Shown: one piece after another, positions 1-64,000 of the stretch
Position numbering within the stretch: the first letter of the stretch is position 1
How the letters are laid out: every line of letters starts with the position of its first letter
Source: Candidatus Nitrospira kreftii
GTDB taxonomy: Bacteria; Nitrospirota; Nitrospiria; Nitrospirales; Nitrospiraceae
NCBI GenBank assembly: GCA_014058405.1
Contig: CP047423.1
Location: 1,674,001 to 1,738,000 of the forward strand
DNA: 64,000 bases
Direction: 5' to 3'
Notes under the pieces: generated by a model
The model's input: only the letters and a program-made list of their open reading frames with translations
Told to the model about the DNA's origin: nothing
Database searches by the model: none
Translations under genes and position numbers: made by a program

Positions 1-117
1 CGCTCCTTTTCCGGTGACGTTTTGCAGCTCGCTGTACGAAGTCACTTCATACTCGTTCAACAACGCATGCACCTGTTCAACGAGCGATTCACGAAACACG
101 ATCACCAACATCTCCAT
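1..117 (-). CDS. Small PII-like protein, N-terminal part (cut by window edge)
   Basis: The first 39 codons of a minus-strand gene are present; the rest lies outside the window. The start is an ATG at 117 preceded by a clear AAAGGAG ribosome binding site. The visible part begins MEMLVIVFRESL and continues with a helix and the segment EYEVTSYSELQNVTGKG. This resembles the beta-alpha-beta start of PII-like small proteins of the PG0541 (transporter-associated) type, which are often encoded next to RND efflux genes. The family call is made from a short fragment and is tentative. Confidence 0.5.
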   Translation of the reverse strand, partial: MEMLVIVFRESLVEQVHALLNEYEVTSYSELQNVTGKGA

Positions 118-252
118 ACGCGCCGCTCCTTTCTTCCGGTGGGTACCCGAATCCGGTCTATTATCAATGGCGCCAGGTGCAATTACAAGCTCAAGCAAGG
201 GTTCTCATAGCACGATAGTGAGCCTGGCGGGCCTTCAGCCGGAGGGGCTGGC

Positions 253-282
253 TCGACAAGGATAGAGACGATACGCTATAAA
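253..282 (+). promoter_or_regulatory. Probable sigma-70 promoter for the small membrane protein
   Basis: TCGACA at 253-258 (5 of 6 match to TTGACA) and TATAAA at 277-282 are separated by 18 bases. They lie about 45 bases before the ATG at 328. Confidence 0.4.
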
Positions 283-327
283 TTGCGTGTACAGCAATTA
301 CGCGGAGGTATTCACGAGGATAGTTTT

Positions 328-639
328 ATGCAAGATCAAGAATACGCAGCATATTATGGTTCTGCCTGTCTCATTCTGTCCGTCTATCTCCTCATCAAGG
401 GATTTAGTACAGCCTCACGGCAGCGAAGCGTCGATCGCTCCCCGACGTTGCTTCCGGCCTACATCTATGGCGTCCTGGCGTCAGTGCTGCTGACCGTTGG
501 GTTGGGATTTTTTCGGCCGACCCTGCCCTGGTGGGGGTATCGAATGATTTTCCCTGGTACGACCATGCTCTTTCCCGCCATCATGTACCTCATCGGTAGT
601 CGTCCACCCAAGCCCGGTCTGGATCGAGCCGACGCGTAA
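328..639 (+). CDS. Small integral membrane protein, unknown function
   Basis: This 103-residue protein has three hydrophobic segments (roughly residues 10-25, 45-65 and 75-90) and so should sit in the inner membrane. I do not recognise the family. The ATG at 328 is chosen because a GAGGA-like ribosome binding site precedes it and the hydrophobic part starts just after; an in-frame TTG at 283 would add 15 unremarkable residues. It stands alone, with a promoter-like sequence upstream and a convergent lipoprotein gene downstream. Confidence 0.6.
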   Translation: MQDQEYAAYYGSACLILSVYLLIKGFSTASRQRSVDRSPTLLPAYIYGVLASVLLTVGLGFFRPTLPWWGYRMIFPGTTMLFPAIMYLIGSRPPKPGLDRADA

Positions 640-677
640 CAGAAACTATCTTCTTTGGTGAATCGGTTGTTGCCGGG

Positions 678-1877
678 CTATTTGGCGATGGTGATGCTCG
701 GTACGCCGGCTCGTGGGACCTCAGTCACCGTCATTTGGAATAATTGTGAGAGGAGCTTGAAGGCTTCTCGGTTCCAGCGCGCCTGCGTACCCCTTGTGTT
801 CACGGCGTAATAGACCCCATGGGATTTCATGGCGAGGTCCAGTCCGGACGGCGCCGAGAGTGACACGACAAGGTCCAGTGTCTTGACCGGATTCTCTGCC
901 ACGTCGGGAGTACGGACGTCTTTATCGATATGGTATTCCGGCTCTTCGTCGATCGAGAGTCCGAGAAAGTTCAACATCGCGTTGAAACTTCGCAGGCGAA
1001 AATCTCCCTTGAGCGGCCAGTCACCGCCATAATGTCCTGATCGGATATCGAACGTGACATCGTGCGGGAGCCCCTGGTCATTCTCATGCTGCAGGCGTAC
1101 CCGTTCTTCACGGGACAGTAAGTTTGGATCGTAGTTCGTGATGAGTGTGCCGCCTTCGACCTGCTTTCGCAACGTGAACGTCTTGTCTTTCCGGTTATAC
1201 ATCACCTCGTAGTCCTGTTCGAGTGCCTTGAACCCTTCCGCGGTGACGGAGTCGGCGGGAATGATCCAGGTTCGCTCGATGCTCAAGGGCTCAACGTACA
1301 GGCTGTTGTGGTCTTGAATGGCCGAAAGATGGAGAACCACCCGCCGGAACATTTCGTAACCAGTTCTGTCAGAGGGATTATTTCGATACGCAACGGCGCC
1401 GTCGCGATGGTTCAACCGAAGCTCCTTCGCCATCAGTCTGAGGAGCAGGTCGATATCGATTCCCTGGCGTAAGAGTAGGGTCAGTTTCGATTCGTGGAAC
1501 GGCGTCAGGAGACGCTTCGTAAATTCCTCCCCTTCGATCGGGGCGATACTGATCGTCGGGTTCTCAGCGACGCTTCCCCCGATGACGGGCAGGATCGTTC
1601 GACTGGCGTCGCCGGTAAGGGCCGGTGTCGCGCCGGCCGTGAAACGAAAATCGAACGTCGCAGCGACATTGGACACGCCGGTAAAATGAATCGGTTGATG
1701 GTGTTGCGCTCTTGCGATGTTCACGAGCAGCTGCTTCGATTGCGACTCGGTGATAGCGTCGTCATAGGCGATGACGGCCCTGGTCAAGGTCACTGGTGAG
1801 AGGCAGCCAGATAGCGGCATCAGGTAAACAAGCGCGAAGAAAACGAAGGGCGCCGAAGCGGAGAATTTGTGCGTCAT
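678..1877 (-). CDS. Putative outer-membrane-linked lipoprotein, unknown function
   Basis: The predicted protein has 399 residues. From the ATG at 1877 it begins with a basic-hydrophobic signal sequence ending in a lipobox (LSGC), so it is probably acylated and exported. The mature part contains a helical stretch with SKQLLVNIARAQ, a pattern I associate with a poorly characterised family of exported lipoproteins, followed by mixed alpha/beta sequence without a recognisable catalytic motif. The frame is open upstream of 1877 as far as the insertion sequence at 1961, but the signal peptide favours the start given. The insertion sequence lies 83 bases upstream and may have replaced or separated its promoter. 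Confidence 0.6.
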   Translation of the reverse strand: MTHKFSASAPFVFFALVYLMPLSGCLSPVTLTRAVIAYDDAITESQSKQLLVNIARAQHHQPIHFTGVSNVAATFDFRFTAGATPALTGDASRTILPVIGGSVAENPTISIAPIEGEEFTKRLLTPFHESKLTLLLRQGIDIDLLLRLMAKELRLNHRDGAVAYRNNPSDRTGYEMFRRVVLHLSAIQDHNSLYVEPLSIERTWIIPADSVTAEGFKALEQDYEVMYNRKDKTFTLRKQVEGGTLITNYDPNLLSREERVRLQHENDQGLPHDVTFDIRSGHYGGDWPLKGDFRLRSFNAMLNFLGLSIDEEPEYHIDKDVRTPDVAENPVKTLDLVVSLSAPSGLDLAMKSHGVYYAVNTRGTQARWNREAFKLLSQLFQMTVTEVPRAGVPSITIAK

Positions 1878-1952
1878 CGTGGGCTGTTTGCTACGAGCGT
1901 TCAGTACAATGGGAGGCGAGTTGTACCATATCAACCTAGAGTTGCCCAGTAG

Positions 1953-1960
1953 AGAAATGA
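1953..1960. repeat. Target-site duplication, left copy
   Basis: The octamer AGAAATGA abuts the left end of the insertion sequence. The identical octamer occurs at 3266-3273 at the right end, as expected for ISL3-type transposition, which makes 8-bp duplications. Confidence 0.9.
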
Positions 1961-3265
1961 GGCGCTTCCGGGTTTAGCATGGGTACAAGTTGAGCCCTCC
2001 GCAGTGGAAATAGATCGCCGTCTTGAAATGCTCGATGTTGCGGAAGCCGTGGGCCATGTGCTTGATCTTCTGGATCTGGCTGTTGAGCCCCTCGCTCATC
2101 GCGTTGGTGACCGGATGGTGGTAATAGGTCAGGATGTTCTTGATATGCCGGCGGATCGTTTCTGCTGCCTTGCGCATCGGTTCCAGTCGGCTGTGTGTCG
2201 CCCAGACGTACCATCGCTTCCAGCACTTCCAGCCTGACGCCGGATAGATGTAGCACCAGAGACACCGCAAGGCTTCTTTGATCGCCCATGCCCGGCCCAC
2301 CTTGAGCTCCTGGCGTCTCAGTGCGGCGAATTCCTCCCGCCGTCGCTCCGGCACGTTCTCTTGGTTGTAGAGCCACAAGTACTTACTGCCCTTGAGCGTC
2401 TCGTCGCCTGACGCCATCAACGCACGGTGCTCGTGCTTGCGCACCGTGTCCACGGCTTTGCCAACATGCCCCATGACGTGGAAGCGGTCGAAGACGATCT
2501 TGTCCTCCGCATCGGGGACCTGCGCCCGCGTCGCCTGAATGTACGGCTCCCACATGTCCATCGCCACCGCTTCGATGCCGTCGAGCTGCTCCGGCGTCAG
2601 CCCGGCGTAGTAGCTGTCGAGACTCGCCTGGGTGCGGTCTTCAGCGATGTGCTCCACTGTGCCTTCATCCAAATCGCAGACCAGTGTCAGGTATTTGTGC
2701 CCCTTGGCCGCCGCCTTTTCATCGACACCGATCCGCCGCACCGTTCGCGCCTGCTTCCGGGCTCGCCCCCGTGTGACTGCCCGCTGCATTACCCCCCAGG
2801 CTTCGTCCCAGCTGATCCGTAAGATTCGCGTGGCCCCACTCACGTCGCATTGGTGCAACACATCGATAGCCAGGCGCTCGAACAGCAGCGTGAATCGCGA
2901 CCGCGGCGTGGCCCATGGCACCAGGACCTGGACCACGCCATGCTTGCCGCAGGTTACACGAGGGATGCTCGCATGGAGGTAGGTCTGAAACTGGCAGCTA
3001 TCCAAATGCCGCCAGGTCCGTTCCTCGGCGTGGTCGTAGAGTGGGAGCGTTTCTGCGCAGTGCGGGCACAGCCACTTGGCCTCCTCCGAATGCTCGGCCC
3101 AGACATCCACACGCTGCTTGTTCAGATCCAGATTCACACGGCTCACGGTCCATGGCGACTGCAGGCCGAGCAGGTACTGATAGAGTGCGGTGTCTTGCAT
3201 GGTCGGGCCCTCCTTGGCCGACCATATTATCCCTTCCGCCTACCCACGGAGAACCCGGAAGCACC
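1961..3265 (-). mobile_element. Complete ISL3-family insertion sequence (1305 bp)
   Basis: The element is bounded by imperfect terminal inverted repeats: the left end reads GGCGCTTCCGGGTT and the right end, on the opposite strand, reads GGTGCTTCCGGGTT (13 of 14 identical). Both ends are flanked by the same 8-bp direct repeat AGAAATGA. Inside is a single full-length transposase gene on the minus strand. The intact gene, matching ends and perfect target duplication suggest a fairly recent insertion that may still be mobile. The family assignment rests on the transposase sequence and the 8-bp duplication. Confidence 0.93.
1974..3200 (-). CDS. ISL3-family DDE transposase
   Basis: This 408-residue protein catalyses excision and insertion of the surrounding element. 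An N-terminal zinc-finger-like region (CPHC at about 45-48, with a further Cys near 84) precedes a DDE catalytic domain. Likely catalytic residues are D160 in GVDEK, D215 in AMDMWEPY and E370 in NAMSEGLNSQIQ. The last is followed by the Q-K-I-K helix typical of ISL3 transposases. Length is normal for the family and no stop or frameshift is seen. The gene fills almost all of the element, ending 13 bases inside the left boundary. Confidence 0.95.
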   Translation of the reverse strand: MQDTALYQYLLGLQSPWTVSRVNLDLNKQRVDVWAEHSEEAKWLCPHCAETLPLYDHAEERTWRHLDSCQFQTYLHASIPRVTCGKHGVVQVLVPWATPRSRFTLLFERLAIDVLHQCDVSGATRILRISWDEAWGVMQRAVTRGRARKQARTVRRIGVDEKAAAKGHKYLTLVCDLDEGTVEHIAEDRTQASLDSYYAGLTPEQLDGIEAVAMDMWEPYIQATRAQVPDAEDKIVFDRFHVMGHVGKAVDTVRKHEHRALMASGDETLKGSKYLWLYNQENVPERRREEFAALRRQELKVGRAWAIKEALRCLWCYIYPASGWKCWKRWYVWATHSRLEPMRKAAETIRRHIKNILTYYHHPVTNAMSEGLNSQIQKIKHMAHGFRNIEHFKTAIYFHCGGLNLYPC

Positions 3266-3273
3266 AGAAATGA
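3266..3273. repeat. Target-site duplication, right copy
   Basis: AGAAATGA, identical to 1953-1960, directly abuts the right inverted repeat of the insertion sequence. Confidence 0.9.
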
Positions 3274-3385
3274 AGGGGTGTATAGAGTCGTCAGGCAATG
3301 GGGGCTGCGGTTCCAGGACGTCGATTCGGTGCACAACCATCTTGACTGGGACAGTGGGCGTAAGGTCGTGCGCGGTTAAGGTCAT
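3274..3385 (-). pseudogene. Possible short reading frame interrupted by the insertion sequence
   Basis: An ATG at 3385 opens a minus-strand frame (beginning MTLTAHDLTPTVPVKMVVHR) that runs into the insertion sequence. If the element and one target duplication copy are removed, the frame continues without a stop through 1952-1878 into the lipoprotein gene. It could be the interrupted 5' part of that gene, the remains of a separate small gene, or a chance open frame. The lipoprotein signal peptide downstream argues against the first. No good ribosome binding site precedes it. Confidence 0.25.
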
Positions 3386-3448
3386 TCATCGAGCCTACAG
3401 ACGAGAAAGTGGCTACGGTCAATGAGGCCTGGCCTGAAATTCAGCCGG

Positions 3449-4306
3449 TCATTGTGTCTTGAGAAATGCGAACTGCTGCGTGAGTGTTTGAATCTTCCTA
3501 AGGTACGTCTGTACATCATGGTCGCCGCACCGCTGATGGACACCGAAACGATAGTTACGCCGTACATAGTCACGGCCGAATCCTGCGCCGCAGAGGTGGA
3601 TCACAGCAGCGAGATCCTGCTTCTGTTTGGGAGTGGCTGGTTGGTTTCCGATGGCCCTGTTCACGTATCGGTCGAGATGGACGGCGGTCAACTCAATCGC
3701 GTGGCTGGGAATGACCCGTGTATAAAGACTGTTGAACCAGCAGGACTCAAAGTCATACCACGGCCCATCTTCTACGACTTGGTGATTGTGGATGCAATAG
3801 CGCTTGCCTTCTTGAAAGGTGCCATTGGTGATTTGAAACATGCCCACTGCGGTTGAGGCCGGTTGGTACCACTCCAAGGGATTCCGCGAAGCCGGTTCCC
3901 AACGCCAATAGGTTCGCGCCACTGGATTTCCGGATCCCTCGGCTTGAGCCAGGGCCGCCAGCAATTCAGGCGTGATCGTGGATGTGGAATGTTTTTCGAA
4001 GAAAGCACCGTATTCCCGCCATGTCTCACGTGGGCTTTTGTGAAGCGCTTTCTCCACCGGGAAAAATAATTCCGTGGGTTTATAAAAGGTATGATAGACC
4101 CAGTTGATGGTCAGCGACACGATGACCAGGATGGCGAGGCTGATCCCCACCTGTATCGTCGAGGGAGCCTTTCGGACGACGCGGATAAACAGCCTCAGCT
4201 CGTCCCACCGCCGCTGTATGAAACGTATGAGCCAGCTGGAGGGATGGCGGGGGCGGGAGCGTGAGGAGCGAGAACGGGGAGTGCGAGTATGGCGACGACG
4301 CGACAT
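3449..4306 (-). CDS. Membrane-anchored lytic transglycosylase (SLT-like domain)
   Basis: The predicted 285-residue protein would cleave peptidoglycan glycan strands in the periplasm. A very basic Arg/Ser-rich N-terminus (residues 1-50) is followed by one membrane segment (about 51-71) and a periplasmic domain. That domain has the lysozyme-like signature LLAALAQAEGSGNP, with the likely catalytic Glu at 123, followed by TAVGMFQITNGTF, which matches the GxxQI helix of soluble lytic transglycosylases. Several cysteines could form disulfides. It is transcribed away from the YegJ-like gene. No strong ribosome binding site precedes the ATG at 4306, so the start is less certain than the domain. Confidence 0.8.
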   Translation of the reverse strand: MSRRRHTRTPRSRSSRSRPRHPSSWLIRFIQRRWDELRLFIRVVRKAPSTIQVGISLAILVIVSLTINWVYHTFYKPTELFFPVEKALHKSPRETWREYGAFFEKHSTSTITPELLAALAQAEGSGNPVARTYWRWEPASRNPLEWYQPASTAVGMFQITNGTFQEGKRYCIHNHQVVEDGPWYDFESCWFNSLYTRVIPSHAIELTAVHLDRYVNRAIGNQPATPKQKQDLAAVIHLCGAGFGRDYVRRNYRFGVHQRCGDHDVQTYLRKIQTLTQQFAFLKTQ

Positions 4307-4489
4307 GTTCTGTAGAGTAACAGAAAGGAGTCGAATTCTTCATATGGTCAGACCAGTGACATAGTGCGCTCGCATGCGATGCACCGGATGCTTGAATGAT
4401 CTTGCATTGTGATAAGTACAAGCTCAAGATGGCGGAGCATATGTACACTCTTGTCATCGAAGGCGCTTCTTCATCAGTGGGAGGTTTGT

Positions 4490-5002
4490 ATGCGACGTTA
4501 TAGTATGCTGGCTGCCGTTCTGATGGTTGTCATGATTGCCCCCGCGCTTGCACTGTCCCAATCATTCACAGACAAAGCCAAAAAGGACAGCGCAGTAGAG
4601 ATGAGCGACGAGGAGCCGGCTATGCAGAAGGCCATGGAGCGCGCGCGGACGGGTTTAGACGATTTTCTTCGAAAGGCTGGGTCTCCACCGCCGGAGACTG
4701 AATACTATTCGGTCAAGGTGAGAGTTCGGGAAGGAGACAGTCTGGAGTATTTGTGGCTCTCAAACTTAAAAACGCAGGGCGAGATGTGGTCCGGTCGGAT
4801 CGATAATGTTCCGATGATCCGTTCAGTTAAAAAGGGACAATCCTACTCCTTCGCCAAGAGCGAAATCGTGGATTGGACGTATATTGATAAGAGCCAGAAG
4901 AAGGTGGTCGGGAATTTCACCACCTGTGCCATCCTCACGAAAGAGCCACCCGACGTGGCGCAGAAGATTCAGAAACAATATGGTCTGGACTGTGATCGAT
5001 AA
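4490..5002 (+). CDS. Exported YegJ/DUF2314-family protein
   Basis: This 170-residue protein starts at ATG 4490, chosen because GGGAGG lies 6-7 bases upstream and a standard signal peptide follows (MRRYSMLAAVLMVVMIAPAL, cut after ALALSQ). The mature part contains the DUF2314 pattern: YSVKVRVREGDSLEYLWLS, then GEMWSGRIDN, then the segment VKKGQSYSFAKSEIVDWTYI. The biochemical role of this family is not established. The gene is monocistronic by position and probably acts in the periplasm. Confidence 0.75.
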   Translation: MRRYSMLAAVLMVVMIAPALALSQSFTDKAKKDSAVEMSDEEPAMQKAMERARTGLDDFLRKAGSPPPETEYYSVKVRVREGDSLEYLWLSNLKTQGEMWSGRIDNVPMIRSVKKGQSYSFAKSEIVDWTYIDKSQKKVVGNFTTCAILTKEPPDVAQKIQKQYGLDCDR

Positions 5003-5154
5003 TGGAACATGTCCAGCCTCATCTCCGTCGTTGCACCGAATAATGCACTAGCTAGAGCTGTGGGCTGATCCGTCCTGCTGATTTCACCGCAAGCCGTGCC
5101 AAATCTCAACCCTGGTGATACTGTGATGTCACGGTATCTCTGGGACAGGTGTGA

Positions 5155-6669
5155 ATGGAGCCAGCACGACTGTATAGGCTGTTCTCTTCTCCTGAGTGGG
5201 AGGACCTGAATCCTGCCGAGTCCCGCGATCCCTTTCATATAACCCGTCGCCCTAAGCTGGATGCCAAGAAACAGGCGATCTGCGATCACTTCGATGCTTA
5301 TGCCGGTCGGCGTGCCTACTGGGAATGTAAAGCCGGTACCTACCACGACGAGCAGGCCCGCTATTATAAATTTCTCATACCCGAAGGGTTGCGTGTGTTG
5401 GAGATTGGATCGGGGTTGGGCAATCTCTTGGCTGCAGTGAAGCCTCTTCGCGGAGTCGGCATTGATTTAAGTCCGGAGATGGTGAAAGAAGCGGCTCGGC
5501 GACATCCTACCTTAGAATTTCGTGTCGGCGATGCGGAAACGCTGGACCTCAACGAGAACTTCGACGTCATTATTCTGGCCGATGTGGTTGGCCACTTGCT
5601 CGATGTCGAGGCTGCCCTGAAACAGATCCGCCATCTCTGTACCCCGCAGACGAGGATCATTGTGTCGTACTACAATTATCTGTGGGAACCGATTCTTCGG
5701 CTTTCAGAGAAGATGGGAATGAAGATGCCGCAACCCGAGCAGAGCTGGCTTTCACCGACCGATATCGCCAATCTTCTGCATCTGTCCGATTTCGATGTGG
5801 TAAAGGTGGAACGACGGCTGCTCTTGCCGAAACGAATTCCTGTTCTCTCTACATTCTTCAACAATGTGGTCGCTCATCTCCCGGGTCTTCGAACGCTGTG
5901 TCTCTCTCACTATGTGGTGGCGCGGCCACGGTTGCGACGACCGGAACGTCCGTACTCGACGACGATCGTCGTCCCATGCCGGAACGAGCGCGGCAACATC
6001 GATGCTGCGCTGAGAAGGATCCCGCGATTCGGGGGGCGGCAAGAGATCATTTTTGTCGACGGGCATTCGAGCGATGGGACGCCGGAGGAGATTCGGCGCG
6101 TGATGGCGTTCTATCCGGGCAAGAACATCAAGCTGCTGGTACAAGACGGAAAAGGAAAAGGCGATGCAGTGCGCAAGGGTTTCGAGGAGGCGACGGGCGA
6201 TGTGTTGATGATTCTGGACGCGGATCTGACGGTGCCGCCGGAATCGCTCCCGAAGTTTTATGAGGCCATTGCAAGTGGGAAAGGTGAATTCATCAATGGC
6301 TGCCGCCTTGTCTATCCCATGGAAGCACAGGCCATGCGTCTTCTCAATCTCATGGGCAATAAATTCTTTGGCCTTGCCTTCTCGTGGCTGTTGAACCAGC
6401 GGATCAAAGACACGCTCTGCGGGACCAAAGTCTTGTTCCGACGCGACTATGAACGATTGGCTGCGAACCGGCGGTATTTTGGAGAGTTTGACCCTTTCGG
6501 CGATTTCGACTTGTTGTTCGGGGCGTCGAAATTGAACCTGCATATTCTCGAGATCCCCGTTCGATACCATGCGCGATGCTACGGCACCACGAACATCCAG
6601 CGATTTGCCCACGGGTGGCTGTTGCTGAAAATGACGGTATACGGGTTCTTCCGCCTGAAAGCCGTGTAA
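5155..6669 (+). CDS. Fused SAM methyltransferase and family-2 glycosyltransferase
   Basis: This 504-residue protein joins two enzymes. Residues about 40-230 are a class I methyltransferase with the SAM-binding motif LEIGSGLGN (82-90) and an acidic D at the end of the second strand (VGIDLS). Residues about 268-500 are a GT-A glycosyltransferase of the dolichyl-phosphate-sugar-synthase type: TTIVVPCRNERGN, then DGHSSDGT, then DAD at 355-357 as metal/nucleotide-binding residues. No C-terminal membrane helices are seen. The acceptor is unknown; a polyprenyl-phosphate or lipid-linked sugar is a reasonable guess from the GT2 type. The stop overlaps the next methyltransferase start by one base, implying joint function. 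Confidence 0.8.
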   Translation: MEPARLYRLFSSPEWEDLNPAESRDPFHITRRPKLDAKKQAICDHFDAYAGRRAYWECKAGTYHDEQARYYKFLIPEGLRVLEIGSGLGNLLAAVKPLRGVGIDLSPEMVKEAARRHPTLEFRVGDAETLDLNENFDVIILADVVGHLLDVEAALKQIRHLCTPQTRIIVSYYNYLWEPILRLSEKMGMKMPQPEQSWLSPTDIANLLHLSDFDVVKVERRLLLPKRIPVLSTFFNNVVAHLPGLRTLCLSHYVVARPRLRRPERPYSTTIVVPCRNERGNIDAALRRIPRFGGRQEIIFVDGHSSDGTPEEIRRVMAFYPGKNIKLLVQDGKGKGDAVRKGFEEATGDVLMILDADLTVPPESLPKFYEAIASGKGEFINGCRLVYPMEAQAMRLLNLMGNKFFGLAFSWLLNQRIKDTLCGTKVLFRRDYERLAANRRYFGEFDPFGDFDLLFGASKLNLHILEIPVRYHARCYGTTNIQRFAHGWLLLKMTVYGFFRLKAV

Positions 6670-7394
6670 TGTCTCATGAGGTCATCCATCGCCATCGTGC
6701 CGTTTGGGAGCAGAAGCCTGTCCTCCGCCAGTTGTATGCAGATTGGTATCGGGCGATGGTGGCGTGGTTGGTATCTGGTCCGACGGTAGAGCTTGGCGGT
6801 GGAACCGGCAATCTAAAAGAGCATCTACCAGAAGCCTATTGTACGGATGTGGTGGTATTGCCGTGGTTGAATCTAGTCGCAGACGGGCAACGGTTGCCGT
6901 TTCGGTCTGAGTCGCTCGCCAATTTAGTGCTCTTTGACTGCTTACACCATATCGAAAACGTCACACTCTTCTTCGATGAGGCCCAGCGAACTCTCCGAGT
7001 GGGCGGGAGGATCATCATCATGGACCCCTATCTCTCGTGGTTCTCATGGCCGATTTACCGGTGGTTCCATCCGGAGCCGGTGGATTATACGGAAGATCCG
7101 CTCTATGCCAAGCCGCCTCAGGCCGGCCGTCGACCGTTCGATGCCAATCAAGCTGTTGCCACGATCTTATTCGAACGTAATCGAGCTGGTTTCCAGGTCC
7201 GATATCCAGGGTTTTCTATACGACATATGCGGCGAATGGCCTGTGCCGCATACCCGCTGAGTGGAGGTTTCGACCATCCGTCTCTGTTGCCGCAGTGGTT
7301 GTTGACGCCGATGCTCCGGTTGGAACATCAGCTGGAGCGGTTGGGCCGTTTTTTCGCTTTCCGTATGCTTGTCGTCATTGAGCGTCGAGTCTGA
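6669..7394 (+). CDS. Class I SAM-dependent methyltransferase
   Basis: This 241-residue protein shows the SAM-binding motif VELGGGTGN near residue 40, then a core with LVLFDCLHHIEN (motif IV region) and LRVGGRIIIMDPY, typical of small-molecule or lipid methyltransferases (Methyltransf_11 type). The ATG at 6669 overlaps the TAA of the preceding fusion gene, which suggests translational coupling and a shared pathway, perhaps glycolipid or surface-glycan modification. The substrate cannot be read from the sequence. Confidence 0.8.
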   Translation: MSHEVIHRHRAVWEQKPVLRQLYADWYRAMVAWLVSGPTVELGGGTGNLKEHLPEAYCTDVVVLPWLNLVADGQRLPFRSESLANLVLFDCLHHIENVTLFFDEAQRTLRVGGRIIIMDPYLSWFSWPIYRWFHPEPVDYTEDPLYAKPPQAGRRPFDANQAVATILFERNRAGFQVRYPGFSIRHMRRMACAAYPLSGGFDHPSLLPQWLLTPMLRLEHQLERLGRFFAFRMLVVIERRV

Positions 7395-7440
7395 GTTGAA
7401 TGAGGACGGATGAGCCCTTGTCCGTTGTCACGTGAGATGC

Positions 7441-7470
7441 TTGCAAGAGCAGAGAGGCCATCCCTATAAT
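7441..7470 (+). promoter_or_regulatory. Probable sigma-70 promoter for ndk
   Basis: A perfect TATAAT at 7465-7470 has TTGCAA at 7441-7446 with an 18-base spacer, about 50 bases before the ndk start. Confidence 0.5.
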
Positions 7471-7522
7471 GAGCGCCGTTTATCACACACTACCTTAACT
7501 GTCTGGAGGAATTGTAGACATC

Positions 7523-7942
7523 ATGAGTGAACGAACGTTGGCCATCATTAAGCCGGATGCTGTCAAGAAACAGGTCATCGGCGATATCATTCATCGATAC
7601 GAGCAGGCAGGGCTGAAGCCCGTTGCGATCAAAATGCTGCACATGTCGAAGTCGGTCGCGGAAGGGTTCTATGCCGTACATAAAGCGCGACCGTTCTTCG
7701 GAAGTCTCTGTGACTTTATGTCTTCAGGCCCCGCTGTGGTGCTGGTGCTGCAAGGCGACAATGCGATTAAGAAGAACCGCGAACTGATGGGCGCAACGGA
7801 CCCTGCGAAAGCCGATGCCGGGACCATTCGGAAAGCGCATGGCACGAATATCGAGTTCAATGCTGTTCATGGCTCCGATTCGCCGGAAACGGCGCAATTC
7901 GAGGTCGGCTATTTCTTCCCTGGCATGGAAGTCTTCCAGTGA
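7523..7942 (+). CDS. ndk: Nucleoside diphosphate kinase
   Basis: The 139-residue protein transfers the gamma phosphate of ATP to NDPs through a phospho-histidine. All family signatures are present: [10 protein letters not shown] at the N-terminus, KARPFF, and the active-site segment [12 protein letters not shown] with catalytic His116. Length is normal for bacterial Ndk. GGAGGAA lies upstream of the ATG at 7523 with slightly long spacing. A promoter precedes it and a terminator hairpin follows, so it is probably a single-gene unit. Confidence 0.97.
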
Positions 7943-7957
7943 AGCGTGCCTGCTGGA

Positions 7958-7979
7958 AGGCCTGATCTTCAGGCCTTTC
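7958..7979 (+). terminator. Rho-independent terminator after ndk
   Basis: A perfect 8-bp stem (AGGCCTGA / TCAGGCCT) with a 3-base loop lies 15 bases after the ndk stop and is followed by a short T-rich stretch. Confidence 0.7.
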
Positions 7980-8249
7980 TGGATCTGTTCATGCGAGAGA
8001 GGAGCAGCGTTGGTACGGTTCCTCTCTCGTCCCTCCCTCTCGTCCTTTTCAAGCGTTGAACCAGCTCAGGCTACGGTAGCCGCTGACCTCCGTCTTTGGC
8101 TCGTTTAGATCGTTCCTTGACAATCTCAGTCAGGTCAAACTACCATCCTGAAAAAGTTGAAAGAGTATGGCCGATGTACGAGGACCACCGAGGCATTCGG
8201 CCAGTGTGCGACCTGTCCTCAACTGCATCGTTCTTTAAAGGGAGCCGAC
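7980..8249. other. Intergenic region between ndk and gcvH with a hairpin and a promoter
   Basis: No gene is supported here. Positions 7994-8029 form a perfect 10-bp stem (CGAGAGAGGA / TCCTCTCTCG) with a 16-base loop, not followed by a T-run. A promoter-like pair lies at 8117-8146. The 5' part of an in-frame extension of gcvH falls here but lacks a ribosome binding site. Confidence 0.5.
8117..8146 (+). promoter_or_regulatory. Probable promoter for gcvH
   Basis: A perfect TTGACA at 8117-8122 is followed after 18 bases by TACCAT at 8141-8146 (4 of 6 to TATAAT), about 100 bases before the gcvH start. Confidence 0.45.
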
Positions 8250-8639
8250 ATGATTCCATCCGATTTGAAGTTTCACACAGAGCACGAGTGGGTTCGTCTG
8301 AATGGGAAGCGGGCGACTGTGGGGATCAGTGACTTTGCGCAGGATGCCTTAGGCGATATTGTATTTGTAGATCTTCCTAAAGTGGGCATAGCGGTCAAGG
8401 TCGGTCAGCAGATCGGGGAAGTGGAATCGACGAAAACGACCTCGACCATTTATACACCGGTGAGTGGAACGGTCATCGAGATCAATAACGAACTGAAAGA
8501 CCATCCCGAAGTGATGAATTCCGATCCCTACGGCAAGGGCTGGATCGCCGTGATCGATCTGGTCGAGCCTGGTGCAGTCGAAGCGTTGATGACGGCCGCG
8601 CAGTATGAAGCCTTTCTCGCCAGCCAGAAAAAAGGCTGA
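8250..8639 (+). CDS. gcvH: Glycine cleavage system H protein
   Basis: This 129-residue lipoyl carrier shuttles the aminomethyl group between the P and T proteins of the glycine cleavage complex. It can also act in lipoate transfer. The lipoylated lysine is K62 in GEVESTKTTSTIYTPVSG, and the N-terminal HEWVRL and C-terminal PYGKGWI motifs are typical. The ATG at 8250 follows GGGAG at 6-7 bases and gives the standard length. No gcvP or gcvT lies nearby in this window, so the rest of the system must be elsewhere. Confidence 0.95.
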   Translation: MIPSDLKFHTEHEWVRLNGKRATVGISDFAQDALGDIVFVDLPKVGIAVKVGQQIGEVESTKTTSTIYTPVSGTVIEINNELKDHPEVMNSDPYGKGWIAVIDLVEPGAVEALMTAAQYEAFLASQKKG

Positions 8640-8700
8640 TGTCGCGTTCAAGGTTGAGTTTTAGACTTTCCTGTCTGCCTGCCACGAAGACCGAGCGGTA

Positions 8701-9141
8701 ATGAAGTCGTTGCTCCTCAAGCTGGGCCTGCTCATCGTCGCGATGGGAGTCAGTTTTGGGCTGATGGCGAAGTCTCATCCAGAGGACCCTTTTGCTGCGG
8801 TAACGGATGAGGGGCTCGTGGAGATGCCACCGCGCACACCTGCTCTCCATGAGCGGACGCCAAAGATCCAGGAAATTGATAGTCAGACACGAGAGACACA
8901 ACAGGGTCAGTCCTTGCTCGACCTTAACCGGGCAAGTGCCGGAGAGTTTGAGGCGCTGCCCGGCATCGGAGCGGTGTTGGCCCAACGTGTGATCGCCTTT
9001 CGAACATCTGCTGGAGGCTTTCGTACAATAGAAGATCTCCGTGAGGTTAAGGGGATTGGCTTGAAGAAGTTCGACCGCATCAAGTCATTGGTAACAGTCT
9101 CGGGATCTCGATCACATGGAGCGAAACAGCGCGAACTATGA
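8701..9141 (+). CDS. ComEA-like helix-hairpin-helix DNA-binding protein
   Basis: The 146-residue protein has an N-terminal hydrophobic signal/anchor (residues 5-22), a charged linker, and a C-terminal pair of helix-hairpin-helix motifs. The motifs are [25 protein letters not shown], interrupted here at the loop LPGIG, and [16 protein letters not shown]. This is the layout of ComEA, a periplasmic double-stranded DNA receptor used in natural transformation, though many bacteria carry such proteins without proven competence. Its end overlaps the tyrS start by four bases (ATGA), so the two are translationally coupled. Confidence 0.8.
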
Positions 9142-10349
9142 TGGATGTTCAACAACAACTAGACCTGATCCTGCGCGGGGCCGTGGAGGTGATTCAGCAG
9201 GTTGAGCTGGAAGCGAAGCTCAAGCGGGCGCTTGCCGAGAGGCGGCCCTTGCGCGTCAAGGCAGGGTTTGATCCGACTGCTCCTGATCTTCATCTCGGGC
9301 ATACCGTCCTGATCCACAAGCTAAAGCATTTTCAGGATCTCGGACATCAGGTGATCTTTCTCATCGGCGATTTTACCGGTATGATCGGCGATCCCACCGG
9401 GGTCTCCGAAACCCGGAAGGCGTTGACCAAGGAACAGGTACAGGAAAACGCCAAGACCTATCAACGGCAGATCTTCAAGATTCTCGATCCGACCAAGACG
9501 ATGATTGAATTCAACAGCCGATGGATGGGCTCCATGACCGCGGATGGACTGATTGAGCTGGCTGCGCACTATCGAGTCGCGCGCATGATGGAGCGGGACG
9601 ATTTCCGCAAGCGCTATCAGGACCAGAAACCCATCAGTGTGCACGAATTTCTTTATCCGCTCGTGCAGGGTTATGATTCTGTGGCGTTGAAGGCGGACGT
9701 GGAATTGGGCGGGACAGATCAGAAGTTTAATCTTTTGGTAGGGCGTGAACTACAGCGGGACTATGGGCAGGAGTCACAAGTTGTCATCACAATGCCGTTG
9801 CTCGAAGGAACGGATGGTGTCAAGAAGATGAGCAAGAGTGTCGGCAACTATATCGCGCTGGAAGACAAGCCGGGCGAGATGTTCGGGAAAGTCATGTCGA
9901 TCAGCGATGCGCTGATGTATCGCTACTATGAACTGCTCACGACGGAAGATCTTGATCGTGCTAAGGCCCTCCACCCGATGGAGGCGAAACAGACGCTCGC
10001 TGAACTGATCGTGGTGCGTTACCACGGAGTTGAAGCGGGCAAGCAAGCTAGAGCGGAGTTTGAGCAAAAGTTCCAGAAACAAGAATTTCCCGATGAGCCG
10101 GATGCGCGATTGCAACTGTCGGCAAATGACCTGCGAGATGGACAGACCATTGGGTTGGTTGATCTGGTTGCCAAAACTGGGCTGGTGCCCAGTAAGAGCG
10201 AAGCGCGTCGGTTGATCATTCAAGGCGGTGTTGAACTCGACGGACTAAAACAGAGTGATGCTAATGCGACACTCGCGGTTGTCGTGGGCAAGCAATATCG
10301 GCTCAAAATTGGCCGACGGAAGTTTGCCATGGTGGAATGGGCCGGATAG
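9138..10349 (+). CDS. tyrS: Tyrosyl-tRNA synthetase
   Basis: The 403-residue class I aminoacyl-tRNA synthetase charges tRNA-Tyr. Visible signatures are the HIGH variant HLGHT (52-56), the KMSKS loop (230-234), the tyrosine pocket segment [22 protein letters not shown], and a C-terminal S4-like RNA-binding domain (about 340-400). Length and order match the bacterial TyrZ-like branch. The gene overlaps the comEA-like stop by ATGA and is followed by tRNA-Gly. Confidence 0.97.
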
Positions 10350-10400
10350 CTTCAGTTCCTTGACTTGTTCTTTCGTTCCCACGTAGGATGCAATCGGTGA

Positions 10401-10475
10401 GCGGGCGTAGCTCAGTGGTAGAGTCCTTGCTTCCCAAGCAAGTTGTCGTGGGTTCAAATCCCATCGCCCGCTCCA
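10401..10475 (+). tRNA. tRNA-Gly (anticodon CCC)
   Basis: A complete cloverleaf can be folded. The 7-bp acceptor stem is GCGGGCG with CGCCCGC. The D arm contains AGCTCAGTGGTAGAGT. The anticodon stem CTTGC/GCAAG encloses the loop TTCCCAA with anticodon CCC. The T arm has the loop TTCAAAT. The 3' CCA is encoded. The anticodon reads the glycine codon GGG. Confidence 0.96.
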
Positions 10476-10570
10476 AATGAAGTCCGGCTAGAGCCATCCT
10501 CGTTTGAACAACCCGCACACAATCTTCTGTCTCATTCCTGTTTTTAAGTGATCAGATGAAAGGATCTGTC

Positions 10571-10885
10571 ATGAGCTACAGACAAATGATCGTGCTTTGT
10601 GTCGCAGCATTTCTAGGTGGCGTGATAGGTGGTGCGCTGAGCACTCAATTTCTATTTCCAGAGTCAGCTGAAGCGCAGAAGCCCAACGGGGTGAATGCCG
10701 AGGAGTTCCTTCTATTAGATGCGAGAGGGAACGCGCGAGCTGGTCTTGGGCTGGATGCGAATGGGGAAGTTGGGCTTGTGCTCAGAAGCAAAGACGGTGA
10801 CCGAACCTTAACGCTTTCTCCTGACGAACCATCGGTCATTAAATTGGTCGACCAAGGAGGTCGGATACTCTGGGGAGCGCCGTAA
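10571..10885 (+). CDS. Small exported or membrane-anchored protein, unknown function
   Basis: The 104-residue protein begins with a hydrophobic signal/anchor (about residues 5-25, with the glycine-rich run AAFLGGVIGGALS). It continues with a small beta-rich domain: EEFLLLDARGNARAGLGLDANGEVGLVLRS, given here in outline, then DGDRTLTLSPDEPSVIKLVD. The repeated beta-hairpin style suggests a simple extracytoplasmic beta-sheet domain. I do not know a function. The ATG at 10571 is preferred to the ATG at 10556 because AAAGGAT lies 6 bases upstream. Confidence 0.6.
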   Translation: MSYRQMIVLCVAAFLGGVIGGALSTQFLFPESAEAQKPNGVNAEEFLLLDARGNARAGLGLDANGEVGLVLRSKDGDRTLTLSPDEPSVIKLVDQGGRILWGAP

Positions 10886-10911
10886 TGTCCTTGGAAAGGA
10901 AGAGAGGGGTG

Positions 10912-11103
10912 TTAGACCGCCTTTTGGACCAATCCTGACCGCAAGCAGCGAGTGCACACGCGGATCCGTTTGTGACTCTTCCCGACTACTGCTCGAACCG
11001 TTTGGATGTTTGGGTTGAACACACGCCTGGTCTTATTGTTGGCGTGGCTGACATTGTTCCCGGATACAGGCTTCTTCTGACAAATCTCACACATGAGTGC
11101 CAC
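10912..11103 (-). CDS. rpmB: 50S ribosomal protein L28
   Basis: The 63-residue protein is a short, zinc-ribbon form of L28, with CEIC and CTRC pairs that can bind zinc and the conserved [16 protein letters not shown]. It binds 23S rRNA in the large subunit. The GTG at 11103 is chosen because AAGGAG lies 7 bases upstream and it yields the usual M-A start; the ATG at 11094 is too far from that site. It is convergent with the small exported protein gene. Confidence 0.95.
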
Positions 11104-11271
11104 GGTTATACTCCTTACCTAGGTGAGCCCACAAAATAACAGTGAGATAGTACCACAGCATGATAAACACTCACAAGCGTCCTGAGCTTGTGGCTTCGCA
11201 GGAGGCTCTTGATCTCATTTGAAGGATATCGGCATCCATTGGTGTGGAAGTCTCAGCCGACAGGATTGAAC

Positions 11272-11301
11272 TTGACAAATTTTGCGACTCTCTCCTATTG
11301 T
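11272..11301 (+). promoter_or_regulatory. Promoter of the first cobalamin riboswitch unit
   Basis: A perfect TTGACA at 11272-11277 is followed after 18 bases by TATTGT at 11296-11301 (5 of 6). Transcription would begin just before the riboswitch aptamer. Confidence 0.6.
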
Positions 11302-11530
11302 GCTGGCCATTGTGACTCCTGAGTAAGGGAAGAGGGTGGAAAGCCCTCGTGGTCCCGCCGCTGTAAATGGGGACGAAACCCGTAAAGACCACTGGCGTGG
11401 GCGTGAAGCGTCGTTCGTGAATCGTGAAGCGCTTGCAGTTTGACGCGAGATACGCTTCACGAGATACGCTTCACGTATATGCTGGGAAGGCTCGGGGAGT
11501 AGGGTGAACCATGAGCCAGAAGACCTGCTC
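11300..11530 (+). ncRNA. Cobalamin riboswitch 1 (upstream of btuF)
   Basis: The conserved core of a cobalamin aptamer is visible in order: AAGGGAA near 11325, GGTGGAAAGCC, the CCGCCGCTGTAA box, CCACTGG, then TGGGAAGG, and the closing GCCAGAAGACCTGC box ending near 11528. It should bind adenosylcobalamin or a related corrinoid and lower expression of btuFCD. Between the CCACTGG and TGGGAAGG boxes lies a long arm made of nested inverted repeats (11402-11475). End positions are estimated from the conserved boxes, not from a covariance model. Confidence 0.9.
11402..11475 (+). repeat. Nested inverted repeats inside riboswitch 1
   Basis: CGTGAAGCGT (11402-11411) and a second CGTGAAGCG near 11423 are mirrored by ACGCTTCACG at 11452-11461 and again at 11466-11475. 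They form a double nested stem in a variable arm of the aptamer. Closely related repeats occupy the same arm of the second riboswitch (15670-15740). Confidence 0.8.
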
Positions 11531-11591
11531 AGAGAGGGTGATCTTTGTTCCCTCGAGGCTGGGGAGCAGGTGAGGATGAAGCAGCGGGTGC

Positions 11592-11627
11592 AATCCTCAG
11601 GGTCTATCCAGGCCTTGAGGATTTTTT
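11592..11627 (+). terminator. Hairpin with T-run: expression platform of riboswitch 1
   Basis: AATCCTCA (11592-11599) pairs perfectly with TGAGGATT (11616-11623), extended by GG/CC pairs, and the 3' arm runs into TTTTTTA. This looks like a Rho-independent terminator. Its 3' arm also contains GAGG, positioned as a ribosome binding site for the TTG at 11630, so the same hairpin could block translation. Confidence 0.7.
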
Positions 11628-11629
11628 AT

Positions 11630-12637
11630 TTGAGTCAAAGGGAGCGATACCTTTTCGTCAGCGCACTGAGCCTTGTGGCTGCGCTGCTGATGCTTCTTTC
11701 GTCAGCTGATGGGTGTACCGGAGATGGGTGCAGTGAGATGAAGCGGAGGCAACCAGGAATTCTTACAGGCATGCCCTTTATGGCGCATGTGTCGTCGCGG
11801 GCTTTTGTCGATGATGCGGGGCGCAGGATCTACCTTGCCAAGCCGCCCGCTCGCATCGTGTCGCTCGCTCCGAGCATTACCGAGATGCTGTTTGCGATCG
11901 GGCTGGATGAACAGATCGTCGGCGTGACCGAGTTTTGTGACTATCCGGCGGCGGCGAAGTCCAAACCCAAGGTCGGATATTCGAACCCGAGTGCAGAAGC
12001 CTTGATCGCCCTCCGGCCGGAATTAGTCCTGGCGCCCAGAGACTTTCTCCGCCCGGATCTGCAGGCTAAACTCGAGCAGCTAAAAATTCCGCTTTTCGTT
12101 CTCGAAGCTCAAACAGTGGAAGATATCCTGCTTCAAATTCACACATTGGGAAAAATGTTTGAGAAAGCGTCGGCCGCCAATGAAGTAACTCAACGCATGC
12201 GGCAACGCATCGCAGGGATTCGGCGCAAAGTCGAAACGCCGCCGGCGCGGCGGGTGCTGTATGTCCTGAATAGCCAGCCGTTGATTACCGTGGGACCGGG
12301 AAGTTTCATCCACCAGATGATCGGCCTCGCGGGAGGGATCAATATTGCCGCGCGGGCCGGCATGGCCTATCCGAAACTGAGTATGGAAGCGGTGCTGAAG
12401 GACGATCCGGAGGTGCTGATCTTTCCTAGTGGCGAAGTGGAAACAGTGCCGCGTAGCGAGCAACAACAATGGCGGCGCTGGGATTCTCTCTCGGCCGTCA
12501 AGAAGCAGCGCTTTCACGAAGTCTCCTCGAATCTGTTGAATCGCCCAGGTCCACGAGTCGTCGAGGCCTTGGAACAACTCGCCCATGCCATCCATCCGGA
12601 ACTGTTTGGTCCCGGTGAAGATGTCGTTCATCCATGA
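11630..12637 (+). CDS. btuF: Corrinoid ABC transporter substrate-binding protein (BtuF-like)
   Basis: This periplasmic or lipid-anchored binding protein of about 335 residues captures cobalamin or cobinamide and delivers it to BtuCD. It contains the family signature RIVSLAPSITEMLFAIGLDEQ, then VGYSNPSAEALIALRPELVLA, and a second lobe with LITVGPGSFIHQMIGLAGG. The start is uncertain. TTG 11630 lies after the riboswitch hairpin and gives a clean signal peptide (MSQRERYLFVSALSLVAALL) with a Cys that could be lipidated. An ATG at 11576 or GTG at 11504 would place the hairpin, or the aptamer core, inside the coding region. Confidence 0.85.
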   Translation: MSQRERYLFVSALSLVAALLMLLSSADGCTGDGCSEMKRRQPGILTGMPFMAHVSSRAFVDDAGRRIYLAKPPARIVSLAPSITEMLFAIGLDEQIVGVTEFCDYPAAAKSKPKVGYSNPSAEALIALRPELVLAPRDFLRPDLQAKLEQLKIPLFVLEAQTVEDILLQIHTLGKMFEKASAANEVTQRMRQRIAGIRRKVETPPARRVLYVLNSQPLITVGPGSFIHQMIGLAGGINIAARAGMAYPKLSMEAVLKDDPEVLIFPSGEVETVPRSEQQQWRRWDSLSAVKKQRFHEVSSNLLNRPGPRVVEALEQLAHAIHPELFGPGEDVVHP

Positions 12638-13787
12638 GGATCCTTTGAAGCCGCTGCCTGCCCCGGTTCAGTCTGGATCGTGTCCCGGAGTACTACCCAA
12701 CGAATCTTTTTGTGTGTACTCAGCAAGCGGCATTGTTGCTCAAGGCGCTATCCTCACCAATTCACGCTGGATGGCGACGATGGGAGTTCTTGCTCTTACG
12801 GCGATAGCCGTCAGCTTTGCCTGTCTTCGCTTCGGCGCACAACCGATTGCGTATGCCGAGATCCTGCGCGTATTTCTTGACGTGCTTAGCCACAAGGAAA
12901 TTGATGGTGGGACATTGGATGTCTCGACAACCATTCTCCTGCAGGTCCGACTACCAAGAATGCTGCTGGGTTTTTTCGTCGGGTGTTCACTGGCTACGGT
13001 GGGAGTTGCCTTGCAGGCGCTACTACGGAACCCGTTGGCTGATCCCTATGTTCTTGGCGTCTCTAGTGGAGCCGCACTTGGAGCCGCAGTAGGGGTCTTG
13101 CTCGGAGCAGGCACCACATTTTTGGCGGAAACCGCGTTGCCGGCATACGGGTTTGCCGGAGGCCTCCTGGCGTTAGTGGTTGTCTATCGAATGGCCGCCA
13201 GCTATGAGCAGTTGCCGATCCATAGTCTGTTGCTGACTGGGGTGATTCTAAACGCCATCTTTTCAGCTTTGATTATGTTTATTACCTCGATCCTGGAGCC
13301 GAATCGTTCGTACGGGATGATGGCCTGGTTGATGGGCACGTTGACCGCTCCCACATACGGTGGCCTGGCCGGGCTCGCCGTCTATCTTTCGATCGGCCTA
13401 TTTCTTCTGTTCAGCCAAATGCGGGTTCTCAACATCTTGGCGTTGGGAGAAGATTCTGCTCGCACTCTGGGAATCGATACGGAAAGGGCGAAGCGGTTCA
13501 TCTTTGTGTTAACGGCGTTGGTGACCGGCGCGGTCGTGTCCGTCAGCGGCATGATCGGATTTGTCGGCATGGTTGTTCCCCACGCCGTGCGGTTGGTCAC
13601 AGGCGCGGACCATCGGCTGCTTCTTCCCGCGTCAGCTCTGGTCGGTGGCACCTTTCTTATGGGCGCCGATACGCTTGCGCGGACGTTGATATCGCCCGCA
13701 GAAATTCCGGTGGGCATCATTACCGCCCTGGCCGGTGGACCGTTCTTTGTGTATCTCCTGCTCTGGCGAAAGGATCGCTTGGCGTGA
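12621..13787 (+). CDS. btuC: Corrinoid ABC transporter permease (BtuC/FecCD family)
   Basis: This integral membrane subunit of about 388 residues has around ten transmembrane segments. Family hallmarks are the segment VRLPRMLLGFFVGCSLATVG, given here in part, then ALLRNPLADPYVLGVSSGAALGA, the coupling-helix region LALGEDSARTLGI, and GFVGMVVPHAVRLV. A roughly 50-residue N-terminal extension precedes the first membrane segment, which is longer than usual; translation could begin further in. It overlaps btuF by 17 bases and btuD by 4, consistent with a stoichiometric complex. Confidence 0.92.
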   Translation: MSFIHEDPLKPLPAPVQSGSCPGVLPNESFCVYSASGIVAQGAILTNSRWMATMGVLALTAIAVSFACLRFGAQPIAYAEILRVFLDVLSHKEIDGGTLDVSTTILLQVRLPRMLLGFFVGCSLATVGVALQALLRNPLADPYVLGVSSGAALGAAVGVLLGAGTTFLAETALPAYGFAGGLLALVVVYRMAASYEQLPIHSLLLTGVILNAIFSALIMFITSILEPNRSYGMMAWLMGTLTAPTYGGLAGLAVYLSIGLFLLFSQMRVLNILALGEDSARTLGIDTERAKRFIFVLTALVTGAVVSVSGMIGFVGMVVPHAVRLVTGADHRLLLPASALVGGTFLMGADTLARTLISPAEIPVGIITALAGGPFFVYLLLWRKDRLA

Positions 13788-14686
13788 GTGAGGTGTCCGA
13801 CAGCCGATCGAAGCAAGAAGCCTTTGCCGGCTCAGTCGACGTCATCGACCCATATCCGGCGTACGACGTGCAGGCCGTTCGGTTCCGCTACCAGTCCAAG
13901 GGATCGGATGCCATCAGGTGGATCCTTGAGGATGTCTCCTTTTCCGTTCGAGCGGGTGAAGTGCTGGGTGTCGTCGGCCCCAATGGGTCTGGAAAAACCT
14001 CCTTGCTAAAAGTGCTGGCGCGGCTCATGAGTCCGCTGCAAGGTCGCATCGCCTTGTTCGGACAGGAGTTAGCCTCTATGGCTCAGCAAGAGGTTGCCTG
14101 TGTCGTAGGAGTCGTGCCGCAAGATACCCAACAGCTCTTTCCGTTTACCGTGGCAGAAACCGTTCTCATGGGGCGGTTTCCTCATCGGCCTCGCGGCCGA
14201 TGGACCAGCGGATTCGGATGGGAAAGTCGAGAAGACGTGGCTATTGTTGAAGAAGCAATGATGACGGTGGATATCATCCACGTGGCTCATCGTGCCGTCA
14301 CGGATCTTTCCGGTGGCGAGCGACAGCGCGCCATGATTGCACGGGCGCTTGCGCAGACACCGAGAGTCTTGTTGCTCGATGAGCCGACTGCGTTCCTCGA
14401 TCTGCAGCATCAGGTTGAAATCTGTTCGGTGTTGGTCCGGCTCAAAGAGGAACGCCGATTAACCGTTGTTCTCGTGTCACATGATTTAAATCTCGTCAGC
14501 CAGTATTGCGACCGCATTTTGTTGCTGGATCGCGGTCAGGTGGTACGGCTGGGCCGCCCAGAAGACGTGATTGAACCGGAAGTCTTGGAGTCGGTGTATC
14601 GGTGCCGAGTGTTGGTGGATCGGCATCCGGGAACCGGGTTGCCCCGGGTGACGCTTCCTGGACGTTCTCTATCGGGAGGAACGTGA
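13784..14686 (+). CDS. btuD: Corrinoid ABC transporter ATPase
   Basis: The 300-residue ATPase energises the BtuC permease. Walker A is GPNGSGKT (65-72), the signature is LSGGERQR (near 179), Walker B is RVLLLDEP and the H-loop is VVLVSHDLN. The GTG start overlaps the btuC stop (GTGA). The N-terminus has about 30 extra residues before the nucleotide-binding fold, and the C-terminus has the short regulatory tail seen in FecE/BtuD-type ATPases. Confidence 0.93.
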   Translation: MSEVSDSRSKQEAFAGSVDVIDPYPAYDVQAVRFRYQSKGSDAIRWILEDVSFSVRAGEVLGVVGPNGSGKTSLLKVLARLMSPLQGRIALFGQELASMAQQEVACVVGVVPQDTQQLFPFTVAETVLMGRFPHRPRGRWTSGFGWESREDVAIVEEAMMTVDIIHVAHRAVTDLSGGERQRAMIARALAQTPRVLLLDEPTAFLDLQHQVEICSVLVRLKEERRLTVVLVSHDLNLVSQYCDRILLLDRGQVVRLGRPEDVIEPEVLESVYRCRVLVDRHPGTGLPRVTLPGRSLSGGT

Positions 14687-14687
14687 T

Positions 14688-15458
14688 ATGAGAGTGGGCA
14701 AGATCGCGCTGCTTCATCTTGAGACCGTTCCTGGAGCCATCGAGCGGAACCGGTATGTGATTGTCGAGGCCATCAAGCACGCCGCGGGAACAGGTGCCGA
14801 GTGGATCGTGACACCGGAGCTTGCGGTGTGCGGACTACAGTTTGCCCACGTGGTCGGCTCGGAGTGGATACAGCCGCAACCCGACCCATGGATGCAACAG
14901 GTCTGCAAACTGGTCAAGGCTTTGAAGCGAACCGTCTTTCTTGCCTGCCCGGAGCGGGAGGGAGGTCGGTGCTATAACTCGGTGTTTGTTATCGGTCCGA
15001 CCGGTGACATTTTGGGGAAACATCGCAAGATCAATGTGGTGAGCGATTCACTGGCATGGTCGAGCCCCGGCGACCGTGTCGCTCCTATCGAGTGCGATGG
15101 GATTAAGGTCGGTGTACTCATCTGTAGTGACGTCTATACATCGAATATCGCCAGAGCGCTGAGGTTCGAAGGCGCTCAGATGTTGGTGTCGCCGGCGTCG
15201 TGGGGTCCCGGCATTCACGGTCCAAATGGGGAATGGGAGCAACGGACTCATGAAACAGGGTTGCCTTTAATTGTCTGTAATCGAACCGGCGCAGAAAAGA
15301 CGTTGGACTTTTGGAAGGCCCCGAGTCTTGTTGTGAAGGAGGGCACGCGTCTGCTCGTCCACACGTCCAAGAAATCTGCCGTGCTGACGTTTACATGGGA
15401 TTTCGAAGGCATGGCGCTGCGCTCTTCACGATATATGATCGATTACATCCGGAACTAA
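14688..15458 (+). CDS. Carbon-nitrogen hydrolase (nitrilase superfamily)
   Basis: This 256-residue enzyme has the complete nitrilase catalytic triad: Glu44 (TPELAV), Lys114 (GKHRKINV) and Cys146 (VGVLICSDVY). Such enzymes cleave non-peptide C-N bonds in amides or nitriles. It begins two bases after btuD stops, so it is almost certainly co-transcribed with the corrinoid transporter under riboswitch 1. Corrinoids carry amide side chains and an upper cyano ligand in cyanocobalamin, so a corrinoid-related substrate is conceivable, but nothing in the sequence proves it. Confidence 0.85.
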   Translation: MRVGKIALLHLETVPGAIERNRYVIVEAIKHAAGTGAEWIVTPELAVCGLQFAHVVGSEWIQPQPDPWMQQVCKLVKALKRTVFLACPEREGGRCYNSVFVIGPTGDILGKHRKINVVSDSLAWSSPGDRVAPIECDGIKVGVLICSDVYTSNIARALRFEGAQMLVSPASWGPGIHGPNGEWEQRTHETGLPLIVCNRTGAEKTLDFWKAPSLVVKEGTRLLVHTSKKSAVLTFTWDFEGMALRSSRYMIDYIRN

Positions 15459-15549
15459 TGCGCTGTCTGATTATAGTGATGCTGATGATGTGAGCAGGAA
15501 GAGTTTGCACCGCTCTCCTGCAGAAGATGTCAGGTGCGGAACAATCATT

Positions 15550-15791
15550 CTGGAGGGATCCTTTAGGTCATACCGTCAGCGACGGGGAAGATGGTGCAAA
15601 TCCATCACGGTGCCGCCACTGTAAGCGGGGAGTGACTCTGCAATGTGCCACTGTCTTAGTGGCGTGGGTCGTGAAGCGTATCTTGTGAAGCGCAAGGGAT
15701 TTCTTGCAGGCGATTCACGAAGGACGTTTCACGCTTCACGCGAAAGATGGGAAGGCGCAGAGAAGCTGTGATCCGCAAGTCAGGAGACCCA
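15550..15791 (+). ncRNA. Cobalamin riboswitch 2 (upstream of btuB and the salvage operon)
   Basis: A textbook cobalamin aptamer: ACGGGGAA near 15584, GGTGCAAATCC, CGGTGCCGCCACTGTAAGCGG, GCCACTGT, TGGGAAGGCGCAG, and GATCCGCAAGTCAGGAGACC ending at about 15790. It lies between the nitrilase gene and btuB and should repress btuB and the downstream genes when cobalamin is plentiful. As in riboswitch 1, an arm made of CGTGAAGCGT/ACGCTTCACG repeats is inserted between the GCCACTG and TGGGAAGGC boxes. Boundaries are approximate. Confidence 0.95.
15670..15740 (+). repeat. Nested inverted repeats inside riboswitch 2
   Basis: CGTGAAGCGT at 15670-15679 pairs with ACGCTTCACG at 15731-15740. An inner TGTGAAGCGC is partly mirrored by GCGATTCACGA. 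The unit is related in sequence, position and flanks (GGCGTGGG before it) to that in riboswitch 1. Confidence 0.8.
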
Positions 15792-15810
15792 ACTGTCGGG
15801 ATCTTCAACA

Positions 15811-15830
15811 CCCTTCGAGTCAAAGGGAGG
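15811..15830 (+). promoter_or_regulatory. Hairpin masking the btuB ribosome binding site
   Basis: CCCTT (15811-15815) can pair with AAGGG (15823-15827), which overlaps the AGGGAGG ribosome binding site of btuB. There is no T-run, so this riboswitch probably controls translation initiation. Confidence 0.55.
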
Positions 15831-15835
15831 TTTTC

Positions 15836-17866
15836 ATGCGACGTGTTCGTCCGTGGTTTGTCTCTACCGGTATTCTGTTCCTACTGTGGAGCTTCTTGTT
15901 CTGCTTTCCCGTACGTGCTCAGGAAGTCGCGATGGCCGACCAGTCGGAGGTAATTCAGGCTCCCGACGTAGTGGTGAGCGCGACCAAGACCCCCATTCCG
16001 GCCAAACAAGTCACCAGCGCCGTGGAAGTGATCACCGGCGAAGAGATGCAACAGCGAAAAGTCAGAACCGTGGCGGAAGCCTTGCGCTGGGCTCAAGGAC
16101 TTTCGGTCAACCAGAGCGGAGGACTGGGCACCAGTGTTGATGTCCGGATGCGCGGAGGAACACCGGAACAAACGCTCGTGCTCATCGATGGGGCGATCGT
16201 CAACAGTGCCACAATCGGCAATTACGACTTTGCCAACCTCACATCCGACAACATCGAACGGATTGAAATCTTACGAGGGAGTCAGAGCATGCTCTGGGGG
16301 TCGGATGCGATGGGGGGCGTGATTAATATTACGACGAAGCGAGGACGGGACAAACCCAATGTGTCCGCGTTCGCCGAGTACGGTTCGTTTAATACCATTC
16401 GTGAAGGAGCCAGTCTATCGGGGAAGAAGGGGCCCATAGATTTCTCCGGTTCGATCACTCGCTTGGATACGGCCGGTTTTTCGGCGATCAATTATCGGCG
16501 TGGCGCAACGGAGCGCGATGGATATCACAACTGGCAAGGATCGGTTCGGCTAGGAGCTGATCTCCCCAAAGATGGACGCCTGGAGTTTAGCTTTCGATGG
16601 TTGCGGGGCAGCGTGAGTTTCGATGGATTTGCGTTTAACTCGGTTACTTTTGCCTCTGAGCCAGCTGATGTGTTTGGTGCGCGATCTCGAAATTCGCAAT
16701 ATATCTTCGCGGGAAACTATTCACAACCCATCACGACTTGGTGGTCACAACAGCTCACCGTATCGAGAGCGACTGAATCTCTTGTCAGTTATGGAGGAAC
16801 CATCGAGCAAAATGTGGTGACCGGAGCGACAGGACCGCTCGGTTTTCCGTTCAGTTCGCAGATCGAGACCACCAGTAATCGGCTGGAATGGCAGCACAAC
16901 ATTCAAGTTGGTAAGCCTTTGTTGCTGACGGGGGGATATCAATTTCGTGAGCAGAAAGGCGATAACACCGATGTGTTGCTTCAGGCGCCTGCGTTTTCGA
17001 ACAAGGCCCTCAGTAGCCATGGTGGATTCGGTGAGGCTCAACTAAATCTCTGGGATCGTCTGTTTGCAACTGCCGGCGTTCGGCAGGATGAATACAATGT
17101 TTTCGGAAGCGCTACGACGTATCGAGTGACCGGCGGGTATTTGGTCAAAGAAACTGGTACGAAGTTACGCGGGAGCTATTCAACCGGCTTTCGGGCTCCG
17201 ACGATCAACCAGCTGTTCTTTCCCAATTTCGGCAACCCTAATTTGAAGCCAGAGAGAAGCCAGGGATTGGACGCGGCCATCGAACAAACGCTGCCGAATG
17301 ATCGAGGGACCATCAGTGTGGGGTATTTCTGGACACGATATCGGGACCTCATTCTTTCTGCTCAAGATCCCATCGCTTGCGGAATCGGACCGTTTGGAGC
17401 CAACTTCTGTGCTCTGAACGTCGGTCTTGCCACCGCACGAGGCTTCGAAGCAACCGTCAAATTGCATGTGTATCGCGACCAACCTTGGGCCAAAAGCCTC
17501 GATTTGCTGGTTCACTATACGTACACGGATACGGAAAACTTTCAAAATGGCCAGGCCACACGTGTTCCCAAATGGCCGCTTAACCAATGGTCAGCCATTC
17601 TCAGCTATCAACCGATCGAGGCATTGCGAGGTAATCTGGAAGGGCGATATATCGGAGAACGGTTTAACAATGTTGGGAACAGTAATCCGATCCCGTCTTT
17701 TCTCGTCTGGAATGTGTCAGCCAGCTATGACGTGACGAAGTATATGCAGGCCTACATCCGTTTTGACAACATCTTCAATGAGAAATACGAGGAAATTTTG
17801 TTTCTCGGCACACCGATCCGGTCGATTTTCGGCGGCGTGCGAATCAATTATGATCTTCCGATCTAG
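15836..17866 (+). CDS. btuB: TonB-dependent corrinoid receptor (BtuB-like)
   Basis: This 676-residue outer-membrane receptor imports corrinoids using TonB energy. It has a signal peptide (residues 1-28, ending FPVRAQ), a plug domain beginning with DVVVSATKTPIPAKQVTSAV and containing VDVRMRGGTPEQTLVLIDG and GSQSMLWGSDAMGGVINITT, and a long beta-barrel ending in FGGVRINYDLP. The ATG at 15836 follows a strong GGGAGG site; upstream in-frame codons lie inside the riboswitch. Control by a cobalamin riboswitch supports a corrinoid substrate. It is followed without a gap by the cobB relic. Confidence 0.92.
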   Translation: MRRVRPWFVSTGILFLLWSFLFCFPVRAQEVAMADQSEVIQAPDVVVSATKTPIPAKQVTSAVEVITGEEMQQRKVRTVAEALRWAQGLSVNQSGGLGTSVDVRMRGGTPEQTLVLIDGAIVNSATIGNYDFANLTSDNIERIEILRGSQSMLWGSDAMGGVINITTKRGRDKPNVSAFAEYGSFNTIREGASLSGKKGPIDFSGSITRLDTAGFSAINYRRGATERDGYHNWQGSVRLGADLPKDGRLEFSFRWLRGSVSFDGFAFNSVTFASEPADVFGARSRNSQYIFAGNYSQPITTWWSQQLTVSRATESLVSYGGTIEQNVVTGATGPLGFPFSSQIETTSNRLEWQHNIQVGKPLLLTGGYQFREQKGDNTDVLLQAPAFSNKALSSHGGFGEAQLNLWDRLFATAGVRQDEYNVFGSATTYRVTGGYLVKETGTKLRGSYSTGFRAPTINQLFFPNFGNPNLKPERSQGLDAAIEQTLPNDRGTISVGYFWTRYRDLILSAQDPIACGIGPFGANFCALNVGLATARGFEATVKLHVYRDQPWAKSLDLLVHYTYTDTENFQNGQATRVPKWPLNQWSAILSYQPIEALRGNLEGRYIGERFNNVGNSNPIPSFLVWNVSASYDVTKYMQAYIRFDNIFNEKYEEILFLGTPIRSIFGGVRINYDLPI

Positions 17867-18237
17867 ATGAGCATGGGAAAGTATCCGCGATTGGTCATTG
17901 CCGGTACGTCAAACGGCGTCGGCAATAGGACGGCATCATTGGCGATTCCGACGGCCTTGCGTGAGCAAGGCCGTCGGGTTCAGCCGTTCAAGATTGGGCC
18001 TGAGTTTATCGATCACAGGCATCATCATGCGGCCACAGGCCGACCATATGCCTGCGTGATGCTGAAGGACTCTTGAGGGGACAGAATGAACTCATGAACG
18101 GCAACGCGCTGGCGCTCAATACCCATCTGCATTTTGCCAGCCAGCTTAAAATTATAGTGTCGCTGGGTGAGTCGGCGCGTCCTGCAGCTAGTCGGATATT
18201 CGAAACGGCGAAAAGTATGCTGGGAGTAGATCGATGA
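17867..18237 (+). pseudogene. cobB: Relic of cobyrinate a,c-diamide synthase (cobB/cbiA) with a large internal deletion
   Basis: Two pieces of CobB survive. Positions 17867-18076 encode the N-terminus (KYPRLVIAGTSNGVGNRT ... RVQPFKIGPEFID ... HHHAATGRP). Its Walker A loop is damaged: the family has GTSSGVGKTT, and here the catalytic Lys is Asn. The frame then stops. In another frame, 18094-18237 encodes the family's C-terminal end (GNALALNTHLHFASQ), whose usual form is NVLASYxHLHFAS. A normal protein has about 450-480 residues; here about 115 remain. The relic sits in the proper place in the operon, between btuB and the CWC gene. Confidence 0.85.
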
Positions 18238-18464
18238 GGGGGCCGGTTCAGAAAACCTGCGAAAGCTGCGGCCGGAGTTTCGAGTGTGTTGGATACCAAT
18301 GCTGGTGCGGCAAACTCGGAATCACTGAAAAACAGATGGATTGGATTGCAGCGCGATATAAAGATTGTCTCTGTTCTCATTGTTTGCAAAAAATCGCAGC
18401 AGGCGAGCTGGGGCCTCATCTTCATTCGATGGACAGCAGACATGGCAACGGAGCAGGGCAATGA
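18234..18464 (+). CDS. Cysteine-rich CWC-family protein
   Basis: This 76-residue protein has the cysteine pattern of the CWC family: CESCGRSFEC, then QCWC, then CLCSHCL, likely holding zinc. The role of the family is unknown, but it is often found beside corrinoid genes. The ATG overlaps the stop of the cobB relic (ATGA), and its own stop overlaps the bluB start in the same way. The coupling has survived although the upstream gene decayed. Confidence 0.75.
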   Translation: MRGPVQKTCESCGRSFECVGYQCWCGKLGITEKQMDWIAARYKDCLCSHCLQKIAAGELGPHLHSMDSRHGNGAGQ

Positions 18465-19228
18465 GGCAGGCCACTGGTCGATTTTCAGGTGCTGAGCGAG
18501 AGGCTGTCTATCGGGCGATTTTCGAGCGGCGAGATGTGCGCCGAAATTTTCTGCCTGAGCCGATTCCGGATGCGGTGATGATGAGGCTGCTCACGGCAGC
18601 GCATTATGCGGGATCGGTAGGATTCATGCAGCCGTGGGATTTCGTGGTCATCCGCAATCGTACGACGAAGCACGCGGTGAAGGACCTCTTCGTCGATGCG
18701 AACACCAAAGCGTCCGCTCGATATGCAGGCGCCAAGGGGGCATTGTACGGGCAGCTGAAGCTGGAAGGCATTGAAGAAGCGCCGATTAATCTGTGCATCA
18801 CGTGTAGCCGACGGCGTGGGGGGCCACAGGTGCTTGGCCGCTCCACGGTACGCGCAACGGACTTGTACAGCACCTGCTGTGCCGTTCAGAATCTCTGGCT
18901 GGCCGCTCGTGCCGAAGGCATCGGTGTCGGGTGGGTCAGTATTCTGGACCACGAGGTACTGAAACGCCTGATCGGTGTCCCCAAGACGGTGACGGTCCTC
19001 GCCTATCTTTGCCTCGGCTATGTGTCCAAGTTTGAAGGTAAGCCCGATTTAGAAGCAGCTGGGTGGCGGAGACGGATTCCAGTTGGTCGGTTGATTCATT
19101 ATGAGTCATGGGGCAATCGAGCCTATGACAAGAGGGAGAACAGTGATGCGCATCACCAAGGTCTATACAAGAACAGGGGATGCAGGAAAAACCAGACTGG
19201 CCGGCGGGCAGCAGGTCTGGAAAGATAG
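18461..19228 (+). CDS. bluB: 5,6-Dimethylbenzimidazole synthase (BluB)
   Basis: This 255-residue flavin enzyme of the nitroreductase fold converts FMNH2 and oxygen to 5,6-dimethylbenzimidazole, the lower ligand of cobalamin. Family features are YRAIFERRDVRRNF near the N-terminus, AHYAGSVGFMQPWDFVVI, and AARAEGIGVGWVSIL. The ATG at 18461 overlaps the CWC stop. The recognisable BluB sequence ends around LIHYESWG; the frame then continues for about 40 unusual residues, overlapping the adenosyltransferase gene by 83 bases. An ancestral stop may have been lost. Confidence 0.92.
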   Translation: MRQATGRFSGAEREAVYRAIFERRDVRRNFLPEPIPDAVMMRLLTAAHYAGSVGFMQPWDFVVIRNRTTKHAVKDLFVDANTKASARYAGAKGALYGQLKLEGIEEAPINLCITCSRRRGGPQVLGRSTVRATDLYSTCCAVQNLWLAARAEGIGVGWVSILDHEVLKRLIGVPKTVTVLAYLCLGYVSKFEGKPDLEAAGWRRRIPVGRLIHYESWGNRAYDKRENSDAHHQGLYKNRGCRKNQTGRRAAGLER

Positions 19229-19742
19229 CTTACGCGTTGAAGCTTACGGGACGGTGGATGAACTCAATGCGTCGGTCGGCGTAGTTCGTGTGATGAATGC
19301 CGACATGACCAACGAACACCGGGCGGCCCAGCGGCTCGAAGAAGAACTGCGCTGGGTGCAAAATAAGTTATTCGATGTGGGAAGTATTCTTGCGACGGCG
19401 CCGGGGCAGACATTCAAGAATATGCCGCAAGTAGGGGGGCAGGACGTCACGCGCCTGGAAAAACTGATCGATCGCTGCCAAAAGGATCTGGAACCCCTTA
19501 AAGAATTCATCCTGCCTGGCGGAGGGAAAGTATCCGGCTTTCTGCATCAAGCCAGGACGATCTGCCGTCGAGCCGAGCGGTTGTGTGTGGCGCTTTCAAA
19601 AACAGAGCCGGTCGATTCGACGATCATCAAGTTCATCAATCGGCTGAGTGATGCGCTGTTTGTGTTGGCCCGTTGGGTCGCCAAGACACAGGGCGAGCCG
19701 GAATTCTTATGGGACCGTGATGTTGCCAAGAAAGTCGAGTAG
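19146..19742 (+). CDS. pduO: Cob(I)alamin adenosyltransferase, PduO type
   Basis: The 198-residue enzyme transfers the adenosyl group of ATP to reduced corrinoids. The N-terminal ATP-binding signature VYTRTGDAGKTRLAGG, the VDELNASVG helix and the C-terminal CRRAERLCVAL segment mark the PduO/EutT-type trimeric family. The ATG at 19146 gives the usual start and length. It lies inside the 3' end of bluB in another frame and overlaps cobU by 23 bases. Confidence 0.94.
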   Translation: MRITKVYTRTGDAGKTRLAGGQQVWKDSLRVEAYGTVDELNASVGVVRVMNADMTNEHRAAQRLEEELRWVQNKLFDVGSILATAPGQTFKNMPQVGGQDVTRLEKLIDRCQKDLEPLKEFILPGGGKVSGFLHQARTICRRAERLCVALSKTEPVDSTIIKFINRLSDALFVLARWVAKTQGEPEFLWDRDVAKKVE

Positions 19743-20280
19743 GCGACAATCAGCACAGCCGGCCAACAATCGAATTATTCTTGTGCTGGGTGGTGCTGCA
19801 TCCGGCAAGAGTGAAGTAGCACTGCGCCTTGCTGGTTTGGGTGGCCCTCACGCGTTCGTCGCGACAGGTCAGGGATTGGATGATGAGATGATAGAGCGAA
19901 TTGCCAGGCATCGCGCCACACGGTCACCGGTTTGGGAGACGGTTGAGGAGCCGATCGAGGTGGAGGCGTGGATTGCCAAACACGGATCTCGGTACCGGAC
20001 GATTCTCCTGGATTGCGTCACGCTCTGGCTGAGTAATCTCATCGGAAGCGGGTTGTCAGAAGCTACGGTGCTGCAGCGAGTTGCTTCACTCATGCCGGCT
20101 ATGCGGGCAACGACGGCACGAATCGTGATCGTCAGCAATGAATTGGGATTGGGGCTGGTCCCTGCCGAGCCTATGGTGCGTGCCTTTCGAGATCTTGCCG
20201 GGCGGGTGAATCAGCACATTGCTGGAGAGGCGGATGAGGTTCGTTTTGTTATCAGTGGGCTGGCGCTTCGATTGAAATGA
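19720..20280 (+). CDS. cobU: Adenosylcobinamide kinase / phosphate guanylyltransferase
   Basis: The 186-residue bifunctional enzyme phosphorylates adenosylcobinamide and then adds GMP, giving AdoCbi-GDP. The P-loop is GGAASGKSE; other signatures are [30 protein letters not shown] and [11 protein letters not shown]. The start is set at ATG 19720, 23 bases inside the adenosyltransferase gene, which gives a short tail before the P-loop. It overlaps cobT by four bases. Confidence 0.94.
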
Positions 20281-21347
20281 ATGGAGCAATCTACATGTTG
20301 ATCAAAGATCTCTGTAGTCGAATTCAACCGCTCGATACCATGCTGCGTGCAAAGGCGCAAGGGCGATTAGATCGGCTGACGAAACCGCTCGGCAGTCTTG
20401 GGCGGCTTGAGGAATTGGCGGCGTCATATGTTGCAATGACCGGTGAGTTGAAGCCGAAGGTCCCGCGTGGAGTCGTCTTCACCTTTGCCGCAGACCATGG
20501 TGTGGCAACGGAGGGAGTCAGTGCCTATCCGAGCGAAGTCACTCCTCAAATGGTGTTTAACTTTCTAAGAGGCGGTGCAGGTGTGAATGTGCTGGCACGG
20601 CATGCCGGTGTGGATGTGCGCGTGGTGGATATCGGAGTCGATTATGAGTTTGGGATTGTGCCTGGTCTGCTTGATCGAAAGATTATGAAAGGCACGCGTA
20701 ATCTGTCGGTTGAGCCGGCCATGACACGGAGTCAGGCGGAACGAGCTCTGATGGTCGGAATCGAGCTGGCGGCCGGTGCAGTGCAAGAGGGGATCGGGCT
20801 GATCGGTACCGGCGAGATGGGCATCGGCAATACAACACCGAGCGCTGCCATCACCGCTGTGATGACCGGTCGGTCGGTGGAAGAGGTGACAGGGTGTGGA
20901 ACCGGTATCGACGAATCTGGACGCACGCATAAGGTGGCGGTGATTCAACAAGCCTTGGACCTTCACCATCCCAATCAGGTGGATCCGTTAGATGTGTTGG
21001 CAAAGGTTGGGGGTCTAGAAATCGGTGGGCTAGCTGGTCTCATCCTCGGCGCGGCGGCTGCTCGGGTACCGGTGATATTGGATGGCTTTATCGCCGGTGC
21101 TGCGGCGCTGATTGCGGTGGGAATTCAACCGTTATGTCGCGACTACCTCATCGCCTCCCACCGATCAGTCGAGCAGGGACATCTCGCGATCCTGGATCAT
21201 CTTGGACTCAAAGCACTGTTGGATCTGGAGTTAAGGCTTGGTGAAGGGACGGGCTCCTGCTTGGGCATGGACCTGCTCTGCGCCGCGATTAAGATCTACA
21301 CCGAGATGGCAACATTTGAAGAAGCCGGAGTGTCTGACAAGGCCTAG
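20277..21347 (+). CDS. cobT: Nicotinate-nucleotide-dimethylbenzimidazole phosphoribosyltransferase
   Basis: The 356-residue enzyme makes alpha-ribazole phosphate from dimethylbenzimidazole and nicotinate mononucleotide. Signatures are [51 protein letters not shown] and the catalytic Glu323 in LGEGTGS. The ATG at 20277 overlaps the cobU stop; an ATG at 20295 has a better-spaced GGAG and may be the real start. BluB two genes upstream supplies its base substrate. Confidence 0.95.
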
Positions 21348-21352
21348 GTTGT

Positions 21353-22117
21353 ATGGGAACGGTTGCTCGTCCGTTCATCTTTGCGTGGCATTTTCTGACG
21401 ACCATTCCCCTGAGTCGGACTCATCATGAGCCCACTGCGCCGGAACTAGCTGCGTCGATGGCGTGGTATTCCACGGTTGGCCTTATCCTCGGTGGGATAT
21501 TAGCGTTATCCCATATCGTGTTGAGCCGTGTCTTTGCACAGGAGGTCGTGAACATTCTGCTGATCGTGCTGCTGGTGTCGCTCACTCGCGGACTGCACCA
21601 GGATGGCTTGGCAGATACACTTGATGGGCTCGCAGGTGGCCGGACTCCGGACGATCGCCTATCGATTATGCGCGATCCAAGAATCGGCGCGATCGGGGCG
21701 ACCGGTCTGTTTTTATCCTTGATCCTTCGTTATGCGGGGCTGCTGGCACTTCCTCAATCACTCCGGGTTCCAGCGTTGGTGTGCATGCCGGCGCTGGGGC
21801 GGTGCGCCATGGTCGTGCTGGCTTGGTTGGTTCCCTATGCAAGAGCAGAAGGAGGTTTGGCATCTCCGTTTCTTGCTCATTTGTCGGTCTTCCATGTGAT
21901 GGGCTCGATGTTGGTGCTGACGGCGGCGCTTATGGTTGGATTTGGTGTCACCGCCACAATTGTGATATTGCTTGGGAGTTGCATGATCATCTTTGCGGTT
22001 CAAGCCGTGTGTCGCACGTTTATCGGTGGGATTACAGGAGATACGTTAGGTGCCACAAACGAGATTGTGGAAATCACATTCCTTCTCCTCATTCCTCTCG
22101 TAATTGTCCTGTCATGA
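21353..22117 (+). CDS. cobS: Adenosylcobinamide-GDP ribazoletransferase
   Basis: The 254-residue integral membrane enzyme joins AdoCbi-GDP to alpha-ribazole, the last step of cobalamin assembly. It begins with FAWHFLTTIPL and contains the family motif TRGLHQDGLADTLDGLAGG and IMRDPRIGAIG. About six hydrophobic segments follow, then the conserved GGITGDTLGATNEIVE near the end. It begins five bases after cobT and overlaps cbiB by four. Confidence 0.95.
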   Translation: MGTVARPFIFAWHFLTTIPLSRTHHEPTAPELAASMAWYSTVGLILGGILALSHIVLSRVFAQEVVNILLIVLLVSLTRGLHQDGLADTLDGLAGGRTPDDRLSIMRDPRIGAIGATGLFLSLILRYAGLLALPQSLRVPALVCMPALGRCAMVVLAWLVPYARAEGGLASPFLAHLSVFHVMGSMLVLTAALMVGFGVTATIVILLGSCMIIFAVQAVCRTFIGGITGDTLGATNEIVEITFLLLIPLVIVLS

Positions 22118-23070
22118 TGGGAGGGGAACTTTTAGCCGCTGCAGGTCTCGATGCCGTTGCGGGCGACCCACGCTGGTTTCCTCATCCAGTTCGGGGGATT
22201 GGCATCATCATTAGATGGTGCGACGACAATATCAGAAAGGTTTCGCGTCATCCCGCTGTCCTTCGGGCGGCCGGGATTGTCCTCGCCCTGGGTTTGCCTT
22301 TGCTTGTGTTTGTTCTCAGCTATGAAGTGATGGTCATGGCTGACGAGATAGTCTGGTGGCTCGGGAGCCTCGTCTCGATTGGGCTTGCTTGGACGACGCT
22401 CGCTGCGCGCGACCTGTGGAGTCATGTTCAGGCAGTGAGTGAACCGCTAGGTCGAGGTAATCTCTCTGAGGCTCGACGGGCAGTTGGGATGATTGTTGGC
22501 CGGGATACCGATCGGTTGTCGCAGGAGGATGTCATCCGTGCCACGATCGAGACAACGGCTGAAAGTATCAGTGACGGAATCATAGCCCCCTTGTTCTATC
22601 TTGCTCTCGGTGGCGCCCCTCTGGCTCTTGCCTACAAGGCAGTGAACACGTTGGACTCGATGATTGGTCATAAGGATGAGCGCTATGTCGATTTTGGGTG
22701 GGCATCTGCTCGACTGGATGACTTTGCGAACTGGGCTCCGGCTCGTCTATCTGCCGTCCTTATTGTTGTTGTCGGCGCGTTGGTCATGGGTGAGAGTGCT
22801 CGGATCAGAATGGGGTGGGGTGTGCTGCGGCGTGACGGCAACAGGCACCCCAGTCCCAACAGTGGGAGGCCGGAGGCTGCGATGGCTGGTTTCTTGGGGA
22901 TTCGCTTAGGAGGAAGTAACGTCTATCATGGAATACCCAACGACCGACCCCTAATCGGGCTGGGCGGGCGTCAACCGATTTTGAAGGACATTGAGATCGC
23001 ATCTCGGATCATCATTGGTGTCTCTCTTTTAGGTCTGTTGTTGACCATGGGAGTCATGTGGCTCGTCTAA
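22114..23070 (+). CDS. cbiB: Adenosylcobinamide-phosphate synthase
   Basis: The 318-residue membrane protein attaches aminopropanol or its phosphate to adenosylcobyric acid. Recognisable parts are the N-terminal LDAVAGDPRWFPHPVRGIG, RRAVGMIVGRDTDRLSQEDV, ETTAESISDGIIAPLFY, NTLDSMIGHKDERY and the C-terminal GGSNVYHG. The ATG at 22114 overlaps the cobS stop (ATGA). The amine donor would come from CobD, the next gene. The enzyme is called CobD in Pseudomonas nomenclature. Confidence 0.94.
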   Translation: MMGGELLAAAGLDAVAGDPRWFPHPVRGIGIIIRWCDDNIRKVSRHPAVLRAAGIVLALGLPLLVFVLSYEVMVMADEIVWWLGSLVSIGLAWTTLAARDLWSHVQAVSEPLGRGNLSEARRAVGMIVGRDTDRLSQEDVIRATIETTAESISDGIIAPLFYLALGGAPLALAYKAVNTLDSMIGHKDERYVDFGWASARLDDFANWAPARLSAVLIVVVGALVMGESARIRMGWGVLRRDGNRHPSPNSGRPEAAMAGFLGIRLGGSNVYHGIPNDRPLIGLGGRQPILKDIEIASRIIIGVSLLGLLLTMGVMWLV

Positions 23071-24170
23071 GGAATGCGATCCATGGTGGGAACGTCTATG
23101 CGGCCTCACGGGATCTCGGTCGAAGTGTTCGTAATCTGATCGACTTCAGTGCCAGCATTAATCCGCTGGGGCCATCTCCACGGGTCTGGCGAGCGATTGC
23201 TGATTCTCGTCATCTGCTGTCCCATTACCCCGATCCAGATTGTTGGGAGCTTCGTCAGGCGCTCGCCAAATGCTGGGAGCGACAGCCGGATGAGATTGCG
23301 GTTGGAAACGGCTCAACGGAATTGATTGATGTATTCCCTCGTGCACTCAAGATTCGGCATCTGCTCGTCATACACCCTACTTTTTCGGAGTATGTGGCAA
23401 CGATGGAGCGTGTCGGAGGTCGTGTCAGTGCCGTCTGCGCAAAGCGCACAGAACAGTATATGCAACCGATCAAGGATCTCTGTCGTGTGCTGGATGCACG
23501 ACGACCCAAGTCCAGTGCGATCGATGGAGTCATGCTGTGCAATCCCAATAGCCCAACTGGGCAAGCCTGCACGGTCGATGAGGTCTGGCGATTGGCGGAC
23601 CTCGCTCAGCGGCGAGGCATATGGTTGATCATTGATGAGGCATTTGCCGATTACTGTGCTGAACGATCTTTCCTTCCAGTGGCAGTTGCTTGGCCGCGTG
23701 TGGTGATCTTGCGCAGCGTAACCAAGTTCTATGCACTGCCCGGCCTTCGGGTTGGGTACGCAGTCGCCAAACCCACCGTGGTCGAAGCGCTCCGCCGGCA
23801 GATGCCGCCGTGGTCCGTCAATGTAATGGGGCAAGCGGCAGCGTTGGCTGCTGTGAACGATTCGGGTTATGCTCGAAAAAGCGTGTGTTTCATGGACTGT
23901 GAACGAGAACGGCTTGGAATCATGCTGGCTGCCTTACCCTATTGTGTGGTCACGCCATCCTATGCCAATTACTTTTTTCTAGAACTCCCTCGTGGATGGT
24001 CCGCGCGTGAAGTCAGTGCCGCGCTGCGAGGCGATGGATTGCTGATCCGTGACTGTTCGACTGTTCCCGGTGCAAATGCTCGTTCGATTCGACTTGCAGT
24101 GCGTTCACATGACGAGAATGTTCGCCTAATTCAAGCCTTGTCAGGATTGCTACGGCAAAAAAGATCGTGA
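23058..24170 (+). CDS. cobD: L-threonine-O-3-phosphate decarboxylase
   Basis: The 370-residue PLP enzyme makes (R)-1-amino-2-propanol phosphate for CbiB. It belongs to the aminotransferase I/II fold: the N-terminal IHGGNVY and FSASINPLGPS are typical of CobD, CNPNSPTG binds PLP, and the Schiff-base lysine is K223 in SVTKFYALPGLRVGY. The GTG start overlaps cbiB by 13 bases, and the end overlaps cbiZ by four. Confidence 0.94.
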   Translation: MARLRNAIHGGNVYAASRDLGRSVRNLIDFSASINPLGPSPRVWRAIADSRHLLSHYPDPDCWELRQALAKCWERQPDEIAVGNGSTELIDVFPRALKIRHLLVIHPTFSEYVATMERVGGRVSAVCAKRTEQYMQPIKDLCRVLDARRPKSSAIDGVMLCNPNSPTGQACTVDEVWRLADLAQRRGIWLIIDEAFADYCAERSFLPVAVAWPRVVILRSVTKFYALPGLRVGYAVAKPTVVEALRRQMPPWSVNVMGQAAALAAVNDSGYARKSVCFMDCERERLGIMLAALPYCVVTPSYANYFFLELPRGWSAREVSAALRGDGLLIRDCSTVPGANARSIRLAVRSHDENVRLIQALSGLLRQKRS

Positions 24171-24886
24171 ATGTCCGAACTCGGAAAGGTGCCCGTATTC
24201 AGCATCAGGTAGTTGGGCACACGCTTGTGATTCGTCTCGGTGGTCGAAAGCGAGTGCTTTCATCAGCGCCGCTAGGTGGAGGGTTTGGTCTCGCATCATC
24301 AATTCTAAACGATCAAGTCGAAGAGAATGGTCCCATTAAGGGGCACTATCTCACGCCGGCGCACTACTTACAAAAACTCGCTTCCCGACTCCAACTCAGT
24401 GGTAAAACCATCGGACTCATGACGGCGGTGCCGATGACACAGCTGGTCACGACACGAGTTGCTGCGAAGGAACTCTGGGTGGAATGTTTTGGAACCGTCG
24501 GCGTGAACAATGCTGTCCGAGTAGGAGAGTGGCCGCTTCGATGGGCACCAGCAAAGGCATGGAACAAACCGGGCACGATCAATCTCATCGTGATTACCAA
24601 TGCGAGTCTTTCGAGCGCCGCAATGGTCGGTGCTGTACAGGTCGTTACGGAAGCCAAGACGAGTGTCTTGATGGATCATGCGGTGAGAAGCAAGGAAGAC
24701 CAGTCTTTGGCAACCGGGACTGGGACAGATGCAGTCGTCATTGCGTGTGCGTTGCGTGGACAAGGACCGTTTCACCAATACAGTGGGACTCACACAATCA
24801 TCGGTGCACTCATCGGAAAAGCGGTCGCCAGATGTGTTTCTCTAGGCTTAGTCAAGGCTGAGCAGTGGCAGAAGGCTTTCGGATGA
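24167..24886 (+). CDS. cbiZ: Adenosylcobinamide amidohydrolase
   Basis: The 239-residue enzyme removes the aminopropanol arm from adenosylcobinamide or from corrinoids with unwanted lower ligands, yielding adenosylcobyric acid for rebuilding. Family features are the early SSAPLGGGFG segment, GLMTAVPMTQL, LIVITNASLSSAAMVGA and the closing TGTGTDAVVIAC. The GTG start overlaps the cobD stop. It is a hallmark of corrinoid remodelling and works with CbiB and CobD beside it. Confidence 0.93.
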   Translation: MNVRTRKGARIQHQVVGHTLVIRLGGRKRVLSSAPLGGGFGLASSILNDQVEENGPIKGHYLTPAHYLQKLASRLQLSGKTIGLMTAVPMTQLVTTRVAAKELWVECFGTVGVNNAVRVGEWPLRWAPAKAWNKPGTINLIVITNASLSSAAMVGAVQVVTEAKTSVLMDHAVRSKEDQSLATGTGTDAVVIACALRGQGPFHQYSGTHTIIGALIGKAVARCVSLGLVKAEQWQKAFG

Positions 24887-26436
24887 AGGCCGAATCGCTT
24901 GCCATTCTGGGAACAGGCTCTGATGTAGGGAAGAGTGTGCTGACAGCCGGGATTTGCCGCTTGCTGTCGCGGATCGGTGTTCATGTGGCTCCCTTCAAGG
25001 CGCAGAATATGTCCCTAAATTCGTTCGTGACTCCCGAAGGGGGAGAAATCGGGCGAGCTCAAGCGTTACAAGCGACTGCATGTGGGATCCCACCCCATGT
25101 CGATATGAATCCGATCCTGCTCAAGCCAGAATCTGATAGTTGTTCCCAAGTAGTCGTTCTTGGCAGGGCGTTCGCCAAGCAAGAGGCATCAGCGTATTTC
25201 GATGGTCGACGAATACTCTGGTCTATCGTGGAAGACAGCTACGCGCGCTTGGCGAATCAGTACGAGATGATGGTGATTGAAGGGGCGGGCAGCGCGGCGG
25301 AGGTGAATCTCAGGAAGCAGGATCTGGTCAATTGGCCGATCGTTAAGATGGCCGATGCCCACGTCTTGTTGGTAGCGGATATCGACCGAGGCGGGGTTTT
25401 TGCTCAGATCCTTGGAACGTTGGATTTACTGGAACCGGAGGAGCGCGACAGGGTGTGTGGGGTCGTGGTCAATAAGTTTCGTGGTGATGCCGAGCTGTTT
25501 ACTGATGGGGTGCGATTCCTTGAATCACGAAGCGGAGTTCCCGTATTGGGGGTGATCCCCTATCTCCGTGATCTCATGCTCGATCAGGAAGACAGCCTTG
25601 GTCATGTCATTCACCAGGGGGCACGCTTTGCCTCAGACCGAGTCAATATTGCCGTTATTTTACTGCCGCACATGAGTAACTTCACTGATTTCAACATCCT
25701 CTCGGCAGAGGAAGATGTGGCGCTAAAGTACGCAAGGACTCCGGCCATGCTCTCTGATGCCGACATCGTCATCATTCCTGGAAGCAAGAGCAGTGTGGCC
25801 GACCTATCCTACCTGCGGGAGAAAGGGTTTGTTCCTCTACTAGAGAAACATCTCCAGCATGAACGAGAAATGATCGGTATCTGCGGTGGCTATCAAATGC
25901 TTGGCCGGATGATTGTGGATCCCGACCATGTTGAACAGGGTGGGATCAGTTCAGGATTGGGTTATTTGAATATCGAGACAACCCTTCTGGGTTCCAAGTA
26001 CACCAGGCAGGTGGAAGCTCGTCCGACCGGTGAGTTTATGCGCGAGAGTACTCCAGTTCGTGGGTATGAAGTTCATATGGGTGTCACACGACGAATGAAT
26101 GAACGGCCATGCTTCACCATTTGCGGTCAAACGGCACAAGGTCAAAACGTTCAATCTCCGACGACTATGAGTGAGCAGGGTTATGATGGAGCCGTTCGGA
26201 GTGATGGTCTTGTGTGGGGAACATACATACACGGGGTATTTGACGAATCCGAATTTCGCCGTGATTGGTTGAATCGTGCTCGCCGGAGGAAAAGACTTTC
26301 GCCGCTACCGGGGCTCGTATCCAGGGCGACCAGCGCACGATTACAGAACGAACTTGACCGATGGGCTGATCATGTGGCTCATCATTTAGATACCGCTCAG
26401 CTTTTCAAGAATTTCCGATCGCTGAAGCCTCGATGA
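24883..26436 (+). CDS. cobQ: Cobyric acid synthase
   Basis: The 517-residue glutamine amidotransferase amidates four side chains of adenosylcobyrinate a,c-diamide. The N-terminal dethiobiotin-synthetase-like domain has LAILGTGSDVGKS and PFKAQNMSLNSFVTPEGGEIGRAQ, split here only for length. The C-terminal domain has the nucleophile Cys in GICGGYQMLG (around residue 335) and the partner His in YIHGVFD. The ATG at 24883 overlaps the cbiZ stop. Its normal substrate is made by CobB, which is destroyed upstream. A weak hairpin follows the stop near 26421-26452. Confidence 0.95.
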   Translation: MKAESLAILGTGSDVGKSVLTAGICRLLSRIGVHVAPFKAQNMSLNSFVTPEGGEIGRAQALQATACGIPPHVDMNPILLKPESDSCSQVVVLGRAFAKQEASAYFDGRRILWSIVEDSYARLANQYEMMVIEGAGSAAEVNLRKQDLVNWPIVKMADAHVLLVADIDRGGVFAQILGTLDLLEPEERDRVCGVVVNKFRGDAELFTDGVRFLESRSGVPVLGVIPYLRDLMLDQEDSLGHVIHQGARFASDRVNIAVILLPHMSNFTDFNILSAEEDVALKYARTPAMLSDADIVIIPGSKSSVADLSYLREKGFVPLLEKHLQHEREMIGICGGYQMLGRMIVDPDHVEQGGISSGLGYLNIETTLLGSKYTRQVEARPTGEFMRESTPVRGYEVHMGVTRRMNERPCFTICGQTAQGQNVQSPTTMSEQGYDGAVRSDGLVWGTYIHGVFDESEFRRDWLNRARRRKRLSPLPGLVSRATSARLQNELDRWADHVAHHLDTAQLFKNFRSLKPR

Positions 26437-26617
26437 GGTGAGGGGCTTTCTTCGCAATGTTCCGACCGCTTGGCCCTCCATCTTTGGATGTAGTCTCAAG
26501 CTCACAATCCTGAAAATAAACTGCCAATAATCACCGATTTCTTGCCAACAGTGTACAAGTCGATACACTGCGTGTGAACAGCCAGAATCGGTTGTGCCAG
26601 GAGGTGGGAGGATCCGG

Positions 26618-27347
26618 GTGTGGCTGGTGCCAGTCATGGTCGCAGCTGTGTGTTGTGTCGGGATGAGGAACAATTTGGTTCATGGTAGAGGAGCAGATGA
26701 CACGAAGCTTACGCAATTGCGCATTAAATTGCTGAGAACTGGACGGTTGGTTGAGTCGGAGCATCTGTTGCTCATCAACGATACATCTAAAGGTGAGAAA
26801 GGTTTCACCGATAAGTTCTTAGTAAGCCAAGTCCTCGATAAATTTAAGGCAAAGACACGAATAGACCTCTCCCGTCCACAGGGGATTCTGTATGCTGATA
26901 TTCTCTTGGCTATGCTTGGAGTTGTAGCATCAAGCTGTCCTTGAAGCACAACCGATCACCAACAGGCAAGGAATCGCCTTTAAGGGTTCGATCCATCTGT
27001 GTTTGTCAGAAAGACGGGACAGAAGCTCTTCGCGTTAACCGGGATCGAAGTCAATCTGACGGGCATCGACCACCGCTTCTCTGTGAATAAGCCCGATGGC
27101 TTTGAGGCGGAGGTCCTTCGTATGTTCGCCGATCCGCGGCATCCAAAGGGACAGCGGTATGCGAAGGTGATGATGTTGAACGGAAAGCTGGTTATGCGCG
27201 TCATGGATCCAGAATATGCCAGCGTCGCTTGCCTCACATGCCATGGCGATCCTAAAGGCAAGCGAGACATGAGCGGAATGAAAAAAGAACGATGGAAAAG
27301 AAGGAGAGCTCGCAGGCGCAATCCGTATGGTCTTGCCGTTGTGCTAG
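26618..27347 (+). pseudogene. Frameshifted Tll0287-like (DUF3365) haem-binding sensor protein
   Basis: The gene should encode an exported c-type haem-binding protein of about 240 residues, with a signal-like N-terminus, LLINDTSKGEKGFTDKF, AQPITNRQGIAFKG and the haem motif CLTCHGDPKG near the end. The conserved parts lie in different frames. The frame moves after LAMLGVV (near 26925), moves back after GSIH (near 26997), and moves again at a run of A (27296-27299), after which EGELAGAIRMVLP ends at TAG 27347. GGGAGG precedes the GTG at 26618. It may be a decayed gene or contain sequencing errors. Confidence 0.75.
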
Positions 27348-27384
27348 ACGCTTCTTCGATCTGTCGAAAGAGGAGACCGGTCTT

Positions 27385-27747
27385 ATGAGTAAGATTGTGG
27401 TGATCGATGATTCCCAGGCTGAGCTTCAACTCATCGAGTCATACTTGAAGGCGGCCCACCATACGGTCGTGACGTTCTCAAGCACGGACAAACTCGAAGA
27501 GAAGATTGTGACGGAACAGCCTGATCTGATCGTTATGGATGTCGTGATGCCTGGCCGAAATGGGTTTCAAGCCTGCCGCGATTTGAAGAACGATGTCCGT
27601 TTCACTCGCATTCCCATCGTCCTCTGCACATCGAAAGGCCAGGAGAGCGATAAGTTTTGGGGGCAACAGCAGGGGGCAAACGGACATATCGTCAAGCCTT
27701 TCAAATCTGAAGAATTGCTGCAAGCCGTGAAACGTGCACTTGGTTGA
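27385..27747 (+). CDS. CheY-like single-domain response regulator (PilH-like)
   Basis: This 120-residue receiver has the acidic pair near the N-terminus (VIDDS), the phospho-acceptor D52 in LIVMDVVMPG, a conserved T/S (LCTS) and K in IVKPF. It has no output domain, so it likely acts as a phosphate carrier or sink, or binds a motor or pilus component. The ATG at 27385 follows AGAGGAG. It is the first intact gene of a chemosensory cluster, placed as pilH is in Pil-Chp operons. Confidence 0.9.
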   Translation: MSKIVVIDDSQAELQLIESYLKAAHHTVVTFSSTDKLEEKIVTEQPDLIVMDVVMPGRNGFQACRDLKNDVRFTRIPIVLCTSKGQESDKFWGQQQGANGHIVKPFKSEELLQAVKRALG

Positions 27748-27761
27748 GTATTTGACGGCGC

Positions 27762-28298
27762 ATGGACCGAATAACGATGGAATTGCCATGTGATCTACCA
27801 CAACTTACCTCCGACGTTGAAACTGAACAAACCAAAGCATCAGGTGGTTTGAGAGTGTGCCTCATTATGATAGGAGGGGAAGTCTTCGCCATCGATCTTC
27901 GTCAAGTCCGCGAAGTCTTTGAGCTTGAGTCGATAACGCCGGTGCCTGGAATGCCGGCATCGCTGGTAGGCGTGGCCAATCTCCGCGGGACCATCGTCCC
28001 GTTGGCAGATTTGAGACAGTCCTTAGGCGCAGCGGTATCCACAATACCTCGATATGCCATCGTGGTGCGGCACGAAGCTCATCAGATCGGTTTGCTGATC
28101 GATGAGGTCCCTGAGATTCGAGCGATCTATCCTGAAGATATGTTGGACTCCTCCGGGTTGAGTGTAAGCGGTGGGCGTCCCTTTCTATCAAGACTGGTCA
28201 AAGTGGAAGATCGTGTGAGTGGGATGCTGGAGATTCCCTCACTGTTGGCGTCTGTTGAGGAATCAGCCACACATATGAACATGTCGGAGAGTCGGTAA
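27762..28298 (+). CDS. CheW-like coupling protein (PilI-like)
   Basis: This 178-residue CheW-domain protein (domain from about residue 30) should link the chemoreceptor downstream to the CheA-type kinase. Motifs are [24 protein letters not shown], written here in outline, then [17 protein letters not shown] and [10 protein letters not shown], the usual CheW core. It starts 14 bases after the response regulator gene and probably shares its transcript. Confidence 0.9.
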
Positions 28299-28359
28299 AG
28301 GAACACAACGATTCCCGGACAGCTCCATGTGGTCGAGCGCGTTGAGGAGGAAGGACGTT

Positions 28360-30249
28360 ATGCCAAGGTATAGCAAGCCGACGGTTAAGCCGACGAATTC
28401 GTGGTTCCAAAACCTTAAGACTTTGCCCAAGTTGATTCTCGGCTTCTCCGCCGTGAGCGTCATCATGGTCTCTGTCGGCCTGGTCGGTTTAATGGGGCTT
28501 CATAAACTCAAAGGTGAGTTGCAACTGATTTACAACGGATCGACCCTGGCACTGTCGAACGTCGGAATTAGTAGTAGTAACTTGGGGCTGTACCATAGTG
28601 CGCTTCTGAACGTGGGGAGGCATATTCGCAAAAGCGACTTTGAAGAGGCGCTTGGTCCGCTTGCCGAGCTCAAACGACAGACTCTTGCTCCACTTGAGGT
28701 GCTTCAGTCGTCTCAACTCCACGAATCGTCGACGGGACGCAATGAGAGTAAGGATCTTGCGGAGCTTCATCAAGCTTTGCGCGAGTATTTTACAGCGACA
28801 GAAGGTGTGATCGGGGTGTTCGCTGATAGTTTTGGCTCTTCAATGACTGATGAGCAGAACCAAGACATGCGTGCTTTTGGGCAGTCCACGTTGTCCGTCG
28901 AAGTCGCGAGCAAATATGGAACTGCAACGTTACGGGTGCGGGAGCTCATGACAACGATTCGAGAAGTCGCGAAGGAACTCAATGACAGTGGTCAAGCCGA
29001 GGCCTCGTATCGAACGAACATTGTGTTCATGGGAGGCCTGTTGGCTTTGGTTCTGGCCGGTGCGATCGGATACTTTCTTGCACGCAACATCGCTCGGAAC
29101 ATCGTTCATGTGGCCGATGTGGCTCAACAAGCCGCAGCGGGGAATCTTCAAGCTCGAGCTCGGCTGGAGAGCGACGATGAGGTTGGTCATATGGCGAAGG
29201 CGTTCAACTCCATGCTTGACAGAATCACAAGTCTCGTGTCGACAGAGGAAGAGCGCGACACGATGCAAAAGCGACTGGTTCAATTTCTCGTGCTCGTGTC
29301 CGATGTCGGCAAAGGCGACTTGACCAAACGTGGTGAAGTGACGGCTGACATGTTCGGAAATCTTGCAGACGGGTTCAATCTCATGATTCAACGATTCGCC
29401 CAACTGATGAAGCAGGTGAGGGAATCGGCGGAACGCGTGAACCGCTCTGCCGGTGCGTTGCGAGAGAATGCCGGGCAGATGGCGGGAACTGCGAAGCACC
29501 AAGCAGATGAGTCGATGAGGACGCTCGGTGCGGTTGAACAACTGGCCGCCTCGATGAGACAGGTCGCTGAAACTGCAGAAGCCTCATCGGATTCCGCGCG
29601 GCAGGTCTTGAAAGCGACAGAAGACGGTCGAGTCGCAGTACAGGAAACCGTGCAAGACATGCAGCGCATTCGATCCGCCGTTCAACGGATGTCGAAGCAG
29701 GTCAAAGCGCTTGGCGACCGCTCACTGGAGATCTCGCAGATCGTCTCAACCATTCGTGACATCGCCAACCAGACCAATCTTCTCGCGTTAAATGCGGCAA
29801 TTGAAGCCGCCGGTGCAGGCGAAGCCGGCGCACGATTTGCCGTCGTCGCTGATCAGGTCCGCAAGCTTGCAGAGAGTTCGACCCAAGCGACGCGAGAGAT
29901 CGCCGATCTGGTCAAGGTCATTCAGAGTGAGACACAACACGCGGTTGTCGCAATGGAGCATGAAACCCAGGCGGTGGAAGCGGGGTCGGCTTCAGCGCTT
30001 CGTACCGGTGATGTGTTTAAGGAGATTTCGACGATTGCGGAACGGTCTGCGGAGCTTGCTCAAAGCATTGCTTCAGCTGCAGTCAACCAGACCGCATCCA
30101 CGGATCAAGTCGGCCGCTCAATCAAAGATTTTACCGGTGGTGCCGTGGCGACACAAAAGGCGACAGACTCGGCTCGCGCAACGGTAGAGGACATGGTGAA
30201 GCTGGCCGAAAGTCTGACGGCGTCTGTCGCGCAATTCAAGTTGGCCTAA
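28360..30249 (+). CDS. Methyl-accepting chemotaxis protein (PilJ-like)
   Basis: The 629-residue receptor has TM1 (about 25-50), a helical periplasmic sensor of about 175 residues, TM2 (about 220-240), a HAMP domain, a second HAMP-like segment ([16 protein letters not shown]), and a long cytoplasmic signalling coiled coil. The kinase-contact tip is [17 protein letters not shown], followed by [19 protein letters not shown]. The residue after EAA is Gly where most receptors have Arg. The ATG at 28360 follows GAGGAAGGA. No cheR or cheB is seen in the window, so methylation enzymes would be encoded elsewhere. Confidence 0.92.
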
Positions 30250-30296
30250 TTGATCAGGATCTGCAGGACACCTTTTCCCCAGTTTAAGGCAAGCCG

Positions 30297-33200
30297 ATGG
30301 GATCGGAATCCAATCAGACTGATTTAGTTCGCGTCTTCGTCTCGGAAGCCTCAGACGGACTCAGAACATTGGCAGAAGCACTACAAGCTGAGAGTGACTC
30401 TGTCCCTGCTCCCCACGCGCTCCACGACCAGTACATCATTGCCCACCGTATTCGAGGCGCAGCGGCGCTATATGGATACGAAGGGGTATCTCGAGTGTCT
30501 GAACAGCTTGAATCGATTCTTGAGCAGGCTATTGAAACGTTCCCTTCTGATTGGCCAAGGGTGGTGACGGTCATGAGAGAAGCCGTCAAGGATCTCAGAA
30601 CTCTTGTTGGATTGATTGCCCAGGGTGACTGCGAAGATGAAGGCCTGGTCCGGCAGTCTTTGGCGTCTCTGGAGAGCCTAAAGGACTCGTTGAAGACCTT
30701 GTCTTTGGCCACTCCAGACTATGTGAATCCTACCCTTGATCCAGAAATTCTGTCGTACTTCATTCCCGAAGCGGAGGAGTATCTCGGCACCATCGATGAG
30801 TTGATCCGTATCCTTAACGGTACCCTAGAAGACGAAGACGCGATCTATCGGCTCTTTCGTGCCACACATACTCTCAAGGGCTCAGCCTACACTGTCGGCT
30901 TCCAAGTCATTGGAGACATTTCACGCCCTATGGAAGACTGTATGATTGCGGTCAGGGAAAAACGTCTTCGTATAGGCCCAACACTTCTCAACATGATGGC
31001 TGAGGCTATTGGGATGATCCGTCTTATTATTCACCCGGATCACGCGAACGTGCCGAAACTGCTGCAGGTTGTACCAACTCTTATCAAGCGACTTACCCAG
31101 ACATCTGAGAGTGTCGATGTGGTTGCGTTAGAGGAAGCTGTACCTCCGAGCACTGAAATGACTAATCCGAGCTCGGTCCAGAGCGAGACCGTTGTCAGTA
31201 GAGAAATCCCCACTACGGACTTGTCAGACGAATACCTGATCCCTGATCTAGATCCAGAAGTGCTGTCCTACTTCGTTCCTGAAGCTCAGGAATATCTTGA
31301 GCTATTGGAGGCCAATCTCCTGCGATTGGACAAGGACTCTCAGAACAAGGAATTGATCAACCAGCTCTTTCGCACTGCGCACACCTTGAAAGGATCGGCA
31401 TACACGGTAGGGTTTCAATCAATAGGTGATCTTGTCCATCATGTTGAAGACTTTATGGGTGCGGTGCGGGACGGTCGCCTCAGCGTGTTGCCTGGGCATA
31501 CGGATCTGATGCTACGTGCAATCGATGTCGTACGTGTGCTGATGCGGCGAGATCTCAGCGTGGTCGATGGTACGAGGCAAAGGTTCCATGCGGCTCGGTC
31601 AGAGTTGAAACAATTAGATCAAGGCGTGCTCATTGAAACGACACCGGTACAATGCTCACCTGAGATATCCGAGGCTGGTGCTCCACCGAAAGATCAGCGG
31701 GAGGAGCTTCATGGCCAGGGCAAACCCCAGGATGGCAAGACGGTAGAAGATCGCGAAGTCATCCGTGTGAGTTATGCACGACTCGAGCGACTGATGAACC
31801 TCGTCGGAGAGTTGGTTATCGGCCGCGGTCGATTAGAACAACGCCTACGGGTGTTGGAACAACTGTCGCAGCAGGTATTGGCAGTTAAGGCCCGTTTAGT
31901 GGAGTCCGTCCAATCCTTCGCCGATAAACACACCTTCACCTATCAGGAGGCATCGAACAGTTCGACATCATCCCTGAGCCAACCGGTTCCGGCACTCAGC
32001 GATTTTGGTAGTCTGGAGCTGGACAAGTATGATGACTTTAACATCCTTGCTCGACGGATAGGAGAAGTCACGGCCGACATCAGTGAGTCGATGTCGCAGC
32101 TGGATGGGTCCATTCGACGATCACAAGAGGATATGAGCCAGCTACAACAGTTGACCCTCTTAATGAGAGATGAAATTGCCCGTGCCCGGATGGTTCCGAT
32201 CGGCACTCCGTTTACCAGGTTCCGGCGAGCGATTCGTGAAATTGCGCGCGCATCGAACAAAGAAGTGTCCCTGGTCACCTCAGGTGACCAGACAGAGGTT
32301 GATACGGGCATAGTGGAGCGATTAGTGGACCCCTTGGTGCATCTAGTTCGAAATTCGGTTTATCACGGTATTGAGCCAGCGGTCGATCGAGTGGCTAAGG
32401 GAAAACCGGCTGTCGGCACGGTCTACTTGCATGCGGCGCATCGCGGTAATTCCGTCATCATCGAGGTTGAAGATGATGGTGCAGGGTTGGATTTGACAAA
32501 AATACGAACAAAAGCCATCAAAATGGGATTGGCCAACCCAGACAAGTTACACACCATGTCGGATGCGGAAGCCCTGCAATTGATTTTCTTGCCAGGATTT
32601 TCGACAGCTGAGAAGGTGGGAGATCAGGCGGGACGAGGTGTTGGGTTGGACGTTGTCAAACGGGTGATTGAAGGAATGAATGGACAAATCGAGGTAGAGT
32701 CCATGCCTGGTGTTGGGACCAAGTTCACCTTAAATCTTCCGCTCACGTTGCTTATTGCGACTGCCTTGTTGGTTCGTGCGGGGAGCGAACGGTATGCGAT
32801 TCCTCTGCTCAATATACATGAAGTGACCATGCCAACAGCTTCTTCGATGCGAGCGGAAGACGGGCGCATGTCGCTGCAGGTCGCTGAACAAGCCATTGAA
32901 GTTCAATCGCTGTATCATTTGCTCCGGAGAGAAGCCGGAAGTGTCGATTGGACGATGCCGGTGGTGATTGTTCGGACGGCAGCGGGTCCGATGGGGTTGG
33001 CCGTCGATGAACTGTTGGGTAGGCAAGAAATCGTCATCAAGTCGCTGGGAATGCTCAAACCGCTGGAGGATTCTTTTTTCGGAGGAGCGACAATCGATCC
33101 TGAGGGACGAGTCCTGTTAGTCCTCGATCCTGCACGCTTGGTTTCACGGGATTCTGGGGCCCAGACGGTTTTGGCAAGGACCACCCTTCGGCCTGAAGAA

Positions 33201-33620
33201 TTGTTGCCTGATGAGATGGCTTCGACTGACCGTCAGGACGCACGCCTGTTGCTGGTCGATGATTCGTTAAGTATTCGGAAGTTCGTCGGAAAAATGTTGG
33301 AGTCAGCCGGATATCAGATCGACACGGCGGTGGATGGGGAAGATGGATTACGGAAAGCCTCAGTGGCCGCATATCGAATGATTCTCACCGATCTTGAGAT
33401 GCCGAAACTGAATGGGTTCGAGGTCATCCAAGCTCTCAGGAGCCGTCCTGAAACGAAACACACACCCATTGTGGTGATGACGACACGTGCCGGGGACAAA
33501 CACCGACAGATGGCGCTTTCCATCGGTGCAAACGCGTACATTGCGAAACCGGTAGAAGAGCGTGTGTTGCTGCAGGAAATTGAACGATGGGTTGGCCGTG
33601 CACCCGTGCCTAGAAGGTAA
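30297..33620 (+). CDS. Hybrid CheA-type histidine kinase with three Hpt domains and a receiver (ChpA/PilL-like)
   Basis: The 1107-residue kinase has these parts in order: Hpt1 with His50 (IAHRIRGAAALYG), Hpt2 with His191 (ATHTLKGSAYTVGF), Hpt3 with His362 (TAHTLKGSAYTVGF), a linker, the dimerisation domain (ERLMNLVGELVIGRGRLEQR), a HATPase domain (HLVRNSVYHG; DDGAGLDL; GRGVGLDVVK), a CheW-like domain, and a C-terminal receiver with D1032 (MILTDLEMP). Hpt2 and Hpt3 are close duplicates. It would take receptor input via the CheW proteins and phosphorylate the receivers in this cluster. The layout is like ChpA of Pseudomonas twitching systems, but smaller. Confidence 0.94.
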   Translation: MGSESNQTDLVRVFVSEASDGLRTLAEALQAESDSVPAPHALHDQYIIAHRIRGAAALYGYEGVSRVSEQLESILEQAIETFPSDWPRVVTVMREAVKDLRTLVGLIAQGDCEDEGLVRQSLASLESLKDSLKTLSLATPDYVNPTLDPEILSYFIPEAEEYLGTIDELIRILNGTLEDEDAIYRLFRATHTLKGSAYTVGFQVIGDISRPMEDCMIAVREKRLRIGPTLLNMMAEAIGMIRLIIHPDHANVPKLLQVVPTLIKRLTQTSESVDVVALEEAVPPSTEMTNPSSVQSETVVSREIPTTDLSDEYLIPDLDPEVLSYFVPEAQEYLELLEANLLRLDKDSQNKELINQLFRTAHTLKGSAYTVGFQSIGDLVHHVEDFMGAVRDGRLSVLPGHTDLMLRAIDVVRVLMRRDLSVVDGTRQRFHAARSELKQLDQGVLIETTPVQCSPEISEAGAPPKDQREELHGQGKPQDGKTVEDREVIRVSYARLERLMNLVGELVIGRGRLEQRLRVLEQLSQQVLAVKARLVESVQSFADKHTFTYQEASNSSTSSLSQPVPALSDFGSLELDKYDDFNILARRIGEVTADISESMSQLDGSIRRSQEDMSQLQQLTLLMRDEIARARMVPIGTPFTRFRRAIREIARASNKEVSLVTSGDQTEVDTGIVERLVDPLVHLVRNSVYHGIEPAVDRVAKGKPAVGTVYLHAAHRGNSVIIEVEDDGAGLDLTKIRTKAIKMGLANPDKLHTMSDAEALQLIFLPGFSTAEKVGDQAGRGVGLDVVKRVIEGMNGQIEVESMPGVGTKFTLNLPLTLLIATALLVRAGSERYAIPLLNIHEVTMPTASSMRAEDGRMSLQVAEQAIEVQSLYHLLRREAGSVDWTMPVVIVRTAAGPMGLAVDELLGRQEIVIKSLGMLKPLEDSFFGGATIDPEGRVLLVLDPARLVSRDSGAQTVLARTTLRPEELLPDEMASTDRQDARLLLVDDSLSIRKFVGKMLESAGYQIDTAVDGEDGLRKASVAAYRMILTDLEMPKLNGFEVIQALRSRPETKHTPIVVMTTRAGDKHRQMALSIGANAYIAKPVEERVLLQEIERWVGRAPVPRR

Positions 33621-33651
33621 CCTTGCGGAAATATTCGTATTAATTGACGGA

Positions 33652-34218
33652 ATGTCCGTTGTTGCAGAGAATGGCCATGAGAGTGTTGACATGAGCATCC
33701 AGGAACAGGGCGTATCGGCTCCATCAGCATCCTCTCCACGGCGTTTCATCATTCTCACGATCAGTGGAAGATATTTGGCGGTAGACGCCGGATCAGTCGA
33801 AGGGGTACTGACCATCAAAGAGTCGGAAAGCGGTGAAGATCCTGCTAGTCACAGTGTCGTCGATAGAACGGTCTCGCTTGCTATGCAATTAGGTAGTTCT
33901 GACGTTACGAAACATCCGACTACTCGAGTGGTGCTACTCACGGATCGAGAAATGCGAGGCAGCATTCGTGTCAACGATGTCCATGGAATTTTAGAAATTC
34001 AGCAGTCTGAGATCCTACCACTGCCGGCACATTTCAGCGGTGTCGAGCGACACTGGTATCGAGGCATGATCCTATTTGAGAAAAGCATTGCCATGATCCT
34101 CAATCCGACGTGGCTGCTTGAGATACATGAAGGGCCAGATGTCGAGCAGGAGCGAGACACTCCTCGTTCATCAGTAGATGCTTGGGCGATTGGTGTGAGC
34201 GATGGCCGAACATGCTGA
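33652..34218 (+). CDS. CheW-like protein
   Basis: This 188-residue protein has a divergent CheW fold: FIILTISGRYLAVDAGSVEGVLTI, cut here, then TTRVVLLTDREMRGSIRVNDVHGILEI and a final WYRGMILFEKSIAMILNP. The start could be the ATG at 33652 or at 33691; neither has a strong ribosome binding site. Its sequence is far from the first CheW of the cluster, so it may couple a different receptor or act as a scaffold. The stop overlaps the next CheW-like gene. Confidence 0.7.
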   Translation: MSVVAENGHESVDMSIQEQGVSAPSASSPRRFIILTISGRYLAVDAGSVEGVLTIKESESGEDPASHSVVDRTVSLAMQLGSSDVTKHPTTRVVLLTDREMRGSIRVNDVHGILEIQQSEILPLPAHFSGVERHWYRGMILFEKSIAMILNPTWLLEIHEGPDVEQERDTPRSSVDAWAIGVSDGRTC

Positions 34219-34661
34219 GGGCGGGAGAAAAGGGACAAAGAGACGCAAAGCATTCACCATGGAATTTTGTGGTCGTTTCAATAGGTGGTCGGCGGTTGGC
34301 CGTGAAGACGTTGGAAGTAGCGGGTATCTCGCCATGGAAATCATCCATTCCGGTTGGCAGTCGCACACCTTTTATCACATCGGTGGTTCGGCAGGGTCAG
34401 ACTGTTCTCCCGGTATTCGATATGGCTTCATTTTTGCGCCTTTGTGTACAGGGAAATCATCCCCTGTGTCTCAGGATAAAACATCCTTTGGGAGATATGG
34501 TGATGTGCATCGATGAGGAGATACCGGTTCTTCACACGTTAGAACCCTCCGGCATCCAGGTCTATCAGGGGAAGGATATACCGGCGGAAGGAAGCTATGC
34601 CAACGGACTCGATGAGATACCGATTCTCGCCATATCACAACTCGGATCGTGCATGAAATGA
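34212..34661 (+). CDS. Second divergent CheW-like protein
   Basis: This 149-residue protein contains the CheW-type core NFVVVSIGGRRLAVKTLEVAGISPW, given in outline, VRQGQTVLPVFDMASFLRL, VMCIDEEIPVL and an ending DEIPILAISQL. The ATG at 34212 overlaps the stop of the preceding CheW-like gene (ATGCTGA). An upstream TTG at 34182 is also possible. The pair of adjacent divergent CheW-like genes probably arose by duplication and would assemble with the kinase and receptor encoded upstream. Confidence 0.7.
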   Translation: MLRAGEKGQRDAKHSPWNFVVVSIGGRRLAVKTLEVAGISPWKSSIPVGSRTPFITSVVRQGQTVLPVFDMASFLRLCVQGNHPLCLRIKHPLGDMVMCIDEEIPVLHTLEPSGIQVYQGKDIPAEGSYANGLDEIPILAISQLGSCMK

Positions 34662-34697
34662 TTCTTCAAGAGACCTAGAAAGAGGAAAGGTGCAGGC

Positions 34698-35900
34698 ATG
34701 CCGAAGATCCTCATAGCCGATGACAGCATCGCAGTGCGAAAAGTCGCCGAACGACTGTTAACTGAAGCTGGACTTGGTGTTACGCTCGCGGCAAACGGCG
34801 AGGAAGCCTTGGCCTATTTGGCAAAGGAGCGACCGGATCTCGTCGTCTCTGACGTTATTATGCCGGACAAGAGTGGGTACGAGGTGTGCGCGTTTGTCCG
34901 AGGAAATCCAGCCCTTGCAACGACTCCAGTACTCTTGATCTCCGGTATCGTCAATGATGAGGTGACCAAGCAGGCTGAGTCCTGTCGAGCAGATGGTGTG
35001 TTGAAGAAGCCGTTTCAAGGCACATCGTTGAAAGATCGTGTGCTCGAACTGATGGCAAAACGACAAGAAACACTAGCAGAACCGCCCGTAGCCACTCAAC
35101 CTGCCTCTGAGCACATGCCGGGATCCGTTAAACAAGCTCTCTCGATATCGATTCACCAGCAAGACAACATGGATCAGAATGCCAGCAAACTCAAGGAAAT
35201 GGAAGGCCAGCTTCAGACGGAACGGGCCCGATCCGAAGAGTTGACCAAACAGCTGTCGGAAGCAATGAGCCAACTGGTGAGAGCCAAAGAAAGCGAAGCG
35301 CAGTTGGCGACAGCGTATCAGCGTGTGAGTGATCTTGAAGCACAGGTCACGAAGCTTGAACCGCAGGCGTTGCGAATTTCCGAATTGGAAGCTGCGCTCA
35401 CGGAAGAACAGGACCAAGTAAGGACTCTCAAGGAGGACGCTCTAAGATTCCAAAAGACTGCCGGACGCATTGCCGAATTGGAGTCTACTCTCAATGCCGA
35501 ACGGGCAGCCGCGGAGCAACTGGTCCAACAGCTTGCAGACTCGGAAAAGATCTCTGCGCAGGCTCAGGATGCTGAGGGGCGACTCCTTAATGAGCAAAAA
35601 CAGGTGGCTGAACTCCAGGAGAGAATCAAGACGCTCGAAACCGAGCTCATGTCTGAACAGTGCAAGCACACCGAAATGGTGGAACGGTTGCAGGAAGCGG
35701 AAAAAATCGCGACAAAAGTTCAAGAACTGGAAGGACTTCTGGTGGCTGAACGCGAACGTAACGGAGTGCTTTCTCGGCAGATAGTGGAAACAGAGCAGGC
35801 AGCTGAGAATGCGACCAAACGATTTGAAGAAATGGCCCGCAAACTAGGCGAAATTGCAGGGTTGGCCTCGCAACTTGGAAATGGGAAAGGACAGTCCTGA
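34698..35900 (+). CDS. Response regulator receiver with a long coiled-coil C-terminus
   Basis: The 400-residue protein starts with a complete receiver domain (DD at 8-9, phospho-acceptor D52 in VVSDVIMPDKSGYEV, K in VLKKPFQG). After a linker, residues about 160-385 are almost all heptad-like and rich in Glu, Gln, Leu and Ala, forming a long coiled coil. No DNA-binding or enzymatic output is present. Phosphorylation by the hybrid kinase could control assembly or localisation through the coiled coil. AGAGGAAAGG precedes the ATG at 34698. Confidence 0.88.
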   Translation: MPKILIADDSIAVRKVAERLLTEAGLGVTLAANGEEALAYLAKERPDLVVSDVIMPDKSGYEVCAFVRGNPALATTPVLLISGIVNDEVTKQAESCRADGVLKKPFQGTSLKDRVLELMAKRQETLAEPPVATQPASEHMPGSVKQALSISIHQQDNMDQNASKLKEMEGQLQTERARSEELTKQLSEAMSQLVRAKESEAQLATAYQRVSDLEAQVTKLEPQALRISELEAALTEEQDQVRTLKEDALRFQKTAGRIAELESTLNAERAAAEQLVQQLADSEKISAQAQDAEGRLLNEQKQVAELQERIKTLETELMSEQCKHTEMVERLQEAEKIATKVQELEGLLVAERERNGVLSRQIVETEQAAENATKRFEEMARKLGEIAGLASQLGNGKGQS

Positions 35901-35948
35901 ACTAACCAGTCGGAGTCGTGAGATGACTGCGTCGCTGGTGATTGGCCG

Positions 35949-36893
35949 ATGCCGATGTCTGTTGAAACCGAAGATGCGTTCCAGAAAGAACTGATTGAAC
36001 TGTTCGTTCAAGAAGCACAGGAATGGCTTCAGCAGATTCATGTGGCTCTCGACGAACTTCAACAGGCTCCCCCTGCGGATCGCTATCGGTCCTTGGCCCA
36101 GACGATCAAGATCGGCATCACGAACCTTGGTGGATCGGCTGCGACCATTAATCTCAATGATGTTGAGCGAGCAAGTTTCTCAGCCTTGCCCTTTATCGAA
36201 GCTGTTCAGGAGCCGAGTGCACGAATTTCCGCTGATGATTTCCTCGCACTTTGTAAACAGTTGGGGCACATTCATGGAACCCTGACACGAGCAACTGGTG
36301 TCGCCTTTGACACCGAGGCCGCCCAAGCCTCTGCTGACAATACCCCAACAACGATTGGCACGAAAGAACTGTTGTCTCTCCTCCGCGGTCTGTCCGATCA
36401 AGGTCCAGCGACAGGGACCTTTTGTCGCAATTTGGTTCAGACCATGGTGGCTCAAACGGAGGGGCTTCTACAACGTGGAATGGAACAATGTAACCTCGTT
36501 TCTATACAGGAATTTCTCGACCGATCAGCCGAGGGGGAGCAAGAATTTCTTGAGCTCGCTCGTCAGGAAGTCTCTCATCTATCTACCATCCTTCAGGCGC
36601 TGAAGAACGGCAGCGCCTTCTCAGAAGTACCGTCATCCCATCTACAGAACGCTGTAGAACGCGTTGCACAGTTGTGGTCTGCAGCTCAACAGGTCAACGC
36701 CTCCCATACCATGACGTTTTTCATGGGCCTCCATAGCTTTCTTGCGATTGTGATGGACCGCCGGGTGACCGTTGACGCTACGCGATACGAGGCGGTCCAA
36801 TCTCGCCTTGCTCAAAGCATCAACAGCCTCGAGGAATGGGCGCAATGCGGACAGGCGGAACGCGCTGCCCTACAACGTGTCTTGCCAAGTTGA
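35949..36893 (+). CDS. Hpt-like helical protein lacking the phospho-accepting histidine
   Basis: The 314-residue protein is mostly helical. Its N-terminus (LIELFVQEAQEWLQQIHVAL) matches the first helix of Hpt domains, and TIKIGITNLGGSAATINL matches the phosphorylation helix, but the His of the HTLKGSA motif is replaced (Thr58 by alignment on GSA). The C-terminal half has no recognised domain. It may bind receivers without transferring phosphate. It lies between the receiver/coiled-coil gene and the AAA ATPase in the same operon. Confidence 0.6.
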   Translation: MPMSVETEDAFQKELIELFVQEAQEWLQQIHVALDELQQAPPADRYRSLAQTIKIGITNLGGSAATINLNDVERASFSALPFIEAVQEPSARISADDFLALCKQLGHIHGTLTRATGVAFDTEAAQASADNTPTTIGTKELLSLLRGLSDQGPATGTFCRNLVQTMVAQTEGLLQRGMEQCNLVSIQEFLDRSAEGEQEFLELARQEVSHLSTILQALKNGSAFSEVPSSHLQNAVERVAQLWSAAQQVNASHTMTFFMGLHSFLAIVMDRRVTVDATRYEAVQSRLAQSINSLEEWAQCGQAERAALQRVLPS

Positions 36894-36950
36894 GTCCGAT
36901 CGCGGCGACCTTCGATATGTCCGTGTGACTGAAAAGAGTGAGGTAGGACG

Positions 36951-37829
36951 GTGTCTCTCGGTGAAGCTGTTCAAGAGCAGCATGTGATCCAGCATTTGAC
37001 ATATGAGCCGCACTGGGGATTGCAGCTGCGTCCGTTTGAAAACGTGCCGGACCCAACATTCTATGTTCCATCGGCCAAGCACGAAGCTGCCATGGCGCGC
37101 ATGCTGTATGGAATTCATACTCGAAAGGGAATTGTCATGTTGACTGGCGAGATCGGGAGCGGTAAGACGCTTCTGAGTCGCGCGGTCATTCTGAAGCTTC
37201 CTCGATCCCGATATGAGATTGGCCTCCTGTCCAACCCGACCATCCCAGGAAACGAATTCCTCGGGGAGATTTTGTTCCAGCTCGGCTTGGACACAGATGG
37301 AACCAGAGGCGAGCAGCTACGTCGATTAAATGACCAGCTACTGGCCAATTACCAGCAAGACATCGATACCGTCGTAGTGGTGGATGAAGCACAGACGATT
37401 GAGCACGAGCGCTTGTTCGAGGAGTTGCGACTCCTGAGCAATTTCCAGCTGAACGACCGGTTTCTCATGACCCTGGTCCTCGTTGGGCAACCGGAACTCC
37501 GTGATCGTGTCGCGCATATTCCACAACTGGCGCAGCGTGTGGCCATTCATCACCATATCGATCGGCTCAATCGTGCCGAGACGAAAGCGTATATCGCAGC
37601 GCGTTTGACTGCCGCCGGTTGTATTCAGCCGATCTTTTCGTCGGGTGCGATTTCCTCAATTTTTCAACGGACTGGCGGAGTATGCCGTTTAATTAACTCA
37701 CTGTGTGACTTATGCCTCCACTTTGGCAGCGTCGCGGAAGTGCGTCAGATCAGGCGAGCCTTGGTTGAACGAGTTGCAGGAAACATGTTGTGCCGATATG
37801 ACAGTAACGATTCAGGGGTATGCTCGTGA
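36951..37829 (+). CDS. ExeA/GspA-like AAA ATPase
   Basis: The 292-residue ATPase has the ExeA-type start (WGLQLRPFENVPDPTFYVPS, the region before the P-loop), Walker A GEIGSGKT (66-73), Walker B VVVVDEAQ (141-148), sensor sequence LVLVGQPELRD and a C-terminal lid with TGGVCRLIN. ExeA-type ATPases help assemble secretion or pilus machinery, usually with a peptidoglycan-binding partner, which this protein lacks. The GTG at 36951 follows GAGGTAGGA. It overlaps the HD-GYP gene by 10 bases. Confidence 0.85.
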   Translation: MSLGEAVQEQHVIQHLTYEPHWGLQLRPFENVPDPTFYVPSAKHEAAMARMLYGIHTRKGIVMLTGEIGSGKTLLSRAVILKLPRSRYEIGLLSNPTIPGNEFLGEILFQLGLDTDGTRGEQLRRLNDQLLANYQQDIDTVVVVDEAQTIEHERLFEELRLLSNFQLNDRFLMTLVLVGQPELRDRVAHIPQLAQRVAIHHHIDRLNRAETKAYIAARLTAAGCIQPIFSSGAISSIFQRTGGVCRLINSLCDLCLHFGSVAEVRQIRRALVERVAGNMLCRYDSNDSGVCS

Positions 37830-38911
37830 AAGACTGGTATTCTCAGTCGGAACAGGCCTTGAGCGAGATTGCGCTGGCCCTGCAGGGCCAGCAGGATTTT
37901 TCGCTGCACTCGCTTGAGCAGCGTGCGACAGATCTGGTTTTATCCTTACAGCAGAATGATGAGCTCGTTGTTGAAGCCTTATCCGGACGCTCAGGTTCAC
38001 CCTTGATTACCAACTTGATCAATGTGGCCATACTCGGAACGAAGGTAGGGATTGGGTTGGGGTACTATGGAGAAGAGCTGCATCGATTGGCGCTCACGGG
38101 GCTCGTACATGATATCGGGTTATTCGCGGTACCGAACACGTTGATCACCAAGAGCGGTCGATTGACTCAGGAAGAACGAGCACTGATTGAACAGCATCCG
38201 GAATTCGGCTATCGAGCCGTCGAGCAATGTGGTCAGGATTATCACTGGCTTGCGCGATTGATACGTCAGGTTCATGAACGATTTAACGGTCAGGGATATC
38301 CTAATCAACTCAAGGGTCGAGAGATCAACGAGATGGCTCAGATCTGTGGAGTCGTGGATGTATTCGACGCACTGGTCAGTGAACGACCCTATCGCCGGCG
38401 GCTGCTTCCCCATGAAGCCGTTAAAGAGCTCCTGGTTGTCGAGCGAGCGACTTTCCCACGAGAGATTCTCAAGGCCCTTGTCGAGCAATTGTCGGTGTAC
38501 CCGCTCGGGACGATTGTCCGGTTGACGACCGGAGATGTCGGCATCGTGGCCAAGGTGAATACCCGCTATCCTTTTCGTCCAGTGGTCGTGGTTGATGAGC
38601 AGCGAGGGAATAAGGGCTCGGAGGGGCGTGAGATTGATCTGAGCGTCACTCCTCTGATCTCAGTGGTTGAGACGGTCAATCCCGCTGCAGTTGGCCGCGT
38701 GAAATTTACCGATCACTCATCGCCGTTCGAGAGGTCGGCTCCCAAGACGGCCGTCTCCGATTCCTTTACGGCTCTTCTCGAAAGTCTTGATGCGATCGCG
38801 TCAACGATGCAAGGAGTGGTTTCAAGTCGTTTTACTGCAATGAAAGAATCTGGAGCAGACATCATCTCCCCTCATTCGGTGACGAAACCATTGTCCCGAC
38901 CACCGGATTGA
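37820..38911 (+). CDS. HD-GYP cyclic-di-GMP phosphodiesterase
   Basis: This 363-residue protein has an N-terminal helical region and a complete HD-GYP domain: H97-D98 (GLVHDIG), QHPEFG, and HERFNGQGYP (GYP at 159-161). It should hydrolyse c-di-GMP. A C-terminal extension (about 240-363) holds a small beta domain and a low-complexity tail. It has no sensor or receiver of its own, so its activity may be controlled by partners in the chemosensory operon, of which it is the last gene. Confidence 0.9.
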   Translation: MLVKDWYSQSEQALSEIALALQGQQDFSLHSLEQRATDLVLSLQQNDELVVEALSGRSGSPLITNLINVAILGTKVGIGLGYYGEELHRLALTGLVHDIGLFAVPNTLITKSGRLTQEERALIEQHPEFGYRAVEQCGQDYHWLARLIRQVHERFNGQGYPNQLKGREINEMAQICGVVDVFDALVSERPYRRRLLPHEAVKELLVVERATFPREILKALVEQLSVYPLGTIVRLTTGDVGIVAKVNTRYPFRPVVVVDEQRGNKGSEGREIDLSVTPLISVVETVNPAAVGRVKFTDHSSPFERSAPKTAVSDSFTALLESLDAIASTMQGVVSSRFTAMKESGADIISPHSVTKPLSRPPD

Positions 38912-38996
38912 CGCACTGTTCTCATCTTTAGCGAGACTGTTGAAATGGGAATGTGCTTGCGCGCTCGAGCGATCCTCCAGCCAGAGATCCTTCGCA

Positions 38997-39038
38997 ATGA
39001 TTAATCATCTTAATGATGGTTAAGTCCTAGTTAATCAT
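38997..39038. promoter_or_regulatory. Cluster of AT-rich palindromes, possible operator
   Basis: ATGATTAATCAT at 38997-39008 is a perfect 12-bp palindrome. TTAATCAT at 39001-39008 recurs at 39031-39038, exactly 30 bases (about three helical turns) away, with TTAATGAT between them. The group lies about 70 bases upstream of a promoter and could bind a dimeric regulator. Confidence 0.4.
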
Positions 39039-39085
39039 AGCCTTGTGAGCCCATGACCGATTTTTATGACCTGCGGTTCTCCACT

Positions 39086-39113
39086 TTGCTGGAGCGAATG
39101 AGGTCGTTATAAT
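39086..39113 (+). promoter_or_regulatory. Probable promoter for the following membrane protein
   Basis: A perfect TATAAT at 39108-39113 has a weak TTGCTG at 39086-39091 with a 16-base spacer, about 50 bases before the GTG start at 39160. Confidence 0.45.
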
Positions 39114-39159
39114 GCGCTACTAGTCAGGTGCCGTTTTCAGATATTAAGAAGGGAGCATC

Positions 39160-39699
39160 GTGCCGAAACTTATTAACGTTCATCACTCACAACAAACTAC
39201 GCAACAGGCTCAGGAGTATGTGAAGATACACATACTCATGCCGTCTGGTTTTCTCGGCCTCATATGTCTGGTCGGCGGGGTCGGTGGGCTAGTTTATCAG
39301 TGGTTTGCGACCGACACCTATACGTGGGATACATTTTATCAGAGTTCTGGTTTGTTTCTATCAGGTATTGGATTGGGGGCGGGGCATACCCTCTATCAGC
39401 GCTATCTCTTGCGTGAATTCCCAGAGGTTCTGGCGGCGCGTATGCGACAAACATTGGATAGAAAGAAGGGAAAGCTCAAGAGGAGATCAGAACCCATGGA
39501 TTTTGACCATCCCGGTCGGCAGTTGGTTCCATTCGCGTATGTCGGAGGTATCACGCTCCTTGTGGGAAGCGCTATTGCCGCGTTCGCCTACGGACACGTG
39601 TACATCGTTCCTGCGATTTCTTTGCCTTGGGCCGGCTATTATTGGGCAAGGCTGTTCTTGTGGCGGAGGGTGATCACAATAGAAAAAGTAAAGGTCTGA
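39160..39699 (+). CDS. Four-segment integral membrane protein, unknown function
   Basis: This 179-residue protein has four hydrophobic segments (about 27-48, 60-78, 120-142 and 148-165) separated by a basic cytoplasmic loop (RMRQTLDRKKGKLKRRSEP). I recognise no domain. The GTG at 39160 is chosen because GGGAG lies 6-7 bases upstream. It is convergent with lpxD, with only four bases between the stops. AT-rich palindromes upstream suggest regulated expression. Confidence 0.6.
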   Translation: MPKLINVHHSQQTTQQAQEYVKIHILMPSGFLGLICLVGGVGGLVYQWFATDTYTWDTFYQSSGLFLSGIGLGAGHTLYQRYLLREFPEVLAARMRQTLDRKKGKLKRRSEPMDFDHPGRQLVPFAYVGGITLLVGSAIAAFAYGHVYIVPAISLPWAGYYWARLFLWRRVITIEKVKV

Positions 39700-39703
39700 G
39701 CTC

Positions 39704-40804
39704 TTATCTTTTTTTAGGACGAGCTTTCTGCGCTCGAGAGGTGCGTGCAGGAACTTTTTTTAGACCTGTTTCGAGAGTCGTCACGCGCGCTTCCAAATCC
39801 CTCACGAGTTGTTTCAACTCAGGTAGCTGGAAAATGGCTCCTTGGACTCTGAGCGCTTTTTCACGCGGCATTGCAGGAATGCCTCCGACGATCTGATTCG
39901 ATTCAACGCTCCGGTTGACTCCAGATTTCGCCGCAATCAGTACTTGATCACCGATGGTCAGGTGATCGGAAAGACCAGCTTGGCCACCAATCATCACATG
40001 ACGGCCGATTGTTGTGCTGCCAGCTACGCCCACTTGTGCGACGAGAATGCAGTGTTCTCCCACGGTCACGTTGTGGGCGATTTGGACGAGGTTGTCTACC
40101 TTGGTTCCCTGCTTGACCAGAGTTCGTCCGAACGTGGCCCTGTCGATCGTGACGTTGGCCCCCAGCTCCACGTCGTCTTCAATGCTCACGCCCCCCAGCT
40201 GAGGGATTTTGTGATGACGACCTTGATGTTGCACATACCCAAATCCGTCCGCACCGATGACGGTTCCACTGTGGACGATTACTCGAGCTCCAAGTGAACA
40301 GCCCTCTCGCACCACGACATTGGGGTACAACGTACAATCGTTTCCGATCGTCACATCGGACCCTATGAAGACTCCTGGGTAGAGAGTAACCCGATCGCCG
40401 ATCTTCACACGGTCGCCGAGGGTGACAAAGGGCCAGATGGACGGATCGGCTCCAACCTGTACCTCGGAACCTTGTGTCACATGTTCGGCAATCCCACGGG
40501 GAGTCGGAATGGAAACGAAAAACCTCTGTGCCACTTGCGCGAAGCCCAACATTGGATTGTCGACGACGATCTGCGGCACTGCAAGATCCGGCTGATGCCG
40601 ATGCACCAATAACGCTGCGACTGCCAGAGTAGTCGCAGCCTTTGCCATTTTCTCGTTCGTCACAAACGAGAGAGCTTGCGGGTCAGCCTGACCGAGGCTG
40701 GTAAGACTAAAGATTAGTGTTTGGTCGTTGCCATGGATCGTACCGCCGACAACCTGATGGATCTGAGCCAGCGTGATAGGGGTGGGGAGTTGAGGTTTGC
40801 TCAT
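39704..40804 (-). CDS. lpxD: UDP-3-O-acylglucosamine N-acyltransferase (LpxD)
   Basis: The 366-residue enzyme adds the N-linked acyl chain in lipid A synthesis, taking it from acyl carrier protein. It has an N-terminal uridine-binding domain (residues 1-105), a left-handed beta-helix of hexapeptide repeats (for example VTIGNDCTLYPNVVVREGC), the catalytic His in VQIAHNVTVG, and a C-terminal helix with a basic tail (KKVPARTSRAQKARPKKR). It overlaps the acyl carrier protein gene by four bases, consistent with the ACP being its donor. Confidence 0.93.
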   Translation of the reverse strand: MSKPQLPTPITLAQIHQVVGGTIHGNDQTLIFSLTSLGQADPQALSFVTNEKMAKAATTLAVAALLVHRHQPDLAVPQIVVDNPMLGFAQVAQRFFVSIPTPRGIAEHVTQGSEVQVGADPSIWPFVTLGDRVKIGDRVTLYPGVFIGSDVTIGNDCTLYPNVVVREGCSLGARVIVHSGTVIGADGFGYVQHQGRHHKIPQLGGVSIEDDVELGANVTIDRATFGRTLVKQGTKVDNLVQIAHNVTVGEHCILVAQVGVAGSTTIGRHVMIGGQAGLSDHLTIGDQVLIAAKSGVNRSVESNQIVGGIPAMPREKALRVQGAIFQLPELKQLVRDLEARVTTLETGLKKVPARTSRAQKARPKKR

Positions 40805-41262
40805 CGGCCTGTGACCTTTTTCTTTGTCTTCGCTGCAGGCTTGGGCATTGTTTTTGGTTTCCTGGCGGAGCCGGATTTCAGTTTCGTTGAGGCCGATTTG
40901 CTTGAAGAAGATTTTACCGATGTGGACCTGGATGAGGCGGACTTTTTTGATCCCAACTTGGGAGATGGCGTCTTGGATTTTGGTGATTCAGGCTTTGAGC
41001 TCTCCTGAGGTTCTGCGAGACGTCGCTGCACGTAGGCTGCAACTGAGCCTACCGTGCTCAGTCCTGGAAGGTCCTGGTCTGGAATCTGAAGTTTAAATCG
41101 TTCTTCGATCTCGAAGAGGAGCTCAATGACAGCCACCGAATCGAGGCCAAGATCATCTCGGAGATGATGTGCCTCAGTAATTGAGGTCGGATCTCGTTTA
41201 AGATAGCTGGCCAGCGCATGGACGATTTTTTCTGTGATCTCAGGGTTGATCCGTTCAGTCAT
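40801..41262 (-). CDS. Acyl carrier protein with a long Ser/Lys-rich basic tail
   Basis: Residues 1-84 are a normal acyl carrier protein, with phosphopantetheine attachment Ser42 in LGLDSVAVIELLFEIEE. Residues 85-153 form a low-complexity tail very rich in Ser, Lys, Pro and Arg, strongly basic and probably disordered, which standard ACPs (about 78 residues) lack. The gene lies between fabF and lpxD, overlapping the latter, so it likely carries acyl chains for lipid A or a specialised lipid. The tail might bind membranes or nucleic acid; this is a guess. Confidence 0.85.
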   Translation of the reverse strand: MTERINPEITEKIVHALASYLKRDPTSITEAHHLRDDLGLDSVAVIELLFEIEERFKLQIPDQDLPGLSTVGSVAAYVQRRLAEPQESSKPESPKSKTPSPKLGSKKSASSRSTSVKSSSSKSASTKLKSGSARKPKTMPKPAAKTKKKVTGR

Positions 41263-41340
41263 TATGAGTACTCCTTGAGTGGCATGAGGCTCTTCGCAGC
41301 TGAGCTGGTTGAATAGGCCTCATTATCGTGCGACCATTTT

Positions 41341-42597
41341 CTAGGCGACAAATTTCTTGAAGACAACCGTGGCATTGTTACTACCGAATCCAAATGCGTT
41401 TAAGAGGGCGTAGCGGATTTTTCGCTCTTGGACGGCTCGACGGATCCCATCTAAGCGGCAGTCCGGGTCTGGCTCCTCGTAGTTGGCGGTAGGATGGATC
41501 TGACCAGTATGAATGGAAAGGGTGGTTGCCACTGCCCCGATCGCACCCGCCGCACCCAAGGTGTGGCCGACAAGTGACTTTGTGGCATTGATGGCGATCT
41601 TATCCGCGCGATTCTTAAAGAGCCTCCTGATAGCCTTGGTCTCGACGGCATCACCGATTGTCGTGGAGGTAGCATGCGCGTTAATGTAGTCTACTTGGTC
41701 CGGGCCGATGCCGGCTGACTTCAGACCGATTTTCATCGTGGTGCAGATTTCCTGGCCATCCTCTTGGGGGATGACCATGTGATAGGCCTCGCTGGTTGCG
41801 GCGTATCCGACGAGCTCGGCATAGACTCTGGCTTTCCGTTTCTTGGCATGTGCCCATGATTCTACGATCAAGGCGGCGGCTCCTTCGCCCATCACGAAAC
41901 CGTCGCGGCGTCGGTCGAAAGGACGTGACGCTTGCTCCGGAGCATTGTTGAATTCACTCGAGAGCGCACGTAAGGAGCAGAATCCGGCGAAGACCAAGGG
42001 CGTAATGCTCGCATCAGCTCCGACGGCGATAATGACATCGGCCTGACCGGTACGAATGCAGTGCAGGGCTTGGCCAAGGGCATGGGCACTGGAGGAGCAT
42101 GCTGTCGAAATGGTGAGATTCGGCCCCTTGGCGCCATGGGCCATGGCGACAATCCCAGAGGCAGAGTTCAGTGTGATCGTAGGAATGAAATTAGGGTGTA
42201 CGCGATGTGGTCGTTGGGTCTCGAAAAGCTGAGTGATTTCTCGCTCTCCCATCACCATTCCACCCATCCCTGCTCCAACGATCACTCCGACGCGATGCGG
42301 AGCTTCCTTTGCCATGGTCAGGTTGGCATCAGTCAGTGCCTCCTTGGAAGCGACCAAGGAAAACTGTGCATAGCGATCTACGCGATTGGCTTGTGTGGCC
42401 GACATATATTGCTCTGGTGCGAAGTTATGGACCTGGCCAGCTACCTGTGAGCGATACCCGGACATAGGAAACCACCCCAGGGATGGGATCGCTGTAATCC
42501 CCGAGTGACCCGCAAGAGCCGATTTCCAAAATTCACTGACGCCGATCCCAATAGGAGACACCACTCCGAGACCAGTGATCACAACGCGCGAGGCCAT
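41341..42597 (-). CDS. fabF: 3-Oxoacyl-[acyl-carrier-protein] synthase II-like
   Basis: The 418-residue condensing enzyme extends acyl chains on ACP. The catalytic triad is Cys167 (STACSSSAHAL), His308 (NAHATSTTIGD) and His345 (SLVGHTLGAAGA), all present. Length and start (VVITGLGVVSPIG) are typical of FabF. GGAGGAA lies upstream of the ATG at 42597. It precedes the tailed ACP and lpxD on the same strand. It may be the housekeeping FabF or a copy dedicated to this ACP. Confidence 0.92.
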   Translation of the reverse strand: MASRVVITGLGVVSPIGIGVSEFWKSALAGHSGITAIPSLGWFPMSGYRSQVAGQVHNFAPEQYMSATQANRVDRYAQFSLVASKEALTDANLTMAKEAPHRVGVIVGAGMGGMVMGEREITQLFETQRPHRVHPNFIPTITLNSASGIVAMAHGAKGPNLTISTACSSSAHALGQALHCIRTGQADVIIAVGADASITPLVFAGFCSLRALSSEFNNAPEQASRPFDRRRDGFVMGEGAAALIVESWAHAKKRKARVYAELVGYAATSEAYHMVIPQEDGQEICTTMKIGLKSAGIGPDQVDYINAHATSTTIGDAVETKAIRRLFKNRADKIAINATKSLVGHTLGAAGAIGAVATTLSIHTGQIHPTANYEEPDPDCRLDGIRRAVQERKIRYALLNAFGFGSNNATVVFKKFVA

Positions 42598-42677
42598 GAT
42601 TGTTCCTCCTTCAAATTGGCGTCTCCGGCGCCTTTCTTACCGGAAGACCAGAATACAGTCAACTAGGAAACCATAGT

Positions 42678-43769
42678 TCAATGGCGAACTTTCAACAAGA
42701 GATAGAGTCCAAAGCTCAGGAAGAGGGCGTTTGCCATCCAGCCAGCCAGCATTGGTGCCAAGGCTCCCCCTCGTCCCAACGCAATGGCGACGGAGTGAGT
42801 CGTCCAGTAGCAGAACCCCACGATGAACGCTTGTCCAATTCCCACCGCCATACTGCCTCCGCGCACTCCACTTCGTCGAAGACTCAAGGCAATGCCGACA
42901 ACCACCATCACAACCGTGACCAGGGGAAATGCCACCCGACCATAGTAGTCCGTCAATAAGCGAGTAAAGGAAAAACCTTCATGCCTGAAACGCCCAAGAT
43001 AATTTCGTATCTCCCGGAACGTCATCGTGTCTGAGTTTCCGATGAGCGAACTGGAGAAGTCGTCAGGAATAAGTGGGATTGTAATCAGCTGTTCCGTGAA
43101 CGGGACCAGCTCTGCTGTGTCGCCTTCAAGAAATCGACGATGATGCCCATTCAACAGAATCCAACCAGTCGGAGTATAGCGACCTTCCTCCGCCTCAGTG
43201 ATGCGTTCGAGTTGAAAGGGAGGGCGGAAATAAAAAATGCGGACTCCTCGTACGGTCATGCCGGATGTGTCGATTTCACTGATTTTCATGAGTGCATTGG
43301 CGCTGACGCGAGCCCAAGGCTGGGCAGCCTGGATGGTGACCGGAGCAGGCTTTTGTTCGATTTGGATCACACGGACTTCTTCGGCTTTTTCAGAAGCCAG
43401 GGGAATAATGGTCGAGCTGAAAGCAAGGAGCACCAGTGACACGGCGCTGGCGAAGAGGAGAAAGGGCGATGACATCCACAGCAGACTGATTCCACAACTG
43501 CGCATCGCCGTGATTTCGTTGCTGCGGGCAAGGAGTCCAAGGGTCAAAAGAGTTGACACCAGTATGGCAAATGGAGCGACTTGAAACGAAATGGAGGGAA
43601 TTTTTAACGCGAAGTACGTCAGAATGGGAAGAATGCCGGATTCGTACCGAAGAAAGCGACGGACCTTTTCGAAAAAATCTATTACCAGGTAAATGGTGAC
43701 CAAGCCTGCAAAGCACATTCCGAAGATCTTTGAGAATTCGCGAAGGATATAGCGAAACAGGATCGTCAT
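42678..43769 (-). CDS. lptG: LPS export permease LptG
   Basis: This 363-residue inner-membrane subunit works with LptF and the LptB ATPase to extract lipopolysaccharide and push it toward the outer membrane. It has the YjgP/YjgQ layout: three N-terminal membrane segments starting with LFRYILREFSKIF, a periplasmic beta-jellyroll (about 130-250) and three C-terminal segments. The conserved cytoplasmic coupling region contains NEITAMRSCGISLLWM. It starts four bases after the lptF stop. No lptB lies in the window. Confidence 0.92.
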   Translation of the reverse strand: MTILFRYILREFSKIFGMCFAGLVTIYLVIDFFEKVRRFLRYESGILPILTYFALKIPSISFQVAPFAILVSTLLTLGLLARSNEITAMRSCGISLLWMSSPFLLFASAVSLVLLAFSSTIIPLASEKAEEVRVIQIEQKPAPVTIQAAQPWARVSANALMKISEIDTSGMTVRGVRIFYFRPPFQLERITEAEEGRYTPTGWILLNGHHRRFLEGDTAELVPFTEQLITIPLIPDDFSSSLIGNSDTMTFREIRNYLGRFRHEGFSFTRLLTDYYGRVAFPLVTVVMVVVGIALSLRRSGVRGGSMAVGIGQAFIVGFCYWTTHSVAIALGRGGALAPMLAGWMANALFLSFGLYLLLKVRH

Positions 43770-43773
43770 GATG

Positions 43774-44865
43774 TTATTGTCTACTCATCCGTGCGTACAT
43801 CCCTACAGTAATCACCACGAAAATGATATTGGGCAGCCAGGCACCGAGGAACGGATGAAGGAGTAACGCGGTCACCAAGAAATCACAACCGACGTTGAGA
43901 ACATAGAAGGCAATGATGATACCCACGCCGACGGCAAACCCCCCGATGCGACCTGATCGCTTCGACACGATACCGACCGGCACTCCAAGTAAGCAGAATA
44001 CGAGCGAAGCGGTCGGGAATGCCAGATCTTTGTAATATTCCATCAGGCGCCGAAGAGCGCCGGCATCTTTCCCGTCCGTTTCTGCCAGGCGTGCCATGAT
44101 TTGATCATAGGATGGACGTTCTTCGGTGGCCGAATAGCTGCTCAGATTCAGGTTGATCTTGATGTCGTAACTCGCGAACGCAATTTGTCGGTATTGGTCG
44201 TCTCGACGAGGCCGGCTATGAATCGTTCCGTTGATCAACTGTAGGGCAACATGCTCATGCTCAGAATCCATGAATACATGGTATTGCTGCGCCACGATGA
44301 CTCGTGGTTCATTAGGTAGTCGTTCATCGGAGATAAAGATGCCGTTGGGAGGCTGACCCGGTTCGCTTTCAGGCACATAGATCATCATATGCGGAATCGG
44401 CTCGTTGAACGTACCTTGCTCCAGGGCCAAGACGAGTTGGTCTTTAAGCAGATTGAGGGCAACTTTCTTCAGGTTCAGCGAACTCCATGGTTGCCCCCAG
44501 TGAGACAACACCAGTGTGATCGTACAGACGAAGACGGAAAAAAGGAGGACTGGCTGTGAGAGGCGCAACAGGCTGAGTCCGGCCGCACGCATGGCGACCA
44601 GTTCTTTATCGAATGACAATCGACCGAATGCCGTAATCGACGCGATCAGGCCCGCGATGGGCAGCGTGAGCACAAGACCGGAGGGGAGCAGCATGGCAAT
44701 CACTTTCAAGACCGCCCAGAATCCCACCCCCTTGGACACGAGCAACTCAACAAGACGCAGAAGTTCTCTCGTCAACATCACAAAGCAGAGTGCGCCAAGA
44801 CTGAGCCCAAATGGAGAAAGAAGTTCCGTGAAAATGTAGCGGTCGAGAAGAGTTCGTAGGATCAC
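43774..44865 (-). CDS. lptF: LPS export permease LptF
   Basis: This partner of LptG has about 363 residues and the same architecture: membrane segments, a periplasmic jellyroll and membrane segments, with the coupling helix DKELVAMRAAGLSLLRL and the final VFCLLGVPVGIVSKRSGRIGG. The GTG at 44865 (ILRTLLDRYIFTELL) is preferred because it gives the standard N-terminus; the open frame extends to 44931 but adds an atypical 22 residues. It is the first gene of the minus-strand run lptF-lptG-fabF-acp-lpxD. Confidence 0.92.
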   Translation of the reverse strand: MILRTLLDRYIFTELLSPFGLSLGALCFVMLTRELLRLVELLVSKGVGFWAVLKVIAMLLPSGLVLTLPIAGLIASITAFGRLSFDKELVAMRAAGLSLLRLSQPVLLFSVFVCTITLVLSHWGQPWSSLNLKKVALNLLKDQLVLALEQGTFNEPIPHMMIYVPESEPGQPPNGIFISDERLPNEPRVIVAQQYHVFMDSEHEHVALQLINGTIHSRPRRDDQYRQIAFASYDIKINLNLSSYSATEERPSYDQIMARLAETDGKDAGALRRLMEYYKDLAFPTASLVFCLLGVPVGIVSKRSGRIGGFAVGVGIIIAFYVLNVGCDFLVTALLLHPFLGAWLPNIIFVVITVGMYARMSRQ

Positions 44866-45171
44866 AAAGTCTCTGGATCGGGGAAGGAAAATGTCACACA
44901 CTATAGGGTAGTCATTCTCCCTTGTAAACACAGGAGAAATCCTGCTCCATGAAGATTCGCTTGACAGGATATCAACCCTATGTTACATGCTCCGCGACTT
45001 TCCTCTGCAATGATGGGTTCCGTGAGCGATGTATCACTCCTTCAGGTGCCCGTCCACTCGACCAACCGAATTCTTGTCCGGTCTAGCCTTATCTTTCAGA
45101 TTACCAAGCCATGTAGCTTGCGCGATGGCGTTACGTAACTGCCAGTAATTGTTGATAAAAGGAGGAGTTCA

Positions 45172-45390
45172 GTGAAGACAAAAGGAACGGTCAAGTGGTT
45201 CAATGATCGAAAGGGATTTGGGTTTATTCGGCTGGATAGCGGAGAAGATGTCTTCGTCCATTACTCCGCGTTGCAGGGCGACGGCTTCAAGACCCTCAAG
45301 GAAGGGGAAAACGTGGAATTTGATATTGTCCAAGGAGCCAAGGGGCCTCAAGCGGCCAACGTTCTCAAGTCAGTGATCGCCGCATCTTAG
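45172..45390 (+). CDS. Cold-shock domain protein
   Basis: This 72-residue single-stranded nucleic acid chaperone has the RNP1 motif KGFGFI and RNP2 motif VFVHYSAL, with the usual [14 protein letters not shown] start. The GTG at 45172 follows AAAGGAGGAG, a very strong ribosome binding site. A roughly 240-base region free of genes precedes it and may include a cold-responsive leader, but I see no clear promoter. A large hairpin follows it. Confidence 0.95.
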
Positions 45391-45412
45391 CATAAAGACC
45401 CGTCTCATCGTA

Positions 45413-45464
45413 CTCGGCTGGAGAGCCGGTCCTCCGAACAAGAGGGACGGTCTCTTCTGCCGAG
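45413..45464 (+). terminator. Large imperfect hairpin downstream of the cold-shock gene
   Basis: The outer stem CTCGGC/GCCGAG and inner stems GAGA/TCTC, CCG/CGG and TCC/GGA nest around a loop CGAACAA, giving a 52-base hairpin beginning 23 bases after the stop. No T-run follows, so it may end transcription with a factor or stabilise the mRNA. Confidence 0.5.
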
Positions 45465-45552
45465 CTGTCTTCCCGCTTGATTCTCCCATTCTCTAGACAA
45501 AACTTATTGAGACTGTTAGCGTTTGACTGTTCCGTTTGTGGAGGAAATGGTT

Positions 45553-47667
45553 GTGCCACCGGATCGCAGTCGCGTTCTTCAACAAGCTCAGCTCCTGGCT
45601 TCCCGTGGACAGTTTGAAGCGGCGATAGCCGAATGGAAGAAACTGGGCACGGAAATGCCCGGCGACGGGAGTATTCATAATTCCATTGGAGATTTACACC
45701 TCAAGCGGAACGTCCCAGGGGAAGCCGCCACGGCGTTCCTTCAGGCCGCATCGGCATTCCGAGCGGAGGGTGCTACTCTCAAAGCGATCGCTGCCTTCAA
45801 AAAAGTCCTCAAGTGTGATCCCACCCGCTACGAGGTCTATCGTCACCTCGGTGACCTGAACGTGGAGCGAGGACTCATTAGTAGCGCGGTTCAAGACTAT
45901 CTCACGCTCGGGAAGTACTATTTGAAGGAGCGTCGAGGTAAAGACGCACTCGAAATTTACAAGAAGATCGTCGTTCAGGACCCGTCGAATCTCAATGCAC
46001 AACAACGCGTCGCCGAACTCTGTGTCCAGGAAAACCAGCAGGATGAAGCGACCAAAGTCTATCTGCAGCTGGGCCGCGAACGATCGGCGCAAGGTCGATA
46101 CGATGAGGCGAAGGACGCGTATCTTGCCGTGCTGAGGATCGATCCGGTGAATAGTGAAGCGGCTCAGTTTGTCGAAAGCATCAAGAAAGGTGGGACCGGA
46201 TCGGTCAATGCCGTTAAGTCAGGTTCTTCTGTACCGACGCAGAAATCGTCTGAACCGCTCGACCTCCTGACCGAAGCGATCCGGCGTATCGACGAGAAGC
46301 AATATGCCGGAGCAGAAGCGATCTTGAACCAGATGCTTACGCGGGAACCTGGCAATCCGCAAGTCTGTCAGCTCCTCGCTCGATTGCACTTGCAACGAGG
46401 GGATGTGCAAGTCGCACTGGGCGAGTATCGCTTCTTGGCAGGAGCCGCGTTACGGGCCCATGATCTTGGGTTGGCCGAATCACTGATTCAGGAGTTTCTC
46501 GCTGCTGAGCCGAACTCGGTCCCCTTACTGGAACTGAACGGTGAACTCTATGAAGAAAAAGGGGATCATTCAGGCGCAGCGCTTCAATATGCAAAGGCGG
46601 TTGAACTGTTATTAGAACATCCTGAACCGGGAATGGAAAGCCTCCACGAAGAACTCTATGAAAAAGTGAGGTCACTGTCCACCGATGATGCGATTGTGAC
46701 TCGGTTAGCGGCGAGGATAAGAGGGGACACTTCGGCAGATCCGAGAGAATCCGTACAGATTGCTTCTGAACACGAGGCACGGATCAGTGCTCCTTCTTTA
46801 GGCCAGAGTGGTGAATCGACTAAGACCGACGGGGAGGAAGATCCGGCGAACGGTCTGGAGACACAGACTCCAGAAATTCAAGGATTTTCACTTGTTGGAG
46901 CGGAACCTGACCACGTGAATCCGTTTGACAAGGATCACGAGTTGCCAGGAATGAGTAAAGTCCGCGAGCAGGATGTTCATAAAAGGGAAGGGACACAGGT
47001 CACACCTGCATCGACCACGCACGTGTCGGCAGTTGCCAAAACAGCGCCCCCGTCGCCAACGGCCTCGCGTGAGGAGGGGAGTCAGCCGGTCTGTGCGCCA
47101 TCAAATGGGGAGCCACCCTCTGCGACAAAGGACAGGAGACAGGAATCCAAAGCGACTCCAGCACCAGTCCCACCTCCGACGAAGTCGGCCGTTGATCCGC
47201 CATCAAGCGACCTTGCTGCTCCAGGGATGCCATCAGTTGCTCCCACGGTGGCGACAAAGGAACCCGTTGGGCCGCCGCCAGACCATGAAGTACACTACGC
47301 GCTAGGTGTGGCGTATAAGAATATGGGACTGTACGGAGAGGCGAAGGAAGAGTTCCAGGTATCGATGAGCAGTGATTCGTTCTATCTCGATTCAGCACTG
47401 ATGACAGCGGTCTGTCTCAAGGAAGAGGGTCAGATCACTCCAGCTATCTGCGGGCTGGAGACGGTCTTGGCTGATCCACGATGTGAGGGTGCGAAGGGTC
47501 AAGCTATACGGTATGAGCTGGGCTTACTGTATGAAGCCGAGGAACAGTGGGAGAAGGCCTCACATGCCTTCCAGTCGATTCCTTCGTTCCATGACGTCCC
47601 CCAGCGTCTGGCAGTCTTGAAGGGGAAGCAAGGCGTAGGGGACGCCGGTTTTCGGTACGCCGCGTAG
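45553..47667 (+). CDS. Large tetratricopeptide-repeat protein
   Basis: This protein of about 704 residues has many TPR-type helical repeats in its N-terminal part (about 1-400; for example AFLQAASAFRAEGATLKAIA and FKKVLKCDPTRYEVYRHLGD). A long Pro/Ser/Glu-rich, probably disordered linker follows (about 405-590), then a final set of repeats (HYALGVAYKNMGLYGEAKEE). TPR domains mediate protein assembly; no enzyme is visible. The GTG at 45553 is chosen because GGAGG lies 8 bases upstream; ATG 45547 is too close to that site and TTG 45523 has none. Confidence 0.8.
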   Translation: MPPDRSRVLQQAQLLASRGQFEAAIAEWKKLGTEMPGDGSIHNSIGDLHLKRNVPGEAATAFLQAASAFRAEGATLKAIAAFKKVLKCDPTRYEVYRHLGDLNVERGLISSAVQDYLTLGKYYLKERRGKDALEIYKKIVVQDPSNLNAQQRVAELCVQENQQDEATKVYLQLGRERSAQGRYDEAKDAYLAVLRIDPVNSEAAQFVESIKKGGTGSVNAVKSGSSVPTQKSSEPLDLLTEAIRRIDEKQYAGAEAILNQMLTREPGNPQVCQLLARLHLQRGDVQVALGEYRFLAGAALRAHDLGLAESLIQEFLAAEPNSVPLLELNGELYEEKGDHSGAALQYAKAVELLLEHPEPGMESLHEELYEKVRSLSTDDAIVTRLAARIRGDTSADPRESVQIASEHEARISAPSLGQSGESTKTDGEEDPANGLETQTPEIQGFSLVGAEPDHVNPFDKDHELPGMSKVREQDVHKREGTQVTPASTTHVSAVAKTAPPSPTASREEGSQPVCAPSNGEPPSATKDRRQESKATPAPVPPPTKSAVDPPSSDLAAPGMPSVAPTVATKEPVGPPPDHEVHYALGVAYKNMGLYGEAKEEFQVSMSSDSFYLDSALMTAVCLKEEGQITPAICGLETVLADPRCEGAKGQAIRYELGLLYEAEEQWEKASHAFQSIPSFHDVPQRLAVLKGKQGVGDAGFRYAA

Positions 47668-47694
47668 GGTGCCGCGCCTTTGTTCTCTCATCCC

Positions 47695-48663
47695 TCAGTT
47701 CACCCGATTCATAGCTGATCGGCCTTCCAGTACAGCTGCAATATTGTCGAGACAGATCAGTCCCATCCGAACACGCGTCTCGAGCGTGGCCGATCCGAGG
47801 TGAGGAAGAAGGACGACATTCGACAGTGAGCACAGAGCAGGGGCGATCGTCGGTTCGTGCTCATAGACATCGAGTCCCGCGCCGGCGATGGTCCCTGCCT
47901 CAATCGCCGACAGCAAGGCCGTCTCATCGATGACCGGCCCTCGTGAGGTATTGATGAGAAAGGCTGTCTGCTTCATCCGAGCAAGTTCACGTTGGCCGAT
48001 CAGGTGATGGGTCGTGTCGGTGAGTGGAACATGAAGTGAAAGAAAATCGGAGTGTGTGAGCACGTGATCGAGCGACTGCCAGGTCCAGGAAAGACCCGGA
48101 GGACTTGAAACAGCATGACGGCTTGCATAGAGTACCGACATTCGAAAACCGGCTGCTCGTTGTGCCACTGCCTGGCCGATGCGTCCCATGCCGATAATGC
48201 CGAGTGTTTTTCCTGTGATGGCGGCACCCAGCATCTGCGTCGGAGTCCACCCCGTCCACGTGCCGGTTCGAATCCAGGCATCTCCTTCGGCGACACGCCG
48301 CGCGACTGCCAACAACAGCGCCCACGTCAGATCGGCAGTAGCATTGGTCAACACGTCTGGTGTATTGGTCACGATGATGCCGCGCTCAGCCGCAGCAGAC
48401 AGGTCGATGTTGTTGTGGCCGACGGCATAGTTGGCGACAATCTTCAGCTTTGTTGCGTGGGACAGTAGTGACGCATCGATAGGGTCGGCCAGCGTACAGA
48501 TCACGGCATCGGCCCGGGAGAAACCTTGCCGTAGCTCCTCCGTAGTTGCGGGTCGATCGACTGGTTCAGGCAGCATCTGATAGTGTGTAGGGATAGCGTC
48601 CATCACTGGTTGGGGCAACAGACGCGTGATAAATAAACTCGGCCGATCCATGGTCGTGTGCAT
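47695..48663 (-). CDS. D-2-hydroxyacid dehydrogenase (glyoxylate/hydroxypyruvate reductase-like)
   Basis: This 322-residue NAD(P)-dependent enzyme contains the nucleotide-binding motif LGIIGMGRIGQAVAQRA, the early VANYAVGHNNIDL segment, the catalytic Arg in INTSRGPVIDETAL, Glu in GLDVYEHEP and His in LPHLGSATLETR. It should interconvert glyoxylate and glycolate, or hydroxypyruvate and glycerate. An ATG four codons in (48651) is an equally likely start. It is divergent from the large FAD/Fe-S oxidase, 77 bases away; glycolate metabolism could link them. Confidence 0.9.
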   Translation of the reverse strand: MHTTMDRPSLFITRLLPQPVMDAIPTHYQMLPEPVDRPATTEELRQGFSRADAVICTLADPIDASLLSHATKLKIVANYAVGHNNIDLSAAAERGIIVTNTPDVLTNATADLTWALLLAVARRVAEGDAWIRTGTWTGWTPTQMLGAAITGKTLGIIGMGRIGQAVAQRAAGFRMSVLYASRHAVSSPPGLSWTWQSLDHVLTHSDFLSLHVPLTDTTHHLIGQRELARMKQTAFLINTSRGPVIDETALLSAIEAGTIAGAGLDVYEHEPTIAPALCSLSNVVLLPHLGSATLETRVRMGLICLDNIAAVLEGRSAMNRVN

Positions 48664-48740
48664 TGTAGAAGAAATCGGAGTCCAGGAACAACGACGGTGG
48701 CGGCCCGCAGACCGTCTCGGTTAGGAATAAATCAGGGCGT

Positions 48741-51581
48741 ATGACACCTTCTGCTTCATCATTGATCCAACCGACAAAGAGCCGCGTCGTTGCAAAGGAT
48801 CTTCGCGCTCTCTTGGGAGTAGAGAAGGTCTTGGACGATGGCCCTGCGCTTACAGCATATGCGGTAGACGCCAGTATCTACCGCGTTCCTCCACAAGCCG
48901 TTGTTCTGGTCGAGTCGGAAGATGATATCGCGGTGACGGTTAGCTATGCGGTGTCACGCGGCATTCCACTGACGCCTCGAGCCGCCGGAACGAATCTGAC
49001 CGGTTCTGCCATCGGGTCCGGCATCGTTCTCGATGTGTCACGGATGAATCGAATCCTCGAAGTGAACCGGAAAGAGCGCTGGGCTCGTGTTCAGCCCGGT
49101 ATTGTTTTGGCGGAATTGAACAAACAGCTCAGCGCGCAAGGGCTCCTGTTTGGCCCTGACCCATCCAGTGGGGACATGTGCAAGCTGGGTGGAATGATCG
49201 CCAACAATTCCTCAGGCCCGCATACGTTGCGGTATGGTTCCGTGAAGGACAATATCCAAAGCCTTCGTCTTTGCCTGACCTCTTCATCCTGGATCGAGGC
49301 TCGATCGTATGCACTGAATGATCCGGTGCTTGAACGGTTATTGACCTCCGTGCCTGCATTGCGCGACGTGCTTGTATTAACCCAGGCTCATGCCGACCTG
49401 ATTGCCGCCAAACAACCGACCGTCAGTAAGAACAGCTGTGGATACAATCTTTTTGGAGTGGCCGATGGGCTGACACGAGGCTATTTCGATCTTCCCAAGC
49501 TGTTGGTCGGCAGTGAAGGAACGCTGGGCGTTTTCAGTGAAGCCAAGATCATGCTGGTGGAGAAGCCTGCGGCGACGCTGACCGCGCTGATTCATTTCCA
49601 GACTCTCGAAGAGATCGGTGAAGCCGTCCCTCAGCTCCTGACTCTCCAGCCAAGCGCCTTGGAAGTCATGGATGCCAACACGCTTAATTTGATCGGTCGT
49701 GGAAAGTATGGCATTCCGGATGATGCGGCGGCCACATTGCTGGTTGAATTCGATGCCGATTCGCTCGAGGTCGACCTCCGTGTAAAGGCCGATGCGATGG
49801 CAGCCATCTGTCGATCGTATAAGCTGGCGTCGGAACTCACCCTAGCATTTGATGCGTCGCAACGGGAGCAACTCTGGAAAGCCCGGAAAGCCCTTTATCC
49901 GACTCTTTATCGATTTGATGCCAAAAAGAAGCCGATCAACTTCGTTGATGACGTTGTCGTACCGGCTGAACGAATCAGCGAACTGATCCGGTACTTAGAG
50001 GAGTTTTTTGGGAGACAACAGGTGCCCGTGGCGATCTTCGGCCATATCGGCAATGGGAATGCGCATATCGTTCCCCTGTTGGACGTCAACGATACCGGCG
50101 ACTTCCAGAAGATGGTGCAGGCCTATCAAGAGATCCATGCGACTGTGCTGAATCGGTTCGGCGGCTCGATTTGTGGAGAACATGGCGATGGTCGTATTCG
50201 TGCCGGGTTCGTCAAGACCATGTTCGGAGAGGAGCTGTACGACCTCTTCGTACAGGTCAAGAAGGCGTTCGATCCGGGGAATATCCTCAATCCCGGGATC
50301 AAGTTGAGCGAGGCGCCCTTCACCGACCATATCGATTACACGCGACTCTCCAAATCCTGCGCGACTTGCGCGAAATGCAACTCCGTGTGTCCCGTCTACG
50401 ATGTCTTTCAATCGGAAGACATGAGCGCGCGTGGCTGGTTCGAGATTGTCACAGCCAACGATTATAGTTACCTCAATTCCAAGCGAGTCGTTGAATCCTG
50501 TCTGAACTGCAAGTCGTGTCGCACCATCTGTCCGGCCGGTGTGGACGTGTCCGACTTGATTCTTCAGAAGCGAGCAGAGCATCCGAACCGGTTGACCGGC
50601 TGGATCTTCAAACGCCAGGCCCACGGAGCCGCTTTTGAAGCACTTTTACGGTTCCTCGGAAGCACACAACACATCTGGGACCGTCCATTGATACGGAAGC
50701 TGCTGGATCGAATCACTGCCCCGTTCATGAAGGCCCTGGCTCCAACCGCTCGTCTCCCGCACGATCTCGTGTTGCCGAAACTAGCCCAACGGCATCTACG
50801 CGAACGGCATGGGCATTTGATTCCAAATAGGACAGACTCATCACCCTCCAAGACCGTGGCCTATTTCCACGGATGCGCAGCCAACTATTTCGACGACGGA
50901 GTGGGCGACGCTGTGATCGAGGTGTTGAAAAAGCATGGGGTGGATCCGGCCTTGCCTCCGCAACGATGTTCGGGAACACCGATTCAAACCTATGGCCATG
51001 TTGACTTGGCGCGTGAGGGAGCGCGGTTTAATCTGCGATCGCTGGCTTTCTACGAAACCATCGTGACCGGCTGTGCCTCGTGCACATTGATGTTAAAGGA
51101 TTATCCGACACTGTTTCAGGATGGAGAGGAACGGCAGCTAGCCGAAGCATTGGCCAAGAAGGTGGTCCATATATCGGAGTTCGTCGCTCGCTCAGCTGAG
51201 CATCCTCCTATGGCCAAGACCCATAGGACGACTAAACGCGTCACCTACCATTCGTCCTGCCACCTCAGAGCTGCAGGTGTGACCAAAGAGCCACGACACG
51301 TCCTCTCGTCCATGCCGGGGGTCAATTTCGTTGAGATGCAGGATGCCGACCGATGTGCCGGAGGCGCAGGCACCTACATCGTCAAAGACTACAACACATC
51401 GCAGAAGATTTTCGATCGAAAGGCCCGCGCCATCATGCAAACCGGTGCAAATGTGGTCGCTACCAGTTGTCCCGCCTGTATGATTCAGCTCAAGAATGGG
51501 TTAGGGGACTCCGTCCAAGTCAAACACGTCGCTGAACTTCTTCAAGACGCCTATCGAGCAGCCGAACGGGAGAAAAGCTGA
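48741..51581 (+). CDS. FAD-linked oxidase fused to Fe-S/CCG-domain subunit (glycolate/D-lactate dehydrogenase type)
   Basis: This 946-residue protein combines a vanillyl-alcohol-oxidase-type FAD-binding domain (PRAAGTNLTGSAIGSGIV; GPDPSSGDMCKLGGMIANNS), a C-terminal FAD-oxidase domain (FGHIGNGNAHIVP; GSICGEHGDGRIR), two 4Fe-4S motifs (CATCAKCNSVCP near 540 and CLNCKSCRTICP near 586), and CCG-type cysteine-rich segments (YFHGCAANYFDDG; SSCHLRAAG; SCPACMIQL). This is the layout of fused GlcDF/D-lactate/2-hydroxyglutarate dehydrogenases. The exact substrate cannot be told. It likely feeds electrons to the quinone pool. Confidence 0.9.
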   Translation: MTPSASSLIQPTKSRVVAKDLRALLGVEKVLDDGPALTAYAVDASIYRVPPQAVVLVESEDDIAVTVSYAVSRGIPLTPRAAGTNLTGSAIGSGIVLDVSRMNRILEVNRKERWARVQPGIVLAELNKQLSAQGLLFGPDPSSGDMCKLGGMIANNSSGPHTLRYGSVKDNIQSLRLCLTSSSWIEARSYALNDPVLERLLTSVPALRDVLVLTQAHADLIAAKQPTVSKNSCGYNLFGVADGLTRGYFDLPKLLVGSEGTLGVFSEAKIMLVEKPAATLTALIHFQTLEEIGEAVPQLLTLQPSALEVMDANTLNLIGRGKYGIPDDAAATLLVEFDADSLEVDLRVKADAMAAICRSYKLASELTLAFDASQREQLWKARKALYPTLYRFDAKKKPINFVDDVVVPAERISELIRYLEEFFGRQQVPVAIFGHIGNGNAHIVPLLDVNDTGDFQKMVQAYQEIHATVLNRFGGSICGEHGDGRIRAGFVKTMFGEELYDLFVQVKKAFDPGNILNPGIKLSEAPFTDHIDYTRLSKSCATCAKCNSVCPVYDVFQSEDMSARGWFEIVTANDYSYLNSKRVVESCLNCKSCRTICPAGVDVSDLILQKRAEHPNRLTGWIFKRQAHGAAFEALLRFLGSTQHIWDRPLIRKLLDRITAPFMKALAPTARLPHDLVLPKLAQRHLRERHGHLIPNRTDSSPSKTVAYFHGCAANYFDDGVGDAVIEVLKKHGVDPALPPQRCSGTPIQTYGHVDLAREGARFNLRSLAFYETIVTGCASCTLMLKDYPTLFQDGEERQLAEALAKKVVHISEFVARSAEHPPMAKTHRTTKRVTYHSSCHLRAAGVTKEPRHVLSSMPGVNFVEMQDADRCAGGAGTYIVKDYNTSQKIFDRKARAIMQTGANVVATSCPACMIQLKNGLGDSVQVKHVAELLQDAYRAAEREKS

Positions 51582-51656
51582 GTCTGTCTCGCCGATGGTG
51601 TATGGTGCACACCGCTCTCACCATGAAATGAGCGTCGGTGACTCGTTGAGGATTCA

Positions 51657-51935
51657 ATGGTATCAGTGCAGATATTCGGTCAAATGTTACGCGCAGCCGT
51701 CGATGAGAGCGAGATTGAAGTCCCCGTAACAGGTCCGGTCACTGTGAATCAACTGATCGAAGCGAACCCAACGCAGCTGGGGGGCTTGCTCCCGTATATC
51801 AAGAGCCGAGAAACACTCATTACGATCAACAGGAAAATAGGCTCAGAGGATTCGCTCGTCAAAGACGGTGACATGGTGAAGTTCTCGTTCCAATCTCGTA
51901 CGTCGTACGACGGGACGAGAGATATTCCTACCTAA
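51657..51935 (+). CDS. MoaD/ThiS-like ubiquitin-fold protein without a C-terminal Gly-Gly
   Basis: This 92-residue protein has the beta-grasp pattern of MoaD/ThiS proteins: VSVQIFGQMLRAAVDESEIEV, shortened here, TVNQLIEANPTQLGGLLPYI, TLITINRKIGSEDSLVKDGD and MVKFSF. Sulfur-carrier members end in Gly-Gly; this one ends in DGTRDIPT, so it is unlikely to carry sulfur in the usual way unless processed. It may be a structural or regulatory relative. No moa or thi genes lie near. Confidence 0.65.
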   Translation: MVSVQIFGQMLRAAVDESEIEVPVTGPVTVNQLIEANPTQLGGLLPYIKSRETLITINRKIGSEDSLVKDGDMVKFSFQSRTSYDGTRDIPT

Positions 51936-52081
51936 TTATCGTTCACGCAACAAACGGTTCTGTATTTAGCTGTCAGGTACGCGGTGCATCCGATGACTCA
52001 GGGTTCAGCATTGCTTTCCCATGAAGGAGACGTGCTTTCTCGGCCTGGAACCGAGTAAGCTTCCGAGACCCTGATATCACG

Positions 52082-53389
52082 ATGCATGACTCGTCAGGCT
52101 GGACTCCCTTCCCATTGTATGCGCAAGTTCTTATCGCCGTGTTCTTCGGTGCGACGCTCGGCGTCCTATTTGGGCAAGAGTCCTATCTGGTAGGGCTACG
52201 CAACGAGCAACTCGGTCAGCTCGGTCAGTGGGTGGTCCGGCTGCTCAAGACGCTCGCCGTTCCGCTCATCTTCGTGGCAATCCTGGATTCGGTACTCAGG
52301 GCCTCAATCCCGCTGCATCAGGGAGTGAAGTTGTTCACGATCTGTCTGATCAATGTCTCCATGGCTATGCTGATTGGTCTCGCCATCATGAATGTTTGGC
52401 AGCCGGGAAAAGCGTGGCAGGGCCACGTGGAAGACTTGCTTCATGTCGTACCAGGAACGAATCTCACCCCGAGCGTCACGCCATCAGACCATCCACTCCA
52501 AGACCTGCTGGTCTATATTCCGCGTACGCTCGCCGATCCATTCGCCGGCCATAACATCATCGGTGTCGTGCTGCTGGCTCTCGGACTTGGAGTGGTGCTG
52601 CGATGGGTACGGAGTAAGAGCGGCTCCACGCACGCTGTCATCAATCGTGTGGCCTGGGCTATTGAGCGTGCCTATAGCTGGTTGGTGACGATTCTCTGGT
52701 GGGTCATCCTGGTCGTACCGTTCGCCGTGTTCGGTGTTGTCGCAAGTGTCGTTGGCAGATCAGGGATCGAAGTGTTCTCCGTGCTGTGGGTCTTCCTTGT
52801 AGCGATGCTCCTCGGTCTCGCGGTGCATGCGTTGCTCTACTATCCGTTCGTTGCCTGGGTGGTTGGGAAAAAACCGCCGACGGTGTATTTCGGACAGGGA
52901 GCCGATGCCATCATGACGGCTGTGTCGTGCAACAGTAGTTTGGCTACCGTGCCGGTTACGCTCCGTTGTCTCGAGCGCATGCAAGTCTCGTCACAATCGG
53001 CTCGGCTTGCCGCTTGTGTTGGGACGAATCTGAATAACGACGGCATCACGCTCTATGAAGCGATGGCTGCGCTGTTCCTCGCCCACGCACTGGGCTATGA
53101 CCTGCCGATCTCGAAACAAATCGTGATCGTCGTGGCTTCCATTATTGCCGGCGCCGGTGTGGCGGGCATTCCTGAAGCCGGTATGATCGTCCTGCCGCTT
53201 GTGCTTTCAGCCGCCGGTCTTCCGGACCAGGTTATCCTCGCGGCCATTCCCTTGATCATGACCGTGGACTGGATCATCGCCCGCGCTCGCTCCGGTGTCA
53301 ACGTCATGAGCGACATGCTCGTGGCCATCCTGCTGGACACGGGACACTCGAAACCTGAAGCAGTCCCCATCGTCGAACAACGTCAGTAA
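52082..53389 (+). CDS. Dicarboxylate/amino acid:cation symporter (DAACS family)
   Basis: This 435-residue membrane transporter has about eight transmembrane helices and two re-entrant loops. Family motifs are the LLKTLAVPLIFVAILDSV segment, the serine-rich TAVSCNSSLATVPVTLRC hairpin, GTNLNNDGITLYEAMAALF (helix 7 with cation-binding Asn), and AGIPEAGMIVLPLVL, ending with the DWIIARARSGVNVMSD helix that binds substrate. It would import C4-dicarboxylates or acidic amino acids with Na+ or H+. It may supply carbon to the oxidases upstream, but this is only positional. Confidence 0.92.
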   Translation: MHDSSGWTPFPLYAQVLIAVFFGATLGVLFGQESYLVGLRNEQLGQLGQWVVRLLKTLAVPLIFVAILDSVLRASIPLHQGVKLFTICLINVSMAMLIGLAIMNVWQPGKAWQGHVEDLLHVVPGTNLTPSVTPSDHPLQDLLVYIPRTLADPFAGHNIIGVVLLALGLGVVLRWVRSKSGSTHAVINRVAWAIERAYSWLVTILWWVILVVPFAVFGVVASVVGRSGIEVFSVLWVFLVAMLLGLAVHALLYYPFVAWVVGKKPPTVYFGQGADAIMTAVSCNSSLATVPVTLRCLERMQVSSQSARLAACVGTNLNNDGITLYEAMAALFLAHALGYDLPISKQIVIVVASIIAGAGVAGIPEAGMIVLPLVLSAAGLPDQVILAAIPLIMTVDWIIARARSGVNVMSDMLVAILLDTGHSKPEAVPIVEQRQ

Positions 53390-53509
53390 ATTGATCTCCA
53401 GTCAGGCAAGCTGAGTTGTGTAGCCCGATTGACGGGTAAACCCTGCGCCCTCTTCCGTAACTTAAGCTTCAGCACTTCGCAGCATCAGCACAAGCTGTAG
53501 ATCGATCGA

Positions 53510-54421
53510 TCAGTACACGAGCTTCTCGTGTAACCAGGCCAGTAGTTCGTGCGTCACCTGTTCCGGATCATCTTCATGGACGAAATGCCCGGCATCTGCC
53601 ATCCTGACGACTGTCAGATCGGTAACAAACTCACTGAGCCCATTGAGGTTCTGGGCCACAAGCGCATGGTCTTGAAGTCCCCAGATCACGAGCGAGGGAA
53701 TATCGATCGTGGGATACCCCAGCCTGCGCTGACGAATGCCACCTCCACCTCGGAATGCGGCTCGATAGTAATTCACCATGGCGGTCAGTGCGCCGGGCTC
53801 GTAGGCCTGCTTCCGGTACGACTCCACGACATCGCTCGGCATCTCATTGCGATCAGTCGCCATGCGCTCAAAGATCTGCCCGATGACATAAGCATGCCCA
53901 GCCGATAAGGCTGCCTCCGGAAGCCATGGAATCTGGAAGAAGCCCATGTACCAAGAGCAGAGAAATTGCCGCCAGTGCCGAACCTCTCGTTCAAAACAGG
54001 CAGGGTGGGGCGCATTCATAATAACTAGGGCGTCTACACGACCGGGGTACCGCATCGCATAGTACCAGGCGATGATTCCACCCCAGTCGTGCCCGACCAG
54101 GATAGCCCGTTGCACCTTCGCAGCATCGAGGAGGCCACTGACATCGTCCATCAACAATTCTATGGAGTAGGCTTCAATACCGATCGGACGTGCAGTTCCG
54201 CCATATCCGCGAAGGTCAGGGGCCCAGATCCGATAGCCTGCCTGGGCTAACGGCTCAATCTGATGCCGCCAGGAGACTGCCGACTCCGGAAACCCATGGA
54301 GAAGGAGGACCAGTCGATCTCCAGTCCCGGCCACGGTCACCCGAAACGTCAATTGATTGACCGGAATATGGCAACATGACTCGGCCTTGACGCTGGGGTA
54401 TTTGGGGGCCAGGTAGCTCAT
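53510..54421 (-). CDS. Alpha/beta-hydrolase, epoxide-hydrolase-like
   Basis: This protein of about 303 residues has the HGFPES oxyanion motif, the nucleophile Asp112 in ILVGHDWGGIIAW, a cap domain rich in aromatic residues (about 150-230), a late acid in IWGLQDHALV and a His in ADAGHFVHEDDP. An Asp nucleophile followed by WGG is characteristic of soluble epoxide hydrolases and fluoroacetate/haloalkane dehalogenase relatives. The substrate is unknown. The ATG at 54421 is preferred to the TTG at 54427. It is divergent from the next small gene. Confidence 0.85.
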   Translation of the reverse strand: MSYLAPKYPSVKAESCCHIPVNQLTFRVTVAGTGDRLVLLLHGFPESAVSWRHQIEPLAQAGYRIWAPDLRGYGGTARPIGIEAYSIELLMDDVSGLLDAAKVQRAILVGHDWGGIIAWYYAMRYPGRVDALVIMNAPHPACFEREVRHWRQFLCSWYMGFFQIPWLPEAALSAGHAYVIGQIFERMATDRNEMPSDVVESYRKQAYEPGALTAMVNYYRAAFRGGGGIRQRRLGYPTIDIPSLVIWGLQDHALVAQNLNGLSEFVTDLTVVRMADAGHFVHEDDPEQVTHELLAWLHEKLVY

Positions 54422-54465
54422 GCACAAAACTTTCGAAATCGCTGGCCAGTTCTTGAAAGCCTGCT

Positions 54466-54849
54466 ATGCTTACAACCATGGAACCACCAAATTGGGTGTA
54501 TTGGCCAGATCAGGGTAAGTGGCGCGCCTATCCGGAGGGCTCTCCCGATAGCGAAATACAGGCAGTCTCCTTCGAAGAGCTGCAGTTCCAGATTCAGCGG
54601 CTGAACCAAGAAGTCAAAAGAACCCATCGAGAGATTTCCCGCATCGAACGACCCAGGCGGATCGTTCTTGACTTGGATGCGCCACAGTATGTCCTTTCAC
54701 AGGATCAAGGCAAGTGGCATGGGCATCTGTTGGGCTATCCCGAACACTCGACACAAGGGGAATCTTTTGACGAAGTGCAGTTCAAGCTCAGCCAACTCTG
54801 CCGCAACCTGATGACCGCCAAACAGCTGCCCTTACGAAAAGCGGCCTAA
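54466..54849 (+). CDS. Small duplicated HicB-like-fold protein, unknown function
   Basis: This 127-residue protein is a tandem repeat of one small domain. WPDQGKWRAYPEGSPDSEIQ with SFEELQFQIQRL (about 13-47) aligns with SQDQGKWHGHLLGYPEHSTQ with SFDEVQFKLSQL (about 78-114). The beta-strand-loop-helix pattern resembles the partial RNase H fold of HicB-like proteins, but no DNA-binding domain or HicA partner is seen. The start could be ATG 54466 or ATG 54478; neither has a good ribosome binding site. Confidence 0.6.
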   Translation: MLTTMEPPNWVYWPDQGKWRAYPEGSPDSEIQAVSFEELQFQIQRLNQEVKRTHREISRIERPRRIVLDLDAPQYVLSQDQGKWHGHLLGYPEHSTQGESFDEVQFKLSQLCRNLMTAKQLPLRKAA

Positions 54850-54937
54850 TCAAGAGTTCGCTTGGGAGTCAGATTCGCTGAGATTCTTCGCGGATAGGGC
54901 CAACTCTCCTTCGGTTTGAGGATCGTCTCACAGACCG

Positions 54938-55891
54938 TTATTCCATCACCTGATGCCGTACACGATACCGTCCCGAAAATGTCTCACTAGGTTCGAGCCG
55001 CTTCAGTCCCCATTCTGGGTGGTTGAAGGCATCCGTCGCACAGGTCATCGGTTCGATAGCAAGCGCAGCGCGTGGCGCATCTACGATGGCATCTCCCGTG
55101 TATACGACGACTGCGGAAAAGGCCGAATCCATCACGATGTCGATCCCACGACCGTTTGCGGCATGACGAAGAGAGGCAGTGGCTGTACCCGCTGCATCGC
55201 GTTCGAGGTGCACATAACAATGATTGAAGCGTTGCTGACCAACTGCACGAAACTGACGATAATCCCACGGCGTTCCGGCCACGTCCACAATAGAGCCTGT
55301 TGGAGCGAGCCGCTCATTGAATTCTAGGTAGCCGGCGCCTGGTATCTGTGCCTCAGCTTTATCGATCAGAGATGTCCCAACAGTGAAATACGGATGAAAG
55401 CCGACTCCCATTGGCGCAACCTGTCGGCCCACGTTGGTCACGGCAAATGCACAGGATAGCCCCCGTGCATCGAGTTCATAGGTTACCTGGACCATAAGCG
55501 AGAAGGGATAGCCACGGTTGGCATAGGTCTGAGCTTCAAGCTGAACCTCGCAGGTCACTTTGTGAGCACGCGCCTCCAGGACTTGCCAGGGGAGATTTCG
55601 CACGAAACCATGGATGGCATTGGGGCCTTCCTTGTCGTTACACTCCAGCTGAAATGCTCGTCCGTCGAAGGAATATTGCCCGTTACGAATACGCCCAGGA
55701 AATGGAATAAGCACATCACCTTGTCCACCTCGTTTCCGGCTTCCACCCGAATAACCCCACACAATATCCATCTCCTGCCCACCGTCATTGATCAACAGAT
55801 AGCGCCGTAATGACGCGCCCCAGGGAGATACCACAGCTCGCTGATTCTTAAACGAAAGCGTGAGTTCGGTATCAGGTGTCACAGGCTGCAT
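54938..55891 (-). CDS. Aldose 1-epimerase family protein
   Basis: This protein of about 317 residues belongs to the galactose mutarotase-like fold. Motifs are FPGRIRNGQYSFDG, NAIHGFVRNLPW (first catalytic His), the MGVGFHPYFTV segment with the second His, and a late AIEPMTCATDAFNHPEWG containing the catalytic Glu. It probably interconverts sugar anomers in the cytoplasm. The frame is open to 55927 (a GTG), but ATG 55891 gives a normal N-terminus; no ribosome binding site decides. The rhodanese gene ends just upstream on the same strand. Confidence 0.85.
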   Translation of the reverse strand: MQPVTPDTELTLSFKNQRAVVSPWGASLRRYLLINDGGQEMDIVWGYSGGSRKRGGQGDVLIPFPGRIRNGQYSFDGRAFQLECNDKEGPNAIHGFVRNLPWQVLEARAHKVTCEVQLEAQTYANRGYPFSLMVQVTYELDARGLSCAFAVTNVGRQVAPMGVGFHPYFTVGTSLIDKAEAQIPGAGYLEFNERLAPTGSIVDVAGTPWDYRQFRAVGQQRFNHCYVHLERDAAGTATASLRHAANGRGIDIVMDSAFSAVVVYTGDAIVDAPRAALAIEPMTCATDAFNHPEWGLKRLEPSETFSGRYRVRHQVME

Positions 55892-55931
55892 GGTGCGATC
55901 TCGGTTGGAAGCGATGTCAACGTACACACAA

Positions 55932-56390
55932 TTATTTCACGAATGGATTTCCGACCTTTTGCCAGTCGTCGAGATTCATGATGACAGCCGTCGTGTGCGT
56001 GAAGCCGAGCTCTTGGAGAGTCTGGGACGCAAGCGTTGCGCGCTTACCGCTCTGGCACTGGAGGATGATCGGTCTTTCCTTGTCCGTCTTCTCGGAGGAA
56101 CCGACGTGGTTCCAGATTTGAGATTCGATCAGGCCGCGAGGAATGTTGATCGCACCCGGCACATGTCCGGCTGCATATTCGTGAGGTTCGCGCACATCCA
56201 CGATAAGCGCTGAACCAGGATTGTCAACAAGCGTCCGATACTCATCCATGCCGATGGTCCTCACATGCTTCTGTGCTGCGTCCACGTTTGGTTTCACAGT
56301 TGGAGGAAGCTCCTGGGCACAAACGAGTAATGAAAGACATAATGAAGCACCAACCATGACACTCAACGACAACGTTGCCACCGTCTTCAT
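55932..56390 (-). CDS. Periplasmic rhodanese-domain protein
   Basis: This 152-residue protein has a signal peptide (MKTVATLSLSVMVGASLCLS, ending near VCAQ) and a single rhodanese domain with ALIVDVREPHEYAAGHVPGA and the active-site Cys112 in LQCQSGKRA. It could transfer sulfane sulfur or bind it in the periplasm. The ATG at 56390 is chosen for its strong AAAGGAGG site at 7 bases; upstream in-frame codons lack one. It is followed closely by the aldose epimerase gene. Confidence 0.88.
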   Translation of the reverse strand: MKTVATLSLSVMVGASLCLSLLVCAQELPPTVKPNVDAAQKHVRTIGMDEYRTLVDNPGSALIVDVREPHEYAAGHVPGAINIPRGLIESQIWNHVGSSEKTDKERPIILQCQSGKRATLASQTLQELGFTHTTAVIMNLDDWQKVGNPFVK

Positions 56391-56551
56391 GCTGTGCCTC
56401 CTTTGCGTTGGATCGTATACAGCCAACAATGTAATTGAATTGAGCATACTGTAATTCTATCAACGTCTCAATGCACGCTGCGATTAATCACGTGTACGCC
56501 TTCACGAAGCGCCACCTATACACTTCCCGTGGCCGTCGCGCCGGTCTTGCT

Positions 56552-57559
56552 TCACCGAGATCTGACGATGAAGGTCGTATCCGTCTGGGCTCGTGTGCCG
56601 AGCGTCACAGACTTTGTTTCGGTCAGTTTACTGACCCACCCAGTTCCAACATCCACCTCAATTTCGGCGTGGTTTTCCAACCCAACGGCTTGTAGAAATC
56701 CTTTCTCCGGCACGTGTTTGCCTTTCCGTGCAGCGAGATCCTTTACGAGCGATCGCATGATTCGGTCGGTCTGCTCGCGATCAGCCGATTGATTCCAATG
56801 CAGAACTGCGTGTTCCGATCGCCGGTTGAACGACTTGAGCACAATGTCGGCGCGAGTCGGAAAGGGATCACCTCCGAGTGGATTCTCGAGGAAGCCTTGA
56901 TACTCGTAGGGCTGGTCCCATGTGTACGTTCGTCCGAGAATCCTAAAATAGAGCTGCGCATCTCGTGTGCAGACTTGCTCGACCTGGGCTTTGGTCGAAA
57001 ACATGGTATCCCACTGTGCCCGTAAGTTTGTCATTATACCTTGGTTAGGTTGCCCGCGCTGCGAATCTGATCGCTTGGCCAAGAGGCCGTCTAGATTCCT
57101 CAGCATTTCACTGCGCAATACTTCCCAATTGTGGACGCCGGTGATGGCGCCTCGAGGGTCGATCTGAAGCACGATCTGTACGCCTTGCATGAGACCTACA
57201 ACTTGTCGCAGAACCGATTCGGATGGAGCAGGGACGTCAAAGGTGGTTGCACCTACAGTCCATCCCACAAGGTATCCTTGGGTGCTCACGTGGAGAACTT
57301 CAAGGGAGAAACGGGTGTGAGTCTTTCCCGATACCGCGGACCGGCCATTGAGTGATTTATCGCGTACCCGCGTAACCATCAGCTCAATCTTGTCGCCCTT
57401 ATTCCAGTGAGGGATGATCTCTACAGACTGAGGTGGGATTTTCTCAAAGCCCCAGAGGGGGAGGCAGAGCAAGATGAGCACTGCCGCGCGGGCGATCAAT
57501 GATCCGGGAATGCCTTCACGAGCATGAGTGATTGTTGGCTCACAGGCGTTCTTCTTCAA
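56552..57559 (-). CDS. Exported protein of unknown function
   Basis: This 335-residue protein has a late signal peptide (hydrophobic run about 22-38, ARAAVLILLCLPLWGF) and a mature part rich in beta structure (KIELMVTRVRDKSLNG; YLVGWTVGATTFDVP; QIDPRGAITGVHNWEVLRSE). I recognise no domain. The start appears to be the TTG at 57559, which overlaps the stop of the upstream 98-residue gene as TTGA. That overlap supports both genes and suggests translational coupling. A TTG further in, before the hydrophobic run, is an alternative. Confidence 0.6.
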   Translation of the reverse strand: MKKNACEPTITHAREGIPGSLIARAAVLILLCLPLWGFEKIPPQSVEIIPHWNKGDKIELMVTRVRDKSLNGRSAVSGKTHTRFSLEVLHVSTQGYLVGWTVGATTFDVPAPSESVLRQVVGLMQGVQIVLQIDPRGAITGVHNWEVLRSEMLRNLDGLLAKRSDSQRGQPNQGIMTNLRAQWDTMFSTKAQVEQVCTRDAQLYFRILGRTYTWDQPYEYQGFLENPLGGDPFPTRADIVLKSFNRRSEHAVLHWNQSADREQTDRIMRSLVKDLAARKGKHVPEKGFLQAVGLENHAEIEVDVGTGWVSKLTETKSVTLGTRAQTDTTFIVRSR

Positions 57560-57852
57560 GTTGTGTATATCGAACCGGGTACAGATTGTTTGAAACGCAG
57601 ATGCAGAGCAAACGACTCAGGTGTCATGCTACCCCAGCGACCAAATCCACTATGACAGCGGTATTCTCCGACTTCAAGAACGATCACGTGATCGTTGACC
57701 CATCCGAAAAGATAGCGGAGGATTGGATAAGAGACAGGCCGACTTTCGCACGTTGACCAACTTGCAGACAATCGGCCCGCTTCTGATGCACGAATCAATT
57801 CACGCATGAGGTGAAACCGGTTTGCATCTTGGTGATTGACGGTACCTGGCAT
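57556..57852 (-). CDS. Small protein of unknown function, coupled to the next gene
   Basis: This 98-residue frame starts at an ATG preceded by GGGGGAG and contains the segment ILRYLFGWVNDHVIVLEVGE, followed by Cys/Gly/aromatic residues. I know no homologous family. Its stop overlaps the TTG start of the exported protein by four bases, and its amino-acid composition looks protein-like, so it is probably real. A membrane association is not supported. Confidence 0.45.
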   Translation of the reverse strand: MPGTVNHQDANRFHLMRELIRASEAGRLSASWSTCESRPVSYPILRYLFGWVNDHVIVLEVGEYRCHSGFGRWGSMTPESFALHLRFKQSVPGSIYTT

Positions 57853-58157
57853 TTCTCCCCCTTGACTCGCCTAGTGGCTGAGGCGTAGTGTATGAATATC
57901 CTTTCACTACCGCCTCATTCTGGAGGTGGTGACGATGGTCCTCCCTGGAGCACAGTTCCGACGGTCTGGACCTGCTGTGTGTGCGCTTCTCCCTAAACAG
58001 GCTCCTTCATCCGATATCACTGCCTTGACACACTGGCGTGCAGGGCCGTGCCTCATCTCCAGAAGCCAAATGAATCCGGACACTGGATACCGGGGACAGC
58101 GGAAATCGGTGCTGGCCATAAAGGACTCGCGTACCATGGTGCGCGAGAGGGTGATGT
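57853..58157. other. Mostly empty intergenic region with an ambiguous frame
   Basis: Nothing certain is encoded here. A plus-strand frame opens at ATG 57935, eight bases after a good GGAGG, and runs to 58279 (114 residues), but its sequence is not protein-like to my eye and it overlaps the better-supported 59-residue membrane peptide at 58158. It could be a leader or a chance frame. Confidence 0.35.
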
Positions 58158-58337
58158 ATGGCATTGGCATATTGGGGAATCGTGACTGGTCTCTTGGTCT
58201 TGGTGGTCATGCTCTTGGTGTGCATGGACGTCCTCGCATCGAAGAGCCTCAAGAGTCGAGCAACGTCAACACAGGCTGATGGCAAGTCGAGGGATGGTCA
58301 GGCGAGGCCGTCAGCGGCCAGCCAGCATGCTGCATAA
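58158..58337 (+). CDS. Small single-pass membrane protein (59 residues)
   Basis: The predicted peptide begins MALAYWGIVTGLLVLVVMLL, a single hydrophobic segment of about 20 residues, and continues with a polar, charged tail (SKSLKSRATSTQADGKSRDG). GAGAGGG lies six bases before the ATG at 58158. The hydrophobic N-terminus, good ribosome binding site and short distance to the next plus-strand gene support it. The function is unknown. Confidence 0.5.
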   Translation: MALAYWGIVTGLLVLVVMLLVCMDVLASKSLKSRATSTQADGKSRDGQARPSAASQHAA

Positions 58338-58467
58338 TGACGGCTGGATGTTGGCTCTCTTCTCGAGCGCGGCGCAGCGTGTATGCTGGAGAGGTTCGAT
58401 TTGGAACGGGAGATGTGCGTCTGATCAACAGTTGAATTACTCATGAACCTTCATGACAGGAGGTGCT

Positions 58468-58827
58468 ATGGGTCCGACGAAAGCAATCGTGAGAGCACAA
58501 ACACTTTATGAGGCATTGGGAGGAAAACTAATAAAAGACGGTTTCGTGAGCCGACAAGAGGTTGAAGAATATGTGAACCACCATTATCTCGTGTTGCCGG
58601 TTGTCGATAAACGAGGGCAGCCGTGGCTCATCGATGGGGGGATGGTCTATTGTCTTCGTGGAACACAATACGAAACCGTACACGGCGAAAGGGTTCACCT
58701 CGCCCGATGTCCGGATTGTGGAGGCATGGGTATTCGAGACGAGGAAGTGGCCGTGGAGTCAGATTGTATCCGCTGCACGGCCTGCGGACATGAATTCGAT
58801 GCCCGGCTGGAGATGATGGAAACCTAA
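58468..58827 (+). CDS. Small zinc-ribbon protein, unknown function
   Basis: This 119-residue protein has an N-terminal helical part (TLYEALGGKLIKDGFVSRQE), a middle beta part, and a C-terminal zinc ribbon with two CxxC pairs (CPDCGG and CTACGHEFDA). The ATG at 58468 follows AGGAGG at an ideal distance; the ATG at 58453 does not. The ribbon may bind nucleic acid or protein. It has no obvious operon partner apart from the 59-residue peptide upstream. Confidence 0.65.
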   Translation: MGPTKAIVRAQTLYEALGGKLIKDGFVSRQEVEEYVNHHYLVLPVVDKRGQPWLIDGGMVYCLRGTQYETVHGERVHLARCPDCGGMGIRDEEVAVESDCIRCTACGHEFDARLEMMET

Positions 58828-58886
58828 AGAGGAGCTGTCCTATTTGCGTTCCTTACCGCGGGTGGAATGAGGAGTCAGCGTTCTCT

Positions 58887-59759
58887 CTATCGGGCGTTGT
58901 CCGACGGGGAAATGTGTTTTTTCCAGTGGTAGGTGCCGCCGTGTTCGCGTGGCGGAATGTTCTGCTGCTTGCCGACTCGGGTGTACCACCAGATGCCTTT
59001 CGCTTCCGTGCCGTCATCTGAGAGCTGGATTTCAAACCCTCCTTCTCGATCGTTGCCGGGCTGATACCATGTGCCCTGCCACAGTCGATCCGCAATTGTC
59101 GTAGTGGTAAAGCGTCCGTCGTGCTGGCTGTAGGGACCATTGCCGTTGCTGTCGAGAGTCGCTGCGTATCGCTTGTCATCCTCGACTTCGAGGATACTCC
59201 ATTCTCCGCTCACGTCCGGTTTCATTGAGGTTTGAGGCTTAATGGCGTGACGTCGTCGCGAGTCTGCCGAGGGTAAGCCCAATGCACTTTCGACGCTGGC
59301 GGATCGGAATGATTCGTGCCACGATAACAGTTGCCATTGACCATGGCGACGTTCGAGGACGCCGGTTTCCCGCATGGGGAGTATCGTCCGTTTTAATTCA
59401 GCCCCTTCGGTGACATAGCGGATATAGTCAAGTTCCATGGCATACCAAGCCAGATTGTCCTTCGTCCATACTTTCAGCTCAGTGATGGGAATCTCAAGTT
59501 TCTGAGCATTGATGAATTCGTCTTTCATCCCCTGTTCAAGCTCAGACCAACCGATATATTTACGGCCGGCGACTCCATAACTGATGATGTCTGCGTCGTG
59601 GGCCATCATTCGAGAAAGTGTAGGCAGATCTTTTTCGGCATTCGCCCGGACGAGCCGTCGGATGGCCGATTCCGGATCCGAAGTTTCCGACGCCGGCACA
59701 GTAATGGGAACGCCGATGAATACTAGAAGGAGAACAGGTGCCAGAAGTCCTCGCATCAT
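58887..59759 (-). CDS. Exported SnoaL/NTF2-like protein
   Basis: This protein of about 290 residues has a signal peptide (MRGLLAPVLLLVFIGVPITV) and an NTF2-like domain (about 28-150) with AIRRLVRANAEKDLPTLSRM, given in part, MAHDADIISYG and the final GQWQLLSWHES. A C-terminal beta-rich region (about 180-285) resembles a small lipocalin-like or binding domain (SGEWSILEVEDDKRYAATLD). No catalytic residues are evident. AGGAGG precedes the start; GTG 59762 is also possible. It follows the four-segment membrane protein gene on the same strand. Confidence 0.7.
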   Translation of the reverse strand: MMRGLLAPVLLLVFIGVPITVPASETSDPESAIRRLVRANAEKDLPTLSRMMAHDADIISYGVAGRKYIGWSELEQGMKDEFINAQKLEIPITELKVWTKDNLAWYAMELDYIRYVTEGAELKRTILPMRETGVLERRHGQWQLLSWHESFRSASVESALGLPSADSRRRHAIKPQTSMKPDVSGEWSILEVEDDKRYAATLDSNGNGPYSQHDGRFTTTTIADRLWQGTWYQPGNDREGGFEIQLSDDGTEAKGIWWYTRVGKQQNIPPREHGGTYHWKKHISPSDNAR

Positions 59760-59824
59760 CACGTAGATCCTCCTATCGATGAGAATTCTTTCTCACGACT
59801 GTGTGCAGGGGCAAGGAAAGCAGC

Positions 59825-60349
59825 TCAGCGATCCCATCGATACCCAACAAGAAAGGGCATGACGGTCAAGACACCGAGTGCTCCGATGGGCAAGGTTCCC
59901 ACAACAGGATCTTGTATGGCAAGGTACTCGTCGAGCGAAAGGCCGTGGAAGGGTAGAACAATGATCCATTCCATGACCAACCAGAGACTGAGTGCGACGA
60001 GACCCACGGTCAGTCGAATACCGGGGAAGGGAGGCAAGGTGAATCGGTCGATCACCCAGCGTGCGGCGATAATCATGGCGAGAAGATGCGAGGGAATTTC
60101 CATCACTTGAGCCACGCGCGTGCTGAAATGGAGGGCCACGACTTCAAGCCGAATGACCTCCAGCACAAATCCTGCCCCAAGCGCGATCAAAAAATAGACG
60201 GCGCCGGCCTTCAAGACTTGCACCAGGCCGGACGGCCGATCCTTGTCGGGTGTTTTCTCCGATACTGACATCACGTGGCGTGTCGGCTCGCCGATGAGGT
60301 CGGTCGAGCACGCTCTCTCCCACTCACGCACATTCCCAAGTTTGGCCAT
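59825..60349 (-). CDS. Integral membrane protein, unknown function
   Basis: This 174-residue protein has about four hydrophobic segments (for example AVYFLIALGAGFVLEVIRLE and TVGLVALSLWLVMEWIIVL) after a polar N-terminus. I know this type only as an uncharacterised bacterial membrane protein family. The start may be ATG 60349 or the ATG at 60271; neither has a clear ribosome binding site, and the shorter form would remove only polar residues. A 236-base region without a gene lies upstream. Confidence 0.6.
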   Translation of the reverse strand: MAKLGNVREWERACSTDLIGEPTRHVMSVSEKTPDKDRPSGLVQVLKAGAVYFLIALGAGFVLEVIRLEVVALHFSTRVAQVMEIPSHLLAMIIAARWVIDRFTLPPFPGIRLTVGLVALSLWLVMEWIIVLPFHGLSLDEYLAIQDPVVGTLPIGALGVLTVMPFLVGYRWDR

Positions 60350-60585
60350 GATGGTGAGATCAGTCTAGCCCAAAATTTGAGATACATCCATCATTCTGTA
60401 ATTACAGAGCAACAAAACGCAGCTGAAAAGTTCTAAGCAGGTGTTGAAATGCGTTTGGATGCGTGCCGGCGAACACCGCTGTTGTGATGTGCCTGCGCAG
60501 CACTTCCCATGGACGAGATGGCGCCCAACGATTTCCGATCGCGGGTTAGTCCTGTAGCGTGTATACGGCCGACACAGTTGGCAGG

Positions 60586-61176
60586 CTAGCCATAGATGCG
60601 TGCTCCTCGCTTAAGCCAGAACCCCCAGAATTGTGAATAGCCGTGAATCTTGTCCGTTGCGGCGCCGTCGTCGGTCACAACAGGGCGTTTCGTATTAACC
60701 CATTCGAAAATACCTCCATAGACATTAACCACATTGGCATATCCCTCTCTCTGCAGCTGTTCTGCAATCCGTTCACTCCGATATCCCACTGCACAGTACA
60801 CCGCCACTGGTGCCTGCTTGTCGATGCCAGCCAGTCTGTCCAGAGAGAACTCCTCGTATCCTACCCAGGTGGCTCCTGGAATATGACTCACCTCGAACTC
60901 TCGATATGATCGGGCATCGAGTATATGAAAGTCGCTCTTATCGAGGCGCTCCACTGAAATCTCCGGTACGTGATGGGATAACAGGGTAGATAGCAGCAGG
61001 TCGTAGACGTTGTCGCTCACATGGATCGGTGCCTGGAGGTTGCGTCCCCACAGGAAGAAAAGCAACAGTAGCAGCGCAAAGGCGAGAATCAGGTGATGTC
61101 GAATTGATGTCAGTATCTGAGCTGAAAATAATAGTGAGTCCAGCGATCCGATCATCCAGAGAGACGCGATTGGCAT
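60586..61176 (-). CDS. Membrane-anchored rhodanese-domain protein
   Basis: This protein of about 196 residues has one N-terminal membrane segment (about 28-44, HLILAFALLLLLFFLWG) and a rhodanese domain, with DFHILDARSYREFEVSHIPG and the active-site Cys128 in VAVYCAVGYRSERIA. The domain probably faces the periplasm. It is the second rhodanese in the window but is not similar enough to the first to be a recent copy. The ATG at 61176 is preferred because an AGGG is near and the upstream sequence is atypical. Confidence 0.8.
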   Translation of the reverse strand: MPIASLWMIGSLDSLLFSAQILTSIRHHLILAFALLLLLFFLWGRNLQAPIHVSDNVYDLLLSTLLSHHVPEISVERLDKSDFHILDARSYREFEVSHIPGATWVGYEEFSLDRLAGIDKQAPVAVYCAVGYRSERIAEQLQREGYANVVNVYGGIFEWVNTKRPVVTDDGAATDKIHGYSQFWGFWLKRGARIYG

Positions 61177-61871
61177 CGCCCTATAATTGGAACTCCCATG
61201 CCCTGTGTACTTCCTGTTTCCGACGCTCCGACCTGCATCGTTTGCACCGCAGTGCATTCCGTATAGCGTATGACTGCGAAAACATAATGGCTAGTGGCTC
61301 TGGTGGACCGGCCGGTTTGTGCAGTGTAATGGTGGGCACCAGCATGGTTCCCTATGACCAGGGGGCTACCGCCTAGCATGCAAGTTTATATAGCAGATAC
61401 CAGTACGCGTGCCATAATAACACGCTCGACCCATTTTGTGGTGAATACCTCAAACTGATATGAGGAATAGCACTGAATATCAGCTTGTCATTTTCTGAAG
61501 CATAAAATGAGCTTTCGCCCAAGAAGAGGAAATTGGAAGGCCCCCTACATGAAGGACTTGAAGAAGTGTCCTCAGTGGAGTTCGATCACGATCATCTCAT
61601 TCTTGGAAGATGAAATAACCATACGTGATATTCCAGGATGGGACTCAGCTGCACCTATCAATCTGCTGATCAGCATTGAGTAGGCGTTGGACTTATAAAT
61701 CGGAGGGAACGAATTAGCGGTATCCAAGAGTACCGGAGAACTCAAATGGGGAACTTGAAACTGGCATGAGCTGTCATGGTAGAACAAAACTCACACCCTT
61801 TTGATAGGCCCACCGTCTGAAAGAACAACTAGAGAATGTTCTTGCAAGGGATGAGGCAGGAGACTAATCCC
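61177..61871. other. Gene-poor interval
   Basis: No gene is clearly supported. A plus-strand frame at 61507-61683 (58 codons, beginning MSFRPRRGNWKAPYMKDLKK) has a weak GAAG site upstream and might be a small gene, but I cannot tell. The sequence is richer in AT than the neighbouring genes. Confidence 0.4.
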
Positions 61872-63053
61872 CTATGCTGCTACTGTAATTCCATCTTTAT
61901 GCTCGACTACTGCCTGATGTGGCAGACGCGCACTTCGTGCACCTAAGTATTTTGAATCGGTCACGCCTACTGAGCGCGAGTCAAGGTCCGTCCATGGGAG
62001 ATTCTCTTTTGTGTGTTCAACAGAAGCGATTGCAAGCTGAGCAGCAAGACCGTCATAAAACGAGGCGTCTATATCGGAGTCAAGTTTCCCGCGAAGACAA
62101 GCCTCGACGAAACTGTGCATCATCAGAGTCAAGGCACTGGGAGCCCCATTTCGAGCCTCTCCCGGCAGAGGCAATTCTTGCCAACCTGACTTTGATGGAT
62201 GAGCCACCCGCAGGACGTCAACGCTACCTCGACTTAACGAGGCTCGTAATGTCCCGCCATCCCCAACCACTTCGACATGTGCCTTTTCGCCGAACCACGG
62301 CATGACACGGCTGGCAAACCATTGGCCCCGTATACCACTCTCGTGTGTAAACCAGGCAGTCGCAAGATCGTCTGTTTCTGAATGCGTAGATTCGCCTCGA
62401 CCATTCAGCGGCCGAGGAACATGCTGACAAAATCCCATGGCTGATTGAATCGGACCAAACAAGAACCGCGCTAAATCAAACAAGTGTGGTCCCATATCGT
62501 AAAGGACCCCGCCTCCTGCTACTACGCGATTACCTCGAAACCCGAGAGAGGAAGTGGGCTGCAGACCATCCCATGAGTTATGATGTGCACGAACGTGATA
62601 TGGGACACCAATATCCCCACGATGGACGCGTCGCCGTAGCTCTTGCAATCCATAGAGATAGCGGTACGTGAATGCCATTTGGTGGATCTTTCCGCTTAGC
62701 TCTGCAGCACGAACCATTTTTTGTGCTTGCGGCAAATCCGTTGAGATTGGCTTCTCACAAAAGACGTGTTTTCCTGCGGCGAAAGCGGCTGTGGCTTGTG
62801 CCGCATGTTCACTATTTGGTGAGACGATGGTTATTGCATCAATATCCTGACGGGCACAGAGTGCGCGATAGTCGGTGTATACATTGGAGATCTTGAATCG
62901 AGCCGCGAGGGACCCCAGTCGTTCCGGTCGACGTCCACAAATTGCCACAACCTCGGCCTGAGGATGAGATTGAAGTCCCGGCAGATGACACTGCTCAGCA
63001 AACGCACCGGTTCCGATTATGCCGATGCGGAGTATTTGTCCCTTTCGCGCCAT
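61872..63053 (-). CDS. Gfo/Idh/MocA-family oxidoreductase
   Basis: This 393-residue NAD(P)-dependent enzyme has an N-terminal Rossmann fold (RIGIIGTGAFAEQCHLPGL), the conserved EKP motif (KHVFCEKPISTDL) with the catalytic-site Lys, and a C-terminal beta-sheet domain with GGVLYDMGPHLFDLARFL, which contains the likely active-site His. Members oxidise or reduce sugars, often in surface polysaccharide synthesis. The ATG at 63053 follows GGAGG at 7 bases. It lies next to an AT-rich, gene-poor region. Confidence 0.9.
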   Translation of the reverse strand: MARKGQILRIGIIGTGAFAEQCHLPGLQSHPQAEVVAICGRRPERLGSLAARFKISNVYTDYRALCARQDIDAITIVSPNSEHAAQATAAFAAGKHVFCEKPISTDLPQAQKMVRAAELSGKIHQMAFTYRYLYGLQELRRRVHRGDIGVPYHVRAHHNSWDGLQPTSSLGFRGNRVVAGGGVLYDMGPHLFDLARFLFGPIQSAMGFCQHVPRPLNGRGESTHSETDDLATAWFTHESGIRGQWFASRVMPWFGEKAHVEVVGDGGTLRASLSRGSVDVLRVAHPSKSGWQELPLPGEARNGAPSALTLMMHSFVEACLRGKLDSDIDASFYDGLAAQLAIASVEHTKENLPWTDLDSRSVGVTDSKYLGARSARLPHQAVVEHKDGITVAA

Positions 63054-64000
63054 TATGATACCTCCAGTGTTTCGGACATGCATCAGCACTATTGAGACAC
63101 ACGATATGACGGCAACTCGATGTGCTTACCGTGTAGTTTTCATCCTCATAAAGAAGAGATAAAAAGCAAAAAATTGTTTACCAAAGATAGTGCATACTCT
63201 GCGCCATTCATAAACATGTCTATGGTATTACTGTTCACAATTCATCTAAGTAATTAAAGTTATGAGTTTATTAGGTGCATAAGCTGGTCTGAAATAGTAA
63301 CTGAATTGGTTGTTAGAACTGTAATTCTGTACTCCAATCCATACGCTTGTCCCCACAAAAACTAGGCGGAGTCAAAAATCTGACACTGTCGTGGGGAAAC
63401 GGCACAGGTAGTGTGTCTGTTTGAACTCAGGCTGGAAGACACTTACGCGATCTTCTACCTGAGACTGTCTTGTTCATGCTGGTTCTATAAAAACATCACG
63501 AACTGGGTGGAACTGCTACTGGAGAATACCCTAGATTCGACTGCCCAAGGATACCTGGATAACACACAGGTTTCTCTCCACCAGTCGACCTATGTGGTCC
63601 GGTTACGTCTTTGACGGAGCAACTGTTACAAAACTAAGATTTTCTCACACTGATGCTCGATCAACCGGCAAACTCGAATAATTGGACCGGATTCCTGATC
63701 GCCCATACTGGAACGATCACTGTGGGACTAATCGAACCGTCATGGTGCACGATACCGGTATACTTAGATCCACCATTGATGGATACCTCAGATCGGGTTG
63801 GAAAAATCAGACGAACCACTACCAATCAGCACAGGGGATCAAAGCAAGACCGATTCTGAAGACTTCGCCAACACCTGATGTGGTTTGGTGGCTCGTTGCG
63901 GGGGCATGCGGACCGGGGGGGAATCGATTATGGTCTAAGCTGAGCTTCTAGGCCAATCAGCCACTCCGTGGTAGCCTGCATGGCTGAGGGGTGTTAAGTC
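63054..64000. other. AT-richer, gene-poor terminal region
   Basis: No gene is supported in this 947-base stretch. 63100-63350 is notably AT-rich and could hold promoters. A plus-strand frame at 63411-63614 (with WVELLLENTLDSTAQGYLDN) and one at 63682-63951 lack ribosome binding sites and family signatures; they might be remnants of a decayed gene. The region may be the edge of an acquired segment. Confidence 0.4.

Follow-up and report, generated by a model that had tools for sequence, protein, structure and literature searches.

Two cobalamin riboswitches in one gene row

We analysed a stretch of 64,000 nucleotides of Candidatus Nitrospira kreftii DNA (hereafter the window), in which two cobalamin riboswitch aptamers precede genes of a common row. 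Both matched the full covariance model of RF00174 (positions 1-189) above its gathering cut-off of 31.5 bits, and each carried a decamer pair in the same variable arm, as the initial annotation of this DNA had described. Corrinoid control by both aptamers is putative and was deduced from the btuF-like and TonB-receptor genes downstream; the btu name of the PF01497 gene (11816..12637) was likewise assigned from context. The features considered were:

11279..11546, plus strand: cobalamin riboswitch aptamer 1 (RF00174, 79.7 bits, E 5.5e-18), 5' of the btuF-like gene
11389..11394, plus strand: CCACTG box bounding arm 1 on its 5' side (read from the sequence; conserved in relatives)
11395..11482, plus strand: arm 1, heptad-repeat hairpin of 88 nt (lag 7 best; fold z -5.24)
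11402..11429, plus strand: 5' side of arm 1, CGTGAAG CGTCGTT CGTGAAT CGTGAAG
11448..11475, minus strand (minus-strand reading): 3' side of arm 1, CGTGAAG CGTATCT CGTGAAG CGTATCT
11483..11490, plus strand: conserved TGGGAAGG box bounding arm 1 on its 3' side
11816..12637 (start approximate), plus strand: btuF-like periplasmic binding protein, regulated gene 1 (PF01497, 113 bits)
12585..13787 (start approximate), plus strand: btuC-like permease (PF01032, 288 bits)
13784..14686, plus strand: btuD-like ABC ATPase (PF00005, 123 bits)
14688..15458, plus strand: carbon-nitrogen hydrolase family protein of the same gene row (PF00795, 94 bits)
15548..15810, plus strand: cobalamin riboswitch aptamer 2 (RF00174, 85.7 bits, E 1.1e-19), 5' of the TonB-dependent receptor gene
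15654..15747, plus strand: arm 2, heptad-repeat hairpin of 94 nt (fold z -5.00)
15663..15683, plus strand: 5' side of arm 2, CGTGGGT CGTGAAG CGTATCT
15713..15740, minus strand (minus-strand reading): 3' side of arm 2, CGTGAAG CGTGAAA CGTCCTT CGTGAAT
15836..17866 (start approximate), plus strand: TonB-dependent receptor (btuB-like), regulated gene 2 (PF00593 and PF07715)

The initial annotation had given one interval, 11402-15740, for the two copies; because four genes lie inside it, we treated it as two separate arms and not as a single 4.3-kb element.

A 7-nt word as the unit of the hairpins

Both arms were flanked by CCACTG on the 5' side and by TGGGAAGG on the 3' side. Arm 1 carried the CGTGAAGCGT / ACGCTTCACG pair at 11402-11411 and, on the 3' side, at 11452-11461 and 11466-11475; in arm 2 its positions were 15670-15679 and 15731-15740. 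The repeat was confirmed in both arms, but the decamer was rejected as its unit, since it represents one and a half words (CGTGAAG CGT) and the lag scan gave 7 nt; the unit of both arms was the 7-nt word CGTNNNN, with word-to-word pairing between the two sides. Similarly, the sequence GGCGTGGG, taken at first for a similar flank, was present but is the word CGTGGGT of the arm 2 array and not a separate flank. The RNA of each arm was predicted to fold about 5 standard deviations better than its dinucleotide shuffles (z -5.24 for 11386-11490 and -5.00 for 15648-15755), and none of 200 shuffles matched it.

The lag scan comprised 66 riboswitches from the own genome, the genus and the order, 31 of them with arms of at least 60 nt. 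Lag 7 was the best among lags 3 to 13 in all 31 long arms, irrespective of their words, although these arms come from related species and are not 31 independent cases. Relative to letter shuffles, the pooled signal reached z 19.7; for the eight AGC/GTGA arms taken alone, z was 10.4. Neighbouring arrays faced each other in 15 instances, with one pair in the opposite sense and one on the same strand, indicating a hairpin arrangement. The words following CGT were most often GAAG (83 of 251), ATCT (27) and CGTT (22), and recurred at dozens of unlinked loci; the own-genome array DNA had been drawn with the decamer as bait, so these counts are biased toward CGTGAAG.

Dispersal of heptad hairpins in the genome and the genus

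The genome-wide count of the decamer that the initial annotation had proposed gave 94 copies of CGTGAAGCGT in the own genome (49 and 45 on the two strands), compared with 6 (2 and 4) for the reversed pattern. The excess was visible at genome scale only, because within the 64-kb window the nonamer CGTGAAGCG (up to one mismatch) occurred 27 times against 20.6 expected, a value reached in 16 of 100 shuffles. CGT heptads outnumbered their control by 59 to 1 in the own genome and by 1986 to 92 across 59 genus genomes, 20 of which did not reach 10 arrays and five times the control, so that CGT arrays there were at or near control level.

Of 50 array loci, 19 fell within ORFs of at least 200 aa; for random positions in that DNA the share was 74%, so the arrays are depleted in ORFs. 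A scan of contigs yielded at least 119 stretches, and 80 loci were described. Rfam at gathering was applied to 20 of the 58 own-genome heptad loci (68.8 kb) and gave no match. No CGT, AGC or GTGA heptads were found inside the match of 30 RNase P RNA loci. One RNase P locus (L415) was considered as a heptad carrier and rejected, its heptad being at 1741 and the match at 111-537. Among 51 full-model RNase P matches above the cut-off, 50 spanned 421-435 nt and one (G002) 332.

Heptad hairpins were also found in frame in the interdomain linker of CheB, and a near copy of arm 1 was localised within cheB (84% over 75 nt). The CheB comparison included 30 of the 59 searched genomes, the own one among them; both anchors were found in 28, and lag 7 was not the best in 13 of these linkers. 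In an intergenic spacer at genome position 2373200, compared in 32 of the 54 genomes with a match, the inserts were of 59-155 nt in 20 genomes and of 11-45 nt in 12; lag 7 was the best in 16 of the 20 long inserts and not in the other four. Filled and short sites were seen both at the arms and in this spacer. Inspection by eye of the ends of the heptad hairpins revealed no evident terminal signature or duplicated target site, and no transposase for the hairpins was found.

Genomes with two long arms were richer in CGT heptads (7 versus 21 genomes, p 1e-4), and those with AGC arms were richer in AGC heptads (4 versus 28 genomes, p 0.009). For long versus short arms, the density test gave p 0.013, and p 0.04 when AGC was added. 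These four tests, on 28, 32 and 29 genomes for the two-long-arm, AGC and long/short comparisons, respectively, were uncorrected and ignored kinship. G005, G014 and G021 were rich in AGC heptads and had no AGC arms.

The initial annotation had suggested a mobile REP-like palindrome inserted where the RNA tolerates it. Dispersal, depletion in ORFs and the presence, absence and swapping of arms at a tolerant RNA site agreed with this; REP identity by the published definition did not. REP elements are described as palindromes of 20-40 bp in GTAG and CGTC super-families, associated with RAYTs (PMC3733652). If the arms were REP elements moved into riboswitches by a REP-associated tyrosine transposase, one would point to short, dispersed, high-copy palindromes lying mostly outside ORFs (94 decamers; 19 of 50 loci in ORFs) and differing in presence between species, to the presence of two Y1-transposase loci in this genome, of which one keeps a 285-aa open frame, and to the listing of Nitrospira moscoviensis in a REP survey, whose table shows the number 635 for it, perhaps its REP count (PMC12306157). 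However, the GTAG tag was found in 0 of 15 hairpins (0.5 expected) and GTGG in 3 (1.3 expected), and CGTC, unpaired at one end, in 1 of 15 flanks (1.7 expected), in a crude search covering 14 nt beyond the outermost CGT words. No CGT, AGC or GTGA heptads lay within 1.5 kb on either side of the two Y1_Tnp loci, the 15 paired elements measured 64-143 nt, and one genus contained several unrelated word families, making this origin quite unlikely. The tetranucleotide CGTC does occur inside words.

Arms of related riboswitches

Arms were read by the pattern CCACT...GGGAAGG, which missed those of the btuF riboswitches of G006 and G032 (read afterwards) and of the tonB riboswitches of G016 and G024 (short); in G031 the tonB arm alone was read. 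The analysis was confined to this gene row, with further riboswitches beyond it in G001, G003, G008, G018, G025 and G029 left outside. At least one long arm was present in 25 of the 32 genus genomes read, and the other seven had short arms only, which fits neutrality of the arm and does not prove it.

Arm 1 had a counterpart in G003, G005 and G021 at 79.5-85.2% identity and, by alignment, in G032. Arm 2 had one, 88-89% identical, in the tonB riboswitch of both G006 and G034, and matched G070 at 95% over 87 nt, as a match of the sequence alone. The two arms of the window were 60.6% identical to each other, whereas each was about 80-90% identical to arms of the corresponding riboswitch in other species, and a shared ancestral arm, the other origin first suggested, is rejected for these two copies; at a smaller scale the idea survived, with an orthologous arm common to some species groups. 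Such arms, in G007, G013, G019, G020 and G029 (78-92% identity), speak for vertical inheritance of an ancestral arm followed by drift. The histories of arm and core conflict with it, however: the btuF core of G000 was closest to that of G013 (95.8/98.7%) and its arm to those of G005, G021 and G003. We regard vertical descent as extremely improbable.

The arms varied as cassettes within well conserved aptamers. The tonB riboswitches of the own genome (G000) and of G013 had cores 92.5/98.7% identical, yet an arm of 94 nt in the former and a 14-nt loop in the latter. Among the close relatives G006, G011, G027 and G032 (TonB 94.4-97.2% identical in the compared parts, 5' cores 90.8-94.2%, 3' cores 93.3-98.7%), the tonB arm consisted of CGT words, AGC words, AGC words and a 14-nt loop, respectively. 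The tonB arms of G006 and G034 were 96.8% identical, with TonB just 57.5% identical. Cores were mosaic too, as shown by G001 and G028 (cores 99/97%, BtuF 58.6%), and arm sharing across distant species could instead reflect exchange of the whole leader. A tree of 37 rows was built by a quick method, leaving out G009 and G023 because their genes were short. Since 11 of its 34 inner branches were weak, pair comparisons were used and gains were not counted.

A hairpin retained for stabilisation of the aptamer or for binding a protein would agree with the presence of long arms in most of the genomes read and with the standard pairs occupying 96.8% of cells across five related arms. Covariation was at shuffle level: in group A1 two pairs had changed on both sides, a value equally high in 110 of 500 shuffles, and in the second group (A2) none had, so selection on the RNA hairpin received no support from covariation. 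Moreover, the tonB riboswitches of the close relatives G013 and G032 have 14-nt arms in front of the same gene, word families substitute for each other, and the same hairpins are found in spacers and a protein linker. Neither role gained support from these results, and a functional arm is very improbable.

In arm pairs separated by a single gap, the gap was of 7 nt in 9 of 14, of 1 nt in four and of 2 nt in one, and the nine 7-nt gaps may be read as about three 7-nt events. Over all 53 listed arm pairs, most of them poorly alignable, 30 of 207 gaps measured 7 nt; some length differences were not changes of whole repeats, and single 7-nt gaps explained only part of them. These gaps, the period of 7 common to unrelated word families and the arms of 24 nt in G049 and 95 nt in G044 (cores 92.5/94.7% identical) would suit growth in situ only, that is, expansion of old stems by 7-nt slippage and quasi-palindrome correction with no transfer between loci. 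However, independent slippage would not yield identical words at dozens of unlinked loci, nor the copy of arm 1 in cheB, which argues against growth in situ as the only process and makes it rather unlikely.

Origin and spread of the heptad hairpins

The comparisons showed a common 7-nt architecture, its dispersal, its presence or absence, and differing word families at one site in close relatives. Most likely, the arms belong to a large, multi-family class of dispersed, near-neutral heptad hairpins, which occupy tolerant sites, spread by copying or recombination and are reshaped by 7-nt slippage. Such hairpins would settle in Nitrospira where an extra helix is tolerated, namely in spacers, in the CheB linker and, in cobalamin riboswitches, at the tip of the variable arm. 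A new riboswitch may be reached either through recombination over the aptamer flanks, which are highly conserved, or by copying out of the genome pool, and later change would proceed through 7-nt slippage and strand-switch repair, keeping both sides complementary. The hairpin would merely extend a helix directed away from the ligand pocket, and therefore may be nearly neutral for B12 sensing.

A possible but doubtful alternative is that hairpins are written in steps of 7 nt by a process so far unrecognised in Nitrospira and its relatives, a generator that makes and rewrites word-paired heptad palindromes and not one repeat family. Unrelated sequences would then acquire a common period and a common fold wherever a site is tolerant (riboswitch tips, protein linkers, spacers), and the riboswitch arms would be a readable record of the writing process.

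With dispersed heptad hairpins as the preferred reading, a riboswitch domain would offer repeats a place to land. Near-identical aptamers show short, filled and exchanged states next to each other, and therefore the cost of inserting 60-100 nt into a sensor RNA becomes directly measurable. Peripheral RNA arms, intergenic palindromes and protein linkers, which are usually kept apart, would be joined as sites of one repeat class. The preference of bacterial repeats for 7 nt becomes open to testing, several word families coexisting in one genus, and where riboswitch alignments show long variable arms, these may be repeats rather than conserved function.

Comparison with known systems

REP elements resemble the arms as small, dispersed, mostly extragenic palindromes likely transcribed as hairpins; unlike them, the arms have neither the GTAG tag nor a RAYT alongside, are longer and show an internal 7-nt period. 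Rickettsia palindromic elements, of 105-146 bp, are inserted in protein genes and in tmRNA and RNase P RNA (PMC2229807), and share with our hairpins the insertion of palindromes in both protein and RNA genes. Heptad repetition does not figure in their available description, and RNase P RNA was heptad-free here (30 loci, three families).

Tandem heptamers are themselves widespread. TAACTGA repeats in Beggiatoaceae (PMC4679880) and GGGAATC repeats in Xanthomonas and Nostoc (PMC4692102) are, like ours, abundant and mostly intergenic; heptamers are over-represented in many bacteria, and polymerase slippage has been proposed (PMC4679880, PMC4692102). Those are direct repeats of a main word, with inverted copies mentioned in passing, whereas our arms are word-paired hairpins with several families per site. 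Geobacter metallireducens also has multicopy elements of 4-5 tandem heptanucleotides, with GGGACCG in 49 places and MTYCTGA as another word, and one class drawn as the two strands of a loop (PMC2700814). They were read as regulatory elements or regulator-binding sites, and a riboswitch arm is absent from the portion of that description available (PMC2700814).

The nearest known system is found in the Nostoc tRNA-Leu(UAA) group I intron, whose P6b stem-loop is built of degenerate heptanucleotide repeats (PMC3488679). In both cases a structured RNA has a peripheral stem made up of degenerate 7-nt repeats of more than one class, which pair as a hairpin and vary in copy number. In our arms we found tandem 7-nt repeats, pairing of two sides (predicted fold; facing arrays 15 versus 1) and length variants in copy number (9 of the 14 single-gap pairs, about three events). 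Unlike P6b, the RNA here is a riboswitch, of which a genome usually has two; among near-identical aptamers the arm alternates between short loops and word families unrelated to each other, and the words are dispersed genome-wide and occur in a protein linker as well.

Two cobalamin riboswitches with palindromic arms

Two cobalamin riboswitches were found in the window, and each carried a palindromic arm between the CCACTG and TGGGAAGG boxes, confirming what the initial annotation had noticed:

11279-11546: riboswitch 1, followed by a btuF-btuC-btuD-like gene row (btu names from context) and a carbon-nitrogen hydrolase gene
11395-11482: arm 1, 88 nt, between CCACTG and TGGGAAGG, predicted long hairpin, fold z -5.24
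15548-15810: riboswitch 2, upstream of a TonB-dependent receptor gene
15654-15747: arm 2, 94 nt, between CCACTG and TGGGAAGG, predicted long hairpin, fold z -5.00

In the Rfam alignment the stretch between these boxes had 81 and 86 positions in riboswitches 1 and 2, respectively, versus 5 and 4 in the family. The available text on one B12 riboswitch describes a large P6 extension, outside the ligand-holding four-way junction of P3-P6 (PMC11260477), and the arms would be part of that extension. The identity between the two arms was only 60.6%, so that the earlier view of them as linked copies was wrong. The riboswitches themselves are ordinary; the arm is the unusual and instructive passenger.

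The arms are built from 7-nt words

Each arm side was a tandem array of 7-nt words (heptads). The 5' side of arm 1 reads CGTGAAG CGTCGTT CGTGAAT CGTGAAG, and the facing words, on the other strand, are CGTGAAG CGTATCT CGTGAAG CGTATCT. The period was evaluated in 66 riboswitches from this genome, the genus and the order, 31 of which had arms of at least 60 nt (long arms). Lag 7 was the best of lags 3-13 in all 31, which are not independent cases because the arms are related. Compared with letter shuffles within half-arms, the pooled match was 0.44 at lag 7 (z 19.7) and 0.46 at lag 14 (z 19.8), with z below zero at all remaining lags of 2-15. Eight arms made of AGC or GTGA words again gave lag 7 (z 10.4); the 7-nt period holds across unrelated words.

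Heptad arrays in the genome, the genus and other phyla

The decamer CGTGAAG CGT, one and a half words, occurred in 49 + 45 copies in this genome against 2 + 4 for the pattern read backwards, and three CGTNNNN units plus CGT occurred 30 + 29 times against 1 + 0. Among 66 arrays of the genome, adjacent ones were placed as facing hairpin sides 15 times, in the reverse arrangement once and in the same direction once. Since the decamer had served as bait, this sample is biased to the decamer word. Its vocabulary after CGT was small (GAAG 83, ATCT 27, CGTT 22 and GAAA 17 of 251; 62 distinct four-base words). Array loci were rarer in ORFs of at least 200 aa (19 of 50) than random positions (74%).

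At least one CGT array of this kind was present in 57 of 59 genomes of the genus. The total was 1986 against 92 in the control, distributed very unevenly (0 to 194 a genome), and 39 of the 59 had at least 10 arrays and at least five times their own control. AGC and GTGA heptads were likewise common; the reversed AGC control was equal or higher in some genomes. To reach named hosts, a pattern with 19 fixed bases was searched, and the 80 loci described among the matches listed belonged to Nitrospirota (45), Chloroflexota (9) and, for the remainder, other phyla. Array loci of this genome were 67-82% identical over 0.8-2.8 kb to Nitrospira and Nitrospirota records. By eye, one Nitrospira record (L213) has a btuF arm of the same type as that of the window, and its second arm between CCACTG and TGGGAAGG uses a different word family (CGTCAGT CGTCAAC CGTCACT).

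The arm behaves as a cassette

Whole or partial gene rows were compared in 39 genomes, and most of them shared one gene order for btuF-C-D and the TonB receptor. An arm was read in 32 genomes of the genus; at least one long arm was present in 25, and the other seven had short arms only (10-14 nt). The cleanest cassette case is the tonB riboswitch of four related genomes (G006, G011, G027 and G032), whose TonB proteins were 94.4-97.2% identical in the available parts and whose cores, the aptamer flanking the arm, were 90.8-94.2% (5', 120 nt) and 93.3-98.7% (3', 75 nt) identical: the arm is a CGT-heptad in G006, an AGC-heptad in G011 and G027, and a 14-nt loop in G032. Between the genome under study (G000) and G013, the tonB cores were 92.5 and 98.7% identical with arms of 94 versus 14 nt, and the btuF cores 95.8 and 98.7% identical with arms at 63.6%. 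The converse was also observed: the tonB arm was 96.8% identical in G006 and G034, yet TonB 57.5%, and the btuF arm 85.2% identical in G000 and G005, yet BtuF 59.5%.

Leader cores were compared between 11279-11546 and the loci L065-L144 and L169-L208. The btuF cores were mosaic (G001-G028, 99.2 and 97.3% against 58.6% for BtuF), and leaders seem to recombine separately from their genes. Because the leaders are mosaic, many arm swaps are most simply explained by exchange through the conserved flanks.

The leaders of G000 were closest to those of G013 (92.5-98.7%), though BtuF was 82% identical. In another family of the order, two loci with btuF cores 92.5 and 94.7% identical (L205 of G044 and L203 of G049) had a 95-nt heptad arm and a 24-nt arm, respectively, with similar GGACGT..ACGTC ends kept.

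Heptad hairpins at other sites

Besides arm 1 itself, its best match in this genome among the matches listed was 2525988-2526062 (84% over 75 nt), inside cheB, in the part that separates the receiver domain (residues 33-135) from the methylesterase domain (199-377):

L150:5400-6551 (genome 2525399-2526550): cheB with an in-frame heptad hairpin in the interdomain linker

In 28 genomes, including this one, CheB linkers bore several heptad hairpin families, or none, depending on the genome; lag 7 was best in 15 of 28, where codon structure competes.

Heptad families in CheB linkers
CGTGAAG: G000, G006
GTGAGGC/GTTAGGC: G010, G024, G023, G032
GGTTTCA type: G019

In the surrounding chemotaxis-like cluster, the ORF ends at L150:4262-4660, an ORF that may be spurious, and 6578-7246 look heptad-written (peptides such as REAYLVKR and SRDTLHASR).

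An intergenic site at genome 2373200, compared across 32 genomes, had inserts of 59-155 nt in 20 and of 11-45 nt in 12; lag 7 was best in 16 of the 20 long inserts, which comprised several word families. At this site a GTTTCGA-type heptad hairpin was apparently nested within CGTGAAG-like hairpin ends in four genomes (L350-L353; G032, G027, G004 and G023), a non-heptad insert with CTGCGGGTGGC..AGCCCAGTCGCGCGCA replaced the hairpin in L332 (G013) and L348 (G007), and a stretch of about 75 nt was tandemly duplicated in L357 (G021). In RNase P RNA, the negative control, CGT, AGC or GTGA heptads were found inside the match in 0 of 30 loci.

A possible mechanism

Three aspects have to be joined: dispersal (words common to dozens of loci in a single genome), replacement (unrelated families at one site) and generation (a single period in every family). 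Dispersal together with recombination across conserved flanks accounts for the shared words and for family replacement; that all word families have one period would need a process advancing in steps of 7 nt. Among 14 arm pairs with a single gap, this was of exactly 7 nt in nine, 1 in four and 2 in one, and we read the nine as about three events:

5' side: G032
3' side: G007 and G029
near the loop: G027 versus G006 and G011

When all 53 arm pairs listed are counted, most of which align poorly, gaps of 7 nt make up 30 of 207. For bacterial heptamer repeats, slippage over approximately the polymerase contact length has been proposed, according to the available text (PMC4679880, PMC4692102). Slippage may likewise act within the hairpin sides, strand-switch correction could operate between the two sides, and the hairpin would spread through recombination or copying.

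CGT heptads were denser in genomes with two long arms (7 versus 21 genomes, p 1e-4) and AGC heptads in genomes with AGC arms (4 versus 28, p 0.009), both p values being uncorrected and ignoring kinship; G005, G014 and G021 were AGC-rich yet had no AGC arms. Covariation gave no support, pairs being kept at 96.8% in five related arms against a shuffle mean of 96.3%.

Comparison with known repeats

A GTAG or CGTC tag is the defining feature of REPs, which are frequently tied to RAYT transposase genes, as the accessible text states (PMC3733652). On testing, neither the tag (15 hairpins) nor a flanking RAYT-type gene (two Y1 loci, 1.5 kb on either side) was found with the heptad hairpins, and REP identity by this definition was rejected for the arms; the initial annotation was right in spirit in its interpretation of the arm, and the name REP was wrong. 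Directly left of the window lies an intact ORF for a Y1 (IS200-like) transposase (285 aa; L210:1003-1860, genome ~1671690-1672540), and its 3.3-kb locus was free of CGT, AGC and GTGA heptads and of inverted repeats of 10 nt or longer.

The open-licence literature, as far as its accessible text extends, yielded no description of heptad hairpins from Nitrospira or from a riboswitch. Likewise within accessible text, Nitrospira moscoviensis was included in a REP survey (PMC12306157), and RPEs are described as inserting in RNA genes and proteins (PMC2229807). The closest heptad families described from another phylum, in the text available, are those of Geobacter (PMC2700814), and the Nostoc tRNA-Leu intron, in whose P6b degenerate heptanucleotide repeats are paired as a hairpin (PMC3488679, available text), presents the same idea in a different RNA.

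Follow-up and report, generated by a model that had tools for sequence, protein, structure and literature searches.

An amidase-like gene of the nitrilase superfamily in the corrinoid import operon of Nitrospiraceae

A second glutamate that follows soon after the catalytic lysine and belongs to a catalytic tetrad is common in the nitrilase superfamily, and its place in the loop varies (K+7, counted from the lysine, in plant nitrilase and K+11 in beta-ureidopropionase). It has been reported as a member of the tetrad in plant nitrilases and in beta-ureidopropionase (PMC6214922, PMC10741476), and the E207Q variant of the latter, in which this residue is changed, was inactive (PMC10741476). On the corrinoid side, a part in B12 salvage has been predicted for a gene that is attached to btuCDF and belongs to the family DUF71-B12 (COG2102) (PMC3541065). 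Nitrospira play a key part in nitrite oxidation, and Nitrospira marina at least cannot make B12; this auxotroph relies on the corrinoids of others and encodes the salvage of cobinamide and cobyrinate (PMC8115632). Among open-licence papers, no account was found of a corrinoid operon with a gene for a nitrilase or other carbon-nitrogen hydrolase.

The window analysed here, a stretch of 64,000 nucleotides from Candidatus Nitrospira kreftii, was taken from a Nitrospiraceae genome (G000) that consists of one contig of 4.1 Mb. It carries an amidase-like gene, termed NIT below, as the last member of the series btuF-btuC-btuD-NIT (Table 1). The first-pass annotation had described a complete nitrilase-family reading frame with the Glu, Lys and Cys residues, placed directly after btuD in a corrinoid operon with a riboswitch ahead, and both statements were confirmed. 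The reading frame starts with ATG and encodes 256 amino acids; a single base separates it from the stop codon of btuD (TGA, 14684-14686), and GGGAGG lies immediately 5' of the ATG. Judged from gene order and spacing, NIT would be co-transcribed with btuD and would be under B12 control through the riboswitch ahead of btuF. The terminator-like hairpin in the interval between aptamer and btuF is probably the switch element. The GTG called as the start of btuF (11504) is inside the aptamer, and therefore the true start is probably downstream, at about 11629. The second riboswitch forms the 3' border of the slot occupied by NIT. Behind btuB follows a salvage cluster that holds bluB, pduO and cobU and, in its later part, cbiZ.

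Table 1 Features of the corrinoid locus in the window
Feature	Position in window	Strand	Evidence
Cobalamin riboswitch aptamer (RF00174), 5' of btuF	11279..11546	+	79.7 bits, gathering threshold 31.5
Terminator-like hairpin with T-run, aptamer-btuF interval	11592..11623	+	Consensus scan only: 14 pairs, tail TTTTATTTGA
btuF, corrinoid-binding protein	11504..12637 as called	+	PF01497 E 5e-32; NCBIfam PRK03379 BtuF E 4e-34, below cut-off
btuC, permease	12585..13787	+	PF01032 E 8e-86; NCBIfam PRK09535 BtuC E 3e-78, below cut-off
btuD, ATPase	13784..14686	+	PF00005 E 2e-35; PRK09536 corrinoid ATPase E 1e-70, below cut-off
NIT, amidase-like carbon-nitrogen hydrolase	14688..15458	+	PF00795 E 1.2e-26, conservation, model, fold, dN/dS
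Second cobalamin riboswitch, before btuB	15548..15810	+	85.7 bits; slot borders in sister operons
btuB, TonB-dependent corrinoid receptor	15836..17866	+	PF00593, PF07715; NCBIfam TonB-B12 E 5e-69, below cut-off
bluB, pduO, cobU (lower-ligand synthesis, adenosylation, salvage)	18365..20280, starts approximate	+	TIGR02476, TIGR00636, PRK05800, above cut-off
cbiZ, cobinamide/pseudo-B12 amidohydrolase	24167..24886	+	PF01955 E 1.3e-54 at G000:C1:1698236-1698838 (window 24236-24838)
cobT, cobS, cbiB, cobD, cobQ	downstream		Named from sequence alone

Some further features of the same region were recorded. In the variable arm of both riboswitches lies a palindromic insert that contains CGTGAAGCG (window 11402-11475 and 15670-15740); all six copies of CGTGAAGCG in the window lie within riboswitch variable arms, against 0.6 expected, and the insert may be a small mobile repeat. 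A remnant of cobB/cbiA was found at window positions 17885-18046 (+), where the N-terminal 54 amino acids are 59% identical and the P-loop is degraded. No cobB match at E 1e-40 was found in the window's genome, and most relatives keep cobB between btuB and bluB. Between the remnant and bluB lies a gene for a small, cysteine-rich CWC protein (PF14375; 18234-18386, +).

The sole Pfam match of NIT was PF00795 (CN_hydrolase), with 94.1 bits against a cut-off of 23.2 and covering profile positions 1-245 of 256; PF01955, the CbiZ domain, was absent from NIT in the same search. The triad E44, K114 and C146 was invariant across 32-33 aligned relatives. None of the curated NCBIfam models reached its cut-off: PRK13981 matched best with 70 of 479 bits, two nitrilase models scored 59.4 of 500 and 28.8 of 502.6 bits, and the model of deaminated glutathione amidase scored 56.5 of 355 bits. 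Within the nitrilase superfamily NIT is a member of an unnamed subfamily; it has motifs of its own (WI.PQPD.W and HGPNGEWE) and is under purifying selection, with a dN/dS of 0.08-0.19 (about 0.1), similar to that of btuC and btuD. The predicted structure (pLDDT 93.3) has the alpha-beta-beta-alpha fold and matched structures of the superfamily at Z 28-31. The top match was 6ypa, an amidase with bound glutaramide (Z 31.2, 239 residues), in a ranking where matches within Z 1 of each other count as tied. True nitrilases usually carry the signature C-W-E around the nucleophile. This signature was not present in any of the 45 distinct sequences of the linked form, that is the form of the window, all of which read C-[S/A]-D from the nucleophile on. 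Because of this motif and the best fold match, sequence and predicted fold point to an amidase and not to a nitrilase or cyanide hydrolase. The hydrolysis of cyanide or a nitrile, which had been suggested at first, thus finds little room here: NIT also lacks the extension of helical nitrilases, and the cyanide dihydratases that it matched have 315-330 amino acids.

The 45 distinct linked sequences also share a loop, K-[I/L]-N-x-x-S-D-S-[L/R/S/M]-x-W-S, in which K+8 is always non-acidic (Leu, Arg, Ser or Met). In nearly all relatives K+8 is Glu; the unlinked forms and those of other phyla have a Glu two residues before the loop Trp; the exception is a copy from Peribacillus. By this alignment, the linked clade appears to have lost the second catalytic Glu kept by its relatives, and Asp120 (K+6), invariant in the clade, may take its place. 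Behind the catalytic Glu, the linked form reads CGLQF and the others mostly GY.F, with GLQF found again in the Peribacillus plasmid copy, which is not corrinoid-linked.

Linkage was surveyed in 175 Nitrospiraceae genomes. The linked form was found in 58 of them (62-100% identity, fragmented in a few) and a second, unlinked form in 55 (47-55% identity, some only in pieces). No genome holds both forms, against about 18 expected by chance if kinship is left uncorrected, and this mutual exclusion suggests one function that needs no B12 control. Wherever linked NIT and btuC are on one contig (52/52 genomes), the two genes share a strand and NIT follows btuC at a distance of 875-1188 bp, and no linked form away from the btuD slot was found in these 52 assessable genomes; in the remaining linked-form genomes, NIT and btuC are on separate contigs (five) or a btuC match is missing (one). 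The unlinked form was adjacent to btuC in none of the 49 genomes having both, and 30 genomes have btuC but neither form. All 20 clade loci that were fetched have NIT inside the btu operon, and the order btuF-btuC-btuD-NIT-btuB was seen in all 19 longer ones, from three genera. A cobalamin riboswitch (RF00174) stands at the head of the NIT operon in the window and in other clade loci, and riboswitches flank the importer-NIT unit on both sides in all six loci scanned for RNA families. Linkage with btuFCD in other genomes, which the first-pass annotation had named as a check, is thus conserved in this clade.

The linked sequences form one clade (support 99/98), with members down to 62% identity, and the unlinked Nitrospiraceae form falls into another (99/99) together with Desulfuromonadales, one Deltaproteobacteria-labelled MAG and one acidobacterium. 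The BtuC tree is discordant with the NIT tree and requires at least seven label changes (gains or losses of NIT), always at the same slot, and in comparisons of sister operons NIT is present or missing as a clean cassette that runs from the end of btuD to the riboswitch with the same borders. Therefore NIT was lost, or moved along with the slot, on many occasions. For three of the four sister pairs, the genome whose operon lacks NIT carries the unlinked form (G160, G048 and, in pieces, G136); in the fourth (G075) neither form is present. The fixed position of NIT may reflect common descent and recombination. At L037, L040 and L041, btuC is 58-59% identical to that of the window and NIT 85-88%. 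These loci belong to one genus, in which the whole btuFCD was swapped for a lineage about 58-67% identical, and the NIT and btuB around the exchanged genes remain 74-88% identical.

Outside the linked clade, a scan of 84,980 species gave 173 relatives, and the 80 of them that were kept came from Nitrospiraceae, SAR202 and other Chloroflexota, Desulfuromonadales and one acidobacterium. A search of the remaining Nitrospirota at E 1e-24 gave no relative. The sister forms in other Nitrospiraceae, Chloroflexota and Desulfuromonadales (47-55% identical) were not corrinoid-linked: no corrinoid genes lay beside them in nearly all loci examined and no cobalamin riboswitch near them in the loci tested, the exception in both respects being the acidobacterial gene L145. 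Consistent operon partner genes, sought around the unlinked forms as a functional clue, were not found, and the Peribacillus plasmid copy is a stand-alone gene. L145 has a gene for a CarboxypepD_reg outer-membrane-type protein on one side (opposite strand), and some 250 bases downstream of L145 stands a cobalamin riboswitch; nearby are cobB, a btuF-like gene and two further cobalamin riboswitches (three in all), in a genome with eight in 5 Mb. No further acidobacterial copies near corrinoid genes were found, the gene being present in one of 300 genomes of the family, and with about 30 loci looked at, this single case is no more than suggestive. The corrinoid role proposed in the first-pass annotation therefore stands in part: linkage is conserved within the clade, and elsewhere, with this one acidobacterial exception, the subfamily is nearly always unlinked. 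An apparent Tat signal was seen in the unlinked copies L055, L069 and L074, which may be exported, and not in others. Export of all unlinked forms was considered and rejected, since the apparent signal occurs in only three fetched copies from two genera.

These results are best explained, as we tentatively propose, by the one-time recruitment of an amidase as an accessory to corrinoid scavenging. This event in Nitrospiraceae would have brought NIT to its place behind btuD and ahead of the btuB riboswitch. There it would share a transcript with the importer genes and presumably be made when B12 is scarce, as a non-essential accessory that acts on an amide arising when corrinoids are imported, opened or remodelled, converting amide and water to acid and ammonia via a Cys thioester. 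Candidate substrates are amides of a corrinoid and small amides tied to low B12. We infer this corrinoid-linked role mainly because the slot has held through a long divergence in which the importer genes changed, which is the strongest argument; the salvage cluster with cbiZ and the riboswitch context of L145 were also counted for it. Counted against it were the many B12-scavenging relatives without NIT, the mostly unlinked state of the subfamily outside the clade, and a mismatch in one Chloroflexota order, where a relative occurs in 46 of 247 genomes, CbiZ in only 4 and both in 2. What speaks most strongly against it is the unlinked sister, which seems to stand in for NIT where no corrinoid context exists. 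A serious rival, for which the chances are appreciable though smaller, is that a general small-amide amidase was once inserted behind btuD and kept by descent and recombination, so that its substrate would be unconnected with corrinoids and the B12 control incidental. Stand-alone members in other Nitrospiraceae, Chloroflexota, Desulfuromonadales and on the Peribacillus plasmid fit such a history, as does the mutual exclusion of the two forms, which is how isofunctional genes behave; it accounts less well for a linked form that is always at btuD (52/52) though the BtuC around it changed lineage, and for an active-site loop unlike that of the unlinked form.

It is rather unlikely that NIT, by way of an altered tetrad, cleaves an amide of the corrinoid proper, be it a peripheral carboxamide or the amide of the nucleotide loop, in a salvage step beside CbiZ. 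The usual pocket of the nitrilase-superfamily fold is small for a corrinoid, which counts against corrinoids as substrate; of the first-pass suggestions, hydrolysis of a corrinoid amide may still hold, and it is the nitrile or cyanide alternative that is disfavoured. Still less probable is an omega-amidase that removes 2-ketoglutaramate under the methionine stress of low B12. The possible logic is that MetH fails without B12, and more methionine salvage with glutamine as amino donor then yields 2-ketoglutaramate. Such enzymes belong to the nitrilase superfamily and are linked to methionine salvage (PMC6302742), the B12-dependent methionine synthase MetH is the only kind in Nitrospira (PMC8115632), mtnA is present in the window's genome, and the best fold match of NIT binds glutaramide. 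However, NIT is not near salvage genes, it stays far under the cut-offs of the curated amidase models matched, and a second gene of the window's genome, L001, matches that amidase type better. Two other readings have very little probability. A hydrolase detoxifying cyanide from cyanocobalamin could appeal to distant cyanide dihydratase matches (E about 1e-8), against which stand the motif, the length and the 59 of 500 bits described above, and the greater closeness to amidases in sequence as well as fold. An altered or inactive hydrolase, binding a corrinoid or amide as chaperone or sensor, would suit the missing Glu at K+8 and the inactivity of the equivalent beta-ureidopropionase variant (PMC10741476), but the triad is invariant, Asp120 may replace the Glu, and the loop position is variable across the superfamily. 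Among the candidates tried, a NIT that replaces or counters amidation (anticorrelation with cobB/cbiA) was rejected, as cobB and cobO are present in many NIT operons and the association with cobB/cbiA is positive (87/113 NIT genomes against 23/62 without, all genomes surveyed). A partnership with CbiZ was found weak; CbiZ occurs in 106/113 NIT genomes against 30/62 without NIT in Nitrospiraceae, counts that take neither kinship nor genome size into account, and the association fails in Chloroflexota. Under the favoured reading of a recruited accessory, NIT, with its place beside the importer, may carry out an undescribed step by which the range of usable corrinoids is widened or tuned, and the unlinked form present in those genera offers a natural control.

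Compared with described enzymes, NIT has the fold of the Pyrococcus horikoshii amidase PH0642 (1j31; 6ypa is its C146A variant with glutaramide) and of 3ivz from P. abyssi, with Z 31, 2.3-2.4 A over 236-239 residues, 25% identity and an equivalent Glu-Lys-Cys triad. PH0642 has Glu at K+7, whereas in NIT an Asp occupies K+6 and K+8 varies, and L001 is much closer to the PH0642 type than NIT is. The best curated match for NIT and for both unlinked forms tested, PRK13981, represents the glutaminase domain of glutamine-dependent NAD+ synthetase (70 bits for NIT, 64 and 69 for the unlinked forms); unlike it, NIT has no synthetase domain, and the window's genome has its own NadE, L003. In this NAD+ synthetase (G000:C1:866134-867918, outside the window) Gly replaces the glutaminase nucleophile Cys (SIGEDLW), which may be genuine or may stem from an error in sequencing; CED stands there in each of the 29 relatives that were read. 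The idea that NIT feeds ammonia to a NadE lacking this Cys was rejected, since those 29 relatives keep it. CbiZ, encoded in the same cluster, would share with NIT the kind of reaction on a corrinoid, but it belongs to the unrelated family PF01955 and is present besides NIT. DUF71-B12 resembles NIT in being attached to btuCDF and differs in being a PP-loop ATPase of an unrelated protein family; by analogy, it offers a precedent for a gene that is attached to the importer with no reaction assigned to it.
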